Shown here piece after piece: positions 1 to 64,000 of a stretch of DNA of 64,000 nt. The notes beneath the pieces are model-generated. The model did no database searches. It saw only the letters and a program-made list of their open reading frames with translations, and was not told the DNA's origin. Each line of letters starts with the position of its first letter. The stretch's first letter is position 1. A program made the translations under genes and the position numbers. Origin of the DNA: Azospirillaceae bacterium (GTDB lineage: Bacteria; Pseudomonadota; Alphaproteobacteria; Azospirillales; Azospirillaceae). Location of the stretch: the NCBI GenBank assembly GCA_028283825.1, contig JAPWJW010000003.1, forward strand, positions 2,356,501 to 2,420,500, in the 5' to 3' direction.

Positions 1-2
1 AC

Positions 3-1175
3 AGCGACGCCGCCACCGTCATCCAGGTGTTCATGGCGTCCTGCTACGCCCTGCCGCTGATCGGCGGCTTCATCGCCGACCGCTGGCTGGGCCGCTATCC
101 CACCATCATCATCTTCTCCTTCCCCTACATCGCGGGGCAGGTGGCGCTCAGCTTTGCCAGCACACCCTGGATGCTGTACGGCAGCCTGGCCATGCTGGCG
201 GTGGGTGCCGGCGCCATCAAGCCGAACGTCAGCCCGCTGATGGCCCGCATGTACCAGGAACAGGGCAAGGAAGCCCTGATGGACAAGGCCTTCAGCTACT
301 TCTACGTGGCGATCAACATCGGCGGCTTCGTCACCTCCTACGCGCTGCCCTGGGTGCGCGACAAGGCGGGTTACCAGGTGGCGCTGATGCTGCCGGCCGC
401 CCTGATGGCCATTGCCCTGGTGGCCTTCGCCGCCGGCCGCCGCTTCTATCCGCAGGAAAGTGCCGCCGACCGTCGTGCCGCCCGTGCCCGGCAGGTGGCG
501 GAGGGGGCGGCGGGCATGACGCCGGAGGAGCGCACCCGCCTGTTCCGCATGCTGGCCGGCTTCCCCATGCTGCTGGTGTTCTGGATGGCCTATGACCAGA
601 CCGCCACCACCTGGGTGTTTTTCGCCCGCGACTATATCAACCTGGACCTCTGGCCCTTCGGTTTCGACCTGACGCCGGACCAGCTTCAGGCGGTCAACCC
701 GTTGATGATCATCGTGCTGACCCCCATCTTCAACGCCTTCTGGGGATGGCGCGACCGGCGCCAGGGGGCCATCACCCCGGCGCGGACCAAGGTGTTCGTG
801 GGTTTCCTGATCACCGCCCTGTCCATCGCCATCATGGCCCTGGCCGGTTATCTGGCCAGCGCGGAACACCCGGTCAGCATCTGGTACATGCTGGTTTCCA
901 ACGTCGTGCTGGGCTTTGGCGAGCTGTGCATCAGCATGATCGGCCTGCAATGGGCTTATATGGAGGCGCCGGCCCGGCTGAAATCCTCCATCACCGCCCT
1001 CTTCCTGCTGACCGTCTTCGCCGGCGACATGGTGGGCGGGCTGTACGTCCAACTTTATGGCCGCCTGTCGTCCTTCAACTACTTCGGCGGCCAGGTGGCA
1101 GCCCTGCTGGCGGCGGCGGCTTTCTTCTACGCCGTGTCGCTGCGCCGCCAGCGTACGGTGCCGGCGGTCGCCTGA
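3..1175 (+). CDS. Proton-dependent oligopeptide transporter (POT/PTR2), 5'-truncated
   Basis: C-terminal 390 residues of an inner-membrane peptide/H+ symporter; the frame is open to the window edge, so the N-terminus with TM1 lies upstream. The early GGFIADRWLGRY stretch matches the MFS loop 2-3 motif and FSYFYVAINIGG (about residue 100 of the fragment) is the PTR2 signature. Many hydrophobic segments follow. POT proteins are usually 450-500 residues, so roughly 80-100 are missing. A bidirectional terminator separates it from the convergent LuxR-type gene. Family assignment is firm; substrate (di/tripeptides) is inferred from the family. Confidence 0.9.
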   Translation, partial: SDAATVIQVFMASCYALPLIGGFIADRWLGRYPTIIIFSFPYIAGQVALSFASTPWMLYGSLAMLAVGAGAIKPNVSPLMARMYQEQGKEALMDKAFSYFYVAINIGGFVTSYALPWVRDKAGYQVALMLPAALMAIALVAFAAGRRFYPQESAADRRAARARQVAEGAAGMTPEERTRLFRMLAGFPMLLVFWMAYDQTATTWVFFARDYINLDLWPFGFDLTPDQLQAVNPLMIIVLTPIFNAFWGWRDRRQGAITPARTKVFVGFLITALSIAIMALAGYLASAEHPVSIWYMLVSNVVLGFGELCISMIGLQWAYMEAPARLKSSITALFLLTVFAGDMVGGLYVQLYGRLSSFNYFGGQVAALLAAAAFFYAVSLRRQRTVPAVA

Positions 1176-1190
1176 CCGTCCTCAACCCGG

Positions 1191-1320
1191 CGGCATGAGG
1201 CAAAACCTCATGCCGCTGTAGGACGCGACCGCGTCCGCCGGAGATTTCCGGGGAGCCGCAGGCGGACTGGAAATCGAGGACAGCCAAGGGCCCGGACGGG
1301 CCCGCCCGGCGCCTGAGGGA
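1191..1320 (+). repeat. Multi-stem intergenic repeat, copy 1
   Basis: Begins 16 nt after the transporter stop. Stem 1 CGGCATGAGG/CCTCATGCCG, stem 2 GGACGCG/CGCGTCC, stem 3 GATTTCC/GGAAATC, stem 4 GGGCCC-ggac-GGGCCC, ending with the conserved CGCCCGGCGCCTGAGGG tail. Same architecture as 13 other copies in the window, with different stem bases. Confidence 0.85.
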
Positions 1321-1336
1321 ACACGGAAAGAGCAAA

Positions 1337-1376
1337 AGAAAAGGCCGCCGTCCTCTGCCAGGACAGCGGCCTTTTT
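1337..1376. terminator. Bidirectional intrinsic terminator
   Basis: Hairpin with arms AAGGCCGC/GCGGCCTT plus an inner TCCT/AGGA, flanked by an A-run on the left and a T-run on the right. It can terminate both the upstream plus-strand transporter and the convergent minus-strand regulator. Confidence 0.85.
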
Positions 1377-1441
1377 CTTTGAGCCCGCTTGCATGGGGCT
1401 TCGTGGGGAGGCGGTGCTGAAAGGAAAGGTGCGGCCCTGCG

Positions 1442-2137
1442 TCAGGCCGCACCGGCGGTGGGTGTGGCTTCCGTCAGGCCGTTGTTCAGGGCCCAGATGG
1501 CCGCCTGTGTGCGGTTGTTGCAGTTGATCTTCCGCAGCAGGCTCTTCAGGTGAACCTTCACCGTGGCCTCGGTAATGTGCAGGCCGTTGGCGATCACCTT
1601 GTTGCTTTCACCGCGGACCAGGGCGCGCAGGATCTGCGTCTCCCGCATCGACAGCCCCTTGTGCGGGCTGCCGGTTCCGACATTGCCATGGTTCTGCTGG
1701 GTCAACAGCAGGGCCAGGTCGGACGGGAACACCTTTTCCCCCAGCATCACCAGATGCAGGGATTGGATCAGGGCGTTGGACGACCGGTCCTTGGTGAGAT
1801 AGCCGTCGATCCCAGCCTCCAGCGCCATGCGCAGGCGGGGGGCGTCGAAGCCATTGGTCAGATAGACCAGGCGGGCCTCAGGGAACAGGCTGTGCAGTTG
1901 GCTGACGGTCGAGCGGAACTCGCCCGCGTCGGTGACATCGAACAGGACCAGGGTTATCCCCCGGCCCGGCGCCTTGCCGTTCGATACCTCATTGAGGGTA
2001 GGTGCTGCCAGCTCCGCCCGGGTGGCTTCCACATCGCGCGCTTCGGAAACCACACGGAAGTCCTGCGGCAAAAGCTGCCGCAAACCTTGACGGAACAGGG
2101 TACTCGGGTCGATCACCAAAACGTCATGGATGGCCAT
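1442..2137 (-). CDS. LuxR/NarL-type response regulator
   Basis: 231-residue cytoplasmic transcription factor. Residues 4-135 resemble a receiver domain (candidate phospho-Asp in LVLFDVTD; Lys in GYLTKD), but the usual N-terminal acidic pair is reduced to a single Asp (VLVIDPS), so phosphorylation may be weak or absent. Residues about 165-222 are a clear LuxR helix-turn-helix (SMRETQILRALVRGESNKVIA... TVKVHLKSLL). The start is supported by GGAGGT 7 nt upstream. No sensor kinase is adjacent, so the signal is unknown. Confidence 0.85.
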   Translation of the reverse strand: MAIHDVLVIDPSTLFRQGLRQLLPQDFRVVSEARDVEATRAELAAPTLNEVSNGKAPGRGITLVLFDVTDAGEFRSTVSQLHSLFPEARLVYLTNGFDAPRLRMALEAGIDGYLTKDRSSNALIQSLHLVMLGEKVFPSDLALLLTQQNHGNVGTGSPHKGLSMRETQILRALVRGESNKVIANGLHITEATVKVHLKSLLRKINCNNRTQAAIWALNNGLTEATPTAGAA

Positions 2138-2305
2138 GATTCATACCTCCGACTTAGACATCACTCCATCGGAGTTTCTAATATTGGCTATCGTTTCCCA
2201 CTAAACAACCCTTACTTGTGTCCGGTCGCTTTAGCCCTTTCGCGTAGCCCCCTCGCCCTAGCTAGCCAGGAATATCTGGAACCCTGGCGCGAAAGGGATA
2301 GGCGG

Positions 2306-3205
2306 TCAGCGGCGGTAGCGCTTTTCCTGCATGATTTCAAGCTGCAGCTGCTGGATTTCGGTCAGCCGCTTCCACTGCCGCTGGATGAGATAATCAATTT
2401 TTTCGTGCAGATGCCGGATCTCCAGCTCAGCCTTGAGGTTGACCCGGTAGTCGTTCTCCGACCGCAGCCTGTCCTTCGATTCCTGCCGCTTCTGGCTCAT
2501 CATGATGATGGGCGCCTGTACCGCGGCCAGGCAGGACAGAATTAGGTTCAGCAGGATGAAAGGGTATGGATCGAACGACTTACCGCTTTCGACGATGTTG
2601 ATCAGCATCCAGACAACGAGGAAGCCGCCGAAGCTCAGGATGAAGGTCCAGCTGCCGCCGAAGGTGGCGATGCGGTCCGACATGCGCTCGCCCAGCGTCC
2701 GCTCCTCGGCGTAGCCTTCCTCAATGTTCTCGGCCAAGGTTTCGTGCGTGGCCATGCTCTCCGCCACCTGGCGGTCCAGCTCCGTCAGTTCGCCCTTTTC
2801 CTGCTGCAGCAGTTCCTCGACATAGAGGGAGCGATAGCGGGCGACCACGCCGCGGCTGACCAGCGCGTCGTGGGGCAGGCCGCCATGGTCGCGGCGGATG
2901 CGGATGGCCAGGCTGGGGCGCAGGGTATCCAGGTTGATCAGGTCGCGCTTGGCGCGCACCTTGCCGGTGACGGCGCACGCCGCGCGCTTGGACGGCACGC
3001 CGGCGTCGGCGGCCGGGCCGGCATCCAGGCCCGCGTCCTCGTCACTGCTGTCCAGGGAATCGTCGGCCAGGTCCTCGGCGGCCAACTCCTCCGCCTCTGC
3101 CGCCAGCTCGGCGGCGAAGGCCGCTTCCGTGTCGGCATCCCGGATCAACCGCGTCGCCTTGTCATCCTGCGGGGGCACATCACCCTCGCCACGCCCCTGG
3201 TCCAT
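2306..3205 (-). CDS. DUF1003 family membrane protein
   Basis: About 299 residues. An acidic, Ala-rich N-terminal third precedes the DUF1003 core: two transmembrane segments (WTFILSFGGFLVVWMLINI and PFILLNLILSCLAAVQAPI), then a charged helical tail (RQESKDRLRSENDYRVNLKAE, IQQLQLEIMQEKRYRR) likely to coil. Function is unknown. I chose the ATG at 3205, which has an AAGGA ribosome site; longer forms start at 3253 or 3355 but lack one. No operon partner. Confidence 0.8.
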   Translation of the reverse strand: MDQGRGEGDVPPQDDKATRLIRDADTEAAFAAELAAEAEELAAEDLADDSLDSSDEDAGLDAGPAADAGVPSKRAACAVTGKVRAKRDLINLDTLRPSLAIRIRRDHGGLPHDALVSRGVVARYRSLYVEELLQQEKGELTELDRQVAESMATHETLAENIEEGYAEERTLGERMSDRIATFGGSWTFILSFGGFLVVWMLINIVESGKSFDPYPFILLNLILSCLAAVQAPIIMMSQKRQESKDRLRSENDYRVNLKAELEIRHLHEKIDYLIQRQWKRLTEIQQLQLEIMQEKRYRR

Positions 3206-3370
3206 AACCCGTCCTTCTCGGTCCGGCCTTGGCAGGCCCGCCGCCTTTGTCATGGGGGTGCCGCCGTCACCGGGCCGCCCCTCAAACGCTTTTATAGCTG
3301 AACTATGACAATTTTCCGCGACGCCCACACCCGCGTTATGTCGCGGCTGCCGCACAGGTGGCGTGCGGCC

Positions 3371-3406
3371 AAAAGAAAACCCCGCCGACCTTGGGCCGGC
3401 GGGGCT
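3371..3406 (-). terminator. Intrinsic terminator of the porin gene
   Basis: On the minus strand, GCCCCGCCGG...TCGGCGGGG followed by TTTTCTTTT, about 50 nt beyond the porin stop codon. Confidence 0.9.
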
Positions 3407-3454
3407 TCCCCGTAGGATGCTTGGTCGCCCCCCGGGGGAGGCGCGAAGCGAACC

Positions 3455-5026
3455 TTAGAACGTGAACTGCATACGGCCGCCGAACGACTGCCAGTTGTCG
3501 CCGGTCTGCACGCTGCTGGTGGCCGAGGCGTACTTCTTCAGGTCGATGAACTGGTAGTCCAGCATGAACTTGATGTTCGAGGTGGGGTACCAGTTCAGGC
3601 CCAGGGTCCAGACTTCCTGCTGGCCGCCACGGATGCGGTTGGCCGTGTTGGTCGCCCAGGTGTCGGAGTTCAGGTCCATGAAGCTGTAGCGGGTGACGGC
3701 TTCCCAGGTGCCCCAGTCGCCCGTCTTCGGGTTGAAGGGCTTATCCACCGTCGGCGCGCTGAAGGCGGCCTGGTTGGCGACGTAGTTGCGCTTCTGGCCG
3801 GTGATGACCCAGCCGGCTTCGGCGTAGTAGCCGTAGAAGCTGGGATCGTTGGTCGCGGTGGAGCCGGTCTTATCGCGCTTCAGGTCGATCTGGTAACCTT
3901 CGCCCTGCACCCACAGGCTGTCGTAACGCACGGCCGCTTCACCGCCGTAGATGGCGACGCTGTCGGTGTTGATGGCGCCCGTGTTGATGATGGCGCCCAG
4001 GCCGCCGTAGCGGTTTTCCGGACGCTCGGACAGCGAGATCTGATGCGTCAGGTTGTTGGCCACGCCGTTGGTCTGCGGCGGGGTGTACAGGTAGGAGCCG
4101 TCGATACCGATGTGGACGATGGTGTGCTCGTCATTGATCGGACGGTAGGCGGCGCGGGCGAACACGGCGTGCTGGTCGTCGCCAACGCCGGTCGTGGCCG
4201 TGCTGCTGGTGGTGATGCTGTCGCCGGTCATGTAGACGTCGGCGAAATAATTATCGCCGAAGGTGCGGGCGCCGAAGGACACGCGGCCTTCGCTGGCCAC
4301 CAGGGCGGTCACGACGTTGGTGATGGCGGGACGCTCGACCAGGGCGATGTCGTTGGAGCTGATCGAGTCTTCGAAGGTCAGAGCCGGCTGCATGGCGCCG
4401 GCGTCGATGATCCAGCCCTTGAAGCCGTTGTACGACAACTGGGCGGTCTGCAGGCGGCCGGACTGGTTGGTGCGGCCCGCGAAGTCGGCCGTCACGTTGT
4501 AGGTCCAGTCGTTGAAGGCCTTGCCGGCGAAGCCGATGTAGGCGCGACGGAAGTTGAAGCCGTCGGTGATGTCCTTGTTCGACCGGTTATCCGGGTTCTT
4601 GGCATCCTGCATGTTGTAGCCGTAATCCAACTGGATGCGGCCAACGGGCTGGAAGGTGAAGGCCTTGTCCGCGGACGAGAAGGTCGGCACGCCGTTGGGG
4701 AAGGTGATGCTGGGCAGGTTGGCCGTGGCGGCCGTGACGGAGGTGGCGGCCTTTTCGGCGGCGACCTTGCTCTCGGCGGCGGCCTTGTTGGCGGCGTCGG
4801 ACTGGGTGGCCAGCGCCTGCAGCTGGGTCTGCAGCGCCTGGATCTGCTTGTTCAACGCGTCGATCTGGGCCTGGGTGGCCAGCGGCTGCGGAGCGGCGGC
4901 GGCCGAGGCGGCGGCGGCACTCGGCTTCTTCTTGGTGGTCGTGGCGGCTTCCTGGGCCGAGGCGGTGCCGGCGGCGAAAGCCAGACCCAATACCGTGCCA
5001 GCCAGCAACACTGTCTTCAGCGTCAT
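3455..5026 (-). CDS. Phosphate-selective-type outer-membrane porin (Porin_O_P)
   Basis: 523 residues. Signal peptide 1-24 ends ASA. A Lys/Ala-rich stretch and a coiled coil follow (about 48-95, IDALNKQIQALQTQLQALA), typical of trimeric OprO/OprP-like porins, then a beta-rich domain beginning FQPVGRIQLDYGYN and ending with the terminal Phe of outer-membrane barrels (RMQFTF). Divergent from pstS with PhoB-like repeats between them, which supports a role in phosphate uptake under starvation. Phosphate (or polyphosphate) specificity is inferred from family and context. Confidence 0.88.
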   Translation of the reverse strand: MTLKTVLLAGTVLGLAFAAGTASAQEAATTTKKKPSAAAASAAAAPQPLATQAQIDALNKQIQALQTQLQALATQSDAANKAAAESKVAAEKAATSVTAATANLPSITFPNGVPTFSSADKAFTFQPVGRIQLDYGYNMQDAKNPDNRSNKDITDGFNFRRAYIGFAGKAFNDWTYNVTADFAGRTNQSGRLQTAQLSYNGFKGWIIDAGAMQPALTFEDSISSNDIALVERPAITNVVTALVASEGRVSFGARTFGDNYFADVYMTGDSITTSSTATTGVGDDQHAVFARAAYRPINDEHTIVHIGIDGSYLYTPPQTNGVANNLTHQISLSERPENRYGGLGAIINTGAINTDSVAIYGGEAAVRYDSLWVQGEGYQIDLKRDKTGSTATNDPSFYGYYAEAGWVITGQKRNYVANQAAFSAPTVDKPFNPKTGDWGTWEAVTRYSFMDLNSDTWATNTANRIRGGQQEVWTLGLNWYPTSNIKFMLDYQFIDLKKYASATSSVQTGDNWQSFGGRMQFTF

Positions 5027-5160
5027 TTCCTTGATTCTCCCATCATCCGGTCTACGACATGTCGCCTAAGACCGGTGGCACCGATCCGACGTTCACGCGT
5101 TTGGAGCGTTTGGGCATTGCCTGCGCACTGCCCTCACGAAGCGCTCGGTAGCAATATAGC

Positions 5161-5189
5161 ATGACAACAAGACTGCTGAAGATTGACAG
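5161..5189 (-). promoter_or_regulatory. Candidate Pho box upstream of the porin
   Basis: On the minus strand three heptamers at exact 11-bp spacing: CTGTCAA, CAGCAGT, TTGTCAT. The first and third match the CTGTCAT half-site of PhoB; the middle one is weak. It sits about 135-160 bp upstream of the porin start. Confidence 0.5.
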
Positions 5190-5586
5190 ATTTATGAAAG
5201 GCCGCACCTGTTGCGCCGATGCCACAGTGTCGAATCGGGCCATTTGGGCTGTACGCAAGACGCCCGCCAAACGTTTTTCAGACGCATCCAATAGAAGGAA
5301 TGGATGTCCCGAATCGCTTGAGACGACGGTTTCGCTACGACTGTATCTATAGTGTTGTCATTAGGGCGCACTCGGACGCCGTCTTGGGGGGCCTTGCGGG
5401 ATAAGGCGGGTCCCAAGGAAAAGGGCGGGGCTATGTGGCGCCCAAAACGTCTCTTGAGGAACACTCAAGGGTCGGTACGCCGGTGGTGCCCAGGGCGTGG
5501 GGTGCCGCGCTTACGCGTGCCGGGGCCCCTGGTGGCGGGTACGGGCCATGAACGCGGCCTTGACCTGCGACGATAAGCCTACATTT

Positions 5587-5616
5587 TAACAAAACCGTAA
5601 CAAAGACGTCACCAAA
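5587..5616 (-). promoter_or_regulatory. Candidate Pho box upstream of pstS
   Basis: Three direct repeats with exact 11-bp period: TAACAAAA, TAACAAAG, TCACCAAA. Read on the minus strand they are TTTGTTA/TTGGTGA, resembling PhoB half-sites in reverse orientation. They lie about 135-165 bp upstream of pstS. The phasing is what makes this credible. Confidence 0.5.
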
Positions 5617-5751
5617 GGTTCAGGGCCCGGAATCTAGGGTCCGCCCGTCGAAACGGGATCAGGAACGGTCACGGGGCTTATAAGGTCCCACGCCGGCCGG
5701 TCGGGGCCCCGAGATGGTCGACCTTGACGTTTCAACCCGTGGGGGATCCCC

Positions 5752-6805
5752 GTGAATTTTCAACCGAAGAACCTGCTGAAGGGTATGGTTGCCGCTGCGG
5801 CCGCGGTCGTGATGGTGGGTGCCGCCCAGGCTGCCGACATCAGCGGCGCCGGTGCCACCTTCCCGTATCCCATCTACGCCAAGTGGGCGGAGGCCTATAA
5901 GGCCAAGGCCGGCGTGGGCCTGAACTACCAGTCCATCGGTTCCGGCGGCGGCATCAAGCAGATCAAGGCGAAGACGGTCACCTTCGGCGCCTCCGATATG
6001 CCCCTGAAGCCGGAAGAGCTGAAGGAAGCGGGCCTGCAGCAGTTCCCGATGATCATGGGCGGCGTCGTCCCGGTCGTGAACGTGAAGGGCTTCGCCCCCG
6101 GTCAGATCCAGCTGGACGGCCCCACCATCGCCAAGATCTACCTGGGCACGATCGCCGCCTGGAATGATCCGGCCATCAAGGCGCTGAACCCCGGCCTGGC
6201 CCTGCCCAGCACCTCCATCGTCCCGGTGTACCGTTCCGACGGGTCGGGCACGAACTTCCTGTGGACCACCTACCTGTCCAAGGAAGACGCCGAGTTCCAG
6301 AGCAAGGTCGGCGCCAACACCTCGGTGCAGTGGGCCGCGGGCCTGGGCGCCAAGGGCAACGAAGGCGTCGCCAACATGGTGAAGCTGACCGACGGCGCCA
6401 TCGGCTACGTCGAGTACGCCTACGCCAAGCAGAACAGCCTGACCTTCACCAAGCTGAAGAACCACGACGGCAAGGTCGTCAGCCCGGAAATCAAGTCGTT
6501 CCAGGCCGCCGCCGCCGGCGCCGACTGGGCCAACGCCCCGGGCTTCTACCTGGTGCTGGTCGATCAGCCCGGTGCCGACAGCTGGCCGATCACCGGCGCC
6601 AGCTTCATCCTGGTCTACAGCCAGCCGCAGGACGCCGCCGCCGTCGGCGAGGCCCTGAAGTTCTTCGATTTGGGCGTACGCCAGCGGCCAGGCCGCGGCC
6701 GAGCAGCTGGACTACGTCCCGATGCCCGCCGCCGTGGTCACCCAGGTCGAGAAGTCGTGGGCCACGATCAAGACCGCCGACGGCAAGCCGGTCTGGTCGA
6801 AGTAA
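5752..6805 (+). CDS. pstS: Phosphate ABC transporter, periplasmic binding protein (frameshifted)
   Basis: High-affinity phosphate-binding protein of the Pst system. Signal peptide 1-27 (ends AQA), then the PstS N-terminal ISGAGATFPYPIYAKW and the binding motifs YQSIGSGGG and RSDGSGTNF. Up to codon 306 (LKFFD) the frame is normal. At 6669-6671 an extra T in TTTGGG shifts it: removing one T restores WAYASGQAAAEQLDYVPMP...GKPVWSK and a stop at 6803-6805, giving a normal 350 residues. As read, translation instead runs to 6819 through an Arg-rich tail. Either a sequencing error or a real lesion. First gene of pstSCAB. Confidence 0.9.
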
Positions 6806-6858
6806 GAGTCCTCGGGTAATAAGAAAGCCGCCCCGGCCATCCGGCCGGCGGACAGAGA

Positions 6859-6896
6859 AGGGGAGAGGGGTCGGACACGGCTCCTCTCCCTCTTTG
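6859..6896 (+). terminator. Intercistronic hairpin between pstS and pstC
   Basis: AGGGGAGAGG pairs with CCTCTCCCT followed by CTTT. A leaky terminator or mRNA-stabilising hairpin here would let pstS be expressed above the membrane subunits, as is common in pst operons. Confidence 0.6.
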
Positions 6897-6958
6897 TGGG
6901 CTTCATCTGAAATCCGGATTTAAAGGGTCACAAGGCCTACGGCCGGAGGGGTGCTTTG

Positions 6959-7936
6959 GTGGACATGGCGATAAAGGCATCGGACATCAGCGCGGAGAGC
7001 CCACGGGCGCGCGCGCAGCGCCGCAAGGACCTGCTGTTCCGCAGCGCCACCCTGTTTTTCGCCCTGCTGGTGCTGACCCTGCTGGGCGGGGTGATCATCT
7101 CCCTCATCCACGGCGCCTGGCCGGCCCTGAAGCTGTTCGGCTTCGGTTTCGTCACGACCGAGGTGTGGAACCCGGTGACGGAGAAGTTCGGCGCCCTGGC
7201 CCCCATCTACGGCACGCTGGTCACCTCGGCCATCGCCATGGCGGTGGGCGTGCCCGTCAGCTTCGGCATCGCCATCTTCCTGACGGAACTGTGCCCCGCC
7301 TGGGCCAAGCGTCCCATCGGCATCGCCGTGGAACTGCTGGCCGGCATTCCCAGCATCATCTACGGCATCTGGGGCCTGTTCGTGTTCGCGCCCTTCCTGC
7401 AGCGGACGGTCCAGCCTTTCCTGATCAGCATCTTCCACGACGTGCCCGTCCTGAGCACCCTGTTCAAGGGCCCGCCCTACGGCATCGGCACGCTGACCGC
7501 CGGCCTGATCCTGGCGATCATGATCCTGCCCTTCATCACCTCCATCACCCGCGACGTGTTCGAGACCATGCCCGCCATGCTGCGCGAAAGCGCCTACGGC
7601 CTGGGTGCGACGACGTGGGAGGTGGTGCGCGACATCACCATCCCCTACACCCGGGTGGGCCTGGTGGGCGGTGTCATGCTGGGCCTGGGCCGCGCCCTGG
7701 GTGAGACCATGGCCGTCACCTTCGTCATCGGCAACGCGCACCGCATCTCGCCCTCGCTGCTGGCGCCGGGCACCACTATCTCCGCCGCCATCGCCAATGA
7801 ATTCACCGAGGCGGTGGGCGACACCTACACCTCGTCCCTCATTGCGCTGGGCCTGGTGCTTTTCGTCATCACCTTCATCGTGCTGGCCCTGGCCAAGCTG
7901 ATGCTGGTGCGTATGAACCGCAAGGCGGGGGTCTGA
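6959..7936 (+). CDS. pstC: Phosphate ABC transporter permease
   Basis: About 325 residues. Inner-membrane channel subunit with an N-terminal TM, then five to six more; the EAA-loop region METMPAMLRESAYGLGATTWEVV is typical of PstC. GGAGG at 6945-6949 serves either a TTG (6956) or GTG (6959) start; I list the GTG. Stop is 3 nt before pstA, indicating one transcript. Acts with PstA as the membrane pore and is energised by PstB. Confidence 0.95.
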   Translation: MDMAIKASDISAESPRARAQRRKDLLFRSATLFFALLVLTLLGGVIISLIHGAWPALKLFGFGFVTTEVWNPVTEKFGALAPIYGTLVTSAIAMAVGVPVSFGIAIFLTELCPAWAKRPIGIAVELLAGIPSIIYGIWGLFVFAPFLQRTVQPFLISIFHDVPVLSTLFKGPPYGIGTLTAGLILAIMILPFITSITRDVFETMPAMLRESAYGLGATTWEVVRDITIPYTRVGLVGGVMLGLGRALGETMAVTFVIGNAHRISPSLLAPGTTISAAIANEFTEAVGDTYTSSLIALGLVLFVITFIVLALAKLMLVRMNRKAGV

Positions 7937-7939
7937 TCC

Positions 7940-8836
7940 ATGGCCGTCACCGACATGTCCCCCTCCGGCACCCCCGGCCCGTCCTTCTCCATGGGCCGCT
8001 ATCGCCGCCGCAAGGTCACCAACACCGTCGCCATGGGGGCCGCCGTCGGCGCCGCCGCCTTCGGCCTGCTGTGGCTGGTGTGGATCCTGGCCGTCCTGCT
8101 GTTCAAGGGCCTGAGCGCCATCAGCGTGGACCTGTTCACCCAGATGACGCCCCCGCCGGGCAGCGCCGGCGGCCTGCTGAACGCCATCTTCGGCAGCATC
8201 GTCATGACGGTGCTGGGCATGGTGATCGGCACGCCCATCGGCATCATGGCCGGCACCTACATGGCCGAATACGGCAAGGGCACGAAGCTGGCCGAGGTCA
8301 CGCGCTTCATCAACGACATCCTGCTGTCGGCGCCGTCCATCATCGTCGGCCTGTTCATCTACACCATCGTCGTCGTGCCCATGGGGCACTTCTCCGCCTG
8401 GGCGGGCGCCATATCGCTGGCCGTGCTGGTCATCCCGGTGGTGGTGCGCACCACCGAGGACATGCTGAACCTGGTTCCGGGTTCGCTGCGCGAGGCCGCC
8501 GCCGCCCTGGGCGCGCCGCGCTGGAAGGTCATCGTCCAGGTGACCTACCGCGCCGCCCGCAGCGGCATCATGACCGGCGTCCTGCTGGCCGTGGCCCGCA
8601 TCAGCGGCGAGACCGCACCCCTGCTGTTCACCGCCCTGAACAACCAGTTCTGGAGCGTCAACATGAACGCCCCGATGGCCAACTTGCCGGTCACCATCTT
8701 CCAGTTCGCGCTCAGCCCCTATGAGGATTGGCAGCGGCTGGCCTGGGCCGGCTCCCTCATCATCACGGTCGCCATCCTCGCGCTGAACATCGGCGCGCGC
8801 ATGCTCACGTCCATCGGCACCAAGAAAGGCCAGTGA
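7940..8836 (+). CDS. pstA: Phosphate ABC transporter permease
   Basis: 298 residues. Second membrane subunit of Pst. A basic N-terminus ([10 protein letters not shown]) is followed by six predicted TM helices and the conserved coupling loop [16 protein letters not shown]. The ATG lies 3 nt after the pstC stop. The stop at 8834-8836 overlaps the region just before the pstB start, so translation is probably coupled. Confidence 0.95.
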
Positions 8837-8841
8837 TCACC

Positions 8842-9657
8842 ATGACCGCGCTTTCCATGACGGCGGAACAGTCCCAGGCGGCGTACGCCACCGACGGCGA
8901 CATGCGCGAGAAGATCAGCGTCCGCGACCTGAACTTCTATTACGGCGGCTTCCACGCCCTCAGGAACATCAACCTGCCGCTGTTCGACAAGCGGGTGACG
9001 GCGTTCATCGGCCCGTCGGGCTGCGGCAAGTCCACCCTGCTGCGCATCCTGAACCGTATCTATGACCTCTACCCCAACCAGCGGGCGGAGGGCGAGGTGC
9101 TGCTGGACGGTGAGAACCTGCTGTCGCCCAAGCAGGATCTGAACCTGCTGCGCGCCCGCGTCGGCATGGTGTTCCAGAAGCCCACGCCCTTCCCCATGTC
9201 GATCTACGACAACGTCGCCTATGGCATCCGCCTGTATGAAAAGCTGGGCCGGGCCGACATGGACGTGCGCGTGGAAGAGGCCCTGCGCAAGACCGCGCTG
9301 TGGGGCGAGGTGAAGGACAAGCTGCGCCAGAGCGGCCTGTCGCTGTCCGGTGGCCAGCAGCAGCGCCTATGCATCGCCCGCGCCGTGGCCGTGCGCCCGG
9401 CCGTGCTGCTGCTGGATGAGCCGACCTCGGCCCTGGACCCCATCTCCACCTCCAAGATCGAGGAACTGGTGGACGAGTTGAAGCCCGACTACTGCATCGC
9501 CATCGTCACCCACAACATGCAGCAGGCGGCCCGCGTCTCCGACTACACCGCCTTCATGTACCTGGGCGAATTGGTGGAGTACGGCGCCACCGACACCATC
9601 TTCACCGCCCCGAAGGAAGAAAAGACCGAGCAGTACATCACCGGCCGCTTCGGCTGA
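8842..9657 (+). CDS. pstB: Phosphate ABC transporter ATPase
   Basis: 271 residues. Walker [10 protein letters not shown] (57-65), signature LSGGQQQR and Walker [12 protein letters not shown] are intact; [20 protein letters not shown] is the PstB-type Q-loop region. The ATG at 8842 sits 5 nt after pstA; an in-frame GTG at 8833 overlaps its stop. The usual phoU and phoB do not follow: the operon ends at a terminator and the next gene is an unrelated channel. Confidence 0.95.
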
Positions 9658-9685
9658 GTGGGGTCGCAACAGATTTGCGAATGGC

Positions 9686-9720
9686 AGGGGCGGCGTCCAA
9701 GGGGATGGCCGCCCCTTTTT
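9686..9720 (+). terminator. Intrinsic terminator after pstB
   Basis: AGGGGCGGC pairs with GCCGCCCCT and is followed by TTTTT, 30 nt after the pstB stop. It closes the pst operon. Confidence 0.9.
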
Positions 9721-9815
9721 CATGACGGTAATGAACCCCCGGGGAATAATTAGGCGGCCTACGCCGGATTGCACCCTTGCCCAGCCCGGCACCGGGCCTC
9801 ATTTCCCCGTGTACC

Positions 9816-11795
9816 ATGGACAGCCATTCGCCTTCTGGGCCGCCTTCCGACCCGACGCCCGCCGTCCCCCCGGATCCCGGTTCCGATCAGGCGGCCTCTG
9901 ACCAGGCGGCGCCTGAATGGCCGGATGTCGGTGCGGTGGGCCCGGAAGCGGCCCCGGAAGCGACGGCCAGATCGGCATCCCCCAACACCCATCAGGCCCG
10001 CCGCCGGGCGGGCCGCCGCCTGCCGGTGGTGTGGCGGGCGCTGACCCATGCCCTGACCCCGCAAGGGCTGCGGTCCTCGGAACTGGCGCTGACCCTGCTC
10101 AGCGTGCCGGTCGGTGTTGGTGTCGGCCTGGCGGTGGCGGGGCTGCACGCCCTGGTGCTGCTGTTGCACAGCCTGGCGTTCAAGGTGCCGTTCGGTGAAC
10201 ACCTCAGCGGCGCCCTGTTCATGCAGCCGACGCTGGTGCTGGCCGCCCCCGTGGTGGGCGGCGTGCTGCTGGCGGGCCTGGGCCTGCTGTTCCGCCGTGC
10301 CCGCGACACCGTCGACCCCATCGAGGCCAACGCCCTCTATGGCGGGCGCATGTCCCTGCGCGACAGCCTGCGCCTGACCCTGTCCATCGTCGTGTCCCAT
10401 GGTGCCGGCGGGTCGGTGGGGATGGAGGCCGCGTTCACCCAGACGGGGGCCGGCCTGGCCTCCAACTTCGGGCGGCGGCTGAACCTGCGGCGCAACGATC
10501 TGCGCACCCTGGTGGGGTGTGGGGCGGCGGCGGCCATCTCCGCCGCGTTCACCGCCCCGCTGGCCGGCGCCTTCTATGCCTTCGAACTGGTGATCGGCAC
10601 CTACACCATGGCCACCCTGGCGCCGGTCTGCGTGGCCGCCGTGGTGGCCAACCAGGTGGCGCAGGTGGTGCTGAACCGGCCGGCCCTGTTCATCCTGGCG
10701 GAACCGCCGGTGATTCGCGGCGGCGACTTCATCACCTTCCTGCTGGTGGGCTTGGCCGCCGGCGCGCTGGCTATCGCCACCATGCAGGCCGTGACGTATG
10801 CCGAGCGCGCCTTCCGCCAGCTGCCGTTGCCCCGCGCCATTCACCCCATCATCGGCGGCCTGCTGCTGGGCCCGATGGCCCTGGTGCTGCCCGAGGTGCT
10901 GGGCGGCGGGCAGGGGGCCCTGCAATACGGCTTCGACCATGGCTATGGCGTTGGCCTGGCGCTGTTGATGCTGGTGGCCAAGATCGTGGCTTCGGCCCTG
11001 TGCCTGGGCGCCGGTTTCCGCGGCGGCCTGTTCAGCGCCTCGCTGCTGCTGGGCAGCCTGTTCGGCAGCATGGTGTCCGACATCGGCACCCTGCTGCCCC
11101 TGGGCCTGGTGGCGCAGCGCTCCGCCGTCATGCTGGTGGGCATGGGCTCGCTGGCCGCCGCCGTGGTGGGGGCCCCCGTCACCATGGTGCTGCTGGTGCT
11201 GGAACTGACGGGCGACCTGCGCGCGTCCGCCGGCGTGCTGATGGGGGTCATCGCCTCCACCCTGCTGGTGCGCGAAACCTTCGGGTATTCCTTCGCCACC
11301 TGGCGTTTCCACCAGCGCGGCGTGCAGATTCGGGGCGGCCACGACATCGGCTGGGTCAAGGACATGACCGTGGCCCGCCTGATGCGCGGCGATCCCAAGA
11401 CGGTGCCGGCCGCCATCACCCTGGGTGCGTTGCGGGTCCATTATCCGCCCGGCAGCGCCAAGACGGTGTTCGTCCTGGATGACGGCGGGGCCTTCGCCGG
11501 CCGGGTGGACATGAACGCTGTCCACGATCCCCAGCATGAACTGCCGGCCGATCAGGCCGCCGCCACCCTGGCCCGCGACCGGGAACATTTCCTGCTGCCC
11601 GACCAGTCGGTGCGCATGGCCTTGCAACGCTTCGCCGACTGGGACGCCGACAGCCTGCCGGTGGTGGAGGGGGTCACCAGCCGCCGCGTCATCGGCTACC
11701 TGACCGAGGCCTACGCCCTGCGCCGCTATTCCCAGGAACTGGAGCGCCGGCGCGGGGATGAACTGGGCGTGCGCGACCTGTTCGGCGGGGTGTGA
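9816..11795 (+). CDS. CLC-family chloride channel/antiporter with CBS-like C-terminus
   Basis: About 659 residues. A Pro-rich cytoplasmic N-terminus (1-70) precedes a ten-helix CLC core. The gating-glutamate segment reads GGSVGMEAAFTQ where classic CLCs have GREGP, so the Glu is kept but its neighbours differ; the GxFxP segment reads GGLFSAS. The last 150 residues (MTVARLMRGDPKTVP... FADWDADSLPVVEG) look like a CBS pair. I chose ATG 9816; a TTG at 9777 is in frame. Probably Cl-/H+ exchange, by family. Confidence 0.85.
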   Translation: MDSHSPSGPPSDPTPAVPPDPGSDQAASDQAAPEWPDVGAVGPEAAPEATARSASPNTHQARRRAGRRLPVVWRALTHALTPQGLRSSELALTLLSVPVGVGVGLAVAGLHALVLLLHSLAFKVPFGEHLSGALFMQPTLVLAAPVVGGVLLAGLGLLFRRARDTVDPIEANALYGGRMSLRDSLRLTLSIVVSHGAGGSVGMEAAFTQTGAGLASNFGRRLNLRRNDLRTLVGCGAAAAISAAFTAPLAGAFYAFELVIGTYTMATLAPVCVAAVVANQVAQVVLNRPALFILAEPPVIRGGDFITFLLVGLAAGALAIATMQAVTYAERAFRQLPLPRAIHPIIGGLLLGPMALVLPEVLGGGQGALQYGFDHGYGVGLALLMLVAKIVASALCLGAGFRGGLFSASLLLGSLFGSMVSDIGTLLPLGLVAQRSAVMLVGMGSLAAAVVGAPVTMVLLVLELTGDLRASAGVLMGVIASTLLVRETFGYSFATWRFHQRGVQIRGGHDIGWVKDMTVARLMRGDPKTVPAAITLGALRVHYPPGSAKTVFVLDDGGAFAGRVDMNAVHDPQHELPADQAAATLARDREHFLLPDQSVRMALQRFADWDADSLPVVEGVTSRRVIGYLTEAYALRRYSQELERRRGDELGVRDLFGGV

Positions 11796-11939
11796 TGCCC
11801 TATCTTCCTGTCCACTTGGTTTAAGGCGTTGCGCCGGTCGCGCCAATGTTGCATCACGGGGGCGGCCCATACCGGCGGGGCGCCGCCGTCGCGCCCTTTT
11901 GCCCGCCCCCTTGGCCTTACTTCTTAGGGAAAGCCCGCA

Positions 11940-12605
11940 TTGTTCGATGATTTCGCCGTGTTGATCCGGGGCATACTCCTGGGATTGGCCATCGCGGCGC
12001 CGGTCGGCCCCATCGGCCTGCTGTGCATCCGTCGGACCGTGGAACGGGGCATCATCGCCGGGCTGGCCACCGGCTTCGGTTCGGCCATGGCCGACGGCTT
12101 CTTCGGCGGCGTGGCGGCTTTCGGCGTCAACGCCATCCTGGACGCGCTGCTGGGGCACGTGAAGGAACTGCGCCTGATCGGCGGCATCTTCCTGCTGGGG
12201 GCCGCCATCCATTCCTTCCTGAAGGAACCGCACGAGCGCAAGAACGCGCCGCCCGATGCCGGCAACCTGATCGGCGCCGTCGGCACCGGGCTGTTCCTGA
12301 CGGTCACCAACCCCATCACCATCATGGGCATCATCACCGTGGTGGTGGGTTTCGGCGGCGCCCTGGACCACGCCAAGGCCGGCACCATGACCCTGGGCGT
12401 CTTCCTGGGTTCCCTCAGCTGGTGGTCCATCCTGTGCGGCGGCACCTTCCTTGTCCGCCACCACTTCACGCCCCGCCTGGTCATGTGGATCAACCGGGGC
12501 ACCGGCGTGGTGCTGGGCCTGGTGGGCATCATGGCCCTGCTCAGCTTCTTCTCCCTGGTGCCGGAGAACCTTCAGGATTTCGTGGGGACGCTTATTAGTA
12601 AGTAG
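11940..12605 (+). CDS. LysE/RhtB-type amino-acid exporter
   Basis: 221 residues, about six TM helices. The N-terminal GILLGLAIAAPVGPIGLLCIRR is the LysE hallmark (helix 1 with the conserved PGP-like APVGP), and FLTVTNPITIMGI matches the second conserved TNP segment. It starts at a TTG at 11940 with AGGGA upstream; no in-frame ATG gives the conserved N-terminus. Substrate unknown. Multi-stem repeat copy 2 follows immediately. Confidence 0.85.
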   Translation: MFDDFAVLIRGILLGLAIAAPVGPIGLLCIRRTVERGIIAGLATGFGSAMADGFFGGVAAFGVNAILDALLGHVKELRLIGGIFLLGAAIHSFLKEPHERKNAPPDAGNLIGAVGTGLFLTVTNPITIMGIITVVVGFGGALDHAKAGTMTLGVFLGSLSWWSILCGGTFLVRHHFTPRLVMWINRGTGVVLGLVGIMALLSFFSLVPENLQDFVGTLISK

Positions 12606-12606
12606 T

Positions 12607-12710
12607 TCCCTCAGGCGGCGGGCGGCCACATCCGTGGCCTTGCCTCATCCTCGATTTCCAGTCCGCTTCGCTCCCCGTAAATCTCCGGCGGACGCGGTCG
12701 CGTCCTACGG
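12607..12710 (-). repeat. Multi-stem intergenic repeat, copy 2
   Basis: Reverse orientation, starting 2 nt after the LysE stop. Stem 2 GGACGCG/CGCGTCC, stem 3 GATTTAC/GGAAATC (one mismatch), stem 4 GGCCAC-ggat-GTGGCC. No stem 1 or 5. Faces copy 3. Confidence 0.8.
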
Positions 12711-12766
12711 GCCTGGCGGCCCGAGGGGAGATCTTTACCTTATGAAGAGCGCGGAGCGCAGCGACA

Positions 12767-12863
12767 AGGACGCGACCGCGTCCGCCGCAGCGTTTTGGGT
12801 AGCGTCAGCGGACCGAAACGCGAGGATAGCCAAGGGCCGGATGGCCCGCCGGCGCTTGAGGCG
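12767..12863 (+). repeat. Multi-stem intergenic repeat, copy 3
   Basis: Forward orientation just beyond the 3' end of tamB. Stem 2 GGACGCG/CGCGTCC, stem 3 GCGTTTTGG/CCGAAACGC (imperfect), stem 4 GGGCC-ggat-GGCCC. Tail reads CCGGCGCTTGAGG. Stem 1 and 5 absent. Confidence 0.75.
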
Positions 12864-12878
12864 AACGAACACCCTTCA

Positions 12879-15800
12879 TCAATAATCCCACTGGTACTTC
12901 ACGCCCACGGTGTCGTCCGTGCTGCCGACGGCGCCGTTCAGGCGCAGGCGGGAGGTCAGGGCGTATTCCAGGGTGACGCTGGTCTCGCTGGACCCGATGG
13001 ACTGGCTGACGCCGATGTAGGTGCGGCTGTTGATGTAGCGGCCGGCGCTGACCGTGCCCAGGCCGCTGGACCCCACGGCGGCGCTGGAGAATTCCAGCCG
13101 GTCCACGCCCAGGCTGTGCTTCACGTCGTCCATGATGCCGGGCCCGCTGCCCAGCACGCCCGACAGCTGGGCCACACCCTGGGCCAGTTGCAGGGCCTCC
13201 AGCGCGCTGATCTGGCTGATGGGCCGGTCGAACAGCAGGCGGGACAGCACCTCGTCCTGCGGTGCCGCCGGGTCGGATGTCAGGGCCACCGTGGGCTTGG
13301 ACAGCCGCCCGGTGATGTTCAGGATGGCGGTGAAGTCCGCCTTGGTGGATGAGGCGGTGATGTCCAGCACCGGGTCGCTGTCGCCGGTGAAGGTGATGTC
13401 GCTCTTGGTCAGGGTGAAGGTCTGGCCTTGGGCGGAGAAATCGCCCTTCACCAGGGTGACGCGGCCGGTCAGCTGCGGGTCCTGGCTGGTGCCCCGGGCC
13501 TGCATGTCGGCGGCGAATTCCGCGTCCAGGCCGCGCCCCTTCACATAGATGCGGTTGGTCGCCTTGATGTCCACCTTCAGGTGCACGACCATGCCCTTGC
13601 CGGCCGGTCCCGTCTGCATCTGCGGCTGGCGCGGCTTGCCGTTGACGTAGCGCACGGGCAGGTCGGCCACGTCGGCCGGCGGCTTGTCGGGCAGGCCGAC
13701 CCAGGTCTCGCGCAGGCGCACCGTGCCGTCCAGGTCCGGCTTGGTCATGGGGCCCTTCAGCGTCAGGTCGCTGTCCACCCAGGCGGTGATGGGATCGGTG
13801 CGCAGCAGGCGGGCGTTCTTGGTGGTGGCGTGCAGGTCCAGCACCGGCGCCTTTTCCGCCGCCCCCGCCTCCGCCAGGTTGACGCGGCCCGTCAGGTCCA
13901 CGGCACCGCCGTCGGCGGTGCTGCCGTGGAAGGTCTGGATGGCCAGGCCCCGGGCGTCGCCCACCAGGTGGGCGTTCAGGTCGGTGATCTGCGTGCCGGT
14001 GCCGCCGTTCTCGTACTTCGCCTTGACCAGATCGACGGTGCCGGTGACCTGCGGGTCGGCGATGGTGCCGGCCACCGCCAGGTCGGCGGTGACATTGCCG
14101 CCCATGCGCTGGGCCGACGCCGCCAGGAAGTCGTTGTAGCGCGACAGCTCCGTCCGGCCGGTGATCTTGGCGGTGACCGACCCTTCCATGATGGGGGACA
14201 GGGTGTCGGGGTTCAGGCGCAGGGGCGTGTCGGATTCCGCCTTCACATCCACGGCCCCGTCGGCCGTCTGCGCGTCCAGCGTGGCGTGCACCCGGCCGCC
14301 ATGCCAGGCGGCGGTCAGGGTGGCGTCGGCGTTCAGGCGGCGGTCGGTGCTGTTCTTCACCTCCAGCGGCTTTTTCTTCACCGGCGTGGTGTCGGCGCCG
14401 GTGGCGTTGGCCGGGTTGTTGGCGACCGATGTGGCGACCGGCGGTGGGGCGTCCGCCGCCGCCGTGGCGGTGCCGGGCGTGGCCGCGGCCGTCGCCGACG
14501 AATCGAAGGTGATGGCCAATTCCTGCATGGACAGGCCGTGGATGCTGACCGTGGCGTCGGCGGTGGGGTTGTCCGCCGTGCCGCTGGCCGTCACCTTGGC
14601 GTCCAGCGTGCCGGCCAGGGTCATGGCCGGGTCGGCCAGGGCTGCCAGCGACAGGGGCAGGGCGGTCGCCTGCACCTGGGCCGTCACCGCCTTGCCGTCC
14701 AGCGACGCGTCGGCGCGGATGCGGCCGGTGCCCAGCGCCAGGTCCACGCCCTTCACCGAAATGGCGCCCTTGGCGATGCTGACGGTGGCCGGCGCCGCCA
14801 ACTTCAACGTCGTCCGGTCCAGCTGGCCGTCCAGCTGGTCCAGGCGGGCCAGCATGGGGGCCTTGGGCGACGTGGGCTGGGTCAGGTGGCCGGCCGCCTG
14901 CACCTGGAAGGACCGGCGGCGGCCCACGCTGTTGACGCCGGCGGTACCGTCCAGCGCCAGGGTCAGATCGCCCTCGCCCAGGGTGCCGCGCCAGGCGGCG
15001 TTGACCTTGTTGACCAGGATCTGCCCGGCCTCGATGCCGTCGGCGGCCAGGGTGACGTTGGGGCGGGGCGTGCCCAGCACGTCGTCGATGCGGCCGCTCA
15101 AGGTGATGCCATGGATGCGCTGGTCTTCCACCACCAGATCGTCCAGCGCGACCTTCAGGTCCACCGCCTGGCCCGGCCCGGTCTTGGGTGGCGGCGGTGC
15201 CGGCTGCCCCTTCCTGGCCTTGACCTGGCGTGTGGGGCCGGGGGCAGAGGTGCCCAGGATTATGTCGGCCTTGGCGCGGCCGGCCAGGCGGGTGCCGGCC
15301 AGGCCGCCCAGGCTGGACAGGTCGGGGAAGGTGGCGGCCAGCTTGCCGGTGGCGACCTTGGTGTCGAGGTTGGCCTCCAGCGCGCCTTCCAGATGGTTGG
15401 GGCCCAAGGCGGCGGCTAGGTCGCGCACCGTCAGGCGGGGGCCCGTCTTGACGATGTGGGCGGCCAGGCTGGCGGGGTTGTCCGCTACCTTGCCGCTGCC
15501 CTTCAGGTCGGCGGTCAGGGTGTCGTTCTTCAGGGTGACGGTGCCGGCCAGTTCCACCGCCCCGGTGCGCAGGGTCAGGGGATCGACCGACACGTCCTTG
15601 GCGTCCAGGCTGGCGCGCACGCGGCCGTCGATCTCCGCCCGGCCGGCCAGCAGCGCGTCCTCCGTCGGCTGGCCGGTGCGCAGGTCGCTGGCGCGGACGC
15701 TGATGGTGCCGTCGGCGATGCCGTCCACCACCGTGGCCTGCACCGTCGCCGCCACGTGACCCCGGATTTCCTCGCCCGGCTTAGGGGGGGGCGAATCCGG

Positions 15801-17405
15801 GCCGCCCACGCCGGCCAGCGCCATCAGGGTCGCCAGGTCGCCGTCCGTCAGGCTGACCGTGCCCTTGGCCTGCCGGCCCCAGGCCTGGGCGGTGCCGCTG
15901 CCGCTGAGGCGGCCGGTGTCGCCCGACAGGTCCAGCCGGTCCACCTGGATGTCGCCGGTGGCGCGATCCAGGGCGCCGGTGACGGCCAGGTCGGCGTGGT
16001 CGCTCATGGCTGGCGGCAGGCCCGGCGCGCTCAATTCCTGCAGCTTGGACGCCAGGTCCAGCATCAGGCGGGTGCCGTCCTCCTGCACCTTGGCGGTGGC
16101 GGTCAGGTGGCGGATATGGGCGTTGTTGTAGCCCGCCCCCTCCACCGTCAGGTCGGCGGTGACGGCGCGCGCCTTCTTCGCCCCCACCTTGCCGCCGTTG
16201 GGGTCGGTGGTGTGCAGCACGGCGTCCAGCTTGGCGATCTCCAGGCCCGGCACGGCCGGGGCCAGGGAATCGGGTGCCGTGGGCACCAGTTGCAGGGTCA
16301 GGTCGCCGACCTTGTCCTTCAGGGTGCCCTGGGCCGTCAGGCGGCCGGCGGCGGCGGCCAGAGACAGGCTTTCCAGGGTGATGGTGCCGTCGTCCGCCAG
16401 GGTGGCGGCGGTCTGCAGGGTCGCGGCCTCCCCCGCCAGGGGCGCCAGGTTGGCCGGCAGCAGGCGGCCGGGGGCGGCCTTCAGCGCCAGGGTCAGGCGC
16501 TTGGCCTGGCCCTTGGGCCGCGCCAGGCCGACGTCGGCGGTCAGGGCCACGGCGCTGGTTCCGGCCGGCGCCGTCTCTTTCATCTCCAGGTGCGCCTGGA
16601 ACTGGTCCAGCGGGCCGCTGCCTTTCAGCGACAGGTCCAGCGGGCCCAGTTCCGGGTGGCCGGCCAGGCGGGCCACCAGGCCGCCCGCCTCCTCCTGCCC
16701 CTGCAACTCCAGGGTCAGGCTGCCGGGCGTGGTCAGGCCGGGGGCGGTGAAGCGCGCGCTCAGCTGGCCATGGGCATTGCCGCCATCCAGCTGCGTCAGG
16801 GTCAGGTGGCTGTCGCCGTCCAGGTTGGGGCCCAGCTTCAAGGTGCCGCCGGTGGACAGGGCCGCCCCGCCGCCGCCGGCCAGGCCGGGTGTCAGTTCGA
16901 TGCGCGGCAGGTCCAGGCGGGCCAGGCTGATGCTGACCGGCAGCGCCAGCGGGTTGGTGCTGGCCGCCACCTTGTCGTCCGGCGGGGCCGGGGCTGCGGC
17001 CGGCGGCTGGTCCACCCACAGCCGCTTGGCGCTCAACAGGTCCACCGCCACTTCACGGTGGGTCAGGGGCATCAGGCGCCAGTCCAGCGCCACCTCTTCC
17101 ACCACCAGCCAGGGCTTGCCCGTCGCCGGATCGGCCATGGTCACGCGGGTGGCGCGGGGGTGGAAGGGCAGGCCGGACAGCCCCTCCACCGTCAGGCCGG
17201 GCACGTTGGCCTCCGCCTGGCGGGTGGCGTAGGCGCTGCCCGAACCGGTGCCCACCCACGTCAGGCCGATGCCGACGGCGGCGGCCAATCCCGCGATGAT
17301 GCCCAGGATGGCGAACGCCGCGACATGGCCCACACTCAGCACATGGTGTCCCAGGGAACGGGAGGGGGACGCCTTGCCGGGCACAGGGGGTGGTGTATCG
17401 GACAT
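12879..17405 (-). CDS. tamB: Translocation and assembly module subunit TamB
   Basis: 1508 residues. One N-terminal TM anchor (VAAFAILGIIAGLAAAVGIGL) followed by a very long repetitive beta-strand region of alternating polar/hydrophobic residues and a conserved C-terminal DUF490 end (LTSRLRLNGAVGSTDDTVGVKYQWDY). Bridges the periplasm to TamA and takes part in outer-membrane protein insertion or phospholipid transport. I chose the ATG at 17405, 12 nt past the tamA stop, rather than an upstream start at 17453 that overlaps tamA. Same operon as tamA. Confidence 0.93.
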   Translation of the reverse strand: MSDTPPPVPGKASPSRSLGHHVLSVGHVAAFAILGIIAGLAAAVGIGLTWVGTGSGSAYATRQAEANVPGLTVEGLSGLPFHPRATRVTMADPATGKPWLVVEEVALDWRLMPLTHREVAVDLLSAKRLWVDQPPAAAPAPPDDKVAASTNPLALPVSISLARLDLPRIELTPGLAGGGGAALSTGGTLKLGPNLDGDSHLTLTQLDGGNAHGQLSARFTAPGLTTPGSLTLELQGQEEAGGLVARLAGHPELGPLDLSLKGSGPLDQFQAHLEMKETAPAGTSAVALTADVGLARPKGQAKRLTLALKAAPGRLLPANLAPLAGEAATLQTAATLADDGTITLESLSLAAAAGRLTAQGTLKDKVGDLTLQLVPTAPDSLAPAVPGLEIAKLDAVLHTTDPNGGKVGAKKARAVTADLTVEGAGYNNAHIRHLTATAKVQEDGTRLMLDLASKLQELSAPGLPPAMSDHADLAVTGALDRATGDIQVDRLDLSGDTGRLSGSGTAQAWGRQAKGTVSLTDGDLATLMALAGVGGPDSPPPKPGEEIRGHVAATVQATVVDGIADGTISVRASDLRTGQPTEDALLAGRAEIDGRVRASLDAKDVSVDPLTLRTGAVELAGTVTLKNDTLTADLKGSGKVADNPASLAAHIVKTGPRLTVRDLAAALGPNHLEGALEANLDTKVATGKLAATFPDLSSLGGLAGTRLAGRAKADIILGTSAPGPTRQVKARKGQPAPPPPKTGPGQAVDLKVALDDLVVEDQRIHGITLSGRIDDVLGTPRPNVTLAADGIEAGQILVNKVNAAWRGTLGEGDLTLALDGTAGVNSVGRRRSFQVQAAGHLTQPTSPKAPMLARLDQLDGQLDRTTLKLAAPATVSIAKGAISVKGVDLALGTGRIRADASLDGKAVTAQVQATALPLSLAALADPAMTLAGTLDAKVTASGTADNPTADATVSIHGLSMQELAITFDSSATAAATPGTATAAADAPPPVATSVANNPANATGADTTPVKKKPLEVKNSTDRRLNADATLTAAWHGGRVHATLDAQTADGAVDVKAESDTPLRLNPDTLSPIMEGSVTAKITGRTELSRYNDFLAASAQRMGGNVTADLAVAGTIADPQVTGTVDLVKAKYENGGTGTQITDLNAHLVGDARGLAIQTFHGSTADGGAVDLTGRVNLAEAGAAEKAPVLDLHATTKNARLLRTDPITAWVDSDLTLKGPMTKPDLDGTVRLRETWVGLPDKPPADVADLPVRYVNGKPRQPQMQTGPAGKGMVVHLKVDIKATNRIYVKGRGLDAEFAADMQARGTSQDPQLTGRVTLVKGDFSAQGQTFTLTKSDITFTGDSDPVLDITASSTKADFTAILNITGRLSKPTVALTSDPAAPQDEVLSRLLFDRPISQISALEALQLAQGVAQLSGVLGSGPGIMDDVKHSLGVDRLEFSSAAVGSSGLGTVSAGRYINSRTYIGVSQSIGSSETSVTLEYALTSRLRLNGAVGSTDDTVGVKYQWDY

Positions 17406-17416
17406 GCCGGGTCCCG

Positions 17417-19535
17417 TCAGAAGGATTGGCCGATGCTGACGTACAGCTGCCACATGCTGTCGCCGCTGCGGCGATCAAGCGGCACGCCCACGTCCAGGCG
17501 CAAAGGACCGAAGGAGGTGAAGTAACGCACGCCCAGGCCCGCACCCCAGCGCAGGCCCTGGCTCAAATCCGGATAGGCGCTTTCATAGGCGTTGCCGCCG
17601 TCGATGAAGGGTACCAGGCCGATGCTGTCGGTCAGGCGGATGCGCATCTCGAAGCTGGTTTCCACCAGCGAACGGCCGCCCGTGGGGTCGTTGCTGCTGT
17701 CCAGCGGGCCCACCTTCTGATAGGCGTAGCCGCGCACCGACCCGCCACCGCCGGCGAAGAAGCGCTTGTCCGCCGGCACCGCCGCCAGGGTGCCGCCATA
17801 GACGGCGCCCATGTTCAGGCGGGCGGCCAGGACATAATCCTTGGCGTCGTCCAGCGCCCAATAGCCGCTGCCGCCCGCCTTGCCGATGATGAAGGTGCCG
17901 CTGTCGCCGAAGGGGCTGAAATAGGGTGTCACCCCGGCGTTCCAGCGATAGCCCCTGGTCGGGTTCAGCAGGTTGTCGGTGTTGTCGAAGTTCAGCGTCA
18001 CCGGCACGCCCACCAGGGTGTTGTTGGTGGTGGTGATGGTGCCGTCGCCGGTCAGGTCCTGGCGGATGGACGACTGTTCCAGGGTCACGCCGGCGCTGCC
18101 CATCAGGTGGGGCGTCAGCGGATGCTGCAGGATGGCGCCCAGGGTCAGGGCGTCACGCGAATAGGCCTCCGGATGTTCCGACACCGCTACCGCCGACAGG
18201 TTCAGGATGTTGTCGGTCTGGAGGAAGTCCGGTTTCTTCAGGGTGGTGCCCAGGCTGTAGTCCAGCCCGTCGGAATCCCGGTACTTGTCGCGGCCGATGC
18301 CGCCGATCGACCCGGTGACGGTCAAGGCCTCGGCCCCGCCCAGGAAGTTGCGGTCGCCCCAGGTGGCGGTGGCGGCGGCCCCGTCGGTGGTGCCGTAGGT
18401 CAGGCCGGTGGTGATGAAGTGGCGTTCTCGCTCCTGCATCTGGCCCAGCACGGGCACCTCGCGCGATCCGTCGGGCTGGGCCGTGCCTTCGCTGTCGTCC
18501 AGCACCACGCGCACCTGCGAGAACACGCCCAGGTCGGTCAGCTTGTTGCGGGCGGTGTCCACCTTGGCGGGATCATAGACATCACCCGGCTTCCACGGGA
18601 TGCGGCCGTTGGCGACGTCGGGATCCAGCCGGCCCAGCCCGGTGAAGGTGGTGGGGCCGAACCGGATCAGGGGGCCGGGATCGACCGTGAAGGCCACGCT
18701 CATGGTATGGGCGGCCACATCCACCGCCAGGTCGCGCTGCGACACCTTGGCCCGGGCATAGCCGCGTGTGGCCAGCAGCGGTGCCACCGCCGCTTCCGCG
18801 TCGCGGATGGTGGGGCCGCGCGCCGGGTCGCCCGCCTTGATCTTCAGCTTGGCCAGGTCCAGCGGGCCGCCCGGCGGCGGGCCGCCATCGGCCTGCGCCA
18901 GCGTGATCTTGGAAATGGTGTAGCGCTGGCCGGGCGTCACCTCGATGACCACGGCCACCGGCTTGGCATCGCCGTCCACCTTCACCATGACGCTGCCGTC
19001 GAAATACCCCTCCGACCGCAGCGCCGCCGCCAGCTTGTCGTAATCGTTGTCGATGCGCTTCTCCAACCCCAGCAGGGAGGAGGGCGGGTCGTTCTGCAGG
19101 GTGATCAGCGACGACGCGCTGCGCAGCACGTCCATCAGGGCGTCGTCGGCCGCGACGCCCGGTGCGGTATGGGAAATCCACCTTGTAGGTGGCCGGCGGC
19201 GGTTCATCGTTCTGCTGGTCGGTGGCACCGCCCGGCGGGGCGGCATCGGCCTGCTGCTGCGCTTTGTGTGCCAGCACGCTGCCCGGGGTTTCGTCCTGAT
19301 CGTCGTCCGTGGCGCCGGCGTCGGTCGCCGGCTGGTCCTGCTTGGCTGTCTCAGGCTTCGGCGAGTCCGGGGCGGCGGCGGCCGGCGCGGTGGGCGCACT
19401 TTGCGCCAGGCCTGGCGTGGACCAGCCGGCCAAGGCCAAGGCGGATACCAGGGACGTCGAAAGCGCCAGGGCGGCCGTGGCGGTCGGCGGCCGGCGCTGG
19501 GGGCGGGGGGCGGGCAAGGGCGACGCGGGCTCCAA
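17417..19535 (-). CDS. tamA: Autotransporter assembly factor TamA, Omp85 family (frameshifted)
   Basis: Outer-membrane Omp85 barrel with N-terminal POTRA domains, partner of TamB. The signal peptide (ALSTSLVSALALAGWSTPGLAQ) and acidic linker lie in one frame from a TTG at 19535. The POTRA domains and barrel (ending MWQLYVSIGQSF) are in another. Removing one base from the CCC run at 19158-19160 joins YKVDFPYRTG directly to VAADDALMDVLRSA and gives a clean 705-residue protein. So either a sequencing error or a real disruption. The TTG start is the only plausible one before the signal peptide. Confidence 0.88.
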
Positions 19536-19946
19536 CGGCTGCGGTGATGGTCGGCTTGGGGCCTGGGGCGAAAAAGGACCGGGATGAAGGGAACTAGGGC
19601 GGGGACACGTTATGCCCAGATATTTTATGCCTGCTGCTGTTCCTCATCTTTGTTACCGTTTGATGGCGCATTTGCCGTCCGCGCGGGGGAAACGTCGCAG
19701 GGAACATGCTTTACCGACAAGATAATGGCGATTTTATAGTCTGCCTTGCGGTACCCGTAACCCCCTCTTGCGTCCAACCCCCTTCGGCGGGCCTTTCTAC
19801 CGGGCCCGCCAATGGCTATATTCCCCGCGAGAACCCGGTCCCTCCGCCCGTCGGCAGGGGTCGGTTTTTTGTTTTTGGGCCATAGCCAGGCGCGTGTCGC
19901 GTTTTTGGACCGGGTCCTGACCTCAAGCTTCGCGGGATTACCGTCC
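19536..19946. other. 411-bp divergent intergenic region, tamA / typA
   Basis: AT-richer than the surrounding genes. A hairpin GGCGGGC/GCCCGCC (about 19794-19813) lies upstream of typA, followed by TATATT, a possible -10 element. I see no open frame with recognisable content and no known riboswitch. Confidence 0.5.
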
Positions 19947-21767
19947 ATGAATATGCGTAACATCGCCATCATCGCGCACGTCGACCACGGCAAAACCACG
20001 CTGGTGGACGTGCTGCTGCGCCAGTCCGGTTCGTTCCGCGACAATCAGCAGGTCGCTGAACGCGCGATGGACAGCAACGACCTGGAACGCGAGCGCGGCA
20101 TCACCATCCTGGCCAAGTGCACCAGCGTCCTGTGGGAAGGTACCCGCATCAACATCGTCGACACCCCCGGCCACGCCGACTTCGGCGGCGAGGTGGAGCG
20201 TATCCTGAGCATGGTCGACGGCGTCATCCTGCTGTGCGACGCGGCCGAGGGCCCGCTGCCCCAGACCAAGTTCGTGCTGGGCAAGTCGCTGAAGCTGGGC
20301 ATGCGCCCCATCGTCGTCATCAACAAGGTGGACCGTTCCGACGCCCGCCCGGACGAAGTCCACAGCGAGGTGTTCGACCTGTTCGCCGCCCTGGACGCCA
20401 CGGACGAGCAGCTGGACTTCCCCACCCTGTTCGCCTCGGGCCGCAACGGCTGGGCGGCGGAAAGCCTGGACGCCCCGCGTGAGGACATGCGCCCGCTGTT
20501 CGAACTGGTGCTGCGCCACGTGCCGGCCCCCAAGGTCGACCTCGACGCCCCCTTCACCATGCTGGCTACCACGCTGGAAGCCAACCCCTACCTGGGCCGC
20601 CTGCTGACGGGCCGCATCCAGACCGGCACCGCCCGCGCCAACATGGCCATCAAGTCGCTGAGCGCCGACGGCAAGCTGATCGAACAGGGCCGCATCTCCA
20701 AGCTGCTGGCCTTCCGCGGGCTGGAGCGCGTGGGCGTGGAAGAGGCGCAGGCGGGTGACATCGTCGCCATCGCCGGCCTGACCAAGACCACCGTCGCCGA
20801 CACCATCTGCGAGCCGGCGGTGACCGAGCCCCTGGCCGCCCAGCCGATCGACCCGCCGACCCTGGCCATGACCTTCAGCGTCAACGACAGCCCGCTGGCG
20901 GGCCGCGAGGGCGACAAGGTCACCAGCCGCATGATCCGCGACCGCCTGATGCGCGAGGCCGAGGGCAACGTCGCCCTGCGCGTGCGCGAAACCACGAACG
21001 CCGACGCGTTCGAGGTGGCCGGCCGTGGCGAACTGCAGCTGGGCATCCTGATCGAAAACATGCGCCGCGAAGGCTATGAGCTGTCGATCTCCCGTCCGCG
21101 CGTGCTGCTGAAGACGGATGAGAACGGCCAGCGCCTGGAGCCGATCGAGGAAGTGGTCGTCGATGTGGACGAGGAATTCTCCGGCGCCGTGGTGCAGAAG
21201 ATTTCCGAGCGCAAGGGCGACATGCTGGAGATGCGTCCGTCCGGCGGCGGCAAGGTGCGTCTGGTGTTCCACGTGCCGTCGCGCGGCCTGATCGGGTACC
21301 AGAGCGAATTCCTGACCGACACCCGCGGCACCGGCCTGATGAACCGCCTGTACCACGGCTACGCCCCGTACAAGGGTCCCATCCAGGGCCGCCGCAACGG
21401 CGTGCTGATCTCCAACGGCGAGGGTGAGGCCGTGGCCTACGCCCTGTGGAACCTGGAAGACCGCGGCCCCATGATGATCGAGCCGGGCGCCAAGGTGTAC
21501 CAGGGCATGATCATCGGTGAGCACAGCCGGGGCAACGACCTGGAAGTGAACGTCCTGAAGGGCAAGCAGCTGACCAACATCCGCGCCGCCGGCAAGGATG
21601 AGGCCGTGCGCCTGACCACGCCGATGGACATGTCCCTGGAAAAGGCCCTGGCCTACATCGAGGACGAGGAACTGGTGGAAGTGACGCCGAAGTCCATCCG
21701 CCTGCGCAAGCGCCTGCTGGACCCGACCGACCGCAAGCGCGCCCAGAAGCAGTCCGAAGCCGGCTGA
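19947..21767 (+). CDS. typA: Translational GTPase TypA/BipA
   Basis: 606 residues, normal length. P-loop AHVDHGKTT (10-18), switch I region [21 protein letters not shown] (G3) and NKVDR (G4) are intact; EF-G-like domains and the BipA-specific C-terminus ([28 protein letters not shown]) follow. Ribosome-associated factor for stress and late 50S assembly. Start chosen at the ATG of [16 protein letters not shown]; the frame is open further upstream but without similarity. A strong terminator follows. Confidence 0.97.
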
Positions 21768-21796
21768 TCGCTGTCCTTGTCGTGTTGAGTATCGAA

Positions 21797-21829
21797 GCCC
21801 CGTCCACCGCAAGGTGGGCGGGGTTTTCG
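21797..21829 (+). terminator. Intrinsic terminator after typA
   Basis: GCCCCGTCCACC-gcaa-GGTGGGCGGGG then TTTT, 30 nt beyond the typA stop. Confidence 0.9.
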
Positions 21830-21867
21830 CTTATATCAGCGGCATTTGGTCGTAATCTCTCAAATGC

Positions 21868-21978
21868 GCCCTCAGTCGCCGGGCGGCCACATCCGTGGCC
21901 TTGGCTCACGGGCCTGGCCGGCCCGGGCCGGCAGTCGCCGGCCTACCAACAGCATGAGTCGTCATCTCATGCTGTTGG
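21868..21978 (-). repeat. Multi-stem intergenic repeat, copy 4
   Basis: Reverse orientation. Stem 1 CAACAGCATGAG/CTCATGCTGTTG is a perfect 12-bp hairpin unlike stem 1 in other copies; stem 2 GCCGGC-gact-GCCGGC; stem 3 is collapsed; stem 4 GGCCAC-ggat-GTGGCC. Lies between typA and the cupin gene. Confidence 0.75.
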
Positions 21979-22064
21979 TACTGGGTGCGTCTCGCACGAA
22001 CGTCCAATACGGGCGCCCCGCCCGGTCCGCATGGTGCGGCCTCCACCAACCCGGAGCCTCGTCC

Positions 22065-22439
22065 ATGCCGCCTACCCCCGTCCGCTTCGCCGACAAGTTC
22101 GCCCTGTTCACCGAGCAGTGGCGGCCCAAGGTGGTGGCGGAGATGAACGACTATCAGTTCAAGCTGTCGCGGTTGCAGGGCGACTTCCTCTGGCACGCCC
22201 ACGCCGACACGGATGAAACCTTCATCGTGCTGGAGGGCGAACTGCGCCTGGATTTCCGCGACGGTTCCATCACCCTGGCCGCCGGCGAAATGGCGGTGGT
22301 GCCCAAGGGTGTGGAGCACAAGCCGTCCTCCGTGGCCGAAGTGAAGCTGCTGTTGATTGAGCCGCGCGGGGTGGTCAACACCGGCGATGCCGCCGCCGCC
22401 GCCGGCGACCGCACCGCGGAGAACGACGTGTGGGTTTAG
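22065..22439 (+). CDS. Single-domain cupin protein
   Basis: 124 residues. One cupin barrel with metal-ligand-like HAHADTDETFIVLEGEL (motif 1) and GEMAVVPKGVEHKP (motif 2). This is the mannose-6-phosphate-isomerase-like small cupin class often found as stand-alone binding or enzyme domains. I chose the ATG at 22065; the frame is open to 21846 through the repeat, which is unlikely to be coding. Function cannot be stated beyond the fold. Confidence 0.8.
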   Translation: MPPTPVRFADKFALFTEQWRPKVVAEMNDYQFKLSRLQGDFLWHAHADTDETFIVLEGELRLDFRDGSITLAAGEMAVVPKGVEHKPSSVAEVKLLLIEPRGVVNTGDAAAAAGDRTAENDVWV

Positions 22440-22478
22440 GGCCGGGCACGTTCGGCCCCAAATCCCCATTCGTCCCGA

Positions 22479-23387
22479 TCAATCCGGCAGGCTGAGCGCC
22501 ACCGGCCCGGCCGTTTCCGGCAAGGGTGGGATGGGGCCGGCGTGGGCCACATCGGTGGACCGGCTGACGGCTTCCCAGGCCTTCGCGTCTTCCACCCGCT
22601 TGGCATCGACCAGCCCGAAGAAATGCAGGGCGTCGCCACCCAGCAGCAGGTGGGTGGGTAGCACCGGGTGGTCGGCCAGCCTCAGGATCACCTGCGCCAC
22701 CTTGGCGGGGTCGCCGGCCTCATTGCCGATGTAGTCGCGCAGCATCTCCAGCATGGCGCCCACCGTGGGCTGGTAGTCGGGCAGCAGGTCGGGGACGGCC
22801 TGCCGCGCCCGCTGGCCCCAGCCGGTGCGCATGCCGCCGGGCTCCAGGGCGCAAAGCTGGATGCCGAACGGTGCCAGTTCCATGGCCAGCACCTCCGTCA
22901 GGCCGCCCACCGCCCATTTGGCCGCCTGATAGGCGCTGAGGCCCGGCGTGCCCACCCGGCCGCCGACGGAGGAGATTTGCAGGATATGCCCGGTGCGCTG
23001 GGCCCGCATCACCGGGATGGCGGCGCGGGTGACGTTGACCACGCCGAACAGGTTGGTTTCGATCTGGTCGCGGAATCGCCCCGGATCCATCTGCTCGAAC
23101 GGGGCCGTCTCACCATAGCCGGCGTTGTTCACCACCACGTCCAACCGGCCGAAGGCGTTCACCGCCAGGGACACCGCGTCCGTCGCGGCGGCGGCGTCCG
23201 TCACGTCCAGGGCCGCGATGCGCACCCGGGGGCCGTACTTGTCGGCCAGGTCGGCCAATTCCGCCGGCCGGCGGGCGGTGGCGACCAATTGATGCCCGGC
23301 GGCCAGCACCGCCTCCGCCACCGCGCGGCCCAGCCCGGCGGCGCTGCCGGTGACCAGCCAGACCTTCGATGTGTTTGTCGGGCTCAT
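22479..23387 (-). CDS. Short-chain dehydrogenase/reductase
   Basis: 302 residues. Rossmann nucleotide motif TGSAAGLG (13-20), NNAGYG, catalytic Ser (ISSVGG) and YQAAK are all present, so it should be active. The C-terminal extension (LLGGDALHFFGLVDAKRVEDAKAWE) is typical of the oxidoreductase subgroup regulated by adjacent TetR proteins. Preceded by an 18-bp palindrome-like operator also found upstream of the TetR gene, implying repression by it and induction by an unknown ligand. Confidence 0.88.
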   Translation of the reverse strand: MSPTNTSKVWLVTGSAAGLGRAVAEAVLAAGHQLVATARRPAELADLADKYGPRVRIAALDVTDAAAATDAVSLAVNAFGRLDVVVNNAGYGETAPFEQMDPGRFRDQIETNLFGVVNVTRAAIPVMRAQRTGHILQISSVGGRVGTPGLSAYQAAKWAVGGLTEVLAMELAPFGIQLCALEPGGMRTGWGQRARQAVPDLLPDYQPTVGAMLEMLRDYIGNEAGDPAKVAQVILRLADHPVLPTHLLLGGDALHFFGLVDAKRVEDAKAWEAVSRSTDVAHAGPIPPLPETAGPVALSLPD

Positions 23388-23415
23388 GGGATTGCTCCTT
23401 GGTTTGGGTTGATAA

Positions 23416-23433
23416 TGAGTATGTGCACACTCA
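23416..23433. promoter_or_regulatory. TetR operator upstream of the SDR gene
   Basis: TGAGTATGTGCACACTCA, an inverted repeat with GTGCAC centre, 28 nt upstream of the SDR start. It matches the site at 24072-24089 in 15 of 18 positions. Confidence 0.65.
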
Positions 23434-23485
23434 TTTATTCAGCAAAAAGAAAGGCGCCGGGGGACATGTCCCGGCGCCCGGGGTG

Positions 23486-24055
23486 TCAGCGGGAAATGGC
23501 GTTCCAGAAGGCGTCGAAGCCGGCGGTGCGATAGCGCTCAGCGGCGGCGGGCTCCCGCAGGATGAAATCCATGGTGGCTTCGGCCATGGCGGTCAGCATG
23601 GCGGCGGCGAAGCCGGGCGGCTGGTCGCGCAGGGTGCCCTGGGCGACGCCGTCCAGCACCAACTGATCGAGACGGGCGAAGCCGGCGCTGCCCTCGACCC
23701 GCGTCTGGGGTGTCAGCCGGTCCGACACCATCAACTGGGCCATGGCGCGGCGCTGGGCGGGGACGCGCACACCCCAATCGACGAAGGCGTTCCAGACATG
23801 GTGGGCGCGGTCGCGCAAGGGCGCGTCGCCCGGGTAGGCCGTCATCATCTCCGCCCGCAATCCACCCTTGATCGTCAGGTACAGCTGGTTCAGCAGGTCG
23901 TCCTTGGTGGGGAAATAGGTGAACAGCGTGCCCTCCGCGATGCCGGCCAGCTTGGCGATGCGGGCCGTGGGCGCGCCCACCCCCTGCTCCGCCACCACCT
24001 GGGTGGCGGCCGCCAGGATGGCGTTGTGCTTGTCTTCGCTTTTGGGCCGGGCCAT
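23486..24055 (-). CDS. TetR-family transcriptional repressor
   Basis: 189 residues. N-terminal HTH (ILAAATQVVAEQGVGAPTARIAKLAGIAEGTLFTYFPTKDDLL) is canonical TetR; the remaining helical domain would bind a ligand. Directly upstream of the SDR on the same strand with its own operator. The shared site suggests autoregulation and control of the SDR. Confidence 0.9.
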   Translation of the reverse strand: MARPKSEDKHNAILAAATQVVAEQGVGAPTARIAKLAGIAEGTLFTYFPTKDDLLNQLYLTIKGGLRAEMMTAYPGDAPLRDRAHHVWNAFVDWGVRVPAQRRAMAQLMVSDRLTPQTRVEGSAGFARLDQLVLDGVAQGTLRDQPPGFAAAMLTAMAEATMDFILREPAAAERYRTAGFDAFWNAISR

Positions 24056-24071
24056 GGGACGCGTCGCTTGA

Positions 24072-24089
24072 TGAGTGAGTGCACGCTCA
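24072..24089. promoter_or_regulatory. TetR operator upstream of the TetR gene
   Basis: TGAGTGAGTGCACGCTCA, 17 nt upstream of the tetR-type start. Same spacing and GTGCAC core as the site before the SDR gene. Confidence 0.65.
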
Positions 24090-24463
24090 ACATAGGGCCC
24101 CGCTCACCTTATTAAAGTGCGCCGTGTCACAGCCGGTCACTCGGTCATCCGTTCGGTGCGCAGCGGAAAACACCTTACGATTGATGCGCATCAGGGCGGC
24201 CGGCCCATTTTCCAAGTTAAGATTTCATTCTAAGACGCGAGGCCGCCGCATGGGTGTCTCGCGCTTTGGTGGTGGTGGCCGCCACCGACCGCGCTTGCGC
24301 ACGGTATGGTAAATGGCCAAGACTAAAGGGAGGGGTGGCTTTTGGCCGCTGCCTGACGGAATTTCCACCGCCTTGCCCATCGATGCCGTTAACCTTGATG
24401 GTGACGGCCCCGATGGGATGGGGCGTGCAAGATGAAAATCGTTCGGGAAGAGAGGAAACCATC
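24090..24463. other. Intergenic region before the thiolase gene
   Basis: About 370 bp between the divergent TetR gene and phaA. It must hold the phaA promoter. A GGTGG/CCACC stem lies near 24270-24290. The thiolase frame is open through part of it, but the translation is not thiolase-like. GAGAGGA at 24450-24456 is the phaA ribosome site. Confidence 0.5.
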
Positions 24464-25639
<1,176 letters not shown>

Positions 25640-25713
25640 TTGGCCCTTTTCTGAAAAGGGCCTGCGGCTGGATTGATCTTTCCGGCTGCGCAACTGGTTA
25701 GGTGCCCGTTGAG

Positions 25714-25751
25714 GGCCGGCACGGGTGGTGGCATCACCGCCCGTGCCGGCC
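25714..25751. other. Perfect 12-bp hairpin between phaA and phaB
   Basis: GGCCGGCACGGG pairs with CCCGTGCCGGCC around a loop that itself has GGTG/CACC. No T-run, so it is more likely an mRNA-stability or processing stem than a terminator. Confidence 0.5.
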
Positions 25752-25855
25752 GGACGGGGGGGAGGAATGGGGACGCCAAACTGGGCGTGATGCCGATCCT
25801 CCTTTTGTGGCGTGAACGCTTGATGGTCGATTTCTGACTCGTAGGGGAGGAACAG

Positions 25856-26581
25856 ATGACAGCGCGTGTTGCATTGGTGACGGGTGGTACCCGCGGCATC
25901 GGCGAGGCGATCTCGGTGGCGTTGAAGGACGCCGGTTACAAGGTCGCCGCCAACTACGCCGGCAATGAGCAGAAGGCGCGCGAATTCACGGAGCGGACGG
26001 GCATCCCGGCCTATCGCTTCGACGTGGCGAATTTCGAGGATGTGCGCCACGGCATGGGCAAGATCGAGGCCGACCTGGGCCCGATCGAGATCATCGTCAA
26101 CAATGCCGGCATCACCCGTGACGGCGTGATCCACCGCATGACGTTCGAGCAGTGGAACGAGGTCATCCAGACCAACCTCGCCTCCTGCTTCAACACCTGC
26201 CGGGTGGCCATCGACGGCATGCGGGCGCGCGGCTTCGGCCGCATCGTCAACATCGGCTCCATCAACGGCCAGGCGGGCCAGTACGGCCAGGTGAACTACG
26301 CCGCTGCCAAGTCCGGCATCCACGGCTTCACCAAGGCCATGGCGCAGGAAGGCGCGGCCAAGGGCGTGACGGTCAACGCCATCGCCCCCGGTTACATCGA
26401 CACCGACATGGTGCGCGCGGTGCCGGCCAACGTGCTGGAAAAGATCGTGGCCAAGATCCCGGTCGGCCGCTTGGGCAAGGCCGAGGAGATCGCCCGCGGC
26501 GTGCTGTTCCTGGTGGCGGACGACGCCGGTTTCGTCACCGGCTCCACCCTGTCCATCAACGGCGGGCAGCATATGTATTGA
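25856..26581 (+). CDS. phaB: Acetoacetyl-CoA reductase (NADPH)
   Basis: 241 residues. SDR with TGGTRGIG (9-16), NNAGITRDG, catalytic Ser (IGSINGQAGQYGQ) and YAAAK; the GQAGQ-GQVNYAAAK run and GFTKAMAQEGA are typical of PhaB. Makes (R)-3-hydroxybutyryl-CoA for PHB. GGGGAGG ribosome site 8 nt upstream. Works with phaA; no phaC lies in the window. Confidence 0.95.
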   Translation: MTARVALVTGGTRGIGEAISVALKDAGYKVAANYAGNEQKAREFTERTGIPAYRFDVANFEDVRHGMGKIEADLGPIEIIVNNAGITRDGVIHRMTFEQWNEVIQTNLASCFNTCRVAIDGMRARGFGRIVNIGSINGQAGQYGQVNYAAAKSGIHGFTKAMAQEGAAKGVTVNAIAPGYIDTDMVRAVPANVLEKIVAKIPVGRLGKAEEIARGVLFLVADDAGFVTGSTLSINGGQHMY

Positions 26582-26585
26582 TGGT

Positions 26586-26683
26586 CTCAGGCGCCGGGCG
26601 CTGGCATCCGCCGGCTCGGCTGTCCTCGCTTTCCAGTCCGCCTGCGGCTCCCCGGAAAGCTGCGGCGCCCGCAGTTGCGGGCT
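26586..26683 (-). repeat. Multi-stem intergenic repeat, copy 5
   Basis: Reverse orientation, 5 nt after the phaB stop. Stem 2 GCCCGC-aact-GCGGGC, stem 3 GCTTTCC/GGAAAGC, stem 4 GCCGGC-ggat-GCCAGC (one mismatch). Confidence 0.8.
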
Positions 26684-26813
26684 AGTCGCTGCGCTCCGGG
26701 CAAGTCAGGGCGGCGCGGTTGGTTGGTTGAGACGTTGGCCTGGCGCATGAGGTTTGCGGTATGACGGGGGCGGGTTCCGGTGACGGGCCCGCCCTTTGTT
26801 TTTGGATGTCCCC

Positions 26814-27296
26814 ATGTCCGCTCAGCCGCCCTCATCGCCCCATCTGTACCCGGACCAGCCGCGTGTCGGCGTGGGCGTGCTGGTGTGGAAGGGCGACCAG
26901 CTGCTGCTGATCCGCCGGGCCAAGGCGCCCTTGGCCGGCGAGTGGTGCCTGCCGGGCGGCAGCCAGGAACTGGGCGAAGGATTGTTCCAGACGGCGGCGC
27001 GTGAGGTGCGGGAGGAAACGGGCGTGACCTGCCGGCCCTACACCGTGCTGACGGCGGTGGACGGCATCACACGCGACCCCAGGCCCGCGGGGACGGGGCC
27101 GGAGGTGGAACCCCGCATACGGTTCCACTTCACCATCGTGGAAATCATGGCGGAGTATGTCGGTGGGGACCCGGTGGCCGGCGACGACGCGGCCGAAGCC
27201 CTGTGGGGAACCCGGGCCGACTGCGACCGGCTGGTGACCTGGCCATCGATCAAGGCGGTGGTGGATCTGGGCTGGGCCGCGCGGTTCGGCCGCTGA
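26814..27296 (+). CDS. Nudix hydrolase
   Basis: 160 residues. Complete Nudix box at 49-71 (GGSQELGEGLFQTAAREVREETGV matches Gx5Ex7REUxEExGU), so Mg-dependent pyrophosphohydrolase activity is expected. The preceding LPGG context resembles the ADP-ribose/NADH-type group, but substrate cannot be read from sequence. ATG 26814 chosen over an in-frame start at 26796. Confidence 0.88.
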   Translation: MSAQPPSSPHLYPDQPRVGVGVLVWKGDQLLLIRRAKAPLAGEWCLPGGSQELGEGLFQTAAREVREETGVTCRPYTVLTAVDGITRDPRPAGTGPEVEPRIRFHFTIVEIMAEYVGGDPVAGDDAAEALWGTRADCDRLVTWPSIKAVVDLGWAARFGR

Positions 27297-27321
27297 AATA
27301 CCGAAGAAAAGAGATGGGGAT

Positions 27322-28197
27322 ATGAACCAAGCCAACGTGCGGCGGGCCACCCTGATCGGGGCCGGCGCCATCCTGTTGTGGGCGACCCTGGCGCTGCTGA
27401 CCACCCTGACCGGCCCTATCCCGCCGTTCGAGACGGAGGCGGTGGCCTTCGCCGTGGGCGGCCTGACCGGCATCGTCGCCATGGTGGCGCGCGGCCGCTC
27501 GCCCCTGGCGGCGGTGAAGCAGCCGCCGGCGGCCTGGGCCTTGGGCGTGGGCGGGCTGTTCGGCTATCACTTCCTCTATTTCCTGTCGCTGAAGTCCGCC
27601 CCGGCGGCGGAGGCCAACCTCATCAACTATCTGTGGCCGCTGCTGATCGTGCTGTTCGCCGGCCTGCTGCCGGGGGAACGGCTGGGGCGGCGCCAGGTGC
27701 TGGGCGCCTGCGTCGGCTTGGCCGGCACGGTGTTGCTGGTGACGGGCGGCCAGGGCGTGCATGTCGACCCCGCCTATCTGCCGGGCTTCCTGGCGGCGGC
27801 GGGGGCGGCCGTCACCTGGGGTGCCTATTCCACCCTGTCGCGCCTGCTGGGCTCGGTGCCCACCGACGCCGTGGCCTTCTTCTGCCTAGGCACCGCCGTG
27901 CTGTCCGCCGTCTGCCATGTGGCGCTGGAGGTGACGGTGGTGCCCGACGCCGGCCAGTGGGCCCTGCTGGCGCTGATGGGCCTGGGGCCGGTCGGGGCCG
28001 CCTTCTTCGCCTGGGACATCGGCATGAAGCGCGGCGATATCCACACCCTGGGTGCGCTCAGCTATGCCACGCCGCTCATGTCCACCCTGCTGCTGATCCT
28101 GGCCGGTCGGGCCCAGCCCAGCTGGGTGGTGGCGGCGTCCTGCCTGCTGATCATCACCGGCGCCGTCATCGCCAGCCGCCGTCCGCGCCCCGCATAA
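27322..28197 (+). CDS. DMT-family exporter, YddG-like
   Basis: 291 residues, ten TM helices in two EamA repeats. The FGYHFLYFLSLKSAPAAEANLINYLWPLLIVLFAGLL segment is characteristic of the YddG aromatic-amino-acid exporter branch. GAGATGGGG lies upstream of the ATG. Probably exports aromatic amino acids; this is inference by similarity. Confidence 0.8.
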   Translation: MNQANVRRATLIGAGAILLWATLALLTTLTGPIPPFETEAVAFAVGGLTGIVAMVARGRSPLAAVKQPPAAWALGVGGLFGYHFLYFLSLKSAPAAEANLINYLWPLLIVLFAGLLPGERLGRRQVLGACVGLAGTVLLVTGGQGVHVDPAYLPGFLAAAGAAVTWGAYSTLSRLLGSVPTDAVAFFCLGTAVLSAVCHVALEVTVVPDAGQWALLALMGLGPVGAAFFAWDIGMKRGDIHTLGALSYATPLMSTLLLILAGRAQPSWVVAASCLLIITGAVIASRRPRPA

Positions 28198-28317
28198 ACA
28201 CCCGCCCCAGATACCCCTTGCGCAAGCCGCACGCATCCGCTAGTTTCCGCGCCGCTTCGCCAGCCGGCCCCTTTCCCGTTCGACAGCAAAACGGGGGCCG
28301 GACACGGGAATGGATAC

Positions 28318-28407
28318 GGAGAGGTGCCGGAGCGGTCGAACGGGGCGGTCTCGAAAACCGTTGAACCAGCGATGGTTCCGTGGGTTCGAATCCCACCCTC
28401 TCCGCCA
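28318..28407 (+). tRNA. tRNA-Ser (anticodon CGA)
   Basis: 90 nt including encoded CCA. Acceptor GGAGAGG pairs with CCTCTCC (28397-28403), discriminator G. The anticodon loop CTCGAAA places CGA at 28352-28354; a long variable arm (type II) and GGTTCGAATCC T-loop follow. Reads UCG serine codons. Confidence 0.97.
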
Positions 28408-28810
28408 TTTCCTTTAAAATCAGGCGCTTACGATCCTGTATGATCCCGGCCTGACCCGCTCAGGACCGGGCGAATCCATTTTCATTTGCTACATAGGTGC
28501 TACAAGGCTGGCCGCTTGTAGCAAGGCGAGCGTCTTGTCAGTCCGAAGTCCGGTGCTTGTCCCTCATCCAGTCGAGTATCATCTGGCCGCCGATTTCATG
28601 CCTGAAAAATCGGGCAGGCTGAACGAGGGGATGCCGTCGTCTTGGGCAGCGAGATGGGCATGACGACAATGGCGACGCCTTGGACGGCGGCGGCCCCGGG
28701 GGGCGGCTCAGGGGCATCGGTTGAAGTTTTCACCTTACAGCCGGCCGTAGCGCTGGACTGCTTCTCGCGTAATTGTCACGCTTACCTGAACCATTTCACT
28801 GGTGGGTAGC
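28408..28810. other. Region downstream of tRNA-Ser, possible island boundary
   Basis: About 400 bp without a credible gene. Base composition drops compared with the core. It contains GCTACATAGGTGCTACAAGG and CTTGTAGC, an inverted match around 28490-28520, the kind of sequence seen near integrase sites, but no integrase frame and no second copy of the tRNA 3' end that I can find. Confidence 0.4.
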
Positions 28811-29755
28811 ATGTCATCGGATACGCGTCGCCTGACAGGCATTCAACTCGACCTTGCCTTTGGTACAGCCAATGTAAAATTGCCTGCATGGTTCGCTGAG
28901 CAGGTAAACCCGGCTATGCGCGTGGACATTCTGAACGATCTCATCGACGAGCTAAGTGCCCTGCGCGATGTTGCTATGGAGGGTTGGGGCGACCATTTAG
29001 CTGAGGTCGACGACGAAGATTTAGATGATGAACCTGCGCCCCGCCCGGAATTTCGAACATTAACCGGAATTAAGATCAATATTGAAGAGGGGGCGATTCA
29101 GATCGACCTGCCGAATTGGTTTGAGTCTATGGACACCCTTATGAAGGCGGATGTCACGCGCGACCTCAAATTCTATTTCGATGATCTCTACGATGAAGCT
29201 CTCGGCGAGTACCAAGCAGAAGTCGAAACTATTGTGGATGAGGTGAAAGCCAAGCATCGGGGTTCGGCGACGGTGATCCCCCTTCACACAAGGCGGCCGA
29301 ATCCCATCGCATCGAAGGTGCCAAATGAAGATCGGGAGGAATCGGACCTCCATTGGTATGAAATCGATTGGACCGGAGATGTACGCGTATGGGGCCGCGA
29401 CACCATATCAGCCGCCACCCCCGAAGCGGCGCTGGCGGCTTTCAAGGCGAAGTACCGGCGGAATCCCTTCTCCGTTGCTGAGTTTGTCAGCCTGGACCTT
29501 GTGGAAGGCGCCCAGGTCGTCAATATCGTGGACCTGTCGCGGGCCGGGGATGCGGAGGACGGTGGAGAAATTCCCATTGAGGAGGATACAAACCTCCCGC
29601 TCTGGGACGCCTATGGCAGTCGCGAAGAACCGATCATGATCGACTTGGATCAGGTCCCATCCTTGACCATTACGCCCACTGCCAAGCGCAAGATAGCTCG
29701 GTATATTGGCTTGCACCGCCGTGAGACACGACCGTCGGCGGCGCCTATCAAATAG
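28811..29755 (+). CDS. Hypothetical protein with internal tandem duplication
   Basis: About 314 residues, no family recognised. Two related modules: residues 8-68 (LTGIQLDLAFGTANVKLPAWF...) and 84-143 (LTGIKINIEEGAIQIDLPNWF...), sharing LTGI-x6-G-x5-LPxWF, then D-x3-DL and an acidic end with VDE. A third part (about 180-235, HWYEIDWTGDVRVWGRDTISAATPEAALAAFKAKY) looks like a separate small alpha/beta domain. No signal peptide or TM. Composition is AT-richer than neighbours, suggesting acquisition. ATG 28811 used; a start at 28802 is also in frame. Confidence 0.65.
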   Translation: MSSDTRRLTGIQLDLAFGTANVKLPAWFAEQVNPAMRVDILNDLIDELSALRDVAMEGWGDHLAEVDDEDLDDEPAPRPEFRTLTGIKINIEEGAIQIDLPNWFESMDTLMKADVTRDLKFYFDDLYDEALGEYQAEVETIVDEVKAKHRGSATVIPLHTRRPNPIASKVPNEDREESDLHWYEIDWTGDVRVWGRDTISAATPEAALAAFKAKYRRNPFSVAEFVSLDLVEGAQVVNIVDLSRAGDAEDGGEIPIEEDTNLPLWDAYGSREEPIMIDLDQVPSLTITPTAKRKIARYIGLHRRETRPSAAPIK

Positions 29756-29828
29756 AGGCGTCACGCTCTATCGGAGAGCGCTACCTTGACATGGTAGGGG
29801 TCACCTGCCTGCCTTACGGTGCCGCCCC

Positions 29829-29873
29829 TTGACGTAAGAACGGCCGTAATTACATAATGGCGTAGCAATGTAA
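29829..29873 (+). promoter_or_regulatory. Toxin-antitoxin promoter and operator
   Basis: TTGACG (29829-29834) and CATAAT (29853-29858) with 18-bp spacing make a good promoter. An inverted repeat TTACAT/ATGTAA (29850-29855 and 29868-29873) overlaps the -10, as expected for autoregulation by the AbrB-type antitoxin. AAGGAG follows at 29872-29877. Confidence 0.6.
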
Positions 29874-29883
29874 GGAGCGCGCC

Positions 29884-30108
29884 ATGCACACCACCAAGCT
29901 GACCAAGGTCGGGAACTCCACGGGGATCACCATCCCTCGGGACGTGCTGGCCGAGGCGCACCTGGACCGTGGCGACGAGGTCACCCTGTCGGTGCGCGAT
30001 GGCCGCATCGAAATCGCCAAGTCCGATGATGCCTACAGCAAGGCCATGGACGCCGGCCGGGCCTTCTCCGCCCGTTACCGCCGCGCCATGGCGGTGTTGG
30101 CCAAGTGA
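29884..30108 (+). CDS. AbrB/MazE-type antitoxin
   Basis: 74 residues. Swapped-hairpin DNA-binding fold: TKVGNSTGITIPRDVLAEAHLDRGDEVTL is the SpoVT/AbrB motif; the C-terminal part (about 45-74) would wrap the toxin. Overlaps the toxin start by 4 nt (ATGA-type junction), so the two are co-translated. Should repress its own promoter. Confidence 0.88.
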   Translation: MHTTKLTKVGNSTGITIPRDVLAEAHLDRGDEVTLSVRDGRIEIAKSDDAYSKAMDAGRAFSARYRRAMAVLAK

Positions 30109-30497
30109 CGGAACTGATTCTTCCGCCCATAGAAGCCATCATCGACCTGCATGCGGAACTGCTGGTGGAGCACGGGGGCGCGCCGGGCCTGCGGGATCGC
30201 GGCGCCCTGGAGGCATCGCTGGCCCGCGCCCACCAGATCCTCGCCTATTCCGAGGGGCCGGTTACGGTATTCGACCTGGCGGCGGTGGTGTGCGTCGGCA
30301 TCTTGCGCAACCGCCCCTTCGTGGACGGCAACAAGCGGGCAGGCTTCGTGGCGCTGGGTATGACCCTCATTCTGAATGGCCTGTTCCTGGACGTGAGCGA
30401 GCGGGAGGCCGCCGACATGATCCTCTCCGTCGCCGCCCGTGAACGGTTTGAGGAGGAGTTCCGTCTGTGGGTGGCCGACCACAGCGTCGAGGCCTGA
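30105..30497 (+). CDS. Doc (death-on-curing) family toxin, altered motif
   Basis: 130 residues. Fic-fold protein of the Doc type, kinases that phosphorylate EF-Tu. The motif should read HxFx(D/N)(A/G)NKR; here it is RPFVDGNKR (70-78), with Arg70 (codon CGC) where His (CAC) is expected. The Asp, Asn, Lys and Arg are kept. In phage P1 Doc the equivalent His66 is essential, so this copy may be non-toxic. Pairs with the upstream AbrB antitoxin. Confidence 0.88.
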   Translation: MTELILPPIEAIIDLHAELLVEHGGAPGLRDRGALEASLARAHQILAYSEGPVTVFDLAAVVCVGILRNRPFVDGNKRAGFVALGMTLILNGLFLDVSEREAADMILSVAARERFEEEFRLWVADHSVEA

Positions 30498-30557
30498 CCT
30501 GCCGCGCCCCGGGATCAACGGCCATCAACCCGCTGTACCGGGGCCCAGGCGGTGAAC

Positions 30558-30881
30558 ATGCCGCCCGGGATCGCCTTGACCGCCCAGCAGCCCGCCGCCG
30601 TCACCGGTGATGAGATCTCCTGCCCCCTGTGCGCTTACGTCACCGCCCGTGGCTTGCGCGTGTGCCGCGGCTGCGGCGGCGACATCGTGTACGGGGCGAC
30701 CACCAGCGAGCTCCGCGCCGCGATGATCGTGGGCGGCATCGTGGGTGGCTTGATCACCGGCATCTTTCACGCGCCTGGCTCTGTCATCACGATCATGGGG
30801 ATCGTCGGCGCCTTCGCTGGCGTGATGCTGCGACTGCCGGGACGCTCAGCACCGCCTGGTTGGTCGCCGGCACGGCGGTGA
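30558..30881 (+). CDS. Small zinc-ribbon membrane protein
   Basis: About 107 residues. Cys pairs CPLC and CRGC spaced by 10 residues form a zinc ribbon near the N-terminus; GGDIVYGATTSELRAA follows, then two hydrophobic segments (AMIVGGIVGGLITGIF and VITIMGIVGAFAGVML). Function unknown. A GTG at 30552 is 6 nt upstream. The 3' end overlaps an opposite-strand open frame (30793-31038). Confidence 0.55.
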   Translation: MPPGIALTAQQPAAVTGDEISCPLCAYVTARGLRVCRGCGGDIVYGATTSELRAAMIVGGIVGGLITGIFHAPGSVITIMGIVGAFAGVMLRLPGRSAPPGWSPARR

Positions 30882-31034
30882 TGGTCGCGCGCATCGGCCG
30901 AACCATGCTGGCGGGGTAGGTCACCAGCGTCGCATCCAGGACGTAAACGGCCCGACCAATGTCCGCGGTTGTCAGCACTCCTGCGTTCAGGTTTAGGATA
31001 ATTGAACATCGGGCCCGCCCCCCGTCACGTACCC

Positions 31035-31418
31035 TCACCTGAACGCCTCGATGAACTTGTCCGGGAAGTGCTCGGTCATGATGCTGTGCTTGACGGCGTT
31101 TTCCCTGGCTTCCAGATGGCGGCTTCTCATCATGATGTCGTCCCAGATGGCTTTGGCGCGGTCGGGCATCTGGCTGAACAGGTAGGCGGCGGCGTAGCTG
31201 CGGATGCCGTCGTCGGGGTCGTCCAGCAGGGGCAGCATCTCCATGCGGCCGTCGGGCGGCACCGTGTCCAGGGTGCGGACGGCCACGCCCATCGCCTTCA
31301 GGTATTTCTTCATGGTGCGATGATGGTCCAGGAACGCGGCCTGGAAGTATTGGGTGGTGGCGGCGCGGAAATCGCCGATCAGGGTGGCCACGCGGGCCTG
31401 GTGTTCTTGCGGTGTCAT
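31035..31418 (-). CDS. Putative immunity protein (HEAT-like, DUF2019-like)
   Basis: 127 residues, all-helical, no signal peptide. LPLLDDPDDGIRSYAAAYLF resembles a HEAT-like unit as in DUF2019 proteins, a group seen as immunity proteins next to polymorphic toxins. Starts 12 nt after the stop of the HHxxE protein upstream on the same strand. Immunity role is inferred from position and fold. Confidence 0.5.
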   Translation of the reverse strand: MTPQEHQARVATLIGDFRAATTQYFQAAFLDHHRTMKKYLKAMGVAVRTLDTVPPDGRMEMLPLLDDPDDGIRSYAAAYLFSQMPDRAKAIWDDIMMRSRHLEARENAVKHSIMTEHFPDKFIEAFR

Positions 31419-31430
31419 CGTTTGGAACCC

Positions 31431-32555
31431 CTATAGGATCAAGCCCAGCTTCTTCATCACGTCGATGCCCGTCACCCGCTGCACCTCATAGGATGCCCCC
31501 TTCAGGGATTTGCGCAGGCTGATGACGGCGCCCTCATAGGCGGGGCCGTTGAAGACGGCGGTGATCTCCTCGTGCAGCACCCTGGGCAGGCGGACGATGT
31601 TCTCCACCGAATGGATCAGGTCCTGGGATATGTCCTGGCCGATGGCCGACTGTTCGACGATGTGGTGATAGTCGTAGCCGTCGCCGGCGCTGCCGAAGCG
31701 CTTTTCCAGGTCTTCCCGCGTCTGCGCCCCACCTTTCTTGAAGGCGCGGATGCTGGAGAAGAGTTCCTGTTCCGAACTCATCATCAATTCTTCCAAGGGC
31801 CGCAGGTCGGCCTCGACATACTCGAACGTCGCCCGGGCGGCGGCTTCGAATTCGGGCCGCAGGACGTAAGCGTCCTGGGCCAGTTCCGCCAGCAGGGCGG
31901 CGTCGGCGATCTCGCCCACGCCGGGGATGACGTTGCTGCCCAGTTCGGCGGCGATGCGGGCGCCCCGGCGCCAGGTCAGCACGCGGGTGGCGGTCTTGCG
32001 CAGGGCGCGGCGCACCAGGCTCTGGCTGGTCTTCTTCAGGCGTTCCAGCTTGGCGTCGTTGTCCGGCTTGGTTTCCGGCGCGTTGCCGACCAGGTCGGCG
32101 CCATCCTTGGGGCGGAATTCGCCCCCTTGGCCATCGGGCGCGCCCTCCGGCCAGCCCGGATGGTCGGGGTCGTCCACGGCGGCCTTGGCCACGGCGCTCT
32201 TGACCATACCGGACCCCATCCGGCGCAGGGCCTTGCGGGCCCGCACCTGGCTGATCGGGGGCAGGCGCAGGTACTGCGTGCCGATGACGGCCTGGGCCAG
32301 GTTGCCTTGGTTGAGCGCGCGGGCGATGGGCAGAAGACGCGCATACAGCTGCGCCACGTCGCCCCCGCCGATGACGGCGGTCAGCAAGGCGTCCAATGCC
32401 GCGCGGGGACGGGGCGACCAGCCCGCCGCCGTCCGCTGCAGCAAGCGGAACGGACCCCAGGCCGGACCCCGGGCGTCACAGCTGACCGCCAGCCAAGTCT
32501 CTGAATTCTTTCGGGCAAGGGGGTGGCCTTGCGTGGCGTCAAACGCCCCGGTCAT
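31431..32555 (-). CDS. Polymorphic-toxin-like protein with HHxVEQ C-terminal nuclease-like domain
   Basis: About 374 residues. The C-terminal 80 residues hold YDYHHIVEQ (HH at 297-298) and ENIVRLPRVLHEEI, the HNH-like toxin pattern of polymorphic toxins. The middle contains HPGWPEGAPDGQGGEFRPKD, a Pro/Gly linker often found in phage-head-related or toxin proteins, and a hydrophobic stretch (ELGSNVIPGVGEIADAALLA). No signal peptide. ATG 32555 has GGAG 6 nt upstream; a longer form starts at 32597. Delivery route unknown. Confidence 0.6.
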   Translation of the reverse strand: MTGAFDATQGHPLARKNSETWLAVSCDARGPAWGPFRLLQRTAAGWSPRPRAALDALLTAVIGGGDVAQLYARLLPIARALNQGNLAQAVIGTQYLRLPPISQVRARKALRRMGSGMVKSAVAKAAVDDPDHPGWPEGAPDGQGGEFRPKDGADLVGNAPETKPDNDAKLERLKKTSQSLVRRALRKTATRVLTWRRGARIAAELGSNVIPGVGEIADAALLAELAQDAYVLRPEFEAAARATFEYVEADLRPLEELMMSSEQELFSSIRAFKKGGAQTREDLEKRFGSAGDGYDYHHIVEQSAIGQDISQDLIHSVENIVRLPRVLHEEITAVFNGPAYEGAVISLRKSLKGASYEVQRVTGIDVMKKLGLIL

Positions 32556-32822
32556 TCCTTTCTCCATTCCCATGATGGCTGGAATGGATAGGAACATACA
32601 GGGAACATTTCGGCAATTGGAATCTCGCGCTTAGGGTGTTTTAAGTGCGGATATGATTCCTGTTTGGCCCATCGCCTTGGCGGGGGTCGGCCGCTTTCGC
32701 AGGCCCGGTTGTGGTCACGCCGCGCGGCCGCCCTATCTTGCTTCCGCCGGCGGCGGGCCGGCCCCCAAGACGGGAGAAGAACCCTGCGCAGCCTCGATTT
32801 CAGTTCCTGGCAGAATTTGTTG

Positions 32823-33491
32823 ATGACCTTCATCGGCCTGGCGCTGGTCACGCTGATCGGCGTGGGTATCCGGCTGGTGATGATGTCCACCATCCAGCAG
32901 CGGCGCGAGCGGGCGAACCGCCAGATCAATGAACGTCTGCGCGTCCTGATCGCCGCCTACAAGACGCTGGGGGGATCGTTCACCGGCGACCTGACGGTGG
33001 ATCCCACCCACCACCGCGACCTGCTGCGGCGGGAGGAGGAGGCCGCCTTGGCCGCACCCGCCCCCGGCCCCCTGGATTTGCAGCGCGAGGCCGCCATCGG
33101 CGGGTCCGACCGCGCCCGGCGCATCCGCGACGCGGTGGAGGCCGCCTTGTCCGATGTCATCCTGCTGGGCACGGAGGCGCATGTCCGGCTGGCGGACCAG
33201 GCGGCGCGCGACCTGGTGGCGGGCCGGCCCATCCACACGCAGGCCCTGGTGGTGGCGCTGCGCGATTTCATCCGCGCCGCCCTGGATTTGGACCCCATCC
33301 CCGCCGGCCTCGCCATTCCCATGCAGGGCCCGGCCCGCCCGGCGCCGGGCGGCAACAACCGTAAGGACAAGGACGACGGCCAGCGCGGGGACAAGGGCGG
33401 CGGCCAGGGCATGGGAATGGGCGGCGGGGGAGGCGGCGGGGGTGGCTTCAGCCTGACCGACGACGACGCCCACGCCGGCCATCATTCCTGA
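32823..33491 (+). CDS. Membrane-anchored hypothetical protein with Gly-rich tail
   Basis: About 222 residues. One N-terminal TM (MTFIGLALVTLIGVGIRLVM), a helical charged region (QQRRERANRQINERLRVLIAAYKTL), a conserved-looking middle ending LDLDPIPAGLAIPMQGPARP, then a Lys/Asp linker and a nine-Gly run. The start is uncertain: ATG 32823 has no good ribosome site, while a CTG at 32784 has GGAGAAG. No function known. Confidence 0.6.
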   Translation: MTFIGLALVTLIGVGIRLVMMSTIQQRRERANRQINERLRVLIAAYKTLGGSFTGDLTVDPTHHRDLLRREEEAALAAPAPGPLDLQREAAIGGSDRARRIRDAVEAALSDVILLGTEAHVRLADQAARDLVAGRPIHTQALVVALRDFIRAALDLDPIPAGLAIPMQGPARPAPGGNNRKDKDDGQRGDKGGGQGMGMGGGGGGGGGFSLTDDDAHAGHHS

Positions 33492-33506
33492 ACCTCTTAT
33501 CAAGGT

Positions 33507-33634
33507 CCCTCATGCGCCGGGCGCCAGCATCCGCTGGCTGGGCTTCCTCAGTTTTCAGTCCGCTACGCTTCCCAAAAACTTCCGGCGGCCCCGTCGGGGC
33601 CTACGGTGGCGTGCGTTGAAAACCCACGCCACCG
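33507..33634 (-). repeat. Multi-stem intergenic repeat, copy 6
   Basis: Reverse orientation. Stem 1 GGTGGCGTG/CACGCCACC (33605-33613 with 33625-33633), stem 2 GGCCCC-gtc-GGGGCC, stem 3 AGTTTT/AAAACT, stem 4 CCAGC-ggat-GCTGG. All four differ in sequence from most copies yet pair perfectly. Confidence 0.85.
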
Positions 33635-33641
33635 CTGCCTA

Positions 33642-34433
33642 TCACGCCAGGCTGTTGATCAGCCCGCCCTCCACCCGGATGGCCGCGCCATTAGTGGCGG
33701 CGGACAAGGGGCTGGCCAGATAGGCTACCAGGTTGGCGATCTCCTCCGCCTCGATCATGCGGCCCAGCAGGGAGCCGGAGCGGGGGCCGGTGAAGAATTC
33801 GGCCTCCGCCTGCTCCGCCGTGACGTCGGGGTGGCTGGCGACACTTTTCAGGAAGTCGACGATGCCTTCGGACCGGGTGGGGCCGGGCATGACGGAATTG
33901 ACGGTGACGGCGGTGCCCCGGGTCAAGCCCGCCATGCCCCGCGCGATCGACAACTGCGCCGTCTTGGTCATGGCGTAGTGGATCATGGTGGGATCCACCG
34001 CCAGCCCGGTCTCGCTGGACACGAAGATGACGCGGCCGGCCTTGCGCGCCAGCATGCCGGGGAAGTAGTGGCGGCTGAGGCGCACGCCGCTCATCACGTT
34101 GACGTCGAAATATTTCTGCCAGTCGGCATCGCTGATCGCCGCGAACGGCCGGCTTTCATAGATGCCGAGGTTGTTGACCAGGATGTCGGCCGCCGGCACG
34201 CGGGCGAACAGCGCCTCCGCCCCGGCGGCGGTCGTCACGTCGGCGACCACGCCTTCCACTTCCGTCCCACCGGAATTCAGGATGCCGTCCACCGCCGCAT
34301 CCACCTTGGCCTGGTCGCGGCCGATGATGACGACGTGCGCGCCCTCCTGCGCCAGCTTGCGCGCGATTTCCAGGCCGATGCCGGCGGTGGAACCGGAAAC
34401 GATGGCCTTTTGGCCGATGATCTTGAGGTCCAT
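33642..34433 (-). CDS. Short-chain dehydrogenase/reductase
   Basis: 263 residues. Nucleotide motif SGSTAGIG (13-20), VNNLGIYE in place of NNAG, catalytic Ser (VSSETG) and YAMTK are present. The C-terminus GGLINSLA is usual for this SDR class. Divergent from the LysR gene at 34707, with repeat copy 7 between them, so LysR control is possible. Substrate unknown. Confidence 0.87.
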   Translation of the reverse strand: MDLKIIGQKAIVSGSTAGIGLEIARKLAQEGAHVVIIGRDQAKVDAAVDGILNSGGTEVEGVVADVTTAAGAEALFARVPAADILVNNLGIYESRPFAAISDADWQKYFDVNVMSGVRLSRHYFPGMLARKAGRVIFVSSETGLAVDPTMIHYAMTKTAQLSIARGMAGLTRGTAVTVNSVMPGPTRSEGIVDFLKSVASHPDVTAEQAEAEFFTGPRSGSLLGRMIEAEEIANLVAYLASPLSAATNGAAIRVEGGLINSLA

Positions 34434-34454
34434 GACAAGTCTCCTGAGTTGATG

Positions 34455-34614
34455 CCAGCGGCACGAGGTTCCGCTTCGTGCCGCTGTAGGCTGCGACCGC
34501 AGCCGCCGGAACTTTTCGGGGAGCGTTAGCGGACCGAAAAGTGAGGATCAGCCAAGCCAGCGGATGCTGGCGCCCGGCGTTTGAGGGGGCCTTTGATCGG
34601 TCACGATCGAAGGC
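34455..34614 (+). repeat. Multi-stem intergenic repeat, copy 7 (full length, five stems)
   Basis: Best complete copy. Stem 1 CAGCGGCACGA/TCGTGCCGCTG, CTGTAGG-like linker, stem 2 GCTGCG/CGCAGC, stem 3 ACTTTTCGG/CCGAAAAGT, stem 4 CCAGC-ggat-GCTGG, tail CGCCCGGCGTTTGAGGG, stem 5 GGCCTTTGATCG/CGATCGAAGGCC. Lies between divergent promoters, unlike most copies, which follow stop codons. Confidence 0.9.
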
Positions 34615-34706
34615 CGCGCGTGCGACTAACGGGCCTGAAGGTATGGCTGGGGGGCCAGCACCACCATGGAGTAAGGTGGAACAGTATTTGTGACTGTGAG
34701 GAATAA

Positions 34707-35624
34707 GTGCCGCGCATCGTCATGGACCGGTCGGGGGAGATGGAGGTGTTCGCCCGGGTGGTGCGGGAGGGCGGCTTTTCGGCAGCCGCACGCAGCCTGG
34801 ACCTGACCCCCTCGGCCATCAGCAAGCTGGTCGCCCGGCTGGAGGCGCGGCTGGGCGCCCGCCTGCTGGTGCGCACCACCCGCGCTCTGACCCTGACGGA
34901 GGAGGGGGCCGCCTATCACCAGGCTGCCCTTCGCATCCTGCAGGACATGGCGGCGGCGGAGCGCGTGGCGGCCGGCGGCGCCATCCGCGGCCGGCTGGTG
35001 ATCAGCGCGTCATTGCCCTTCGGCCGCATGGTGGTGGCGCCGGCGGTGGCCACCTTCCTGGCCCGCCATCCGGACATGGTGATCGACCTCAGCCTGACGG
35101 ATGAGATGGTGAACCTGGTGGCGCAGAAGGCGGACATCGCCATCCGCATGGGCGACCTGCCCGACAGCGCCCTGATGGCCCGCAAGCTGGGGCAAAGCCG
35201 CCGCGTGGTGTGTGCCGCCCCGGCCTATCTGGCGCGCAAGGGCGTGCCGGCGGCGCCGGCCGACCTGCGCCACCACGACTGCCTGGCCTTCACCTTCCGC
35301 CGTGCCGGTGCCGGCTGGCCGTTCAGCGTGGACGGCCGGGAAGAGACGCAGCCGGTGGCCGGTCCGCTGTCGGTCAACAATGGCGAGACCCTGCGCCAGA
35401 TGGCGCTGGCCGGCGTCGGCATCGCCCGCCTGGGCTTGTTCCACGTGGCCGAGGACATCGCGCGGGGTGACCTGGTGCCCGTGCTGGAGGATCACAACCC
35501 CGGTGATCTGGAACAGGTGCACGCCGTCCACGTCGGCGGCGGGCCGGTGCCGACCCGGGTGCGCGCCTTCATCGACCATCTGGTGCGGGCGACGGCGGCC
35601 GCGCCCCATTTCGCGGCGTCTTGA
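34707..35624 (+). CDS. LysR-family transcriptional regulator
   Basis: 305 residues from a GTG at 34707 (GAGGA 4 nt upstream); ATG 34722 also possible. HTH at about 12-65 (FARVVREGGFSAAARSLDLTPSAISKLVARLEARLGARLLVRTTR), then a two-lobed ligand domain. Divergent from an SDR, a usual arrangement for a LysR and its target. Inducer unknown. Confidence 0.9.
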   Translation: MPRIVMDRSGEMEVFARVVREGGFSAAARSLDLTPSAISKLVARLEARLGARLLVRTTRALTLTEEGAAYHQAALRILQDMAAAERVAAGGAIRGRLVISASLPFGRMVVAPAVATFLARHPDMVIDLSLTDEMVNLVAQKADIAIRMGDLPDSALMARKLGQSRRVVCAAPAYLARKGVPAAPADLRHHDCLAFTFRRAGAGWPFSVDGREETQPVAGPLSVNNGETLRQMALAGVGIARLGLFHVAEDIARGDLVPVLEDHNPGDLEQVHAVHVGGGPVPTRVRAFIDHLVRATAAAPHFAAS

Positions 35625-35686
35625 TCGAAAGTCCATCCTGCGCCTGTTCGCCGTTGCCGCCATGCTGCCGGAAACGGGAGGATGCG

Positions 35687-36172
35687 ATGTTTCGATGGAT
35701 GGCGGCGGGTCTACTGGCGGTCCTGCTGACGGCCGGCCCGGCCTGGGCGGCGACGGAACCCACCGCCGTGTTCGACGTGCAGTTCGTCAACACCTCCCCC
35801 GCCGAGACGACGGCGGAGGAGACGGCGCGGGTGGCGCGCCTGGGCGCCGACCTTCAGGCGGCCCTTGCCCAGTCGGGTCGTTACCGCATCGTCGATCTGG
35901 GCCCCTGGGCGGCCAAGCTGAAGGCCCAGCCGGCCCCGCGCGATTGCCCGCCCTGCGCCTTCGAGGTGGCGACCCAGGCGGGCGCCAAGGTGGCCGTCAT
36001 CGCCTGGGTGCAGAAGGTCAGCAATTTGATCCTGAACCTGAACGTCAGCATCCGCGACGCCGGCACCGGCGCCCTGCTGAAGGGGGGCAGCGTCGACATC
36101 CGCGGCAACACCGACGTGTCCTGGAACCGGGGCCTGAAATTCCTGCTGGAGGAGCACGTGTTTAATGAATGA
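35687..36172 (+). CDS. Periplasmic DUF3280-like protein
   Basis: 161 residues. Signal peptide MFRWMAAGLLAVLLTAGPAWA, then VFDVQFVNTSP, CPPCAFEVATQAGAKVAVIAWVQKVSNLILNLNVSIRDAGTG and DIRGNTDVSWNRG, the pattern I associate with DUF3280 secreted proteins. It has a Cys pair that might form a disulfide. GGGAGGA precedes the ATG at 35687; the frame is open further upstream. Function unknown. Confidence 0.75.
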   Translation: MFRWMAAGLLAVLLTAGPAWAATEPTAVFDVQFVNTSPAETTAEETARVARLGADLQAALAQSGRYRIVDLGPWAAKLKAQPAPRDCPPCAFEVATQAGAKVAVIAWVQKVSNLILNLNVSIRDAGTGALLKGGSVDIRGNTDVSWNRGLKFLLEEHVFNE

Positions 36173-36176
36173 TCCC

Positions 36177-36305
36177 ACCAGCGTGAGGTTTCCTCACGCT
36201 GGTGTAGGACGCGACGGCGTCCGCCGGAAGTTTTTGGGGAGCGCAGCGGACTAAAAACTGAGGAAGCCCAAGCCGGCGGATGCCGGCGCCCGGCGCTTGA
36301 GGGGG
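36177..36305 (+). repeat. Multi-stem intergenic repeat, copy 8
   Basis: 4 nt after the DUF3280 stop. Stem 1 ACCAGCGTGAGG/CCTCACGCTGGT perfect 12 bp, stem 2 GGACG/CGTCC, stem 3 AGTTTTT/AAAAACT, stem 4 GCCGGC-ggat-GCCGGC. No stem 5. Confidence 0.88.
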
Positions 36306-36321
36306 TGTACGGAGACGGTTC

Positions 36322-37566
36322 CTAGACCGGCTGTTCGATGGACGCGGCCAGGCCGGTGAACAGCTTCGGCCCCGTTTCCGTCATGTGCCAGCAATCCTCC
36401 AGCCGGATGCCGAATTCGCCGGGGATGTAGATGCCGGGCTCGTCGGAGAAGCACATGCCGGGTTCCAGGGGCGTGTCGTCGCTCAACACCAGGTAGGGTG
36501 ATTCATGTCCGTCCAGGCCGATGCCGTGGCCGGTGCGGTGTGACAGGCCGGGCAGGCGATAGCCGGGGCCCCAGCCTTCCCCCTCGTAATAGCGGCGCAC
36601 GGCCTTGTCGATGTCGCCCACGCGGATGCCCAGCTTCGCGGTTTCCAGCGCCACCTCCTGCCCACGCTTCACCGTCGCCCACACCTTGCGCTGGCGGGCG
36701 CTGGGCTGGCCGTACACGAAGGTGCGCGAGATGTCGGACTGATAGCCGTGCACGGCGCAGCCGCAGTCCAGCAGGATGGTGGACCCGTCGCGCACCACCT
36801 GCGGCTGGATGGAGCCATGGGGATAGGCGCTGGCCTCGTTCAGCAACACCAGGGAGAATTCGGTGCGGCCGCCCAGCGCCTGCGTGGCGCCGTCCACCAG
36901 GCCCGCGATGTCGGCAGCACTCATGCCCGGCTGTATGCGGGTGTGGGTGTGGCGCAAGGCCGCCAGGGTGATGTCGTTCGCCACCTGCATCAGGGCCAGT
37001 TCTGCCGGCGACTTGTGCATGCGGCAGGCCCGCACCAGCGCGTCGCCGGAGATGATGTCGTAGTCGGGCGTCAACTGGCGGATGCCGTCGATGATGAAAA
37101 AGCGGGTGGTGGGTTCCACCGCCACCTTGCCCGTCCGGATGCCGCTGTCCTTCAGCGCCTGGACGATGCGCTGGAACGGGCTTTCGTGCTCATCCCAGGG
37201 GCGGACGTCGCCGTCCACCGCCAGGGTTTCGCGCACCGACGGTTCCTCGAACGCCGGGGTCACCACCACCACCTTGCCCTTGGCTGGGATCAGGGCGGCG
37301 GTGGTGCGTTCCGACCGGTGCCAGCGGATGCCGGTGAAATATTCCAGGCTGGACCCCGATTCGACCAGGAAGGCGGCGATGCCCTGGCGGCCCATCAGGT
37401 CCTGCAGCTTGGCCATGCGGGCCTGCCGCTCCGCCGCCGTGATGGGCTGGGCGTTGGCGGTCAGGGGTTTCAGGTCCGATGGCGTATCCGCGGCGGCACG
37501 GGCAAGCAGGGGGGCCGCGAAGGGGGCGACGGCGGCGGCGGACAGGAAAAGGCGGCGCGAGACCAT
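36322..37566 (-). CDS. Xaa-Pro-type metallopeptidase (M24) with Tat signal
   Basis: 414 residues. N-terminal MVSRRLFLSAAAVAPFAAPLLARA is a twin-arginine export signal. Creatinase-like N-domain, then the pita-bread fold with metal ligands in LLDCGCAVHGYQSDISRTF, HRTGHGIG and DEPGIYIPGEFGIRLED. Probably a periplasmic dimetal peptidase or creatinase-like enzyme. ATG 37566 chosen; an open frame extends to 37770 but without the signal at its end. Repeat copy 8 lies beyond its 3' end. Confidence 0.88.
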   Translation of the reverse strand: MVSRRLFLSAAAVAPFAAPLLARAAADTPSDLKPLTANAQPITAAERQARMAKLQDLMGRQGIAAFLVESGSSLEYFTGIRWHRSERTTAALIPAKGKVVVVTPAFEEPSVRETLAVDGDVRPWDEHESPFQRIVQALKDSGIRTGKVAVEPTTRFFIIDGIRQLTPDYDIISGDALVRACRMHKSPAELALMQVANDITLAALRHTHTRIQPGMSAADIAGLVDGATQALGGRTEFSLVLLNEASAYPHGSIQPQVVRDGSTILLDCGCAVHGYQSDISRTFVYGQPSARQRKVWATVKRGQEVALETAKLGIRVGDIDKAVRRYYEGEGWGPGYRLPGLSHRTGHGIGLDGHESPYLVLSDDTPLEPGMCFSDEPGIYIPGEFGIRLEDCWHMTETGPKLFTGLAASIEQPV

Positions 37567-37657
37567 GGTCGAAGTCTTCCCTGCGATTTTCGGGGCCGGT
37601 TCATCCGGCTGTCTGCCGTCCCGTCTATCACAAGAACACCGCCTTTTCGCGCCGATT

Positions 37658-38338
37658 TCAGGCGCTTGCCGCCGCCTCCGCCGCGCGCCGCGCCATGAAG
37701 GCCCGCAAGCCGTCCTCCATCTCGTCCCACACCCGGGCCAGGGCGGGGCTGGTGCGCAGGGTGTCGGCATAGCGCGCCACCGCCTTGTGGCGGTCCAGCA
37801 GTTCCGTGCGGCCGGAAAAGCCCATCAACCCTTGCAGGGTGTAGCGGATGGGCGTCAGCCAGGCGTCGGCGGTGGTGACCTGGTTGCCGAAGGCGTAGGT
37901 GCCGGCATGGGCGGCCAGCAGGGCGTCCAACTGCCCCAGCCCCGCATCCAGCTTGGCCAGTTGCGCGGTGATCGCCGCCTCATCCCGGTTCTTGGTGTCG
38001 AACAGGCCGAACAGCGGCCCCATCTCCCGCATCACATACTGGTCGGCCACGGCGGTGACCAGGCGCACCTGGGCACGGTCGCGTGGGCTCACGGGATGCA
38101 GCGGCACCTCGGGGAAGGCCTCTTCCAGATAGTCGACGATGACCGCCGATTCCGGCAGGCCGGTGCCGTCGTCCAGCATCAGCACGGGCACCCGCACCAG
38201 CGGGTTCAGGGCGCGGAATTCGGCGGAGGTGCGCCAGTCGGCCGGCGGCGCTACGATGTCGATGGCCAGGCCCTTGGCATGGATCGCCGCGCGCACCCGG
38301 GCGGCGTAGGGGGAAAGCGGCAGGGAATAGAGTTTCAT
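37658..38338 (-). CDS. Glutathione S-transferase family protein
   Basis: 226 residues. Thioredoxin-like N-domain (MKLYSLPLSPYAARVRAAIHAKGL ... VPVLMLDDGTGLPESAVIVDYLEE, with the cis-Pro and ESA glutathione motif) and an all-alpha C-domain. Start at ATG 38338. Divergent from the AraC-type gene at 38450, with 111 nt between them. Substrate unknown; detoxification is likely. Confidence 0.88.
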   Translation of the reverse strand: MKLYSLPLSPYAARVRAAIHAKGLAIDIVAPPADWRTSAEFRALNPLVRVPVLMLDDGTGLPESAVIVDYLEEAFPEVPLHPVSPRDRAQVRLVTAVADQYVMREMGPLFGLFDTKNRDEAAITAQLAKLDAGLGQLDALLAAHAGTYAFGNQVTTADAWLTPIRYTLQGLMGFSGRTELLDRHKAVARYADTLRTSPALARVWDEMEDGLRAFMARRAAEAAASA

Positions 38339-38449
38339 GACCGTCCTCGGTGTCCAGAATGCGCGGCTGAGGCTGACGATAGGCGCCCTCCGCCCCGCCG
38401 GCTTGCAAAAACGCGACGGCCGTCCGGTGGCTGGATGGGGGAAAAACCC

Positions 38450-39259
38450 ATGCGCCCGGTGACCGCCGCACCCAAGGGCGTGCTGGCGCCCGGTGCGGCG
38501 GCCCAGCGCTTCCGCCTGGGCCGTTACCTGCCCGCTGATGATCTGGCGCCGGTGGTGGAGCATTACTGGGTGGTCGCCTGGGATCTGGCGGGCCAGCCGC
38601 CCCATGTCCAGCGCACCTTGCCCTATCCGGCCGTGAACCTGGTGTTCGACCGGGGGCGCACCGCCATCTTCGGCCCCATGCGGGGCGTCTTCGCCTATGA
38701 ACTTCAGGGCGTCGGCCGGGTGCTGGGCATCCGCTTCAGGCCCGCCGGTTTCCGGGCACTGTTGGGCGCACCCCTGTCCACCCTGGTCGATCGCGTGGAG
38801 CCTTTGACCCTTGTGCTGGGCGAGGCGGCCTCGGGTGCCGAGGAGGCCGTGCTGGCGGCGGAGGGCGACGAAGGCATGGTGGCGGTGGCGGAGCCGTTGA
38901 TCCGGGGCGCCCTGGCCGAGCCGCCACCCATGGCGGGCGAGGTCAACCGCCTGGTGGCGCTGGTGGAGGCCGACCGCGACATCCTGCGGGTGGAGGATCT
39001 GGCAGCGCGTTCCGGCCTGGGCACCCGCGCCCTGCAACGGCTGTTCGCCGAGCTGGTGGGCGTCTCGCCCAAATGGGTCATCCGCCGCGCCCGCCTGCAC
39101 GAGGCGGCGCACCAGCTGGGCCAGGGCCGGCCCGTGGACCTTACCACCCTGGCGCAGGATCTGGGGTATTTCGACCACGCCCACTTCACCCGTGACTTCA
39201 AGGCCGTGGTGGGGCAATCACCCTCCGACTATCGCGACGCCTGCGTTCCAAAAGATTAA
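38450..39259 (+). CDS. AraC-family transcriptional regulator
   Basis: 269 residues. N-terminal region (LPADDLAPVVEHYWVVAWDLAGQPPHVQRTLPYPAVNLVFDRG) is the DUF6597-type sensing domain; C-terminal AraC HTH pair (VEDLAARSGLGTRALQRLFAELVGVSPKWVIRR ... LGYFDHAHFTRDFKAVVGQSPSDYR). ATG 38450 after GGGGGA; ATG 38435 is in frame. Probably controls the divergent GST gene. Confidence 0.88.
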   Translation: MRPVTAAPKGVLAPGAAAQRFRLGRYLPADDLAPVVEHYWVVAWDLAGQPPHVQRTLPYPAVNLVFDRGRTAIFGPMRGVFAYELQGVGRVLGIRFRPAGFRALLGAPLSTLVDRVEPLTLVLGEAASGAEEAVLAAEGDEGMVAVAEPLIRGALAEPPPMAGEVNRLVALVEADRDILRVEDLAARSGLGTRALQRLFAELVGVSPKWVIRRARLHEAAHQLGQGRPVDLTTLAQDLGYFDHAHFTRDFKAVVGQSPSDYRDACVPKD

Positions 39260-39261
39260 GA

Positions 39262-39424
39262 CCAGCGGCACGAAGTTTTGACTCGTGCGGCTGTAGGTCC
39301 CGACCGGGACCGCCGGAGCTTTCCGGGGAATGTAGTGGACTGGAAAGCGAGGATCAGCCAAGCCCGCGGATGCGGGCGCCCGGCGCGTGAGGGGGCCTTT
39401 GATCGGTCAAGATCAAAGGCCGCG
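39262..39424 (+). repeat. Multi-stem intergenic repeat, copy 9 (five stems)
   Basis: Stem 1 CAGCGGCACGA/TCGTGCGGCTG (one mismatch), stem 2 GTCCC-gacc-GGGAC, stem 3 GCTTTCC/GGAAAGC, stem 4 CCCGC-ggat-GCGGG, stem 5 GGCCTTTGATC/GATCAAAGGCC. Between the AraC gene and lspA, same strand. Confidence 0.88.
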
Positions 39425-39446
39425 CGGACAAGGATGGAAGACAGGA

Positions 39447-39944
39447 ATGACCATGTGGGATCGATTGCGCTGGCTGGTGCCGGCGGCCCTGGCCTGGGTC
39501 GTGACCGACCAGGCGACCAAGGCCTGGCTGAAGCGGGCGCTGACCCCGGGCGTGGATCTGGTGGCGCTGAACGGCGCCATCCTGGTGACGCCCGTCTACA
39601 ACCACGGCGCCTTCCTCAGCCTGGGGGCGGGCATGGGCGAGCATGCCCGTGGCCTGGTCTTCACCGTCGGCGTCGCCCTGGTGCTGCTGGCCCTGCTGGT
39701 GTGGAGCCTGCGGGCGCGGACGTTGACACGCCTGGAACTGCTGGGTGCCGGCAGTTTTCTGGGCGGCGGCCTGGGCAATCTGTGGGACCGCCTGGCGCAG
39801 GACGGCATGGTGTTCGATTTCCTGAACCTGGGCATCGGCCCGGTGCGCACCGGCATCTTCAACGTCGCCGACGTCGGCCTGATGGTGGGGGTGGCGCTGT
39901 TCGTCCTGGGCAGCCTGACGGGCTGCCGCCCGGCCGCCTCTTGA
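39447..39944 (+). CDS. lspA: Lipoprotein signal peptidase (signal peptidase II)
   Basis: 165 residues, four TM helices. Catalytic aspartates in GNLWDRL (Asp114) and FNVADV (Asp142), with VTDQATKAW and the NHGAFLSLG segment; all LspA signatures are present. Cleaves the prolipoprotein signal before the lipidated Cys. It is not next to ileS as in many bacteria; TRIC follows after 16 nt. ATG 39447 with GGAAG upstream. Confidence 0.93.
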   Translation: MTMWDRLRWLVPAALAWVVTDQATKAWLKRALTPGVDLVALNGAILVTPVYNHGAFLSLGAGMGEHARGLVFTVGVALVLLALLVWSLRARTLTRLELLGAGSFLGGGLGNLWDRLAQDGMVFDFLNLGIGPVRTGIFNVADVGLMVGVALFVLGSLTGCRPAAS

Positions 39945-39960
39945 TCGGGACAGCCTGAGG

Positions 39961-40593
39961 ATGGGCAAGAAAACGGATCGCATCCTGGCGGTGGCCGACA
40001 TGGCCGGCACCGTGCTGTTCGCGATGGAAGGGGCGATGGCCGCCTTGCGCGGCGGGCTGGACCTGTTCGGCGTGCTGGTGCTGTCGTTCGCCACGGCTCT
40101 GGGCGGTGGGGTTTTGCGCGACGTGCTGATCGGCGCCACCCCGCCGGCGGCAGTGCAGAACTGGCGCCTGCCGGCGGCAGCCTTCGCGGCCGGGGCCGCC
40201 ACCTTCATCGGCCATGCCGCCATCGGCCACATCCCGCTGGGGGTCATGACCGCCCTGGATGCGGCCGGCCTGTCGCTGTTCGCCGTGGCCGGGACGGAAA
40301 AGGCGTTGGAACGCGGCATCCCGCCGTTCAGCGCCGTGCTGATGGGCACCATCACCGGGGTGGGCGGCGGCACCCTGCGCGATATCCTGCTGGCCCAGGT
40401 GCCGGCCATCCTGCGGGTGGACGTCTACGCCACCGCCGCCCTGTTCGGCTCCGCCGTCATGGTGACGCTGATCCGCCTGGGGGTGGCACCCAAATACGCC
40501 GCCTTGGCCGGCGGCGGCGCCTGCTTCGCGTTGCGCATGGTGGCCGTCTGGCGGCACTGGGGTCTGCCCACGGCGGCGGGTCTGGGGTCCTAG
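39961..40593 (+). CDS. TRIC/UPF0126-type membrane protein
   Basis: 210 residues, seven TM helices in two repeats with the paired signature GGGVLRDVLIG and GGGTLRDILL. Bacterial homologues of trimeric intracellular cation channels; some are glycine or small-ion channels. 16 nt after lspA, likely one transcript. Confidence 0.9.
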   Translation: MGKKTDRILAVADMAGTVLFAMEGAMAALRGGLDLFGVLVLSFATALGGGVLRDVLIGATPPAAVQNWRLPAAAFAAGAATFIGHAAIGHIPLGVMTALDAAGLSLFAVAGTEKALERGIPPFSAVLMGTITGVGGGTLRDILLAQVPAILRVDVYATAALFGSAVMVTLIRLGVAPKYAALAGGGACFALRMVAVWRHWGLPTAAGLGS

Positions 40594-40596
40594 GGC

Positions 40597-40730
40597 TCCC
40601 TCAGGCGCCGGGCGCGGGCATCCGCCCGCTGGGCTAATCCTCGATTCCCAGTCCGCCTTCGGCTCCCCGGGAATCTCCGGCGGACGCCGTCGCGTCCTAC
40701 AGCGACACGAGTAAGCTCTCGTGCCGCTGG
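40597..40730 (-). repeat. Multi-stem intergenic repeat, copy 10
   Basis: Reverse orientation, 3 nt after the TRIC stop and abutting the 3' end of the lipoprotein gene. Stem 1 CAGCGGCACGAG/CTCGTGTCGCTG (one mismatch), stem 2 GGACGC/GCGTCC-like, stem 3 GATTCCC/GGGAATC, stem 4 GCGGGC-ggat-GCCCGC. Confidence 0.85.
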
Positions 40731-40732
40731 CA

Positions 40733-41203
40733 TTAGTTTGGCGTACCGGTGCCCTTGTCAGCATCCGAGCCCTTGTGCTTGTCCGCCTTCTGCGCGGCGA
40801 TCAGGGCGTCGGCCGCCTCCTTGTCGATGGGCATCATGCGGTCGATCAGGCAGGTGGGCGACACCGGCATGCCCACCAAGGTCAGCGGGTCGGTGCGGCA
40901 GAACTCATCATTATAAGAGACGTGGGCGAATCCGTAGAAACCCAGGCCCACGCAGCGGTCGGTCAGATCGACGCGCAGGAACTTGCCGCGTTCCCGCAGC
41001 GTCACCAGGATGGTGCGGTCATTGATGACCTTGGTGTCCTTGATGTCCCGCATGGAGATGCACAGCGGCCCCCGGTCTTCCTTGGTGGGCTGGGCGGACG
41101 CCACGGCCGTGCCATCGGGGCCTGCCGCCTGATCCGGCTGGGCGGCGCATCCCGCCAGGAGGGCGGTGGCGAGGAATGCGGCAAGGGCGAGGGGGCGGGA
41201 CAT
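40733..41203 (-). CDS. Putative lipoprotein
   Basis: 156 residues. Signal peptide with lipobox LLAGC; mature N-terminus is a flexible Asp/Pro linker. The globular part carries four Cys (LCISMRDI, DRCVGLGFY, EFCRTDP, PTCLIDR). Resembles DUF6491-type periplasmic proteins but I am not certain. Lys-rich C-terminus. Convergent with TRIC through copy 10. The frame extends upstream but the ATG at 41203 gives the signal. Confidence 0.75.
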   Translation of the reverse strand: MSRPLALAAFLATALLAGCAAQPDQAAGPDGTAVASAQPTKEDRGPLCISMRDIKDTKVINDRTILVTLRERGKFLRVDLTDRCVGLGFYGFAHVSYNDEFCRTDPLTLVGMPVSPTCLIDRMMPIDKEAADALIAAQKADKHKGSDADKGTGTPN

Positions 41204-41374
41204 GGCGGCTCTCCGGCAGGGGCTTGGTCCATACGGTACGCCCCGAGTCGCATGCCCACAAGCGGATGGCGGCGCTGTGCCGCGCCCCCCGTATACGTGC
41301 GGCCTTCCACCCAGGCGGATAGGCCGATCGGCCCGGATAGGCTTCCGCCAGCAAGCCGTGCTAGCATCCAGGCG

Positions 41375-42178
41375 ATGTACAATGACGTCGTCGACCTGCG
41401 CGAATTCTACGAAAGCAGCCTGGGCCAGGTGGTCCGCCGCTTGGTGCGCCGCCGCCTGCGTGAGCTGTGGCCCGACGTGCGCGGCCAGCGCGTTCTGGGA
41501 ATCGGCTACGCGACACCCTTCCTGCGTCCCTTCCTGCCGGAGGCGGAACGGGTGATGGCGGTCATGCCCGCCGCCCAGGGGGTGGTGTTCTGGCCGCCCG
41601 AGGGACCGGGGCTGGTGACCCTGGGCGAAGAATCGGAACTGCCTTTTTCCAACATGTCGGTTGATCGCGTGCTGCTGGTCCATGGGCTGGAGTTCACCGA
41701 GCACCTGAAACCCATGATGCAGGAGATCTGGCGCGTGCTGGCCGGCGGCGGCCGCCTGATCGCCGTGGTGCCCAACCGCCGGGGCATCTGGGCCCGCACC
41801 GACCGCACGCCGTTCGGCCATGGCTCCCCCTTTTCCACCGGGCAATTGCGCCGCGTGCTGCGTGCCAACCTGTTCGTGCCGGAACGGGAGACGTCGGCGC
41901 TGTTCATGCCGCCCATGCGGTCGCGCTTCCTCATGGCCTCGGCCGGCGCCGTGGAAAACCTGGGCGCCCAATGGTTTCGCGCCTTCGCCGGCGTGCAGAT
42001 CGTCGAAGCCAGCAAGCAGATCTACGCCACCACCTCCACCCGGGTGGTGGAGGCGCGGCGGCGCATGGCCCCGTCGGTGGCCCAGCCCGCCTTTTCCGGC
42101 CTGGCGGCGGAGCGGCGCATGTTGCCCCGGCTGGTGGCGCCGGGCGGTGGGGCCGGCGATCCCGAGGCCCAGCCCTGA
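41375..42178 (+). CDS. Class I SAM-dependent methyltransferase
   Basis: 267 residues. Motif I is VLGIGYATPFLRPFLP (glycine-rich loop altered to GIGYA), post-motif EIWRVLAGGGRLIAVVPNRRGIWARTD is the usual motif III region, and SELPFSNMSVDRVLLVHGLEF the acidic motif II. Substrate unknown. In related genomes such genes often follow a glyoxalase II gene; here the lipoprotein gene precedes it on the opposite strand. Confidence 0.8.
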   Translation: MYNDVVDLREFYESSLGQVVRRLVRRRLRELWPDVRGQRVLGIGYATPFLRPFLPEAERVMAVMPAAQGVVFWPPEGPGLVTLGEESELPFSNMSVDRVLLVHGLEFTEHLKPMMQEIWRVLAGGGRLIAVVPNRRGIWARTDRTPFGHGSPFSTGQLRRVLRANLFVPERETSALFMPPMRSRFLMASAGAVENLGAQWFRAFAGVQIVEASKQIYATTSTRVVEARRRMAPSVAQPAFSGLAAERRMLPRLVAPGGGAGDPEAQP

Positions 42179-42224
42179 GATTCCCGCAACCGTGCCGGGC
42201 GCGCGGGACTCGTATTGGGGGTGC

Positions 42225-42252
42225 TTGACAGGGCGGTGGTCGCCTGTATAGT
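42225..42252 (+). promoter_or_regulatory. Strong housekeeping promoter of rplU
   Basis: TTGACA (42225-42230), 16-bp spacer, TATAGT (42247-42252). Confidence 0.85.
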
Positions 42253-42258
42253 GCGCGC

Positions 42259-42357
42259 TCTCTTAGAAACGGGTCCTGTGCTAGGTCCCGTCGTTCCGTT
42301 TTGCGTGGGCGCTGGTCACTCGTGCACCAGCCCCGGCCAGATCAGTGGTGGGCTAGA
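42259..42357 (+). promoter_or_regulatory. rplU 5' leader with hairpins
   Basis: The leader from the predicted start site holds ACGGG-t-CCT/AGG-t-CCCGT (42269-42291) and GCTGGT/ACCAGC near 42309-42329. This is where L21-operon autoregulatory leaders lie in other bacteria; the match to a known family is not established. Confidence 0.4.
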
Positions 42358-42675
42358 ATGTTCGCAGTCATCCGCACCGGCGGTAAGCAGTACAAGGTCG
42401 CGGCCGGCGACGTCATTAAGGTCGAGAAGCTGGCGGGTGACGCCGGCGCCTCCCTGAAGCTGGACGAGGTCCTGCTGGTCAGCGATGCCGGCAGCACCAC
42501 CGTCGGCACCCCGCTGGTGGCTGGCGCCGCCGTGACGGCGACCGTTGTGGCCCAGGCGCACGCCCCCCACATCATCGTCTTCAAGAAGAAGCGCCGTCAG
42601 AACTACCGCCGCAAGAACGGCCATCGTCAGGACCTGACGATCCTGCGCATCACCGACATCCAGGCCGGCGCCTAA
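42358..42675 (+). CDS. rplU: 50S ribosomal protein L21
   Basis: 105 residues. [18 protein letters not shown] start and [24 protein letters not shown] are diagnostic. First gene of rplU-rpmA-obgE-proB. The start is the second Met of the open frame; the first 19 residues upstream are leader. Confidence 0.98.
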
Positions 42676-42713
42676 TCGGCAGCCCGCCCCCCTCGATTTA
42701 AGGAGTATTCGAG

Positions 42714-42995
42714 ATGGCACATAAAAAGGCAGGCGGTAGCTCCCGCAACGGTCGTGACAGCGCCGGTCGTCGTCTGGGCGTGAAGGCCTTCGGCGGTGAA
42801 GCCGTCGTTTCCGGCAACATCATCGTCCGCCAGCGCGGCACGAAGTTCCACCCCGGCGCCAACGTCGGCCTGGGCAAGGACCACACCATCTTCGCGACCG
42901 CCGAAGGTTCGGTGAAGTTCCACACCGGCCGTCAGGGCCGCACCTACGTGTCCGTTGAACTGGCCCAGGCGCCGGTGGCCCTCGCCGCCGAGTAA
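42714..42995 (+). CDS. rpmA: 50S ribosomal protein L27
   Basis: 93 residues. [24 protein letters not shown] and [20 protein letters not shown] sequence are diagnostic. The N-terminal arm reaches the peptidyl transferase centre. Ribosome site AAGGAG; 38 nt after rplU. Confidence 0.98.
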
Positions 42996-43026
42996 CCTGC
43001 CCGTTTCGGCACAGGTATCGAGTCTG

Positions 43027-43060
43027 ATCGGGGGGACGGGTGACCGTCCCCCCGATTTGC
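43027..43060 (+). terminator. Intrinsic terminator after rpmA
   Basis: Perfect 13-bp stem ATCGGGGGGACGG-gtga-CCGTCCCCCCGAT followed by a short T-run. It may separate the ribosomal genes from obgE or act as a partial attenuator. Confidence 0.8.
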
Positions 43061-43101
43061 ATTTGCCGCGCTTCGCGCAAACGCCGCTTCTCTTTTTTGA
43101 T

Positions 43102-43216
43102 AGGCCCCGACTGGGGCCGCCGGAGCGAGCACCGAAGGGCGGAGCGAGGAAGCCAAGCGGGCGGATGCCCGCGCCCGGCGATTGAGGGGGCCTTTGATCG
43201 ATACCGATCAAAGGCC
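43102..43216 (+). repeat. Multi-stem intergenic repeat, copy 11
   Basis: Between rpmA and obgE. Stem 2 GGCCCC-gact-GGGGCC, stem 3 degenerate, stem 4 GCGGGC-ggat-GCCCGC, tail, stem 5 GGCCTTTGATCG/CGATCAAAGGCC perfect. Stem 1 is absent. Confidence 0.85.
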
Positions 43217-43226
43217 ATTAATATAA

Positions 43227-44321
<1,095 letters not shown>

Positions 44322-44324
44322 CAA

Positions 44325-45512
44325 ATGACCGACGCCACCGCCCGCAAGGATGTTTCCCCAACCGGTGCGGTGGCGTTGTTAGATGTCCCGCCGGTGTTGG
44401 GTGCCCGGCGCCTGATCGTCAAGATCGGCTCCGCCCTGCTGGTGGATGGCGAGACCCACCAGATCCGCCGCGATTGGCTGGACGGCGTGTGCGACGACGT
44501 GGCGGCCCTGCGCCGCCGGGGCGTGGACGTGGTCATCGTCTCCTCCGGCGCGGTCGCCGTGGGGCGCGAACATCTGGGCCTGGTGGGCCGCCCGCTGAAG
44601 CTTGAGGAAAAGCAGGCCGCCGCCGCCACGGGGCAGATCCGCCTGGCCCACGCCTACCAGGAAACCCTGGCCCGCCACGACATCACCGTGGCCCAGGTGC
44701 TGCTGACCCTGGACGATACCGAGGACCGCCGTCGGCACCTGAACGGCCGCGCCACCATTGAAACCCTGCTGAAGCTGGGGGCGGTGCCCGTGATCAATGA
44801 GAATGACACGGTGGCCACGGCCGAGATCCGCTTCGGCGACAACGACCGCCTGGCCGCCCGCGTGGCGCAGATGATCAGCGCCGACACCCTGATCCTCATG
44901 TCCGACATCGATGGCCTGTACACCGCCGACCCGCGCAAGGACCCGGACGCCCGCCATCTGCCGGTGGTGACCGAGGTGACGGCGGAGATCGAGGACATGG
45001 CGGGGGAACCGCCCGCCGGTTACAGCAGCGGCGGCATGGTGACCAAGATCGCCGCCGCCCGCATCGCGCTGGCCGCCGGCTGCCGCATGGCCATCGTCTC
45101 CGGCAAGCGCGACAACCCGCTGGCGGCACTGGAGCGGCCGGTGGCGGAGGGAGGGGCGCTGTGCACCTGGTTCCTGCCGGCCGCCGAACCCCAGACGGCG
45201 CGCAAGCGCTGGATCGCCGGTTCCCTGAAGCCGGCCGGCACCCTGGTGGTGGATGATGGTGCCGCCCAGGCGCTGGCCCGCGGTGGCAGCCTGCTGCCCG
45301 CCGGCGTGCGTGAGGTGGACGGGACGTTCGAGCGGGGTGACCTGGTGGCGGTGCGCACCCTGGCCGGCCGCGTCATCGCCCGCGGCCTGGTGGCCTATTC
45401 CTCAGATGACGCCCGCCGCATCCAGGGCCGCCGCAGTGCGGAGATCGAGGCCAGCCTGGGCTGGCGCGGCCGGGACGAGATGATCCACCGGGATGACCTG
45501 GCGTTAGGATGA
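44325..45512 (+). CDS. proB: Glutamate 5-kinase
   Basis: 395 residues. AAK kinase domain ([45 protein letters not shown]) plus a C-terminal PUA domain (about 300-375, [17 protein letters not shown] ... [15 protein letters not shown]), the long form. First step of proline synthesis. 3 nt after obgE; its end overlaps the glycosyltransferase 3' end by 9 bp on the other strand. Confidence 0.96.
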
Positions 45513-46409
45513 AAGCCGGTACAGGCCGGCCGTCTCGGCGGACCTGCAATTCTCTTCCATTCTCTTGTGGAATTTCTCTTTCCTCAGCGCCTCGAAGAAG
45601 ATGCCGGCCAGCTGTTCATCCCCCAGGTTTTCCGCAACCTTCCGGATGAACGGTTTCTTGGTCGTCTTTGACATTTCCGTGAGTTCGTCAAGGCTGAGCA
45701 TGGCGGGCCTGGACGCGCCGGACACCCATTTCGCCGCCGTGCTGTCGCCTTGCGCGCAACTGGCGGCGTGCGGCGAATTCAGAAGCATGGTCTGAAAGAA
45801 GGCCTCGTCAGCCATGTTGGACTTTCGCAGTCTGGTCGCGATGGCCGAGTGCATGTTTTCGACCACGAATTCAACATGGGGCCGGGCGATCGTGCACCAT
45901 TGCGAGCCCTTGAAATAAGAGAACTCAACCGGCCCCAGTTTGTCCGCCTTTCTCATGCCGGCGCCGGGAATTTCCACATATTCCCATTCGATCCGGTCAT
46001 AGGTGCCGGCGAGCCATTTCGGACAGTCGGCTCCACTTATCCTGTCCCAGGACAGGATGCTCTTGCCCGCTGGTGCCCAACGCCTGATCTGTTCAGCGGT
46101 TTGAACCGGCAGATGGGTGGCGGACAGAATGACGGCGTGGCTCCACACCGGATGAAGCCGAAGCCCCAGCGCCATCATGTCCAATGTCGCGTCAACCAGG
46201 CTTACGCCACCCCAAGAGCATGTGCGTGTCGAAATGACGGAGACGTTCTTGAGGGACTCAACCAGATGCGACACGCCGATAAGCGTTGATGATTTCGCGC
46301 GTCGGTCGATATGGATAATAAAATAATCGTCTTCGTTGTATAGGGTGCGCAAAAGCCGCCCCAGCTGCTGCAGCTCCGCATGCACCAATATGTTGTATAA
46401 TAAAGGCAT
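45504..46409 (-). CDS. GT14-like (core-2/I-branching) glycosyltransferase
   Basis: 301 residues. HIDRRAKSS near the N-terminus, [18 protein letters not shown] and the [15 protein letters not shown] segment are GT14-type features. No TM. Codon use and base composition are AT-richer than proB and the HAD gene around it, so it looks acquired. Preceded by an AT-rich promoter-like tract (ACTATATATG). Acceptor unknown; perhaps surface polysaccharide. Confidence 0.75.
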
Positions 46410-46621
46410 TTGGGCTCGCGGCGACCGGGAGTCGGCAGGGATTAATCCGACGGTACTACATATATAGTAATAGTTCGGAGAATCATCCTATTCCAATAGC
46501 CATAACCGACGCGCGGCTACGTGCCGCATCGAATGATGCGACGGGTTTGGCCAAGGCATGCGTAGCCAGCGTGGGCGCGCCTGCTAAGGCGGCCACGGGC
46601 GCTGTCCCCCGAGTCGATTCC

Positions 46622-47332
46622 TTACCTGGACCCTAACGCACCCGGCAATTCACGTAAGGATGAAAGCTCGATATAGGGGTGGGCGATGGGGCCGGACACC
46701 ATCTCGTGGGCCCAGGTGGTGTGATAGGGCACATGGAAACCCCGGCCGCCCAGGGCCGCCACCGGCAGCACGTCGGATTTCAGCGAATTGCCGGCCATGG
46801 CGAAATCGGCGGCATCCACGCCGTGGCGGTCCAGCAGGCGGCGGTAGGTGGCGTCGTCCTTTTCCGACACGATCTCGATGCGGTGGAACAGATCGGCCAG
46901 GCCGGAGCGGGCGATCTTGCTTTCCTGGTCGAACAGGTCGCCCTTGGTGATCAGCCAGATCTCGTGGTCACGCTCGCGCAGGGTCTCGATAACCTCCGCC
47001 GCACCGTCGATCAGGTCCACCGGGTGGGCCAGCATGGCGCGGCCGCGGCCCATCAGCGTCTGGATGGCGTCGCCGGGGATGCGGCCGCCGGTCAGTTCCA
47101 GCGCCGTCTCGATCATCGACAGGGTGAAGCCCTTGATGCCGTAGCCGTAGGCCGCCAGGTTGCGCCGTTCCACCAACAGCAGGCGGTCATCGATGGTGGC
47201 GGGATCCAGATCGCTGTGGCGCAGCAGCAGGTCGCGGAACTCGCCGTACGAGGTCGAGAACATGGCCTCGTTGTGCCAAAGGGTGTCGTCGCCATCCAGG
47301 GCGATGACGCGTGGCGGCAGAGGTCTGGACAT
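46622..47332 (-). CDS. HAD-superfamily hydrolase
   Basis: 236 residues. Motif I ALDGDDTLW (DGDDT with Asp13 and Asp15), motif II ITKGD, and the C-terminal acidic pair region AMAGNSLKSDVLP are intact. Cytosolic phosphatase of unknown substrate. Same strand as the MFS gene 24 nt upstream; the two may be co-transcribed. Confidence 0.88.
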   Translation of the reverse strand: MSRPLPPRVIALDGDDTLWHNEAMFSTSYGEFRDLLLRHSDLDPATIDDRLLLVERRNLAAYGYGIKGFTLSMIETALELTGGRIPGDAIQTLMGRGRAMLAHPVDLIDGAAEVIETLRERDHEIWLITKGDLFDQESKIARSGLADLFHRIEIVSEKDDATYRRLLDRHGVDAADFAMAGNSLKSDVLPVAALGGRGFHVPYHTTWAHEMVSGPIAHPYIELSSLRELPGALGSR

Positions 47333-47356
47333 GGGGAAACAAACTCCAAAGGAACG

Positions 47357-48562
47357 TCAGGCGGCCCGGTCGCTGGTGGCCGCCGCTGTAGGGGGTGACG
47401 ATACCCCCGCCGCACGCATCAAGGCCAGGCACAGCAGCGATGCGGTCAGGCCGCAGGCGGCGGCGCTGGGCCAGCCCCAATGACCGGCGCAGGCCGCGAA
47501 CAGCGGCGGGCCGATCAGGGATCCGCTGGCGCCGAACTGGGTTAGCAGGCCGTTGGCCGCCGGCAGGCCCCGGTCGCTGCCGGCCACCGCTGGCAGCATG
47601 GCGAAGGCCAGGCCGGGATAGACACCGGACAGGGCGTTCAGGCCGATGACCACGCCGGCGGCGGTGGCCAGGTCCGGGCCGGGCGTGAACACCAGGAACA
47701 GCAGGGCGGCCGGCAGCACGATGCTGAGCGCCATCAGGGCGAATGAGGTGCTGCGCGCCAGGTCCCGCCCGTGGTTGCGGTGATTCCACCATCCCGCCAC
47801 CACGCTGCCCGCCACGGTGGCGAATGAGGCGATGCCGGTGACCAGGCCGGCGGTGTCCGCATTGGCGCCGGCCCGGTCCACCAGGAAGGTGGGTAGCATG
47901 CCCAGCAGCCCGACCTCGAACGTGGTGTAGCAGCCGAAGCCCACCGCCAGCGCCCAGGCCCGCCGCGTGGCGCCGGCCTTGCCGGCGGCCGTGTCGCGCA
48001 CGCGTGCCCCCACGCTGGCGGTCATGGGCCAGGACAGCGCCAGCGCGCCCGCCGCCGTCACCCCGCCCCCCAACAGGGCCACGCGCCAGGACCAGGCCGC
48101 CGCCGCCCAGCCGGACGCGATGGCGCCCAGGGCCAGGCCCACGGGCACGAAACTGCTCCACAACGCCAGTGCCACGCCGCGCTGGCGCGGACTTGCCACC
48201 TCCAGGATCAGCATGGGGGCGGCGATGACGGTGGCGAGGTAGCCCGCACTTTCCAGCACGCGCCAGGCGATCAGGTCGCCGGGGCCCCGCGCCAGGCTTT
48301 CGCCCACCCCGCCCACGGCCAGCAGGGCGGTGCCGGCCAGCAGCGCCGGGCGCCGGCCGACCCGCTGGATGATGCCGCCGGCGATGCGGCCGAACCCGGC
48401 CCCGCCGATCTCCAGCAGGGAGATCACCAGGGCCGCCACGGTCAGGCTGAGCGTCAGGTCGCGCGCGATCAGGGGGATCAGCGCCGACATCTTGCCCAAC
48501 TGGGCGGCGGCGATGACGCCGACGAAATAGAACCAGACGATCTTGAGCCAGCTTCTGTCCAT
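47357..48562 (-). CDS. MFS transporter
   Basis: 401 residues, twelve TM helices; loop 2-3 motif GRIAGGIIQRVGRRPALL fits MFS, and WSSFVPVGLALGAIASG is the usual helix-5 region. No family-specific substrate clue. Ends 24 nt before the HAD gene. Confidence 0.88.
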   Translation of the reverse strand: MDRSWLKIVWFYFVGVIAAAQLGKMSALIPLIARDLTLSLTVAALVISLLEIGGAGFGRIAGGIIQRVGRRPALLAGTALLAVGGVGESLARGPGDLIAWRVLESAGYLATVIAAPMLILEVASPRQRGVALALWSSFVPVGLALGAIASGWAAAAWSWRVALLGGGVTAAGALALSWPMTASVGARVRDTAAGKAGATRRAWALAVGFGCYTTFEVGLLGMLPTFLVDRAGANADTAGLVTGIASFATVAGSVVAGWWNHRNHGRDLARSTSFALMALSIVLPAALLFLVFTPGPDLATAAGVVIGLNALSGVYPGLAFAMLPAVAGSDRGLPAANGLLTQFGASGSLIGPPLFAACAGHWGWPSAAACGLTASLLCLALMRAAGVSSPPTAAATSDRAA

Positions 48563-48658
48563 GACGCCCTCGATACCGCGGAAGTGCGTCCCTTATGTGC
48601 CACGATGGCGGGCGGGGGGCCGCGCATAAGATATGCGTGGACAGGTGGGGCCGGCCCC

Positions 48659-49291
48659 CTAATCCCGGCGCAGCAGGAACACGCCTTGCTCGCCCGACCA
48701 GTTGGCGCGCCAGGTGGTGGCGTCGCTGGTCAACTGGTGGCCGGTATGGTCCAGGATGGCGCTGCGCTCCACCATGATGCCCAGATCGGCGCACAGGGCC
48801 GTGAAGTCGGCGATGGTGCAGAAGTGGATGTTGGGCGTTTCCCACCACTGGAAGCCCAGCCGGTCGGTCACCGGCATGCGGCCCGTCAGCAGCAGGGCCA
48901 GTCGCACCCGCCAATAGCCGAAATTGGGGAAGGAGACGATGACCCGCCGGCCGATGCGCAGCATCTCCAGCAGCACGCCGCGAGGGTCGCGGGTGGCCTG
49001 CAGGGTCTGCGACAGGATGACGAAGTCGAAGGCGTCGCTGGGATAATCCTTCAGGTCGATGTCGGCGTCACCCTGGATGACGGACAGGCCGCGCGACACG
49101 CAGGCGCGCACGCCGTCCATGCCCAGTTCCATGCCCCGGCCGTCCACGCCCTTCTCCCGGGTCAGCAGGTCCAGCAGGGCGCCGTCGCCGCAGCCGACGT
49201 CCAGCACGCGGGCGCCGGCGCCGACCATGTCGGCGATGCGGCGCAGATCGCCACGGATGTCGGTGCGGGGCGGGATGATGGTCGCGTCCAT
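48659..49291 (-). CDS. metW: Methionine biosynthesis protein MetW
   Basis: About 210 residues. Methyltransferase-like motif ARVLDVGCGDGALLDLL, then DAFDFVILSQTLQATRDP and FPNFGYWRVRLALLLTGRMPVT, the MetW signature. Acts with MetX in homoserine acetylation. ATG 49291 used; a GTG at 49300 would overlap the metX stop by 4 nt. Same operon as metX. Confidence 0.94.
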   Translation of the reverse strand: MDATIIPPRTDIRGDLRRIADMVGAGARVLDVGCGDGALLDLLTREKGVDGRGMELGMDGVRACVSRGLSVIQGDADIDLKDYPSDAFDFVILSQTLQATRDPRGVLLEMLRIGRRVIVSFPNFGYWRVRLALLLTGRMPVTDRLGFQWWETPNIHFCTIADFTALCADLGIMVERSAILDHTGHQLTSDATTWRANWSGEQGVFLLRRD

Positions 49292-49296
49292 GAGGG

Positions 49297-50490
<1,194 letters not shown>

Positions 50491-50620
50491 CTCGGGCGAT
50501 CCTGGAAACCAGCCCGAATGACTAGGAAGGCGGGGCAGCGTCGTCAACGTTTTCTTTGATTTTACGGGGGGCAGGCTCTAAGACTCAGACGTTTCAGGTC
50601 AGGAATTCGAAATACCCTCC

Positions 50621-51490
50621 ATGCCCCCCGCCAGCCCTTCGCTCGACGCCCTGCGCCGTGAAATCGATGAAATCGATGCGGCCATCCACGATTTGATCAT
50701 GCGGCGCGGCCGGGTGGTGGAGCGCATGGCCCATTCCAAGGCCGGCGCCAAGGTCTTCATCCGCCCGGGCCGTGAGGCCAGCATCCTGCGCCGCCTGATC
50801 GGCCGCCACCAGGGTGCCGTGCCGGTGGCCGCCATCGTGCGCATCTGGCGTGAAATGATCGCCGCCATGACCCTGATCCAGGGCCCGTTCGCGGTGGCGG
50901 TCTACGCCCCCGGCGACGACCGCGGCCTGTGGGACATCGCCCGCGACCATTACGGCACCGTCACCCCGCTGACCCCGGTGAACACCACCCAGGGCGTGCT
51001 GCGCGCCCTGGCGGACGGCAGCGCCACCGTCGGTGTCGTGCCCGTGCCGCAGGAGGAGGAGACCGACCCCTGGTGGCGTTTCCTCATCAGCGATGACACC
51101 AAGACGCCCAAGATCATCGGCCGCTTGCCCTTCACCGCCCGCCCCGGCGGCCAGCGTGAGGGCGGCGACGCCCTGATCCTGGGCGCCGTCCCGCTGGAGG
51201 CGACGGGCCAGGACCACACCCTGCTGGGCGTGGAACTGGCGCAGGACATGAGCCGCGGCCGCCTGAAGGACATGATGGAGGCCGCCAGCCTGCCCGTGGG
51301 CTGGTTCCGCATCTTCCACCAGCCGGGTGGTGGCGGGTCCGTCCACCTGATCGAGGTGGAGGATTACGTGGATGGCAACGACGCCCGCCTGGCCGCGCTG
51401 GCGGAGAAGCTGGGCGACGCCCTGGTGCGTGTCCTGCCCGTGGGCGCCTATGCCCTGCCCGTGTCGCTGGAGCCGTCGCGCAAGGCCTGA
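50621..51490 (+). CDS. Chorismate mutase fused to degenerate prephenate-dehydratase-like and ACT regions
   Basis: 289 residues. AroQ chorismate mutase at 5-90 (LDALRREIDEIDAAIHDLIMRRGRVVERM). Residues 92-190 resemble the first lobe of prephenate dehydratase (FAVAVYAPGDDRGLWDIARDHYG ... VGVVPVPQEEETDPWWRFL) but lack the catalytic TRF. A C-terminal ACT-like part (about 205-285, LLGVELAQDMSRGRLKDMMEAASLP) may sense an aromatic amino acid. Feeds hisC and tyrA downstream. The dehydratase function is probably lost; that is inference. Confidence 0.8.
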   Translation: MPPASPSLDALRREIDEIDAAIHDLIMRRGRVVERMAHSKAGAKVFIRPGREASILRRLIGRHQGAVPVAAIVRIWREMIAAMTLIQGPFAVAVYAPGDDRGLWDIARDHYGTVTPLTPVNTTQGVLRALADGSATVGVVPVPQEEETDPWWRFLISDDTKTPKIIGRLPFTARPGGQREGGDALILGAVPLEATGQDHTLLGVELAQDMSRGRLKDMMEAASLPVGWFRIFHQPGGGGSVHLIEVEDYVDGNDARLAALAEKLGDALVRVLPVGAYALPVSLEPSRKA

Positions 51491-51688
51491 CCGGAAGGGG
51501 CTCCCGAGTCGCGCAGGGCATGCGCCCCCGATTCGCATAAGGCTTTGATAAGACTCATAGCTATCCTTACCTGGAGGCGGGTTTCGAGTCGCACCCGCCG
51601 CCCACGCCCCTCCGCCACCAGCGGTAAAAAGGGGCCGGCCGCCCAAGAAGAAGACCCTTACGTCCTGCCAAGAAGGTTGCTTGCCGCC

Positions 51689-52789
51689 ATGTCCGCACCC
51701 GTCCCCAACCCCGGCATTCTCGACATCCATGCCTATGTGGGGGGGGAGGCGCATGCGCCGGGGGCCGCGCGGCTGATCCGCCTGGCCTCCAACGAGGGGG
51801 CCCTGGGCCCCAGCCCCAAGGCGGTGGCGGCCTACAAGGATGTCGCGGACCAGATCCACCGCTATCCCGACGGCGGCTCCACGGCGTTGCGCACCGGCCT
51901 GGCCCAGCGCTTCGGCCTGGACAGGGATCGCATCGTCTGCGGCAACGGCTCCGACGACGTGTTGCAGCTGCTGACCCGCGCCTACGCCGGCACCGGTGAT
52001 GAGGTGCTGCACAGCGTCCACGGCTTCGCCATATATCCCATCAGCGCGCGTTTCGCCGGCGCGACGCCGGTGGCGGCACCCGAGACCAACCTGAAGACCG
52101 ATGTGGATGCCATGCTGGCCCGCGTCACGCCGCGCACCCGCGTCGTCTTCATCGCCAACCCCAACAACCCCACCGGCAGCTACCTGAACGGGCAAGAGTT
52201 GCGGCGCCTGCACGCCGGCCTGCCGGAGAACGTGCTGCTGGTCATCGACGCCGCCTATGCCGAATACGTGGACGCGGCCGACTACACCGACGGCGCCGAC
52301 TTGGTCGATGAATTCAGCAACGTCGTCATGACCCGCACCTTCTCCAAGATCTTCGCGCTGGGCGGCATGCGCCTGGGCTGGGCATACTGCCCGGCGGCGG
52401 TGGCCGACGTGCTGAACCGCGTGCGTGGTCCCTTCAACGTGGCGTCCAGCGCCCAGGCCGCCGGCCTGGCGGCGCTGGAGGATACGGAGTTCCTGGAGAA
52501 CAGCCGCCGCCACAATGCCCAATGGCGGGAATGGTTCGTCGGCCGGGTGCGCGACCTCGGCCTGGTGGTCCACCCGTCCGTTGCCAACTTCGTGCTGATC
52601 TCCTTCGCGGAGCAGGCGGGCGACCGCGCCGACGCCGAGGGGGCCCGCCAGTTGCTGAAGTCGCGCGGCATCCTGGTGCGGCAGATGGGGTCCTACGGCC
52701 TGCCGCATTGCCTGCGCGTCACCATCGGGCTGGAGGATGAGATGCGGGCCGTGGTGGCGGGCCTGGCCGACTGGGTGGCCGGCAAATGA
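51689..52789 (+). CDS. hisC: Histidinol-phosphate/aromatic aminotransferase
   Basis: 366 residues, fold type I. LIRLASNEGALGPSPKAVAA, NPNNPTGSYL and the PLP Lys in TRTFSKIFALGGMRLGW are present. Its place between a chorismate mutase and tyrA suggests it handles aromatic keto acids as well as, or instead of, histidinol phosphate. AAGAAGG-type ribosome site. The stop overlaps the tyrA ATG by 4 nt. Confidence 0.9.
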   Translation: MSAPVPNPGILDIHAYVGGEAHAPGAARLIRLASNEGALGPSPKAVAAYKDVADQIHRYPDGGSTALRTGLAQRFGLDRDRIVCGNGSDDVLQLLTRAYAGTGDEVLHSVHGFAIYPISARFAGATPVAAPETNLKTDVDAMLARVTPRTRVVFIANPNNPTGSYLNGQELRRLHAGLPENVLLVIDAAYAEYVDAADYTDGADLVDEFSNVVMTRTFSKIFALGGMRLGWAYCPAAVADVLNRVRGPFNVASSAQAAGLAALEDTEFLENSRRHNAQWREWFVGRVRDLGLVVHPSVANFVLISFAEQAGDRADAEGARQLLKSRGILVRQMGSYGLPHCLRVTIGLEDEMRAVVAGLADWVAGK

Positions 52790-53673
52790 GCGCGCCGCTT
52801 TACAACCGCGTCTGCATCATTGGGCTGGGGCTCATCGGCTCCTCCCTGCTTCGCTGCCTGATGGACGACCGTTCGCTGGCGGTTGAGGTGGTGGCCAGCG
52901 ACCGGTCGGATACCGTCTGCGCCCGCGTGGCGGAACTGGGCATCGCCGACCGGGTGGAGAGCGACGCTGCCAAGGCGGTGGCCGGCGCCGACCTGGTGAT
53001 CCTGTGCACGCCCGTGGGCGCCTATGCCGACGTGGCGGCGCTGATCGGCCCGCATCTGGCGCCGGGCAGCACGCTCAGCGACGTCGGTTCCGTCAAGCAG
53101 GCGGTGGTGCGCGACGTCGGCCCCCATGTGCCGGACGGCGTGCATTTCGTCCCCGGCCATCCCCTGGCCGGCACCGAACACTCCGGCCCCGACGCCGGCT
53201 TCAAGGAACTGTTCCGTGGCCGCTGGCTGATCCTGACGCCGCCGCCCGGTACCGACACCGATGCCGTGGACCGGCTGGGCCAACTGTGGGCCGCCTGCGG
53301 TTCACAGATCGAGGTCATGGACGCCAGCCACCATGACCAGGTTCTGGCCATCACCAGCCATCTGCCGCACCTGATCGCCTACACCATCGTCGGCACCGCC
53401 ACCGACCTGGAAGAGACGACGAAGTCCGAGGTCATCCGTTTCTCCGCCTCGGGTTTCCGCGACTTCACCCGCATCGCGGCGTCCGATCCCGTCATGTGGC
53501 GCGACATCTTCCTGAACAACCGCGAGGCGGTGCTGGAGATGATCCAGCGCTTCACCGAGGACCTGACCGCCCTGCAACGCGCCATCCGTTGGGGCGAGGG
53601 CGACAAGCTGTTGGAGCTGTTCACCCGCACCCGCGCCATCCGCCGCTCCATCATCGACGCCAAGCAGGCTTGA
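52786..53673 (+). CDS. tyrA: Prephenate/arogenate dehydrogenase
   Basis: 295 residues. NAD-binding IIGLGLIGSSLLR, SDVGSVKQAVV, PGHPLAGTEHSG and a helical C-terminal domain. Oxidative decarboxylation of prephenate (or arogenate) toward tyrosine. Overlaps hisC by ATGA. Copy 12 begins 10 nt after the stop. Confidence 0.94.
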   Translation: MSAPLYNRVCIIGLGLIGSSLLRCLMDDRSLAVEVVASDRSDTVCARVAELGIADRVESDAAKAVAGADLVILCTPVGAYADVAALIGPHLAPGSTLSDVGSVKQAVVRDVGPHVPDGVHFVPGHPLAGTEHSGPDAGFKELFRGRWLILTPPPGTDTDAVDRLGQLWAACGSQIEVMDASHHDQVLAITSHLPHLIAYTIVGTATDLEETTKSEVIRFSASGFRDFTRIAASDPVMWRDIFLNNREAVLEMIQRFTEDLTALQRAIRWGEGDKLLELFTRTRAIRRSIIDAKQA

Positions 53674-53682
53674 TCTAAGCTG

Positions 53683-53785
53683 TTCCCTCAGGCGGCGGGC
53701 GGCCCCATCCGGGGCCTTTCCTTATCCTCGATTTCCAGTCCGCCTTCGGCTCCCCGTAAATCTCCGGCGGACGCAGTCGCGTCCT
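53683..53785 (-). repeat. Multi-stem intergenic repeat, copy 12
   Basis: Reverse orientation after tyrA. Stem 2 GGACGCG/TGCGTCC, stem 3 GATTTAC/GGAAATC (one mismatch), stem 4 GGCCCC-ggat-GGGGCC. Faces copy 13. Confidence 0.85.
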
Positions 53786-53824
53786 TGGGAAAGTTCGGAC
53801 ATCGGATGGGGCAGGGCGTTATTC

Positions 53825-53967
53825 CAACGGCACGAGAGTGACTCGTGCCGTTGCAGGCTGCGACCGCAGCCGCCGGAGCTTTCTGGGGAGCCGAAGGCGG
53901 ACTGGAAAGCGAGGAAGCCCAAGCCGGCGGATGCCGGCGCCCGGCGCTTGAGGGGGCCTTTGAACTA
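53825..53967 (+). repeat. Multi-stem intergenic repeat, copy 13, interrupted by IS630
   Basis: Stem 1 CAACGGCACGAG/CTCGTGCCGTTG perfect, stem 2 GCTGCG/CGCAGC, stem 3 GCTTTCT/GGAAAGC (one mismatch), stem 4 GCCGGC-ggat-GCCGGC, tail, then the left arm of stem 5 GGCCTTTGAAC and TA. The right arm GTTCAAAGGCC resumes at 55024 after the IS. Confidence 0.92.
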
Positions 53968-54061
53968 GAGCATTTTGAAATAAGGCTGAATCGGTAAGGG
54001 GGATTCCCATTTATTTGGGCCTCTGATTCACTGCGTCTGTCTTGAGATGGAGGCAGTGGCG

Positions 54062-54466
54062 ATGGGTCGTCCGTATTCAATGGATCTTCGTGAACGGGTA
54101 GTGGCCGCAGTTCAGGGGGGCCTGTCGCGGCGTCAGGCGGCGGCTCGGTTCGGTGTGAGCGACAGCGCGGCGATCAGGTGGATGAAGCGCCTGAACGAGA
54201 CGGGTGACGTCGCCCCTGGTCAGATGGGCGGTCACAAGCCCAAGAAGATATCCGGTGACCATCACACCTGGCTTGTTGCGCGCTGCCAGGAGCGGCCCTT
54301 CACCCTGGCCGTCCTGATCGCGGAACTGGGGGAACGCGGCCTGAAGGTCGACTACCGTTCGGTCTGGGAGTTCGTCCGTGGCCAGGGGCTGACTTATAAA
54401 AAAAGACGCTGGTCGCCAGCGAGCAGGACCGCCCCGACGTTGCCCACCGACGAGCGCAATGGGTGA
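54062..54466 (+). CDS. IS630 transposase, N-terminal ORF A
   Basis: About 134 residues. Winged-helix DNA-binding part (MDLRERVVAAVQGGLSRRQAAARFGVSDSAAIRWMKRL). At 54398-54404 the codons read AAA AAA A then G; a -1 slip on this run changes frame to KTLVASEQDRPDVA and enters ORF B. Without the slip it ends at 54466. GGAGG upstream of the ATG at 54062. Confidence 0.85.
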   Translation: MGRPYSMDLRERVVAAVQGGLSRRQAAARFGVSDSAAIRWMKRLNETGDVAPGQMGGHKPKKISGDHHTWLVARCQERPFTLAVLIAELGERGLKVDYRSVWEFVRGQGLTYKKRRWSPASRTAPTLPTDERNG

Positions 54467-55005
54467 AGCACCGGGCGTCGGTCGATCCGTCCCGCCTGGT
54501 GTTCATCGACGAAACCTGGACCAAAACCAACATGGCGCCACTCCGAGGATGGGGGCCGCGCAGTGAGCGCCTTGTCGGCAAGGCGCCCTTTGGCCATTGG
54601 AACACCATGACCTTCCTGGCCGCCCTGCGCCATGACCGCATCGAGGCTCCTTGGCTCTTGAACAAGCCCGTCAACGGCCAGCGCTTCCAGGTCTATGTCG
54701 AGGAGGTTCTCGCTCCGACCTTGAGCAAGGGCGATGTCGTCATCATGGACAACCTTCCCTCCCACAAGGCCAAGCCCGTTCGCAAGGCCATCCGCGACGC
54801 CGGCGCTAAGTTAATCTTCTTACCAAAATACTCCCCGGACATGAACCCCATCGAGAAGTTCTTCTCCAAGCTCAAGCATTCTTTGCGTGAGGCCCAGCCA
54901 CGATCTATCGAGGCCCTCTGCAAGAGCATCGTAAAGACCATGGATACTGTTACGCCAGCGGAATGCTCAAACTACTTCAAAAGTTGCGGGTATGGACCAA
55001 CCTAA
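54463..55005 (+). CDS. IS630 transposase, catalytic ORF B
   Basis: 180 residues if read alone; normally made as the A-B fusion. DDE residues are in FIDETW, IMDNLPSHK and MNPIEKFFSKLK. The first codon of this frame is a GTG overlapping the ORF A stop, so the frameshift, not the GTG, is the likely route. Confidence 0.87.
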   Translation: MKHRASVDPSRLVFIDETWTKTNMAPLRGWGPRSERLVGKAPFGHWNTMTFLAALRHDRIEAPWLLNKPVNGQRFQVYVEEVLAPTLSKGDVVIMDNLPSHKAKPVRKAIRDAGAKLIFLPKYSPDMNPIEKFFSKLKHSLREAQPRSIEALCKSIVKTMDTVTPAECSNYFKSCGYGPT

Positions 55006-55041
55006 AATCATAATGCTCTAATAAGTTCAAAGGCCGCGCAA

Positions 55042-56133
55042 TCAGTGCCAATCGACGGTGGGGTAGTGCCATACCGTGAAGGGGCCGACCTGCAGCTTGT
55101 GGTTCTGCAGGGTGATGGGCAGGTGCACGGCCGGCGGGCCGCCGTTGGCGTTGGGCTTGGACAGCATGGCCATGCCGGCGCGGACCATCGCCGCCTGGTT
55201 GCTGTTTTCCATCAGGCTTTCCAGGCCGGATGCCTCGACCGCGCCCGACCCCTGGGGTTGCAGGCTGGTGTCCAGCGCCAGGGTGGCGTTGGCCGCCAGG
55301 CTGAGGTCGCCCCAATCCAGCTTCAGGCTGTCCAGTTCCACGGTGCCGCCCTCCTTGGACCAGGGGCTTACCGCCTCGGCCGTGGGGGTGGTCGGCAGGG
55401 GGCCCTGCACCCGTGCCGAGACGACCAGGCGCCGGATGGTGGTGCCCAGGTTGCGCACCGGCGGCACGGTCAGGCCGGACACGTCCAGGTGCAGGGTCAG
55501 GCCGGTGCCGGTGTGGTCGGCGGGCGGCACGGCTGGCCGGATCAGTTCCAGGGAGAAGCTGTCCACCGGATAGCTGCCGGCTGGAATCACGCTGGCCGGG
55601 GTGGGCGCTGGCGCCGGGGGCGGCGCGTTGGGATCGGTCGCCGCCTCTGTGGTAGGTGCGGGTGTGGGCGTCGGCGTCACCACCACCGTGGCATGGTCCA
55701 GGTCCACCTTCACCGACCGTGGCACGCCCGTCGCCAGATCCAAGGCCACCCGGCCGCCGGCGACGACGGCACCGACATCCAGCGCCGGGCGGGCGCCTTC
55801 GGCCGGCAGGGCGGCGTGGCCGCCCTTGGCCAGGGTCAGCGCGATATCGTCCAGACGCCAGATGGGGGCGGAGGCCTTGACCGTCTCGGCCGACCAGCTG
55901 AGACCGCCCGGCTTTTCCACCGTCACCTGGTCGGCGGTGATGGTGATGCCCAGGGGAAAGCCGCCCAGTGACGGCGGCTGATAGCTGACGGTGGCGCCGG
56001 CACCCCGCGCGGCCGCGGCATTCTTCTCCAGCAGGACCAGCAGCCGGCCGGCCATCTGGTGCCACCAGACGGCGTATCCCGTGACCAGGACCAGAACCAG
56101 GAAAAGCACGACGGTGACGGGGCGGATGCGCAT
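55042..56133 (-). CDS. DUF2125 family protein
   Basis: 363 residues. N-terminal TM anchor (RPVTVVLFLVLVLVTGYAVWW), beta-rich body, and a Pro/Thr/Ala linker (PTPTPAPTTEAATDPNAPPP) about one third along. C-terminus QVGPFTVWHYPTVDW. Probably periplasmic and inner-membrane anchored; function unknown. ATG 56133 chosen. The IS and the rest of repeat copy 13 lie at its 3' side. Confidence 0.8.
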   Translation of the reverse strand: MRIRPVTVVLFLVLVLVTGYAVWWHQMAGRLLVLLEKNAAAARGAGATVSYQPPSLGGFPLGITITADQVTVEKPGGLSWSAETVKASAPIWRLDDIALTLAKGGHAALPAEGARPALDVGAVVAGGRVALDLATGVPRSVKVDLDHATVVVTPTPTPAPTTEAATDPNAPPPAPAPTPASVIPAGSYPVDSFSLELIRPAVPPADHTGTGLTLHLDVSGLTVPPVRNLGTTIRRLVVSARVQGPLPTTPTAEAVSPWSKEGGTVELDSLKLDWGDLSLAANATLALDTSLQPQGSGAVEASGLESLMENSNQAAMVRAGMAMLSKPNANGGPPAVHLPITLQNHKLQVGPFTVWHYPTVDWH

Positions 56134-56389
56134 AGAGGGGTCCTGGAAGGGGGCCGGCGACAGGCGGTTTCGGGTTTTGATCAGGCCATGGCCGCAACGG
56201 CTTGGCAAGGTCGGCTCCCGGGGGCGGACTTCAGTCTTAGACCGGGATTGGGACATATACGGGGCAAGCAGGCGTTCCTGGCATCATTGCGGCCGTGCGT
56301 GCGTCAGGGCCGGACGCCATCTGGCGATTGACGGCGGGCGCGCGGGGCGCCAGGGTCGATGTCCCGCCGTCCACTGTCCGCGTGTCGCC

Positions 56390-56971
56390 TTGCCTACCCC
56401 CGTTTCCCGCATCGCCGATCCCTACCGCGCCATCGGCGTCGCCGACGATACCGACGTCTGGGTGTTCGGTTACGGCTCCCTGATGTGGAACCCGGGTTTC
56501 GCGCATGTGGAAAGCCGCCAGGCCACCGTGCGTGGCTGGCACCGGGGCTTCAGCGTCTATTCCGTCCGCCATCGTGGCACCCGCGCCTGCCCGGGCGCCG
56601 TGCTGGGCCTGGATCGCGGTGGCGCCTGCCGGGGCCTGGCCTACCGCGTGGCGGCCGACGCCGCACCGGCCGTGCTGGATTATCTGTGGGAGCGGGAGAT
56701 GCAGAACGCGGTCTATGAGCCGCGCCTTCTGGCGGCCACGCTGGATGACGGCCGCCGCGTCGCCACCGTGGCCTTCACCGTGGTGCGCGGGCATGAGCAA
56801 TACTGCGGCCGCCTGCCCCCCGACGACCTGGCCGGCCTGATCCGCCAGGGCGTGGGCGAGAGCGGGCCCAACATCGACTATCTGGTCAACACCGTCCGGC
56901 ACCTGCAGGAACTGGGCATCCGCGACCGCAAGCTGGAAGGGCTGGTGGAGCGGGTCAGGTCGGCGTCGTGA
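56390..56971 (+). CDS. ChaC-like gamma-glutamylcyclotransferase
   Basis: About 193 residues. VFGYGSLMWNPGF is the ChaC signature and the catalytic Glu lies in YLWEREM. Degrades glutathione to 5-oxoproline and Cys-Gly in this family. No ATG precedes the motif in frame, so the TTG at 56390 is the best start, without a clear ribosome site. Its 3' end overlaps the LysR gene by 17 bp, tail to tail. Confidence 0.82.
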   Translation: MPTPVSRIADPYRAIGVADDTDVWVFGYGSLMWNPGFAHVESRQATVRGWHRGFSVYSVRHRGTRACPGAVLGLDRGGACRGLAYRVAADAAPAVLDYLWEREMQNAVYEPRLLAATLDDGRRVATVAFTVVRGHEQYCGRLPPDDLAGLIRQGVGESGPNIDYLVNTVRHLQELGIRDRKLEGLVERVRSAS

Positions 56972-57860
56972 CACCCCCGTCGCCGTCGCCCTTGCCGGCG
57001 AGCAACCGGCCCAGTTCGACTGCGGCGTTGTCGGTGGTCCGGGCGTCCTGGCGCACGCGCAGGCCCAGGTAGACGGACCGGACGGCGCCGCTCACCAACT
57101 TGAGCGGCCGCAGGGTGCCGTCCTCCACCTCCCGCCGGATATGGTCGGACGGCAGCCAACCATAGCAGAGGCCGTGGCGCACCGCGTCGATCGCCGATTC
57201 CACCGTGTTCATCCGCCAGACCCGCCCGGGGGGTGGCACCTCTTCCCCCAGCGGTTCCATGCCGCGGATTTCGACGCGGGGATGACGGGCCAGCAGGGCG
57301 GCACCCAAGGGCTGGCCAGTGGTGTTGAGCGCATGGTCCGCATGGGCCACCGCGATCAGGCGCACGTCGGCGACCGGGTCGATGTCGCGCATCCCCGGGG
57401 GGGCGATCAGCACCGCCACGTCGTAATCCTCCGCCGGCACGTCCCGCACCGTCAGGCGGACGGTTTCGGCCAGGTGGATTTCGGTGTCCGGGCACAGGTC
57501 CGCGAAGGAACGCAGCGCCCGGAACAGGCGGGCCTTGGGGAACAGCGTGTCGACCAGCAGGCGGATGCTTTCCGTGGCGCCGCCGGCGATGCCGCGCCCG
57601 CGCCGCTCGATCCGCGCCAGATCGTCGATCAGCGGCGTGGCCTCCGCCAGCAGGGCGGCGCCCGCCTCCGTCAGCGCGGCGCGCCGGCCGTGCAGCGCCA
57701 GCAGATCCACCCCCATCGCGTCCTGAAGGCGTGCGATGGCGTAGCTGACCGATGACTGGCTGCGGTTCAGCTTCGCCGCCGCCGCGGCATAGCCCCCTTC
57801 CTCGACGACGGCCCGCAGCACGGCCCATTGCTCAATGGTTGATCGCGGCAAGGTGGTCAT
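56955..57860 (-). CDS. LysR-family transcriptional regulator
   Basis: 301 residues. HTH at about 10-65 (WAVLRAVVEEGGYAAAAAKLNRSQSSVSYAIARLQ), then the ligand domain. Divergent from a phenolic acid decarboxylase gene with a perfect palindrome between them, so it is the likely activator of that enzyme, perhaps sensing hydroxycinnamates. Confidence 0.88.
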   Translation of the reverse strand: MTTLPRSTIEQWAVLRAVVEEGGYAAAAAKLNRSQSSVSYAIARLQDAMGVDLLALHGRRAALTEAGAALLAEATPLIDDLARIERRGRGIAGGATESIRLLVDTLFPKARLFRALRSFADLCPDTEIHLAETVRLTVRDVPAEDYDVAVLIAPPGMRDIDPVADVRLIAVAHADHALNTTGQPLGAALLARHPRVEIRGMEPLGEEVPPPGRVWRMNTVESAIDAVRHGLCYGWLPSDHIRREVEDGTLRPLKLVSGAVRSVYLGLRVRQDARTTDNAAVELGRLLAGKGDGDGGVTTPT

Positions 57861-57874
57861 GAGCTTTCCAGAAC

Positions 57875-57889
57875 ATCGGATAATCCGAT
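57875..57889. promoter_or_regulatory. LysR-type palindromic operator
   Basis: ATCGGAT-A-ATCCGAT, a perfect 7-1-7 palindrome containing T-N11-A, the LysR box form. It lies between the divergent LysR and decarboxylase genes. Confidence 0.7.
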
Positions 57890-57970
57890 TAATTAAAGCC
57901 TTAAATGCGACTGGATGCCAGAATTAATAGATGTATCGTGGTTCTCGAAACCCAAAGATGGAGATATGAA

Positions 57971-58489
57971 ATGTCCGACGCTTTTGAGTCCACCAAGCCC
58001 GAGGAACTCACCGGGTTCGTGGGCAAGCATTTCATCTACACGTATGCCAACGGGTGGCAGTACGAACTGTATGTGAAGAACGACCGCACCATCGATTACC
58101 GCATCCACAGCGGCATGGTGGGCGGACGCTGGGTCCGCGACCAGGTCGCCCACATCGTTCGGCTGTCACCGGACGTGTTCAAGATTTCGTGGGATGAGCC
58201 CACCGGCACGACCGTCAGCGTCGCCTTCAACCCGGCCGACCGCAAACTGCACGGCGTCATCTTCTTCCCGCGCTGGGTGGCGAACGACCCGGGCAAGACC
58301 GTCTGTTTCCAGAACCAGCATGTGGACCAGATGATGGCCTATCGGGACGCCGGCCCGACCTACCCGAAGCTGGTGATCGACGAATTCGCGGCCATCACCT
58401 TTCAGGAGGATCGCGGCGCGAATGATGAGACGGTGATCGCCTGCGCCCCGTCGGAACTGCCGGAAGGCTACGCCGCCCGGCGGAATTGA
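57971..58489 (+). CDS. padC: Phenolic acid decarboxylase
   Basis: 172 residues. Decarboxylates ferulate, p-coumarate and caffeate to vinyl phenols. YTY (23-25), Arg44 and Glu76 (ISWDEPTG) correspond to the catalytic set of PadC enzymes; [22 protein letters not shown] is highly typical. GGAG precedes ATG 57971. Fits a plant-associated life style; that is inference. Confidence 0.9.
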
Positions 58490-58653
58490 GCTTTAGGAAC
58501 GGAAGCGAGGGGAGGGCTGCAATGAATCCGAAGGGGGCTTTGATGACGGGCACGTCCATGCCGGCCCTCGCCGGATCGGTGCAGCCCGCCATCGCCGGAC
58601 CGGTGGAATAGGCCAAAGGCCGGGTCTGGAATAGCTCGAGGCAGGAGACGCTC

Positions 58654-59049
58654 TCAATAATCCACGTCGCCGCCTATCAGATAGATCGTGTGATGGTCCT
58701 GATCCTTCAGGATCGCCGATCCCCCCATATCCAGTGTCCAATGATATTCTTTTTTATCTTTGGTGGTCAGAGATCCTTCAGCGGTGCATTCTGTTATTGT
58801 CGCTGCTTCCCAGAACAAATTCCTATCTATCTGTTTTGATTTTCTAATCCATTTGGCGACGTTATTCTCTTTAACGGAGAATTTCTGGCAAGCGGCTTTA
58901 ATTTCTTCATGTTCTTGTTTGGCTGGTTCGTAAATTCCAGTCCTGGAAACGGTTATGGAAGATACGATGAGTGGCTTCGGTTTTGCCGAGGCAGAAAATG
59001 ACATCATGACGGCGGCGCATAGAAAAATCGATGGCAGGGGCTTCACCAT
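58654..59049 (-). CDS. Secreted protein, likely immunity partner of the amidase
   Basis: 131 residues. Signal peptide (LPSIFLCAAVMMSFSASA), then a small polar domain with two Cys; no family recognised. Its ATG overlaps the end of the amidase gene by 7 bp (coupled translation). AT-richer than neighbours, as is the amidase. A periplasmic partner tied to a peptidoglycan amidase without signal peptide is the usual layout of an effector and its immunity protein. Confidence 0.55.
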   Translation of the reverse strand: MVKPLPSIFLCAAVMMSFSASAKPKPLIVSSITVSRTGIYEPAKQEHEEIKAACQKFSVKENNVAKWIRKSKQIDRNLFWEAATITECTAEGSLTTKDKKEYHWTLDMGGSAILKDQDHHTIYLIGGDVDY

Positions 59050-59561
59050 TTTGCGCTCTCCGCCTCATGTGGATCTTTGAATGAGACATCCGGATGGCGA
59101 TATATTTCATTTGTCGGGACGCTAAATTTTAATCTTAGTTCCCTGACAAGCCATTCTAACGATTGATTTTGTTGGAAATTGACTTCCTCATACGGCGGGT
59201 TTTTATCGGTGTCTGATTTTATGACGCCGCCCACGATTTCAATACCAATGGAATCCTCATTCGCAGGAAAGCGATCAGGAAATTTCTTGGTTCGTTCGAT
59301 CTTCTGGGCTTCTGAACCCGCCGGATGGCTGATCAGTAGTTTAGCCTCCACTGGTGCGCAGGTATGTGCGAGCAGGCATCTCGCCCGTAGTTTCCCAACA
59401 TGCCATACCTTCCAGGAGAGGGAGGCGGTTTGGAAAACAGTGCCGTCTTTGTCGATTAGAAAATGCGCGCCGTCTGGGGCGGGGGTCTTGTAGCTGTTTA
59501 GTGTGGATTGTGCTGTAAACGCACCTGTTTGGTGAACGATGATGCCGTGAATCGCCGTCAT
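59043..59561 (-). CDS. N-acetylmuramoyl-L-alanine amidase (Amidase_2), effector-like
   Basis: 172 residues from ATG 59561. Metal ligands His10 (GIIVHQTG) and His156 (YRHPDVSFKDPHEA), with WHVG and SIGIEIVGG typical of PGRP/Amidase_2. No signal peptide. A better start may be ATG 59638: MVIDDDGWAVDPKIKK reads in a second frame and joins TPYFNLKHGTMTAIHG after a one-base shift at the seven-T run 59591-59597, giving about 198 residues. A T6SS effector is possible; no T6SS genes are in the window. Confidence 0.75.
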   Translation of the reverse strand: MTAIHGIIVHQTGAFTAQSTLNSYKTPAPDGAHFLIDKDGTVFQTASLSWKVWHVGKLRARCLLAHTCAPVEAKLLISHPAGSEAQKIERTKKFPDRFPANEDSIGIEIVGGVIKSDTDKNPPYEEVNFQQNQSLEWLVRELRLKFSVPTNEIYRHPDVSFKDPHEAESAKW

Positions 59562-59763
59562 CGTTCCGTGCTTAAGATTGAAATAGGGCGTTTTTTTATT
59601 TTCGGATCAACCGCCCAGCCATCGTCATCGATCACCATTTCCCATACCCCTGGCAGAGGTTGTGCTGGAAATGATCTAGCATCGCGCTGCTGACCGACAA
59701 GAAGGCGGAATTGATAGGGTCGGTTGTGGGTGAGGTGCCCTTAAGCCTTACCTCTCCGCCGCT

Positions 59764-60327
59764 TTAGTCACGGTGCAGGATCAGCACCCGGGTGTCGCCA
59801 TAGCGGCGGTCGTCCACCTCATTGAATCCCGGCGGTGCGGCGAAGGTGTCATCGCCGCCGATCTCCACCACGCACAGGGCGTCGGGTGCCAGCCAGCCGG
59901 CGGCGGACAGGGCCTCCAGCGCGCGCGGGGCCAGGTCCTGGCCGTAGGGCGGATCCAGGAACACCAGCTGGGCGGCCTGCCGGGCGACGGGCGGCTTGGC
60001 GGCGTCACCCTGGATGAACTGGCAGCGCGGGGTTTCCTTCAGCGTGGTGGCGTTGGTGCGCGCCAGATCCAGCGAAGCACGGCTGCTGTCCAGGAACAGG
60101 GCCGCTTCCGCCCCGCGCGACAACGCCTCCAGGCCCAGGGCGCCGGTGCCGCAGAAGGCGTCCAGCACCACCCGGCCCTCCACCGTGGGGCCGTCGTCGG
60201 CGAAGAAATCGCCATGCTCCAGGATGTTGAACAGCGCCTGACGGGTGCGGTCGCTGGTGGGCCGCACATCCCGCCCCGTGGGCGCCGCCAAGGCGCGCCC
60301 GCGATGCCGTCCGCCGACGATACGCAT
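59764..60327 (-). CDS. rsmD: 16S rRNA (guanine-966-N2)-methyltransferase
   Basis: 187 residues. MRIVGGRHRGRALAAP start, RPTSDRTRQALFNIL, SAM site VVLDAFCGTGALGLEALSRGA and FLDPPYG (about residue 125, the D/NPPY motif) are diagnostic. Its ATG overlaps the rluB stop. Confidence 0.96.
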   Translation of the reverse strand: MRIVGGRHRGRALAAPTGRDVRPTSDRTRQALFNILEHGDFFADDGPTVEGRVVLDAFCGTGALGLEALSRGAEAALFLDSSRASLDLARTNATTLKETPRCQFIQGDAAKPPVARQAAQLVFLDPPYGQDLAPRALEALSAAGWLAPDALCVVEIGGDDTFAAPPGFNEVDDRRYGDTRVLILHRD

Positions 60328-61889
60328 CAGCCTTTGCGACCCTTGGCCGGGGCACCCTTGGGTGCACGCGCCTTGGGGGCGGCATCCTTATTCTTGGGCG
60401 CACCCCTGCCGGTGCCCGTCGGGCCCTTGGCGTTGGCGCGCGCGGGCTTCTCACCACGCGGCGCTTTGCCCACCGGGTCGGCTTTGCCGGCGAAGATTTT
60501 GCCCGCAGGCGCCTTCCCCCGAGCCGTCTTGCCGGTGGGCCGCTCATCAGCGGGCGCCTTGCCGGCGAACGTCTTGGCGGTGGGGGCCTTGGCGCCCGTG
60601 CGCTTGGGCGGCGTCCGCGCATCGACGCGGTCACCCAGGCTGGGGGCCGCCTTCGCCGCTGCCGGCCGTGTCGCCGGCTTGCGCGGGCGACGGGCGGGGG
60701 CGTCATCCGCATCGTCGTCCGGCGCGCCGTCCAGTGCCCGGTCCAGGGCGCGGGCCAAGGCGCGCGCCTTGTCGGCGGCGCTGTCGCCGGTGGTGGGCGG
60801 GCGCTTGGCGCGCACGGCCGCATCGGCCGGGGCCGAGGGACGATCCGTGGCACGGCCGCGCGCCGGGGCGCGGGTGGCGCGCGGCGCCTCCGCGGTCTCA
60901 TCCCGGCGGGGACGCGCGGGCAGCGCCGTGGCCTTGGCGAACGATTTTTCAGCCGCCGTCTTGGCGGTCCTCTTCTCACCCGCCGCCTTAACGGCCGGCT
61001 TCTCACTGGCCGCCTTCGCGGCCGGCTTCACCTTCGGCGCCTTGTCGAAGCGCAGGGCCGGCACGTCCGCCTTGGCCTTCTCGCCCGCCGCCAGGGCGCG
61101 GGCATCCTTGCGGTCCTGTGCCGAATCCTTGGGGAAGAACTGGGGCAGCTGGTCGCGCAGCACGCGGCGCGGCACCTCTTCCACCTCGCCGCGTTCCAGC
61201 TTGCCCAGCTGGAAGGGGCCGTAGGAGACGCGGATCAGGCGGTTTACCGTCAGGCCCAGATGCTCCAGCACCTTGCGGATCTCACGGTTCTTGCCTTCGC
61301 GCAGGGTCATGGTCAGCCAGGCGTTGCTGCCTTGCTCCCGGTCCAGCACGGCCTCGATGGGGCCGTACTCGATGCCCTCGATGAAAATGCCTTCGGCCAG
61401 CTTGGCCAGCCGGGTCGTGTCCGGGCTGCCGTGCACGCGCACGCGATAGCGGCGCGGCCAGGCGGTGGACGGCAGTTCCAGATGGCGGGCCAGTTCCCCG
61501 TCATTGGTCAGCAGCAGCAGGCCTTCGGTGTTCAGATCCAGCCGGCCGATGGAGATGACGCGGGGCATGCCCTCGGGCAGGCGGTCGAACACGGTGGCGC
61601 GGGCCAGCTCGTCGCGGGCGCTGGTCACCAGGCCGGCGGGCTTGTGATAGCGCCAGACGCGCGTCGGCTCCTGCGCCGGCAGCACCTGGCCGTCGACGAC
61701 GATGCGGTCGCCGGGCTGGACGTTGACGCCGGGGCTGGTCAGCACCTGGCCGTTCACGGCGACGCGGCCGTCGGCGATCCAGCGTTCGGCGTCGCGGCGC
61801 GAACACAGGCCGGCGCGCGCTAGGCGCTTGGCGATGCGTTCGCCGGACTTGTCGGCGGCGGACTTGTCGGAAGATTTGGTATCGGGCAT
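60327..61889 (-). CDS. rluB: 23S rRNA pseudouridine synthase, RluB/RsuA family, with long basic tail
   Basis: 520 residues. S4 domain (16-60), catalytic Asp118 in ISIGRLDLNTEGLLLLTNDGE, then ends of the RsuA core at about 260. The rest is a Lys/Ala/Pro-rich, low-complexity tail of some 250 residues, far longer than the usual 50 or less, perhaps RNA-binding. Start ATG 61889; longer open frame upstream is not similar. Precedes rsmD. Confidence 0.93.
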   Translation of the reverse strand: MPDTKSSDKSAADKSGERIAKRLARAGLCSRRDAERWIADGRVAVNGQVLTSPGVNVQPGDRIVVDGQVLPAQEPTRVWRYHKPAGLVTSARDELARATVFDRLPEGMPRVISIGRLDLNTEGLLLLTNDGELARHLELPSTAWPRRYRVRVHGSPDTTRLAKLAEGIFIEGIEYGPIEAVLDREQGSNAWLTMTLREGKNREIRKVLEHLGLTVNRLIRVSYGPFQLGKLERGEVEEVPRRVLRDQLPQFFPKDSAQDRKDARALAAGEKAKADVPALRFDKAPKVKPAAKAASEKPAVKAAGEKRTAKTAAEKSFAKATALPARPRRDETAEAPRATRAPARGRATDRPSAPADAAVRAKRPPTTGDSAADKARALARALDRALDGAPDDDADDAPARRPRKPATRPAAAKAAPSLGDRVDARTPPKRTGAKAPTAKTFAGKAPADERPTGKTARGKAPAGKIFAGKADPVGKAPRGEKPARANAKGPTGTGRGAPKNKDAAPKARAPKGAPAKGRKG

Positions 61890-62012
61890 GGGCGGGACTG
61901 TATGCGCGCCGGCATGCCTTGCCAAGCGCCAGGCGTGTGGGGCCCGGCCTCTTTCACCACATGGCTGTCCCCACCGCTTGACGGCCCGCGGCCCCCTGTT
62001 CCAGGCTGGGGC

Positions 62013-62480
62013 ATGCCGCCTGAGACGCCTGACCCCGCTTCGCCCATGGAACGCGCCTTCGCCGAGGCCGCGTCGGCCGCCGCGCGGGGGGAGGTGCCGG
62101 TGGGCGCCGTCATCGTCGATCCCGCCACCGGGACCATCCTGGCCGCCGCCTCCAACCGGACGGAGGAACTGGCCGACCCCACCGCGCATGCCGAGGTGCT
62201 GGCCATCCGTGCGGCTTGCGCCGCCGTGGGCCAGCCGCGCCTGCCGGGGCTGGATCTGTATGTGACGCTGGAGCCGTGCGCCTTGTGCGCCGCCGCCATC
62301 AGTTTCGCCCGGCTGCGGCGGGTCTATTTCGGCGCCTATGATCCCAAGGGCGGGGCGGTGGAACATGGCCCCCGCTTCTTCACCCAGCCCACCTGCCACC
62401 ATGCGCCCGACACCTACGGCGGCTTGCAGGAACGGCGCGCCGCCGCCCAATTGCAGGATTTTTTCAGGGAACGCCGTTAG
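62013..62480 (+). CDS. tadA: tRNA-specific adenosine deaminase
   Basis: 155 residues. Zn ligands His59 (TAHAE, Glu61 catalytic) and Cys89/Cys92 (LEPCALC). Makes inosine-34 in tRNA-Arg(ACG). Start at ATG 62013 gives a natural N-terminus; ATG 62046 also possible. Divergent from rluB. Confidence 0.94.
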   Translation: MPPETPDPASPMERAFAEAASAAARGEVPVGAVIVDPATGTILAAASNRTEELADPTAHAEVLAIRAACAAVGQPRLPGLDLYVTLEPCALCAAAISFARLRRVYFGAYDPKGGAVEHGPRFFTQPTCHHAPDTYGGLQERRAAAQLQDFFRERR

Positions 62481-62513
62481 CCTGCCACCGTTGCCTTGGG
62501 GGCCGCGTGCGAA

Positions 62514-62615
62514 CATAGGACGCGACGGCGTCCGCCGGAGTTTTCCGGGGAGCGTCAGTGGACTGGAAAACGAGGAAGCCCCAAGCGGCCGGATGGCCGC
62601 GCCCGGCGACTGAGG
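62514..62615 (+). repeat. Multi-stem intergenic repeat, copy 14
   Basis: Between tadA and a membrane protein. Stem 2 GGACG/CGTCC, stem 3 GTTTTCC/GGAAAAC, stem 4 GCGGCC-ggat-GGCCGC, tail GCGCCCGGCGACTGAGGG. Stems 1 and 5 absent. Confidence 0.88.
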
Positions 62616-62643
62616 GACGTTTGTCAAAATAAAGGACAACCGC

Positions 62644-63318
62644 ATGCCGCTCTACCGCGACGACTACGGCGCCTTCTACTGGTCCTTGCGCGGCGATGTG
62701 ACGGGCGAGGTGGTGCGCGACACGCCTTTTCACAAGGACGCCGGCACCCGCGTGCAGCGGGTGCGGCCGGAACAGCAGGGGCGCATCCTGTGGACGGCGC
62801 GGGCCATGTTCGCCCTGTTGGGGCTGGAGGCGCTGACCGTATTGGCGCTGGCCGTCGGGTTGTTGGTCATCCCGCCCGGCTGGCCGGCGGCCCTGGCGTT
62901 GAACGCCTTCCTGCCGGGCACCGTGCTGTCGGAACTGACGGTGTCGGTGCTGCTGCCGTTGTCGTGCGAATGGACGACGGTGCGCCACCCCTTGCGCATC
63001 GTCGCGCATCAGGCGCCCAGCCTGCTGCTGGCGCCCTTGCTGCCCATCCTGGGGCCCCTGCTGCATGTCGCGGCCGTGGCCGTGATCATGTGGCGCGATG
63101 GCACGGGGCTCCTGGCCCTGCGGACCTTCCTGGGCCGGACGGACCTGTGGGAGCGGGGCGTGCTGGCGCTGGCGGCCTTGGCGCTGGGCGTCCTGGCCGG
63201 CTGGCTGATCCGCCAGTGCGCGGTCGCCTGGATGGCGTCCCGCCGCCGTCCCGCGACACCCACCCCCGGCCTGCGGGTGGCGGCGTCGCGGGACCGGCGG
63301 GTGGGCCGGGGCGATTAG
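62644..63318 (+). CDS. Multi-pass membrane protein of unknown function
   Basis: 224 residues. Soluble N-terminal part (MPLYRDDYGAFYWSLRGDVTGEV) then about five TM helices and a basic C-terminus (RRRPATPTPGLRVAASRDRR). No family recognised. Ends 4 nt into the convergent TPR gene. Confidence 0.7.
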   Translation: MPLYRDDYGAFYWSLRGDVTGEVVRDTPFHKDAGTRVQRVRPEQQGRILWTARAMFALLGLEALTVLALAVGLLVIPPGWPAALALNAFLPGTVLSELTVSVLLPLSCEWTTVRHPLRIVAHQAPSLLLAPLLPILGPLLHVAAVAVIMWRDGTGLLALRTFLGRTDLWERGVLALAALALGVLAGWLIRQCAVAWMASRRRPATPTPGLRVAASRDRRVGRGD

Positions 63319-64000
63319 GCCTCCGGCTTTTCTTCCGTCGCTTCTTCCACTTTGGCCGCTTCGCCGGCGGCCTTGTCGGCGCGATAGGCGTCGAAGGCGA
63401 TCTTGACCGAGCGGGCGGTCTCGCTGTCCGGATACGTGGCGGCCCACTGGTCGGCCAGGTCGGCGGCGGCGTCGCCGTTGCCGCCCTGGGCCATCACGGT
63501 CAGGCAGCGGGCATAGAACTGCTGCGGCACCGGGTGGGTGGGGGTGGTCTGCACCAGCACCCAGATGATCTGCGCCGCCTCATCCGTGCGGCCCATGGCG
63601 ATCAGGGTGTCGGCCAGGGCCAGGCGGGCGTCGCCCTGGGACGGATCCAGGCTGGCGCAGGCGTGGAACTCCGCCGCCGCCGCGTCCAGGCGGCCGGTGT
63701 TGCGCAGCACCAGGCCCAGGTTGAAATGGGTCTCGGCCCGGTTGGGGTCGATCTCCAGCGTGTGGCGCCAGGCGTCCTCCGCCCCGGCCAGGTCGTTGGA
63801 CTGGCCGCAGGCCACGCCCAGGGCGTGCCAGGCCTCCGCGAACTGCGGGTTCAGTTCCACCGCGCGGCGGAAGCTTTCGATGGCCTCGGCCGTCTTGCCC
63901 TGGCCCAGCAGGGCCATGCCCAGGTTCTGGTGGGGCGGCGGATGGTTGGGGTTCAGCGACCGCGCCTTCTTCAGGCAGGTCACCGCCTCATCGAACTTGC
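63315..64000 (-). CDS. TPR repeat protein, 5'-truncated
   Basis: C-terminal 228 residues; the frame runs off the window. Five or more TPR units (for example NPNHPPPHQNLGMALLGQGKTAEAIESFRRAVELNP and AEAWHALGVACGQSNDLAGAEDAWRHTLEIDP), then an acidic Lys/Glu tail. Protein-protein interaction scaffold; partner unknown. Confidence 0.85.
   Translation of the reverse strand, partial: KFDEAVTCLKKARSLNPNHPPPHQNLGMALLGQGKTAEAIESFRRAVELNPQFAEAWHALGVACGQSNDLAGAEDAWRHTLEIDPNRAETHFNLGLVLRNTGRLDAAAAEFHACASLDPSQGDARLALADTLIAMGRTDEAAQIIWVLVQTTPTHPVPQQFYARCLTVMAQGGNGDAAADLADQWAATYPDSETARSVKIAFDAYRADKAAGEAAKVEEATEEKPEA

Follow-up and report, generated by a model that had tools for sequence, protein, structure and literature searches.

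A row of covarying hairpins between Nitrospirillum genes: an intergenic repeat family of probable IS630-type MITE origin

We analysed a stretch of 64,000 nucleotides (hereafter the window; C3:2356501-2420500) from a 7.16-Mb Azospirillaceae genome of five contigs, in which the same row of hairpins recurs between genes. The question raised by this locus is what kind of element these repeats are, and why the letters of their stems vary while the folded shape stays.

Architecture, copy number and range

A preliminary description of the window had claimed 14 copies. A covariance model returns exactly 14 matches, the same 14 seen in earlier pattern inspection, and the observation as a whole is confirmed, in copy number as in the strength of the covariation. 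The left part of the repeat reads stem 1, TAGG, stem 2 (loop GACC, GACT or GACG), GCCGGA and stem 3; the right part reads GAGGA..AGCCAAG, stem 4 (loop GGAT or GGAC), GCCCGGCG..TGAGGG and sometimes stem 5. Stem 3 is built of an outer helix, a GGA/GGA internal loop and a GC-GNA-GC tip. The fixed order of stems and linkers first proposed holds in general, but stem 1 is missing from several copies and stem 5 from 10 of the 14. The GGGGAGC/GCGGACT core ascribed to stem 3 is indeed enriched (eight occurrences of GGGGAGC-N(2-10)-GCGGACY in the window versus 0.08 expected), although the copies at 21866 (minus strand) and 43070 carry another stem 3. The GGAT loop of stem 4 is common but, contrary to the first account, not invariant, being GGAC in the copy at 1190.

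The focal copy (copy 7, plus strand, 118.1 bits) is of the full-length type, with five hairpins. It extends from about 34450 to 34621, so that the original boundaries of 34455-34614 were slightly short. When the locus was compared with the genus genomes by blastn, positions 34444/34458-34621 (query 1445/1459-1622) aligned to many other copies. The folding z-score of this copy is -5.9 as DNA and -6.6 as RNA. Its five hairpins, all on the plus strand, are placed by folding, and stems 2, 3 and 4 by covariation counts as well: stem 1 at 34456..34486 (arms 34456-34468/34474-34486); stem 2, with loop GACC, at 34489..34504; stem 3, with the GGA/GGA internal loop and a GC-GTTA-GC tip, at 34511..34542; stem 4, with loop GGAT and followed by the GCCCGGCG..TGAGGG tail, at 34556..34571; and stem 5, a GATC..GATC palindrome near the right end, at 34587..34614.

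The remaining copies lie on both strands. Those on the plus strand are copy 1 (1187..1321, stems 1-4, 112.2 bits), copy 3 (12755..12865, 92.7 bits), copy 8 (36173..36302, 112.2 bits), copy 9 (39262..39421, with stem 5, 110.6 bits), copy 11 (43070..43216, with the different stem 3 and with stem 5, 72.6 bits), copy 13 (53824..53953, 111.8 bits) and copy 14 (62500..62615, 106.9 bits). On the minus strand are copy 2 (12602..12725, 108.1 bits), copy 4 (21866..21973, with the different stem 3, 39.4 bits), copy 5 (26580..26710, 99.6 bits), copy 6 (33505..33637, 102.5 bits), copy 10 (40596..40730, 112.4 bits) and copy 12 (53683..53800, 105.3 bits). Copies 2 and 3 stand head-to-head, as do copies 12 and 13. 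Downstream of copy 13, at 53954-55005, lies an IS630 of another type (DDE_3) than the one described below, which may interrupt the stem 5 region of that copy. In the copies at 12755 and 26580 (minus strand), stem 1 is replaced by a short motif, GGAGCGCAGCGAC, which is likewise a hairpin (GC-GCA-GC); similar motifs occur before or inside copies of other genera.

Across the whole genome, the exact core GGGGAGC-N(2-10)-GCGGACT occurs 213 times, versus once for the reversed pattern, and a stem-4/tail pattern with up to two mismatches gives 348 matches versus none for the control. Within 864 kb of this genome we found 142 covariance-model matches and 60 exact cores. Scaling the 213 exact cores by 142/60 gives an estimated total of ∼500 copies, a rough figure since the 864 kb may be atypical. 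The family is present in all seven genomes of the genus, in several other genera of the same family, and in 40 of 99 genomes overall. Its distribution is patchy: a general model matched 27 of 289 genomes of the class Alphaproteobacteria (own genome included), and in a 120-genome sample of the phylum, which includes this class, only our genome and two others of the same class matched. Among the matches listed for the exact tail pattern are records of Nitrospirillum, Niveispirillum, Azospirillum, Roseomonas, Falsiroseomonas, Magnetospirillum, Telmatospirillum, Novispirillum, Erythrobacter, Sphingorhabdus and others, and the pattern also occurs in 27 stretches of contigs classed as viral. By blastn, plasmid and phage collections gave no match to the repeat.

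The early remark that no named family has this build agrees with our searches. No Rfam family matches at or above its gathering threshold (the best weak match of the focal copy reaches 16.4 bits against a threshold of 90), and keyword searches of open-licence papers returned no published account of the repeat. The sole Rfam match of the window is a tRNA gene at 28318-28404.

Unit ends, target sites and placement at gene ends

In relatives, full units measure 144-169 bp and are bounded by TACC…GGTA inverted ends. We searched for such ends with TNA required outside both of them and identity of the flanks not required. Identical 3-bp TNA flanks were found in 20 of 25 units, where independent draw would give 6.2 (p about 1e-7 against 0.28), these units being partly related, with six from one MAG. 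The strict pattern detected the core in 23 of the 25, and 19 of those 23 have identical flanks. A tail-anchored search likewise gave identical flanks in 15 of 27 units versus 5.5 expected. In one MAG, two units that are 99.3% identical lie in different surroundings with TGA repeats at both, which points to recent movement there; the same MAG has 10 full-length matches, and the flanks agree in six. Within Nitrospirillum, only 11 of 142 copies show the left-end pattern, no sign of recent dispersal is seen, and no empty-site junction could be read between our genome and N. viridazoti, the sequences being too diverged. Most Nitrospirillum copies would be old cores that have lost one or both ends and still fold.

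A candidate for the enzyme comes from the same ends. When identical flanks were required, 3.37 Mb yielded 19 units with such ends, of which 18 are 110-169 bp long and one is a 1168-bp IS630 element, whose IS630-type transposase is split across two frames; this first IS630 copy was thus found by a search that demands identical flanks. Our genome holds three full matches to its DDE part, and of 58 genomes searched, our own included, 32 show at least some match. Further copies were counted as fitting if one end lies 11-19 bp beyond the end of the DDE frame, which left out L347, L353 and L372. In the six fitting copies, 12 of 12 flanks are TNA. The two flanks are identical in four (L345, L348, L356 and L360, the right end of the last having two choices that scored alike, of which the 1168-bp one was taken as fitting the frame) and unlike in L349 and L357.

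The resemblance between IS630 ends and repeat ends differs among genomes. In G033, 15 of 18 bases are shared between one IS end and the left end of the repeat (the best of 1031 control 18-mers shares 13), and the other IS end shares 12. In our genome the IS630 ends resemble local repeat ends only loosely, and in G022 they do not match them. IS630 elements are usually said to duplicate TA, not TNA. We infer that an IS630 transposase moved the units, and we regard an origin of the family as non-autonomous IS630-type MITEs as quite probable.

The target may have a bearing on where copies lie. TNA comprises TAA, TGA, TTA and TCA, so that every such site reads as the stop TAA or TGA in one direction or the other. 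Of the 25 units, 10 have a flank that terminates an open frame of 100 codons or more, compared to 11.3% of random TNA (p 2e-4), a count in which some frames are under-measured as the loci are cut at their ends. Using a simple gene caller on the 864 kb, we found 141 of 142 copies between called genes or at their edge. Among spacers of 100 bp or more, copies occupy 51 of 76 convergent ones, compared to 69 of 246 tandem and 3 of 119 divergent ones. Because a spacer must be long to accommodate a copy, we also give the values for all lengths: 51/128 convergent, 69/495 tandem and 3/127 divergent. Where the tail faces a stop codon (104 copies), it lies within 20 nt of that codon in 71.

That TNA includes stop codons fits this crowding of copies at convergent gene ends. 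In the mechanism we propose, a full unit of ∼145-170 bp with TACC…GGTA inverted repeats would insert by duplicating a 3-bp TNA target. A unit landing in a TAA or TGA stop codon would restore the stop, and units would therefore accumulate almost harmlessly at the 3' ends of genes and in convergent spacers. The explanation as a whole, in which these repeats are alphaproteobacterial IS630-type MITEs with a hairpin interior that land in stop codons, is in our judgement probable.

The same placement would also be expected of a host-domesticated 3'-end element, whose transcribed hairpins protect or end messages, each copy being under selection. The occupancy of convergent spacers speaks for such a role, as does the fact that cores without outer stems remain folded. 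Dispersed copies have diverged from one another, in further agreement with it; the single pair with at least 95% identity is an IS110 chimera. We matched 78 spacers that hold a copy to N. viridazoti and found a copy in both species in 26, with shared orientation in 18 of 21 one-to-one copies. The other 52 spacers, however, have no model match there, although a loose pattern detects remnant-like pieces in 11 of the 52. (One spacer first taken as empty in N. viridazoti, at own 685428, holds a clear remnant.) Nor do copies in tandem spacers show an orientation bias (38 same versus 43 opposite, our genome and N. viridazoti together), and the same architecture appears in contigs classed as viral. 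Occupied spacers show no association with intrinsic terminators (Fisher p 0.33 and 0.11), which led us to reject a terminator role. These data make domestication unlikely, albeit the best placed of the alternatives.

Covariation of the stems and the form in which they fold

The preliminary description held that the stem arms change in pairs, and this is borne out by strong covariation above shuffled controls, both in our genome and in N. viridazoti. Scores throughout are count-based, without phylogeny correction. In a hand-picked alignment of 41 of 44 candidates (A2; L009+1500, L015+1706 and L018-1693 omitted), 98.6% of positions are paired and 166 cells are changed on both sides, giving a score of 0.505 versus 0.159±0.010 for shuffles and 0.03-0.09 for slid controls. 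This alignment is slightly biased towards pairing because the omitted L018 reverse has a broken stem 2. A3, unlike A2, takes every match in the 864 kb (142); here too 98.6% are paired, with 610 cells changed on both sides and a score of 0.521 versus 0.144±0.005 shuffled. The 64 N. viridazoti matches (A5), none of which was used for the model, are 96.5% paired and score 0.433 versus 0.122±0.008. A3 and A5 are alignments fitted to the structure, and their slid controls stay at or below 0.07. In a further set of 41 sequences, drawn from other genera and from viral contigs, two helices were counted, with a score of 0.653 versus 0.141±0.020. The AGCCAAG and GCCCGGC boxes are invariant in alignment A6 but uninformative, because both are part of the search pattern.

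Two further structures were considered and set aside. A helix, CGCCGG/CCGGCG, closes a multibranch in predicted folds; it shows no double changes and is mismatched at one pair in 8 of 41 copies, and for want of covariation it was left out of the structure. Solitary stem 1 or stem 5 palindromes were dropped as a class, the patterns being symmetric, so that off-core matches may largely be the same sites on the other strand. The N. viridazoti spacer that matches own 748686 (C3:2188686) holds a stem-5-like GATC palindrome without a core.

Since the stem letters vary while the folded shape stays, folding seems to matter. The claim of selection for folding stands in part: the fold is kept, and the cause would be selection or a bias. 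Copies without stems 1 and 5 are 97.5% paired, compared to 98.6% for complete ones, both values being upper bounds because the parse demands pairing. A MITE origin alone does not account for this persistence.

The loops carry a pattern of their own. Of the 146 stem-3 tips that were parsed, 108 are triloops, 100 of these reading GNA, and 34 are tetraloops, of which 31 read GNNA, with only four being GNRA. In an open scan of 214 stem-4 loops, at least 194 conformed to GNAB. DNA hairpins of the GCGAAGC type have exceptional stability. Both GNNA and GNAB are described as stable loop types in DNA (PMC8373063). The retention of such DNA-stable loops, judged by loop letters, favours folded DNA over RNA without proving it. 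A strand preference by wobble, suggested by a first count of 94 GT and 23 AC, was discarded, this count having come from a parse that favours GT; an even count for stems 2 and 4 gave 46 versus 29 (18/13 and 28/16; p 0.47 and 0.10), which is not significant; only for the conserved G-T pair of stem 3 was it retained. On this basis we suggest, tentatively, that the fold serves the element itself at the level of the nucleic acid, in protection, tolerance or propagation, and rather as DNA than as RNA. A more specific version, which we consider doubtful, is that of a selfish element carried to stops by IS630-type transposition, with hairpins selected or kept by the replication machinery as DNA and with a loop code read by some factor.

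Covariation of this kind could also be mutational. Template switching in imperfect palindromes would copy one arm from the other, so that stems drift yet stay perfect. Comparison of copies at matched places in the two species is in keeping with such a process: both arms have changed at 61 pair positions and a single arm at 17, one-arm changes being under-counted as stems with fewer than five paired positions were left unparsed. At copy 11 (43070), for example, the counterpart at the matching place in N. viridazoti differs in both arms of stems 2 and 4. Stems at matched places differ from each other roughly as much as stems of random copies do, and stem alleles are nearly independent among the hairpins of a copy (pairs a2-a3 and a3-a4 not above permutation; a slight a2-a4 link, reached in 2 of 500). 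Template switching, however, leaves the fixed loops and linkers unexplained, as well as the near-constant pairs, namely the C-G closing pairs and the conserved G-T wobble of stem 3. Moreover, saturated neutral sites together with ordinary selection can give the same picture. We therefore regard a purely mutational origin of the covariation as improbable.

Unlike dispersed copies, tandem neighbours are ∼100% identical, and whole cores form tandem repeats with a period of about 102-111 bp. The spacer at own 701135 (C3:2141135) contains two copies, compared to five in N. viridazoti (C1 200867-201494, L335), a tandem expansion. Core arrays with a 108-bp period and up to five units in tandem are present in L296 and L297 (IMGVR_UViG_2708742415_000004, classed as viral).

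Relation to known repeats and significance

The initial reading was that of a mobile hairpin array like REP/BIME, possibly with a RAYT-type transposase near the copies. What survives is a dispersed, mobile-derived repeat with BIME-like head-to-head pairs (12602-/12755+ and 53683-/53824+); the RAYT part does not. A REP/BIME family would be driven by a RAYT (Y1 HUH) enzyme recognising GTAG and a hairpin as single-stranded DNA. Of 131 parsed copies of our genome, 58 do have GTAG at the base of stem 2, but only 2 of 68 copies of other genera do. The placement at gene 3' ends is shared with REPs, and two genomes of the family, G010 and G033, combine many copies with a strong Y1 match. On the other hand, PF01797 was detected in none of the seven Nitrospirillum genomes, with E. 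coli and Caulobacter as positive controls, and on this ground we reject a RAYT origin for the genus. In the family, 16 of 59 genomes have PF01797, with only one weak match in the 11 genomes of genus g12, most of which are copy-rich. To our knowledge, terminal inverted repeats and TNA duplications are not REP features. Taken together, these data make this origin very unlikely.

IS110 insertion is a further trait in common with REPs, which are known IS110 targets according to part of one source (PMC1525189). Both IS110-family elements found in the 864 kb (L074:16180-17432 and L094:5933-7184, own C3) sit at the same point of two different copies, the AGCCAAG box before stem 4; the element that was scanned has PF01548 and PF02371. 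The repeat offers the IS110 element a recurrent target, as REPs do for IS621. We also looked for a gene recurrently enclosed by copies and rejected the idea: 14 genes are flanked on both sides, and the recognised transposase among them is an IS110 sitting inside a copy.

The CcrM-associated intergenic repeats (CIR) of Caulobacter and Brucella are likewise alphaproteobacterial, intergenic and ∼110 bp long, with hairpin arms joined by a linker (as described in part of PMC2229807), but their defining GANTC, conserved in a hairpin loop, is not conserved here (the 142 copies and their flanks contain 34 such sites, or 1.40 per kb versus a background of 0.87, and most of them fall within the stretches of stems 1 and 5), so that identity with CIR, which we compared by description only, is rejected and membership in a branch of them is extremely unlikely.

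With the IS630-type MITE origin as the preferred reading, the nearest described kind is RUP of Streptococcus pneumoniae, a MITE related to IS630-Spn1. As far as the consulted parts of the sources describe it, RUP is small, intergenic, over-represented between convergent genes and similar to an IS630 element, with terminal inverted repeats that have TA at their ends (PMC2229807, PMC3049150). RUP is described with targets containing TA (PMC2229807), whereas the present repeat shows TNA flank repeats and no 2-bp TA duplication. RUP copies are described as highly conserved (PMC2229807, PMC3049150), whereas here the stems vary and the loops stay. RUP is also a repeat of one species, and the present repeat recurs in many families of a class.

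Other families share single traits. Like REP/BIME, the repeat forms hundreds of extragenic palindromes in paired orientations; it differs in having three core and two outer hairpins, terminal inverted repeats and target-site duplications, in lacking Y1/RAYT in 7/7 genus genomes, and in that GTAG is not conserved. BOX elements (boxA-B-C) are modular too, with inner modules described as varying in tandem number (PMC3049150, in part), whereas in the present repeat it is whole cores that go tandem, and the stems covary. ERIC/IRU and Correia/NEMIS are small MITE-like palindromes with TA termini, again from part of one source (PMC2229807). Those consist of one stem formed by the paired ends, while the present repeat is a row of independent hairpins.

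In the 864 kb, two out of every three convergent spacers of 100 bp or more hold this repeat, and it recurs in many alphaproteobacterial families. It ties together MITE ends and target choice, a regeneration of stop codons that would lie behind placement at gene 3' ends, and an unusually clean covariation of stems. Its hundreds of copies per genome make it a natural data set for asking whether folding is selected as DNA or as RNA, or whether palindromes are kept by mutation alone.
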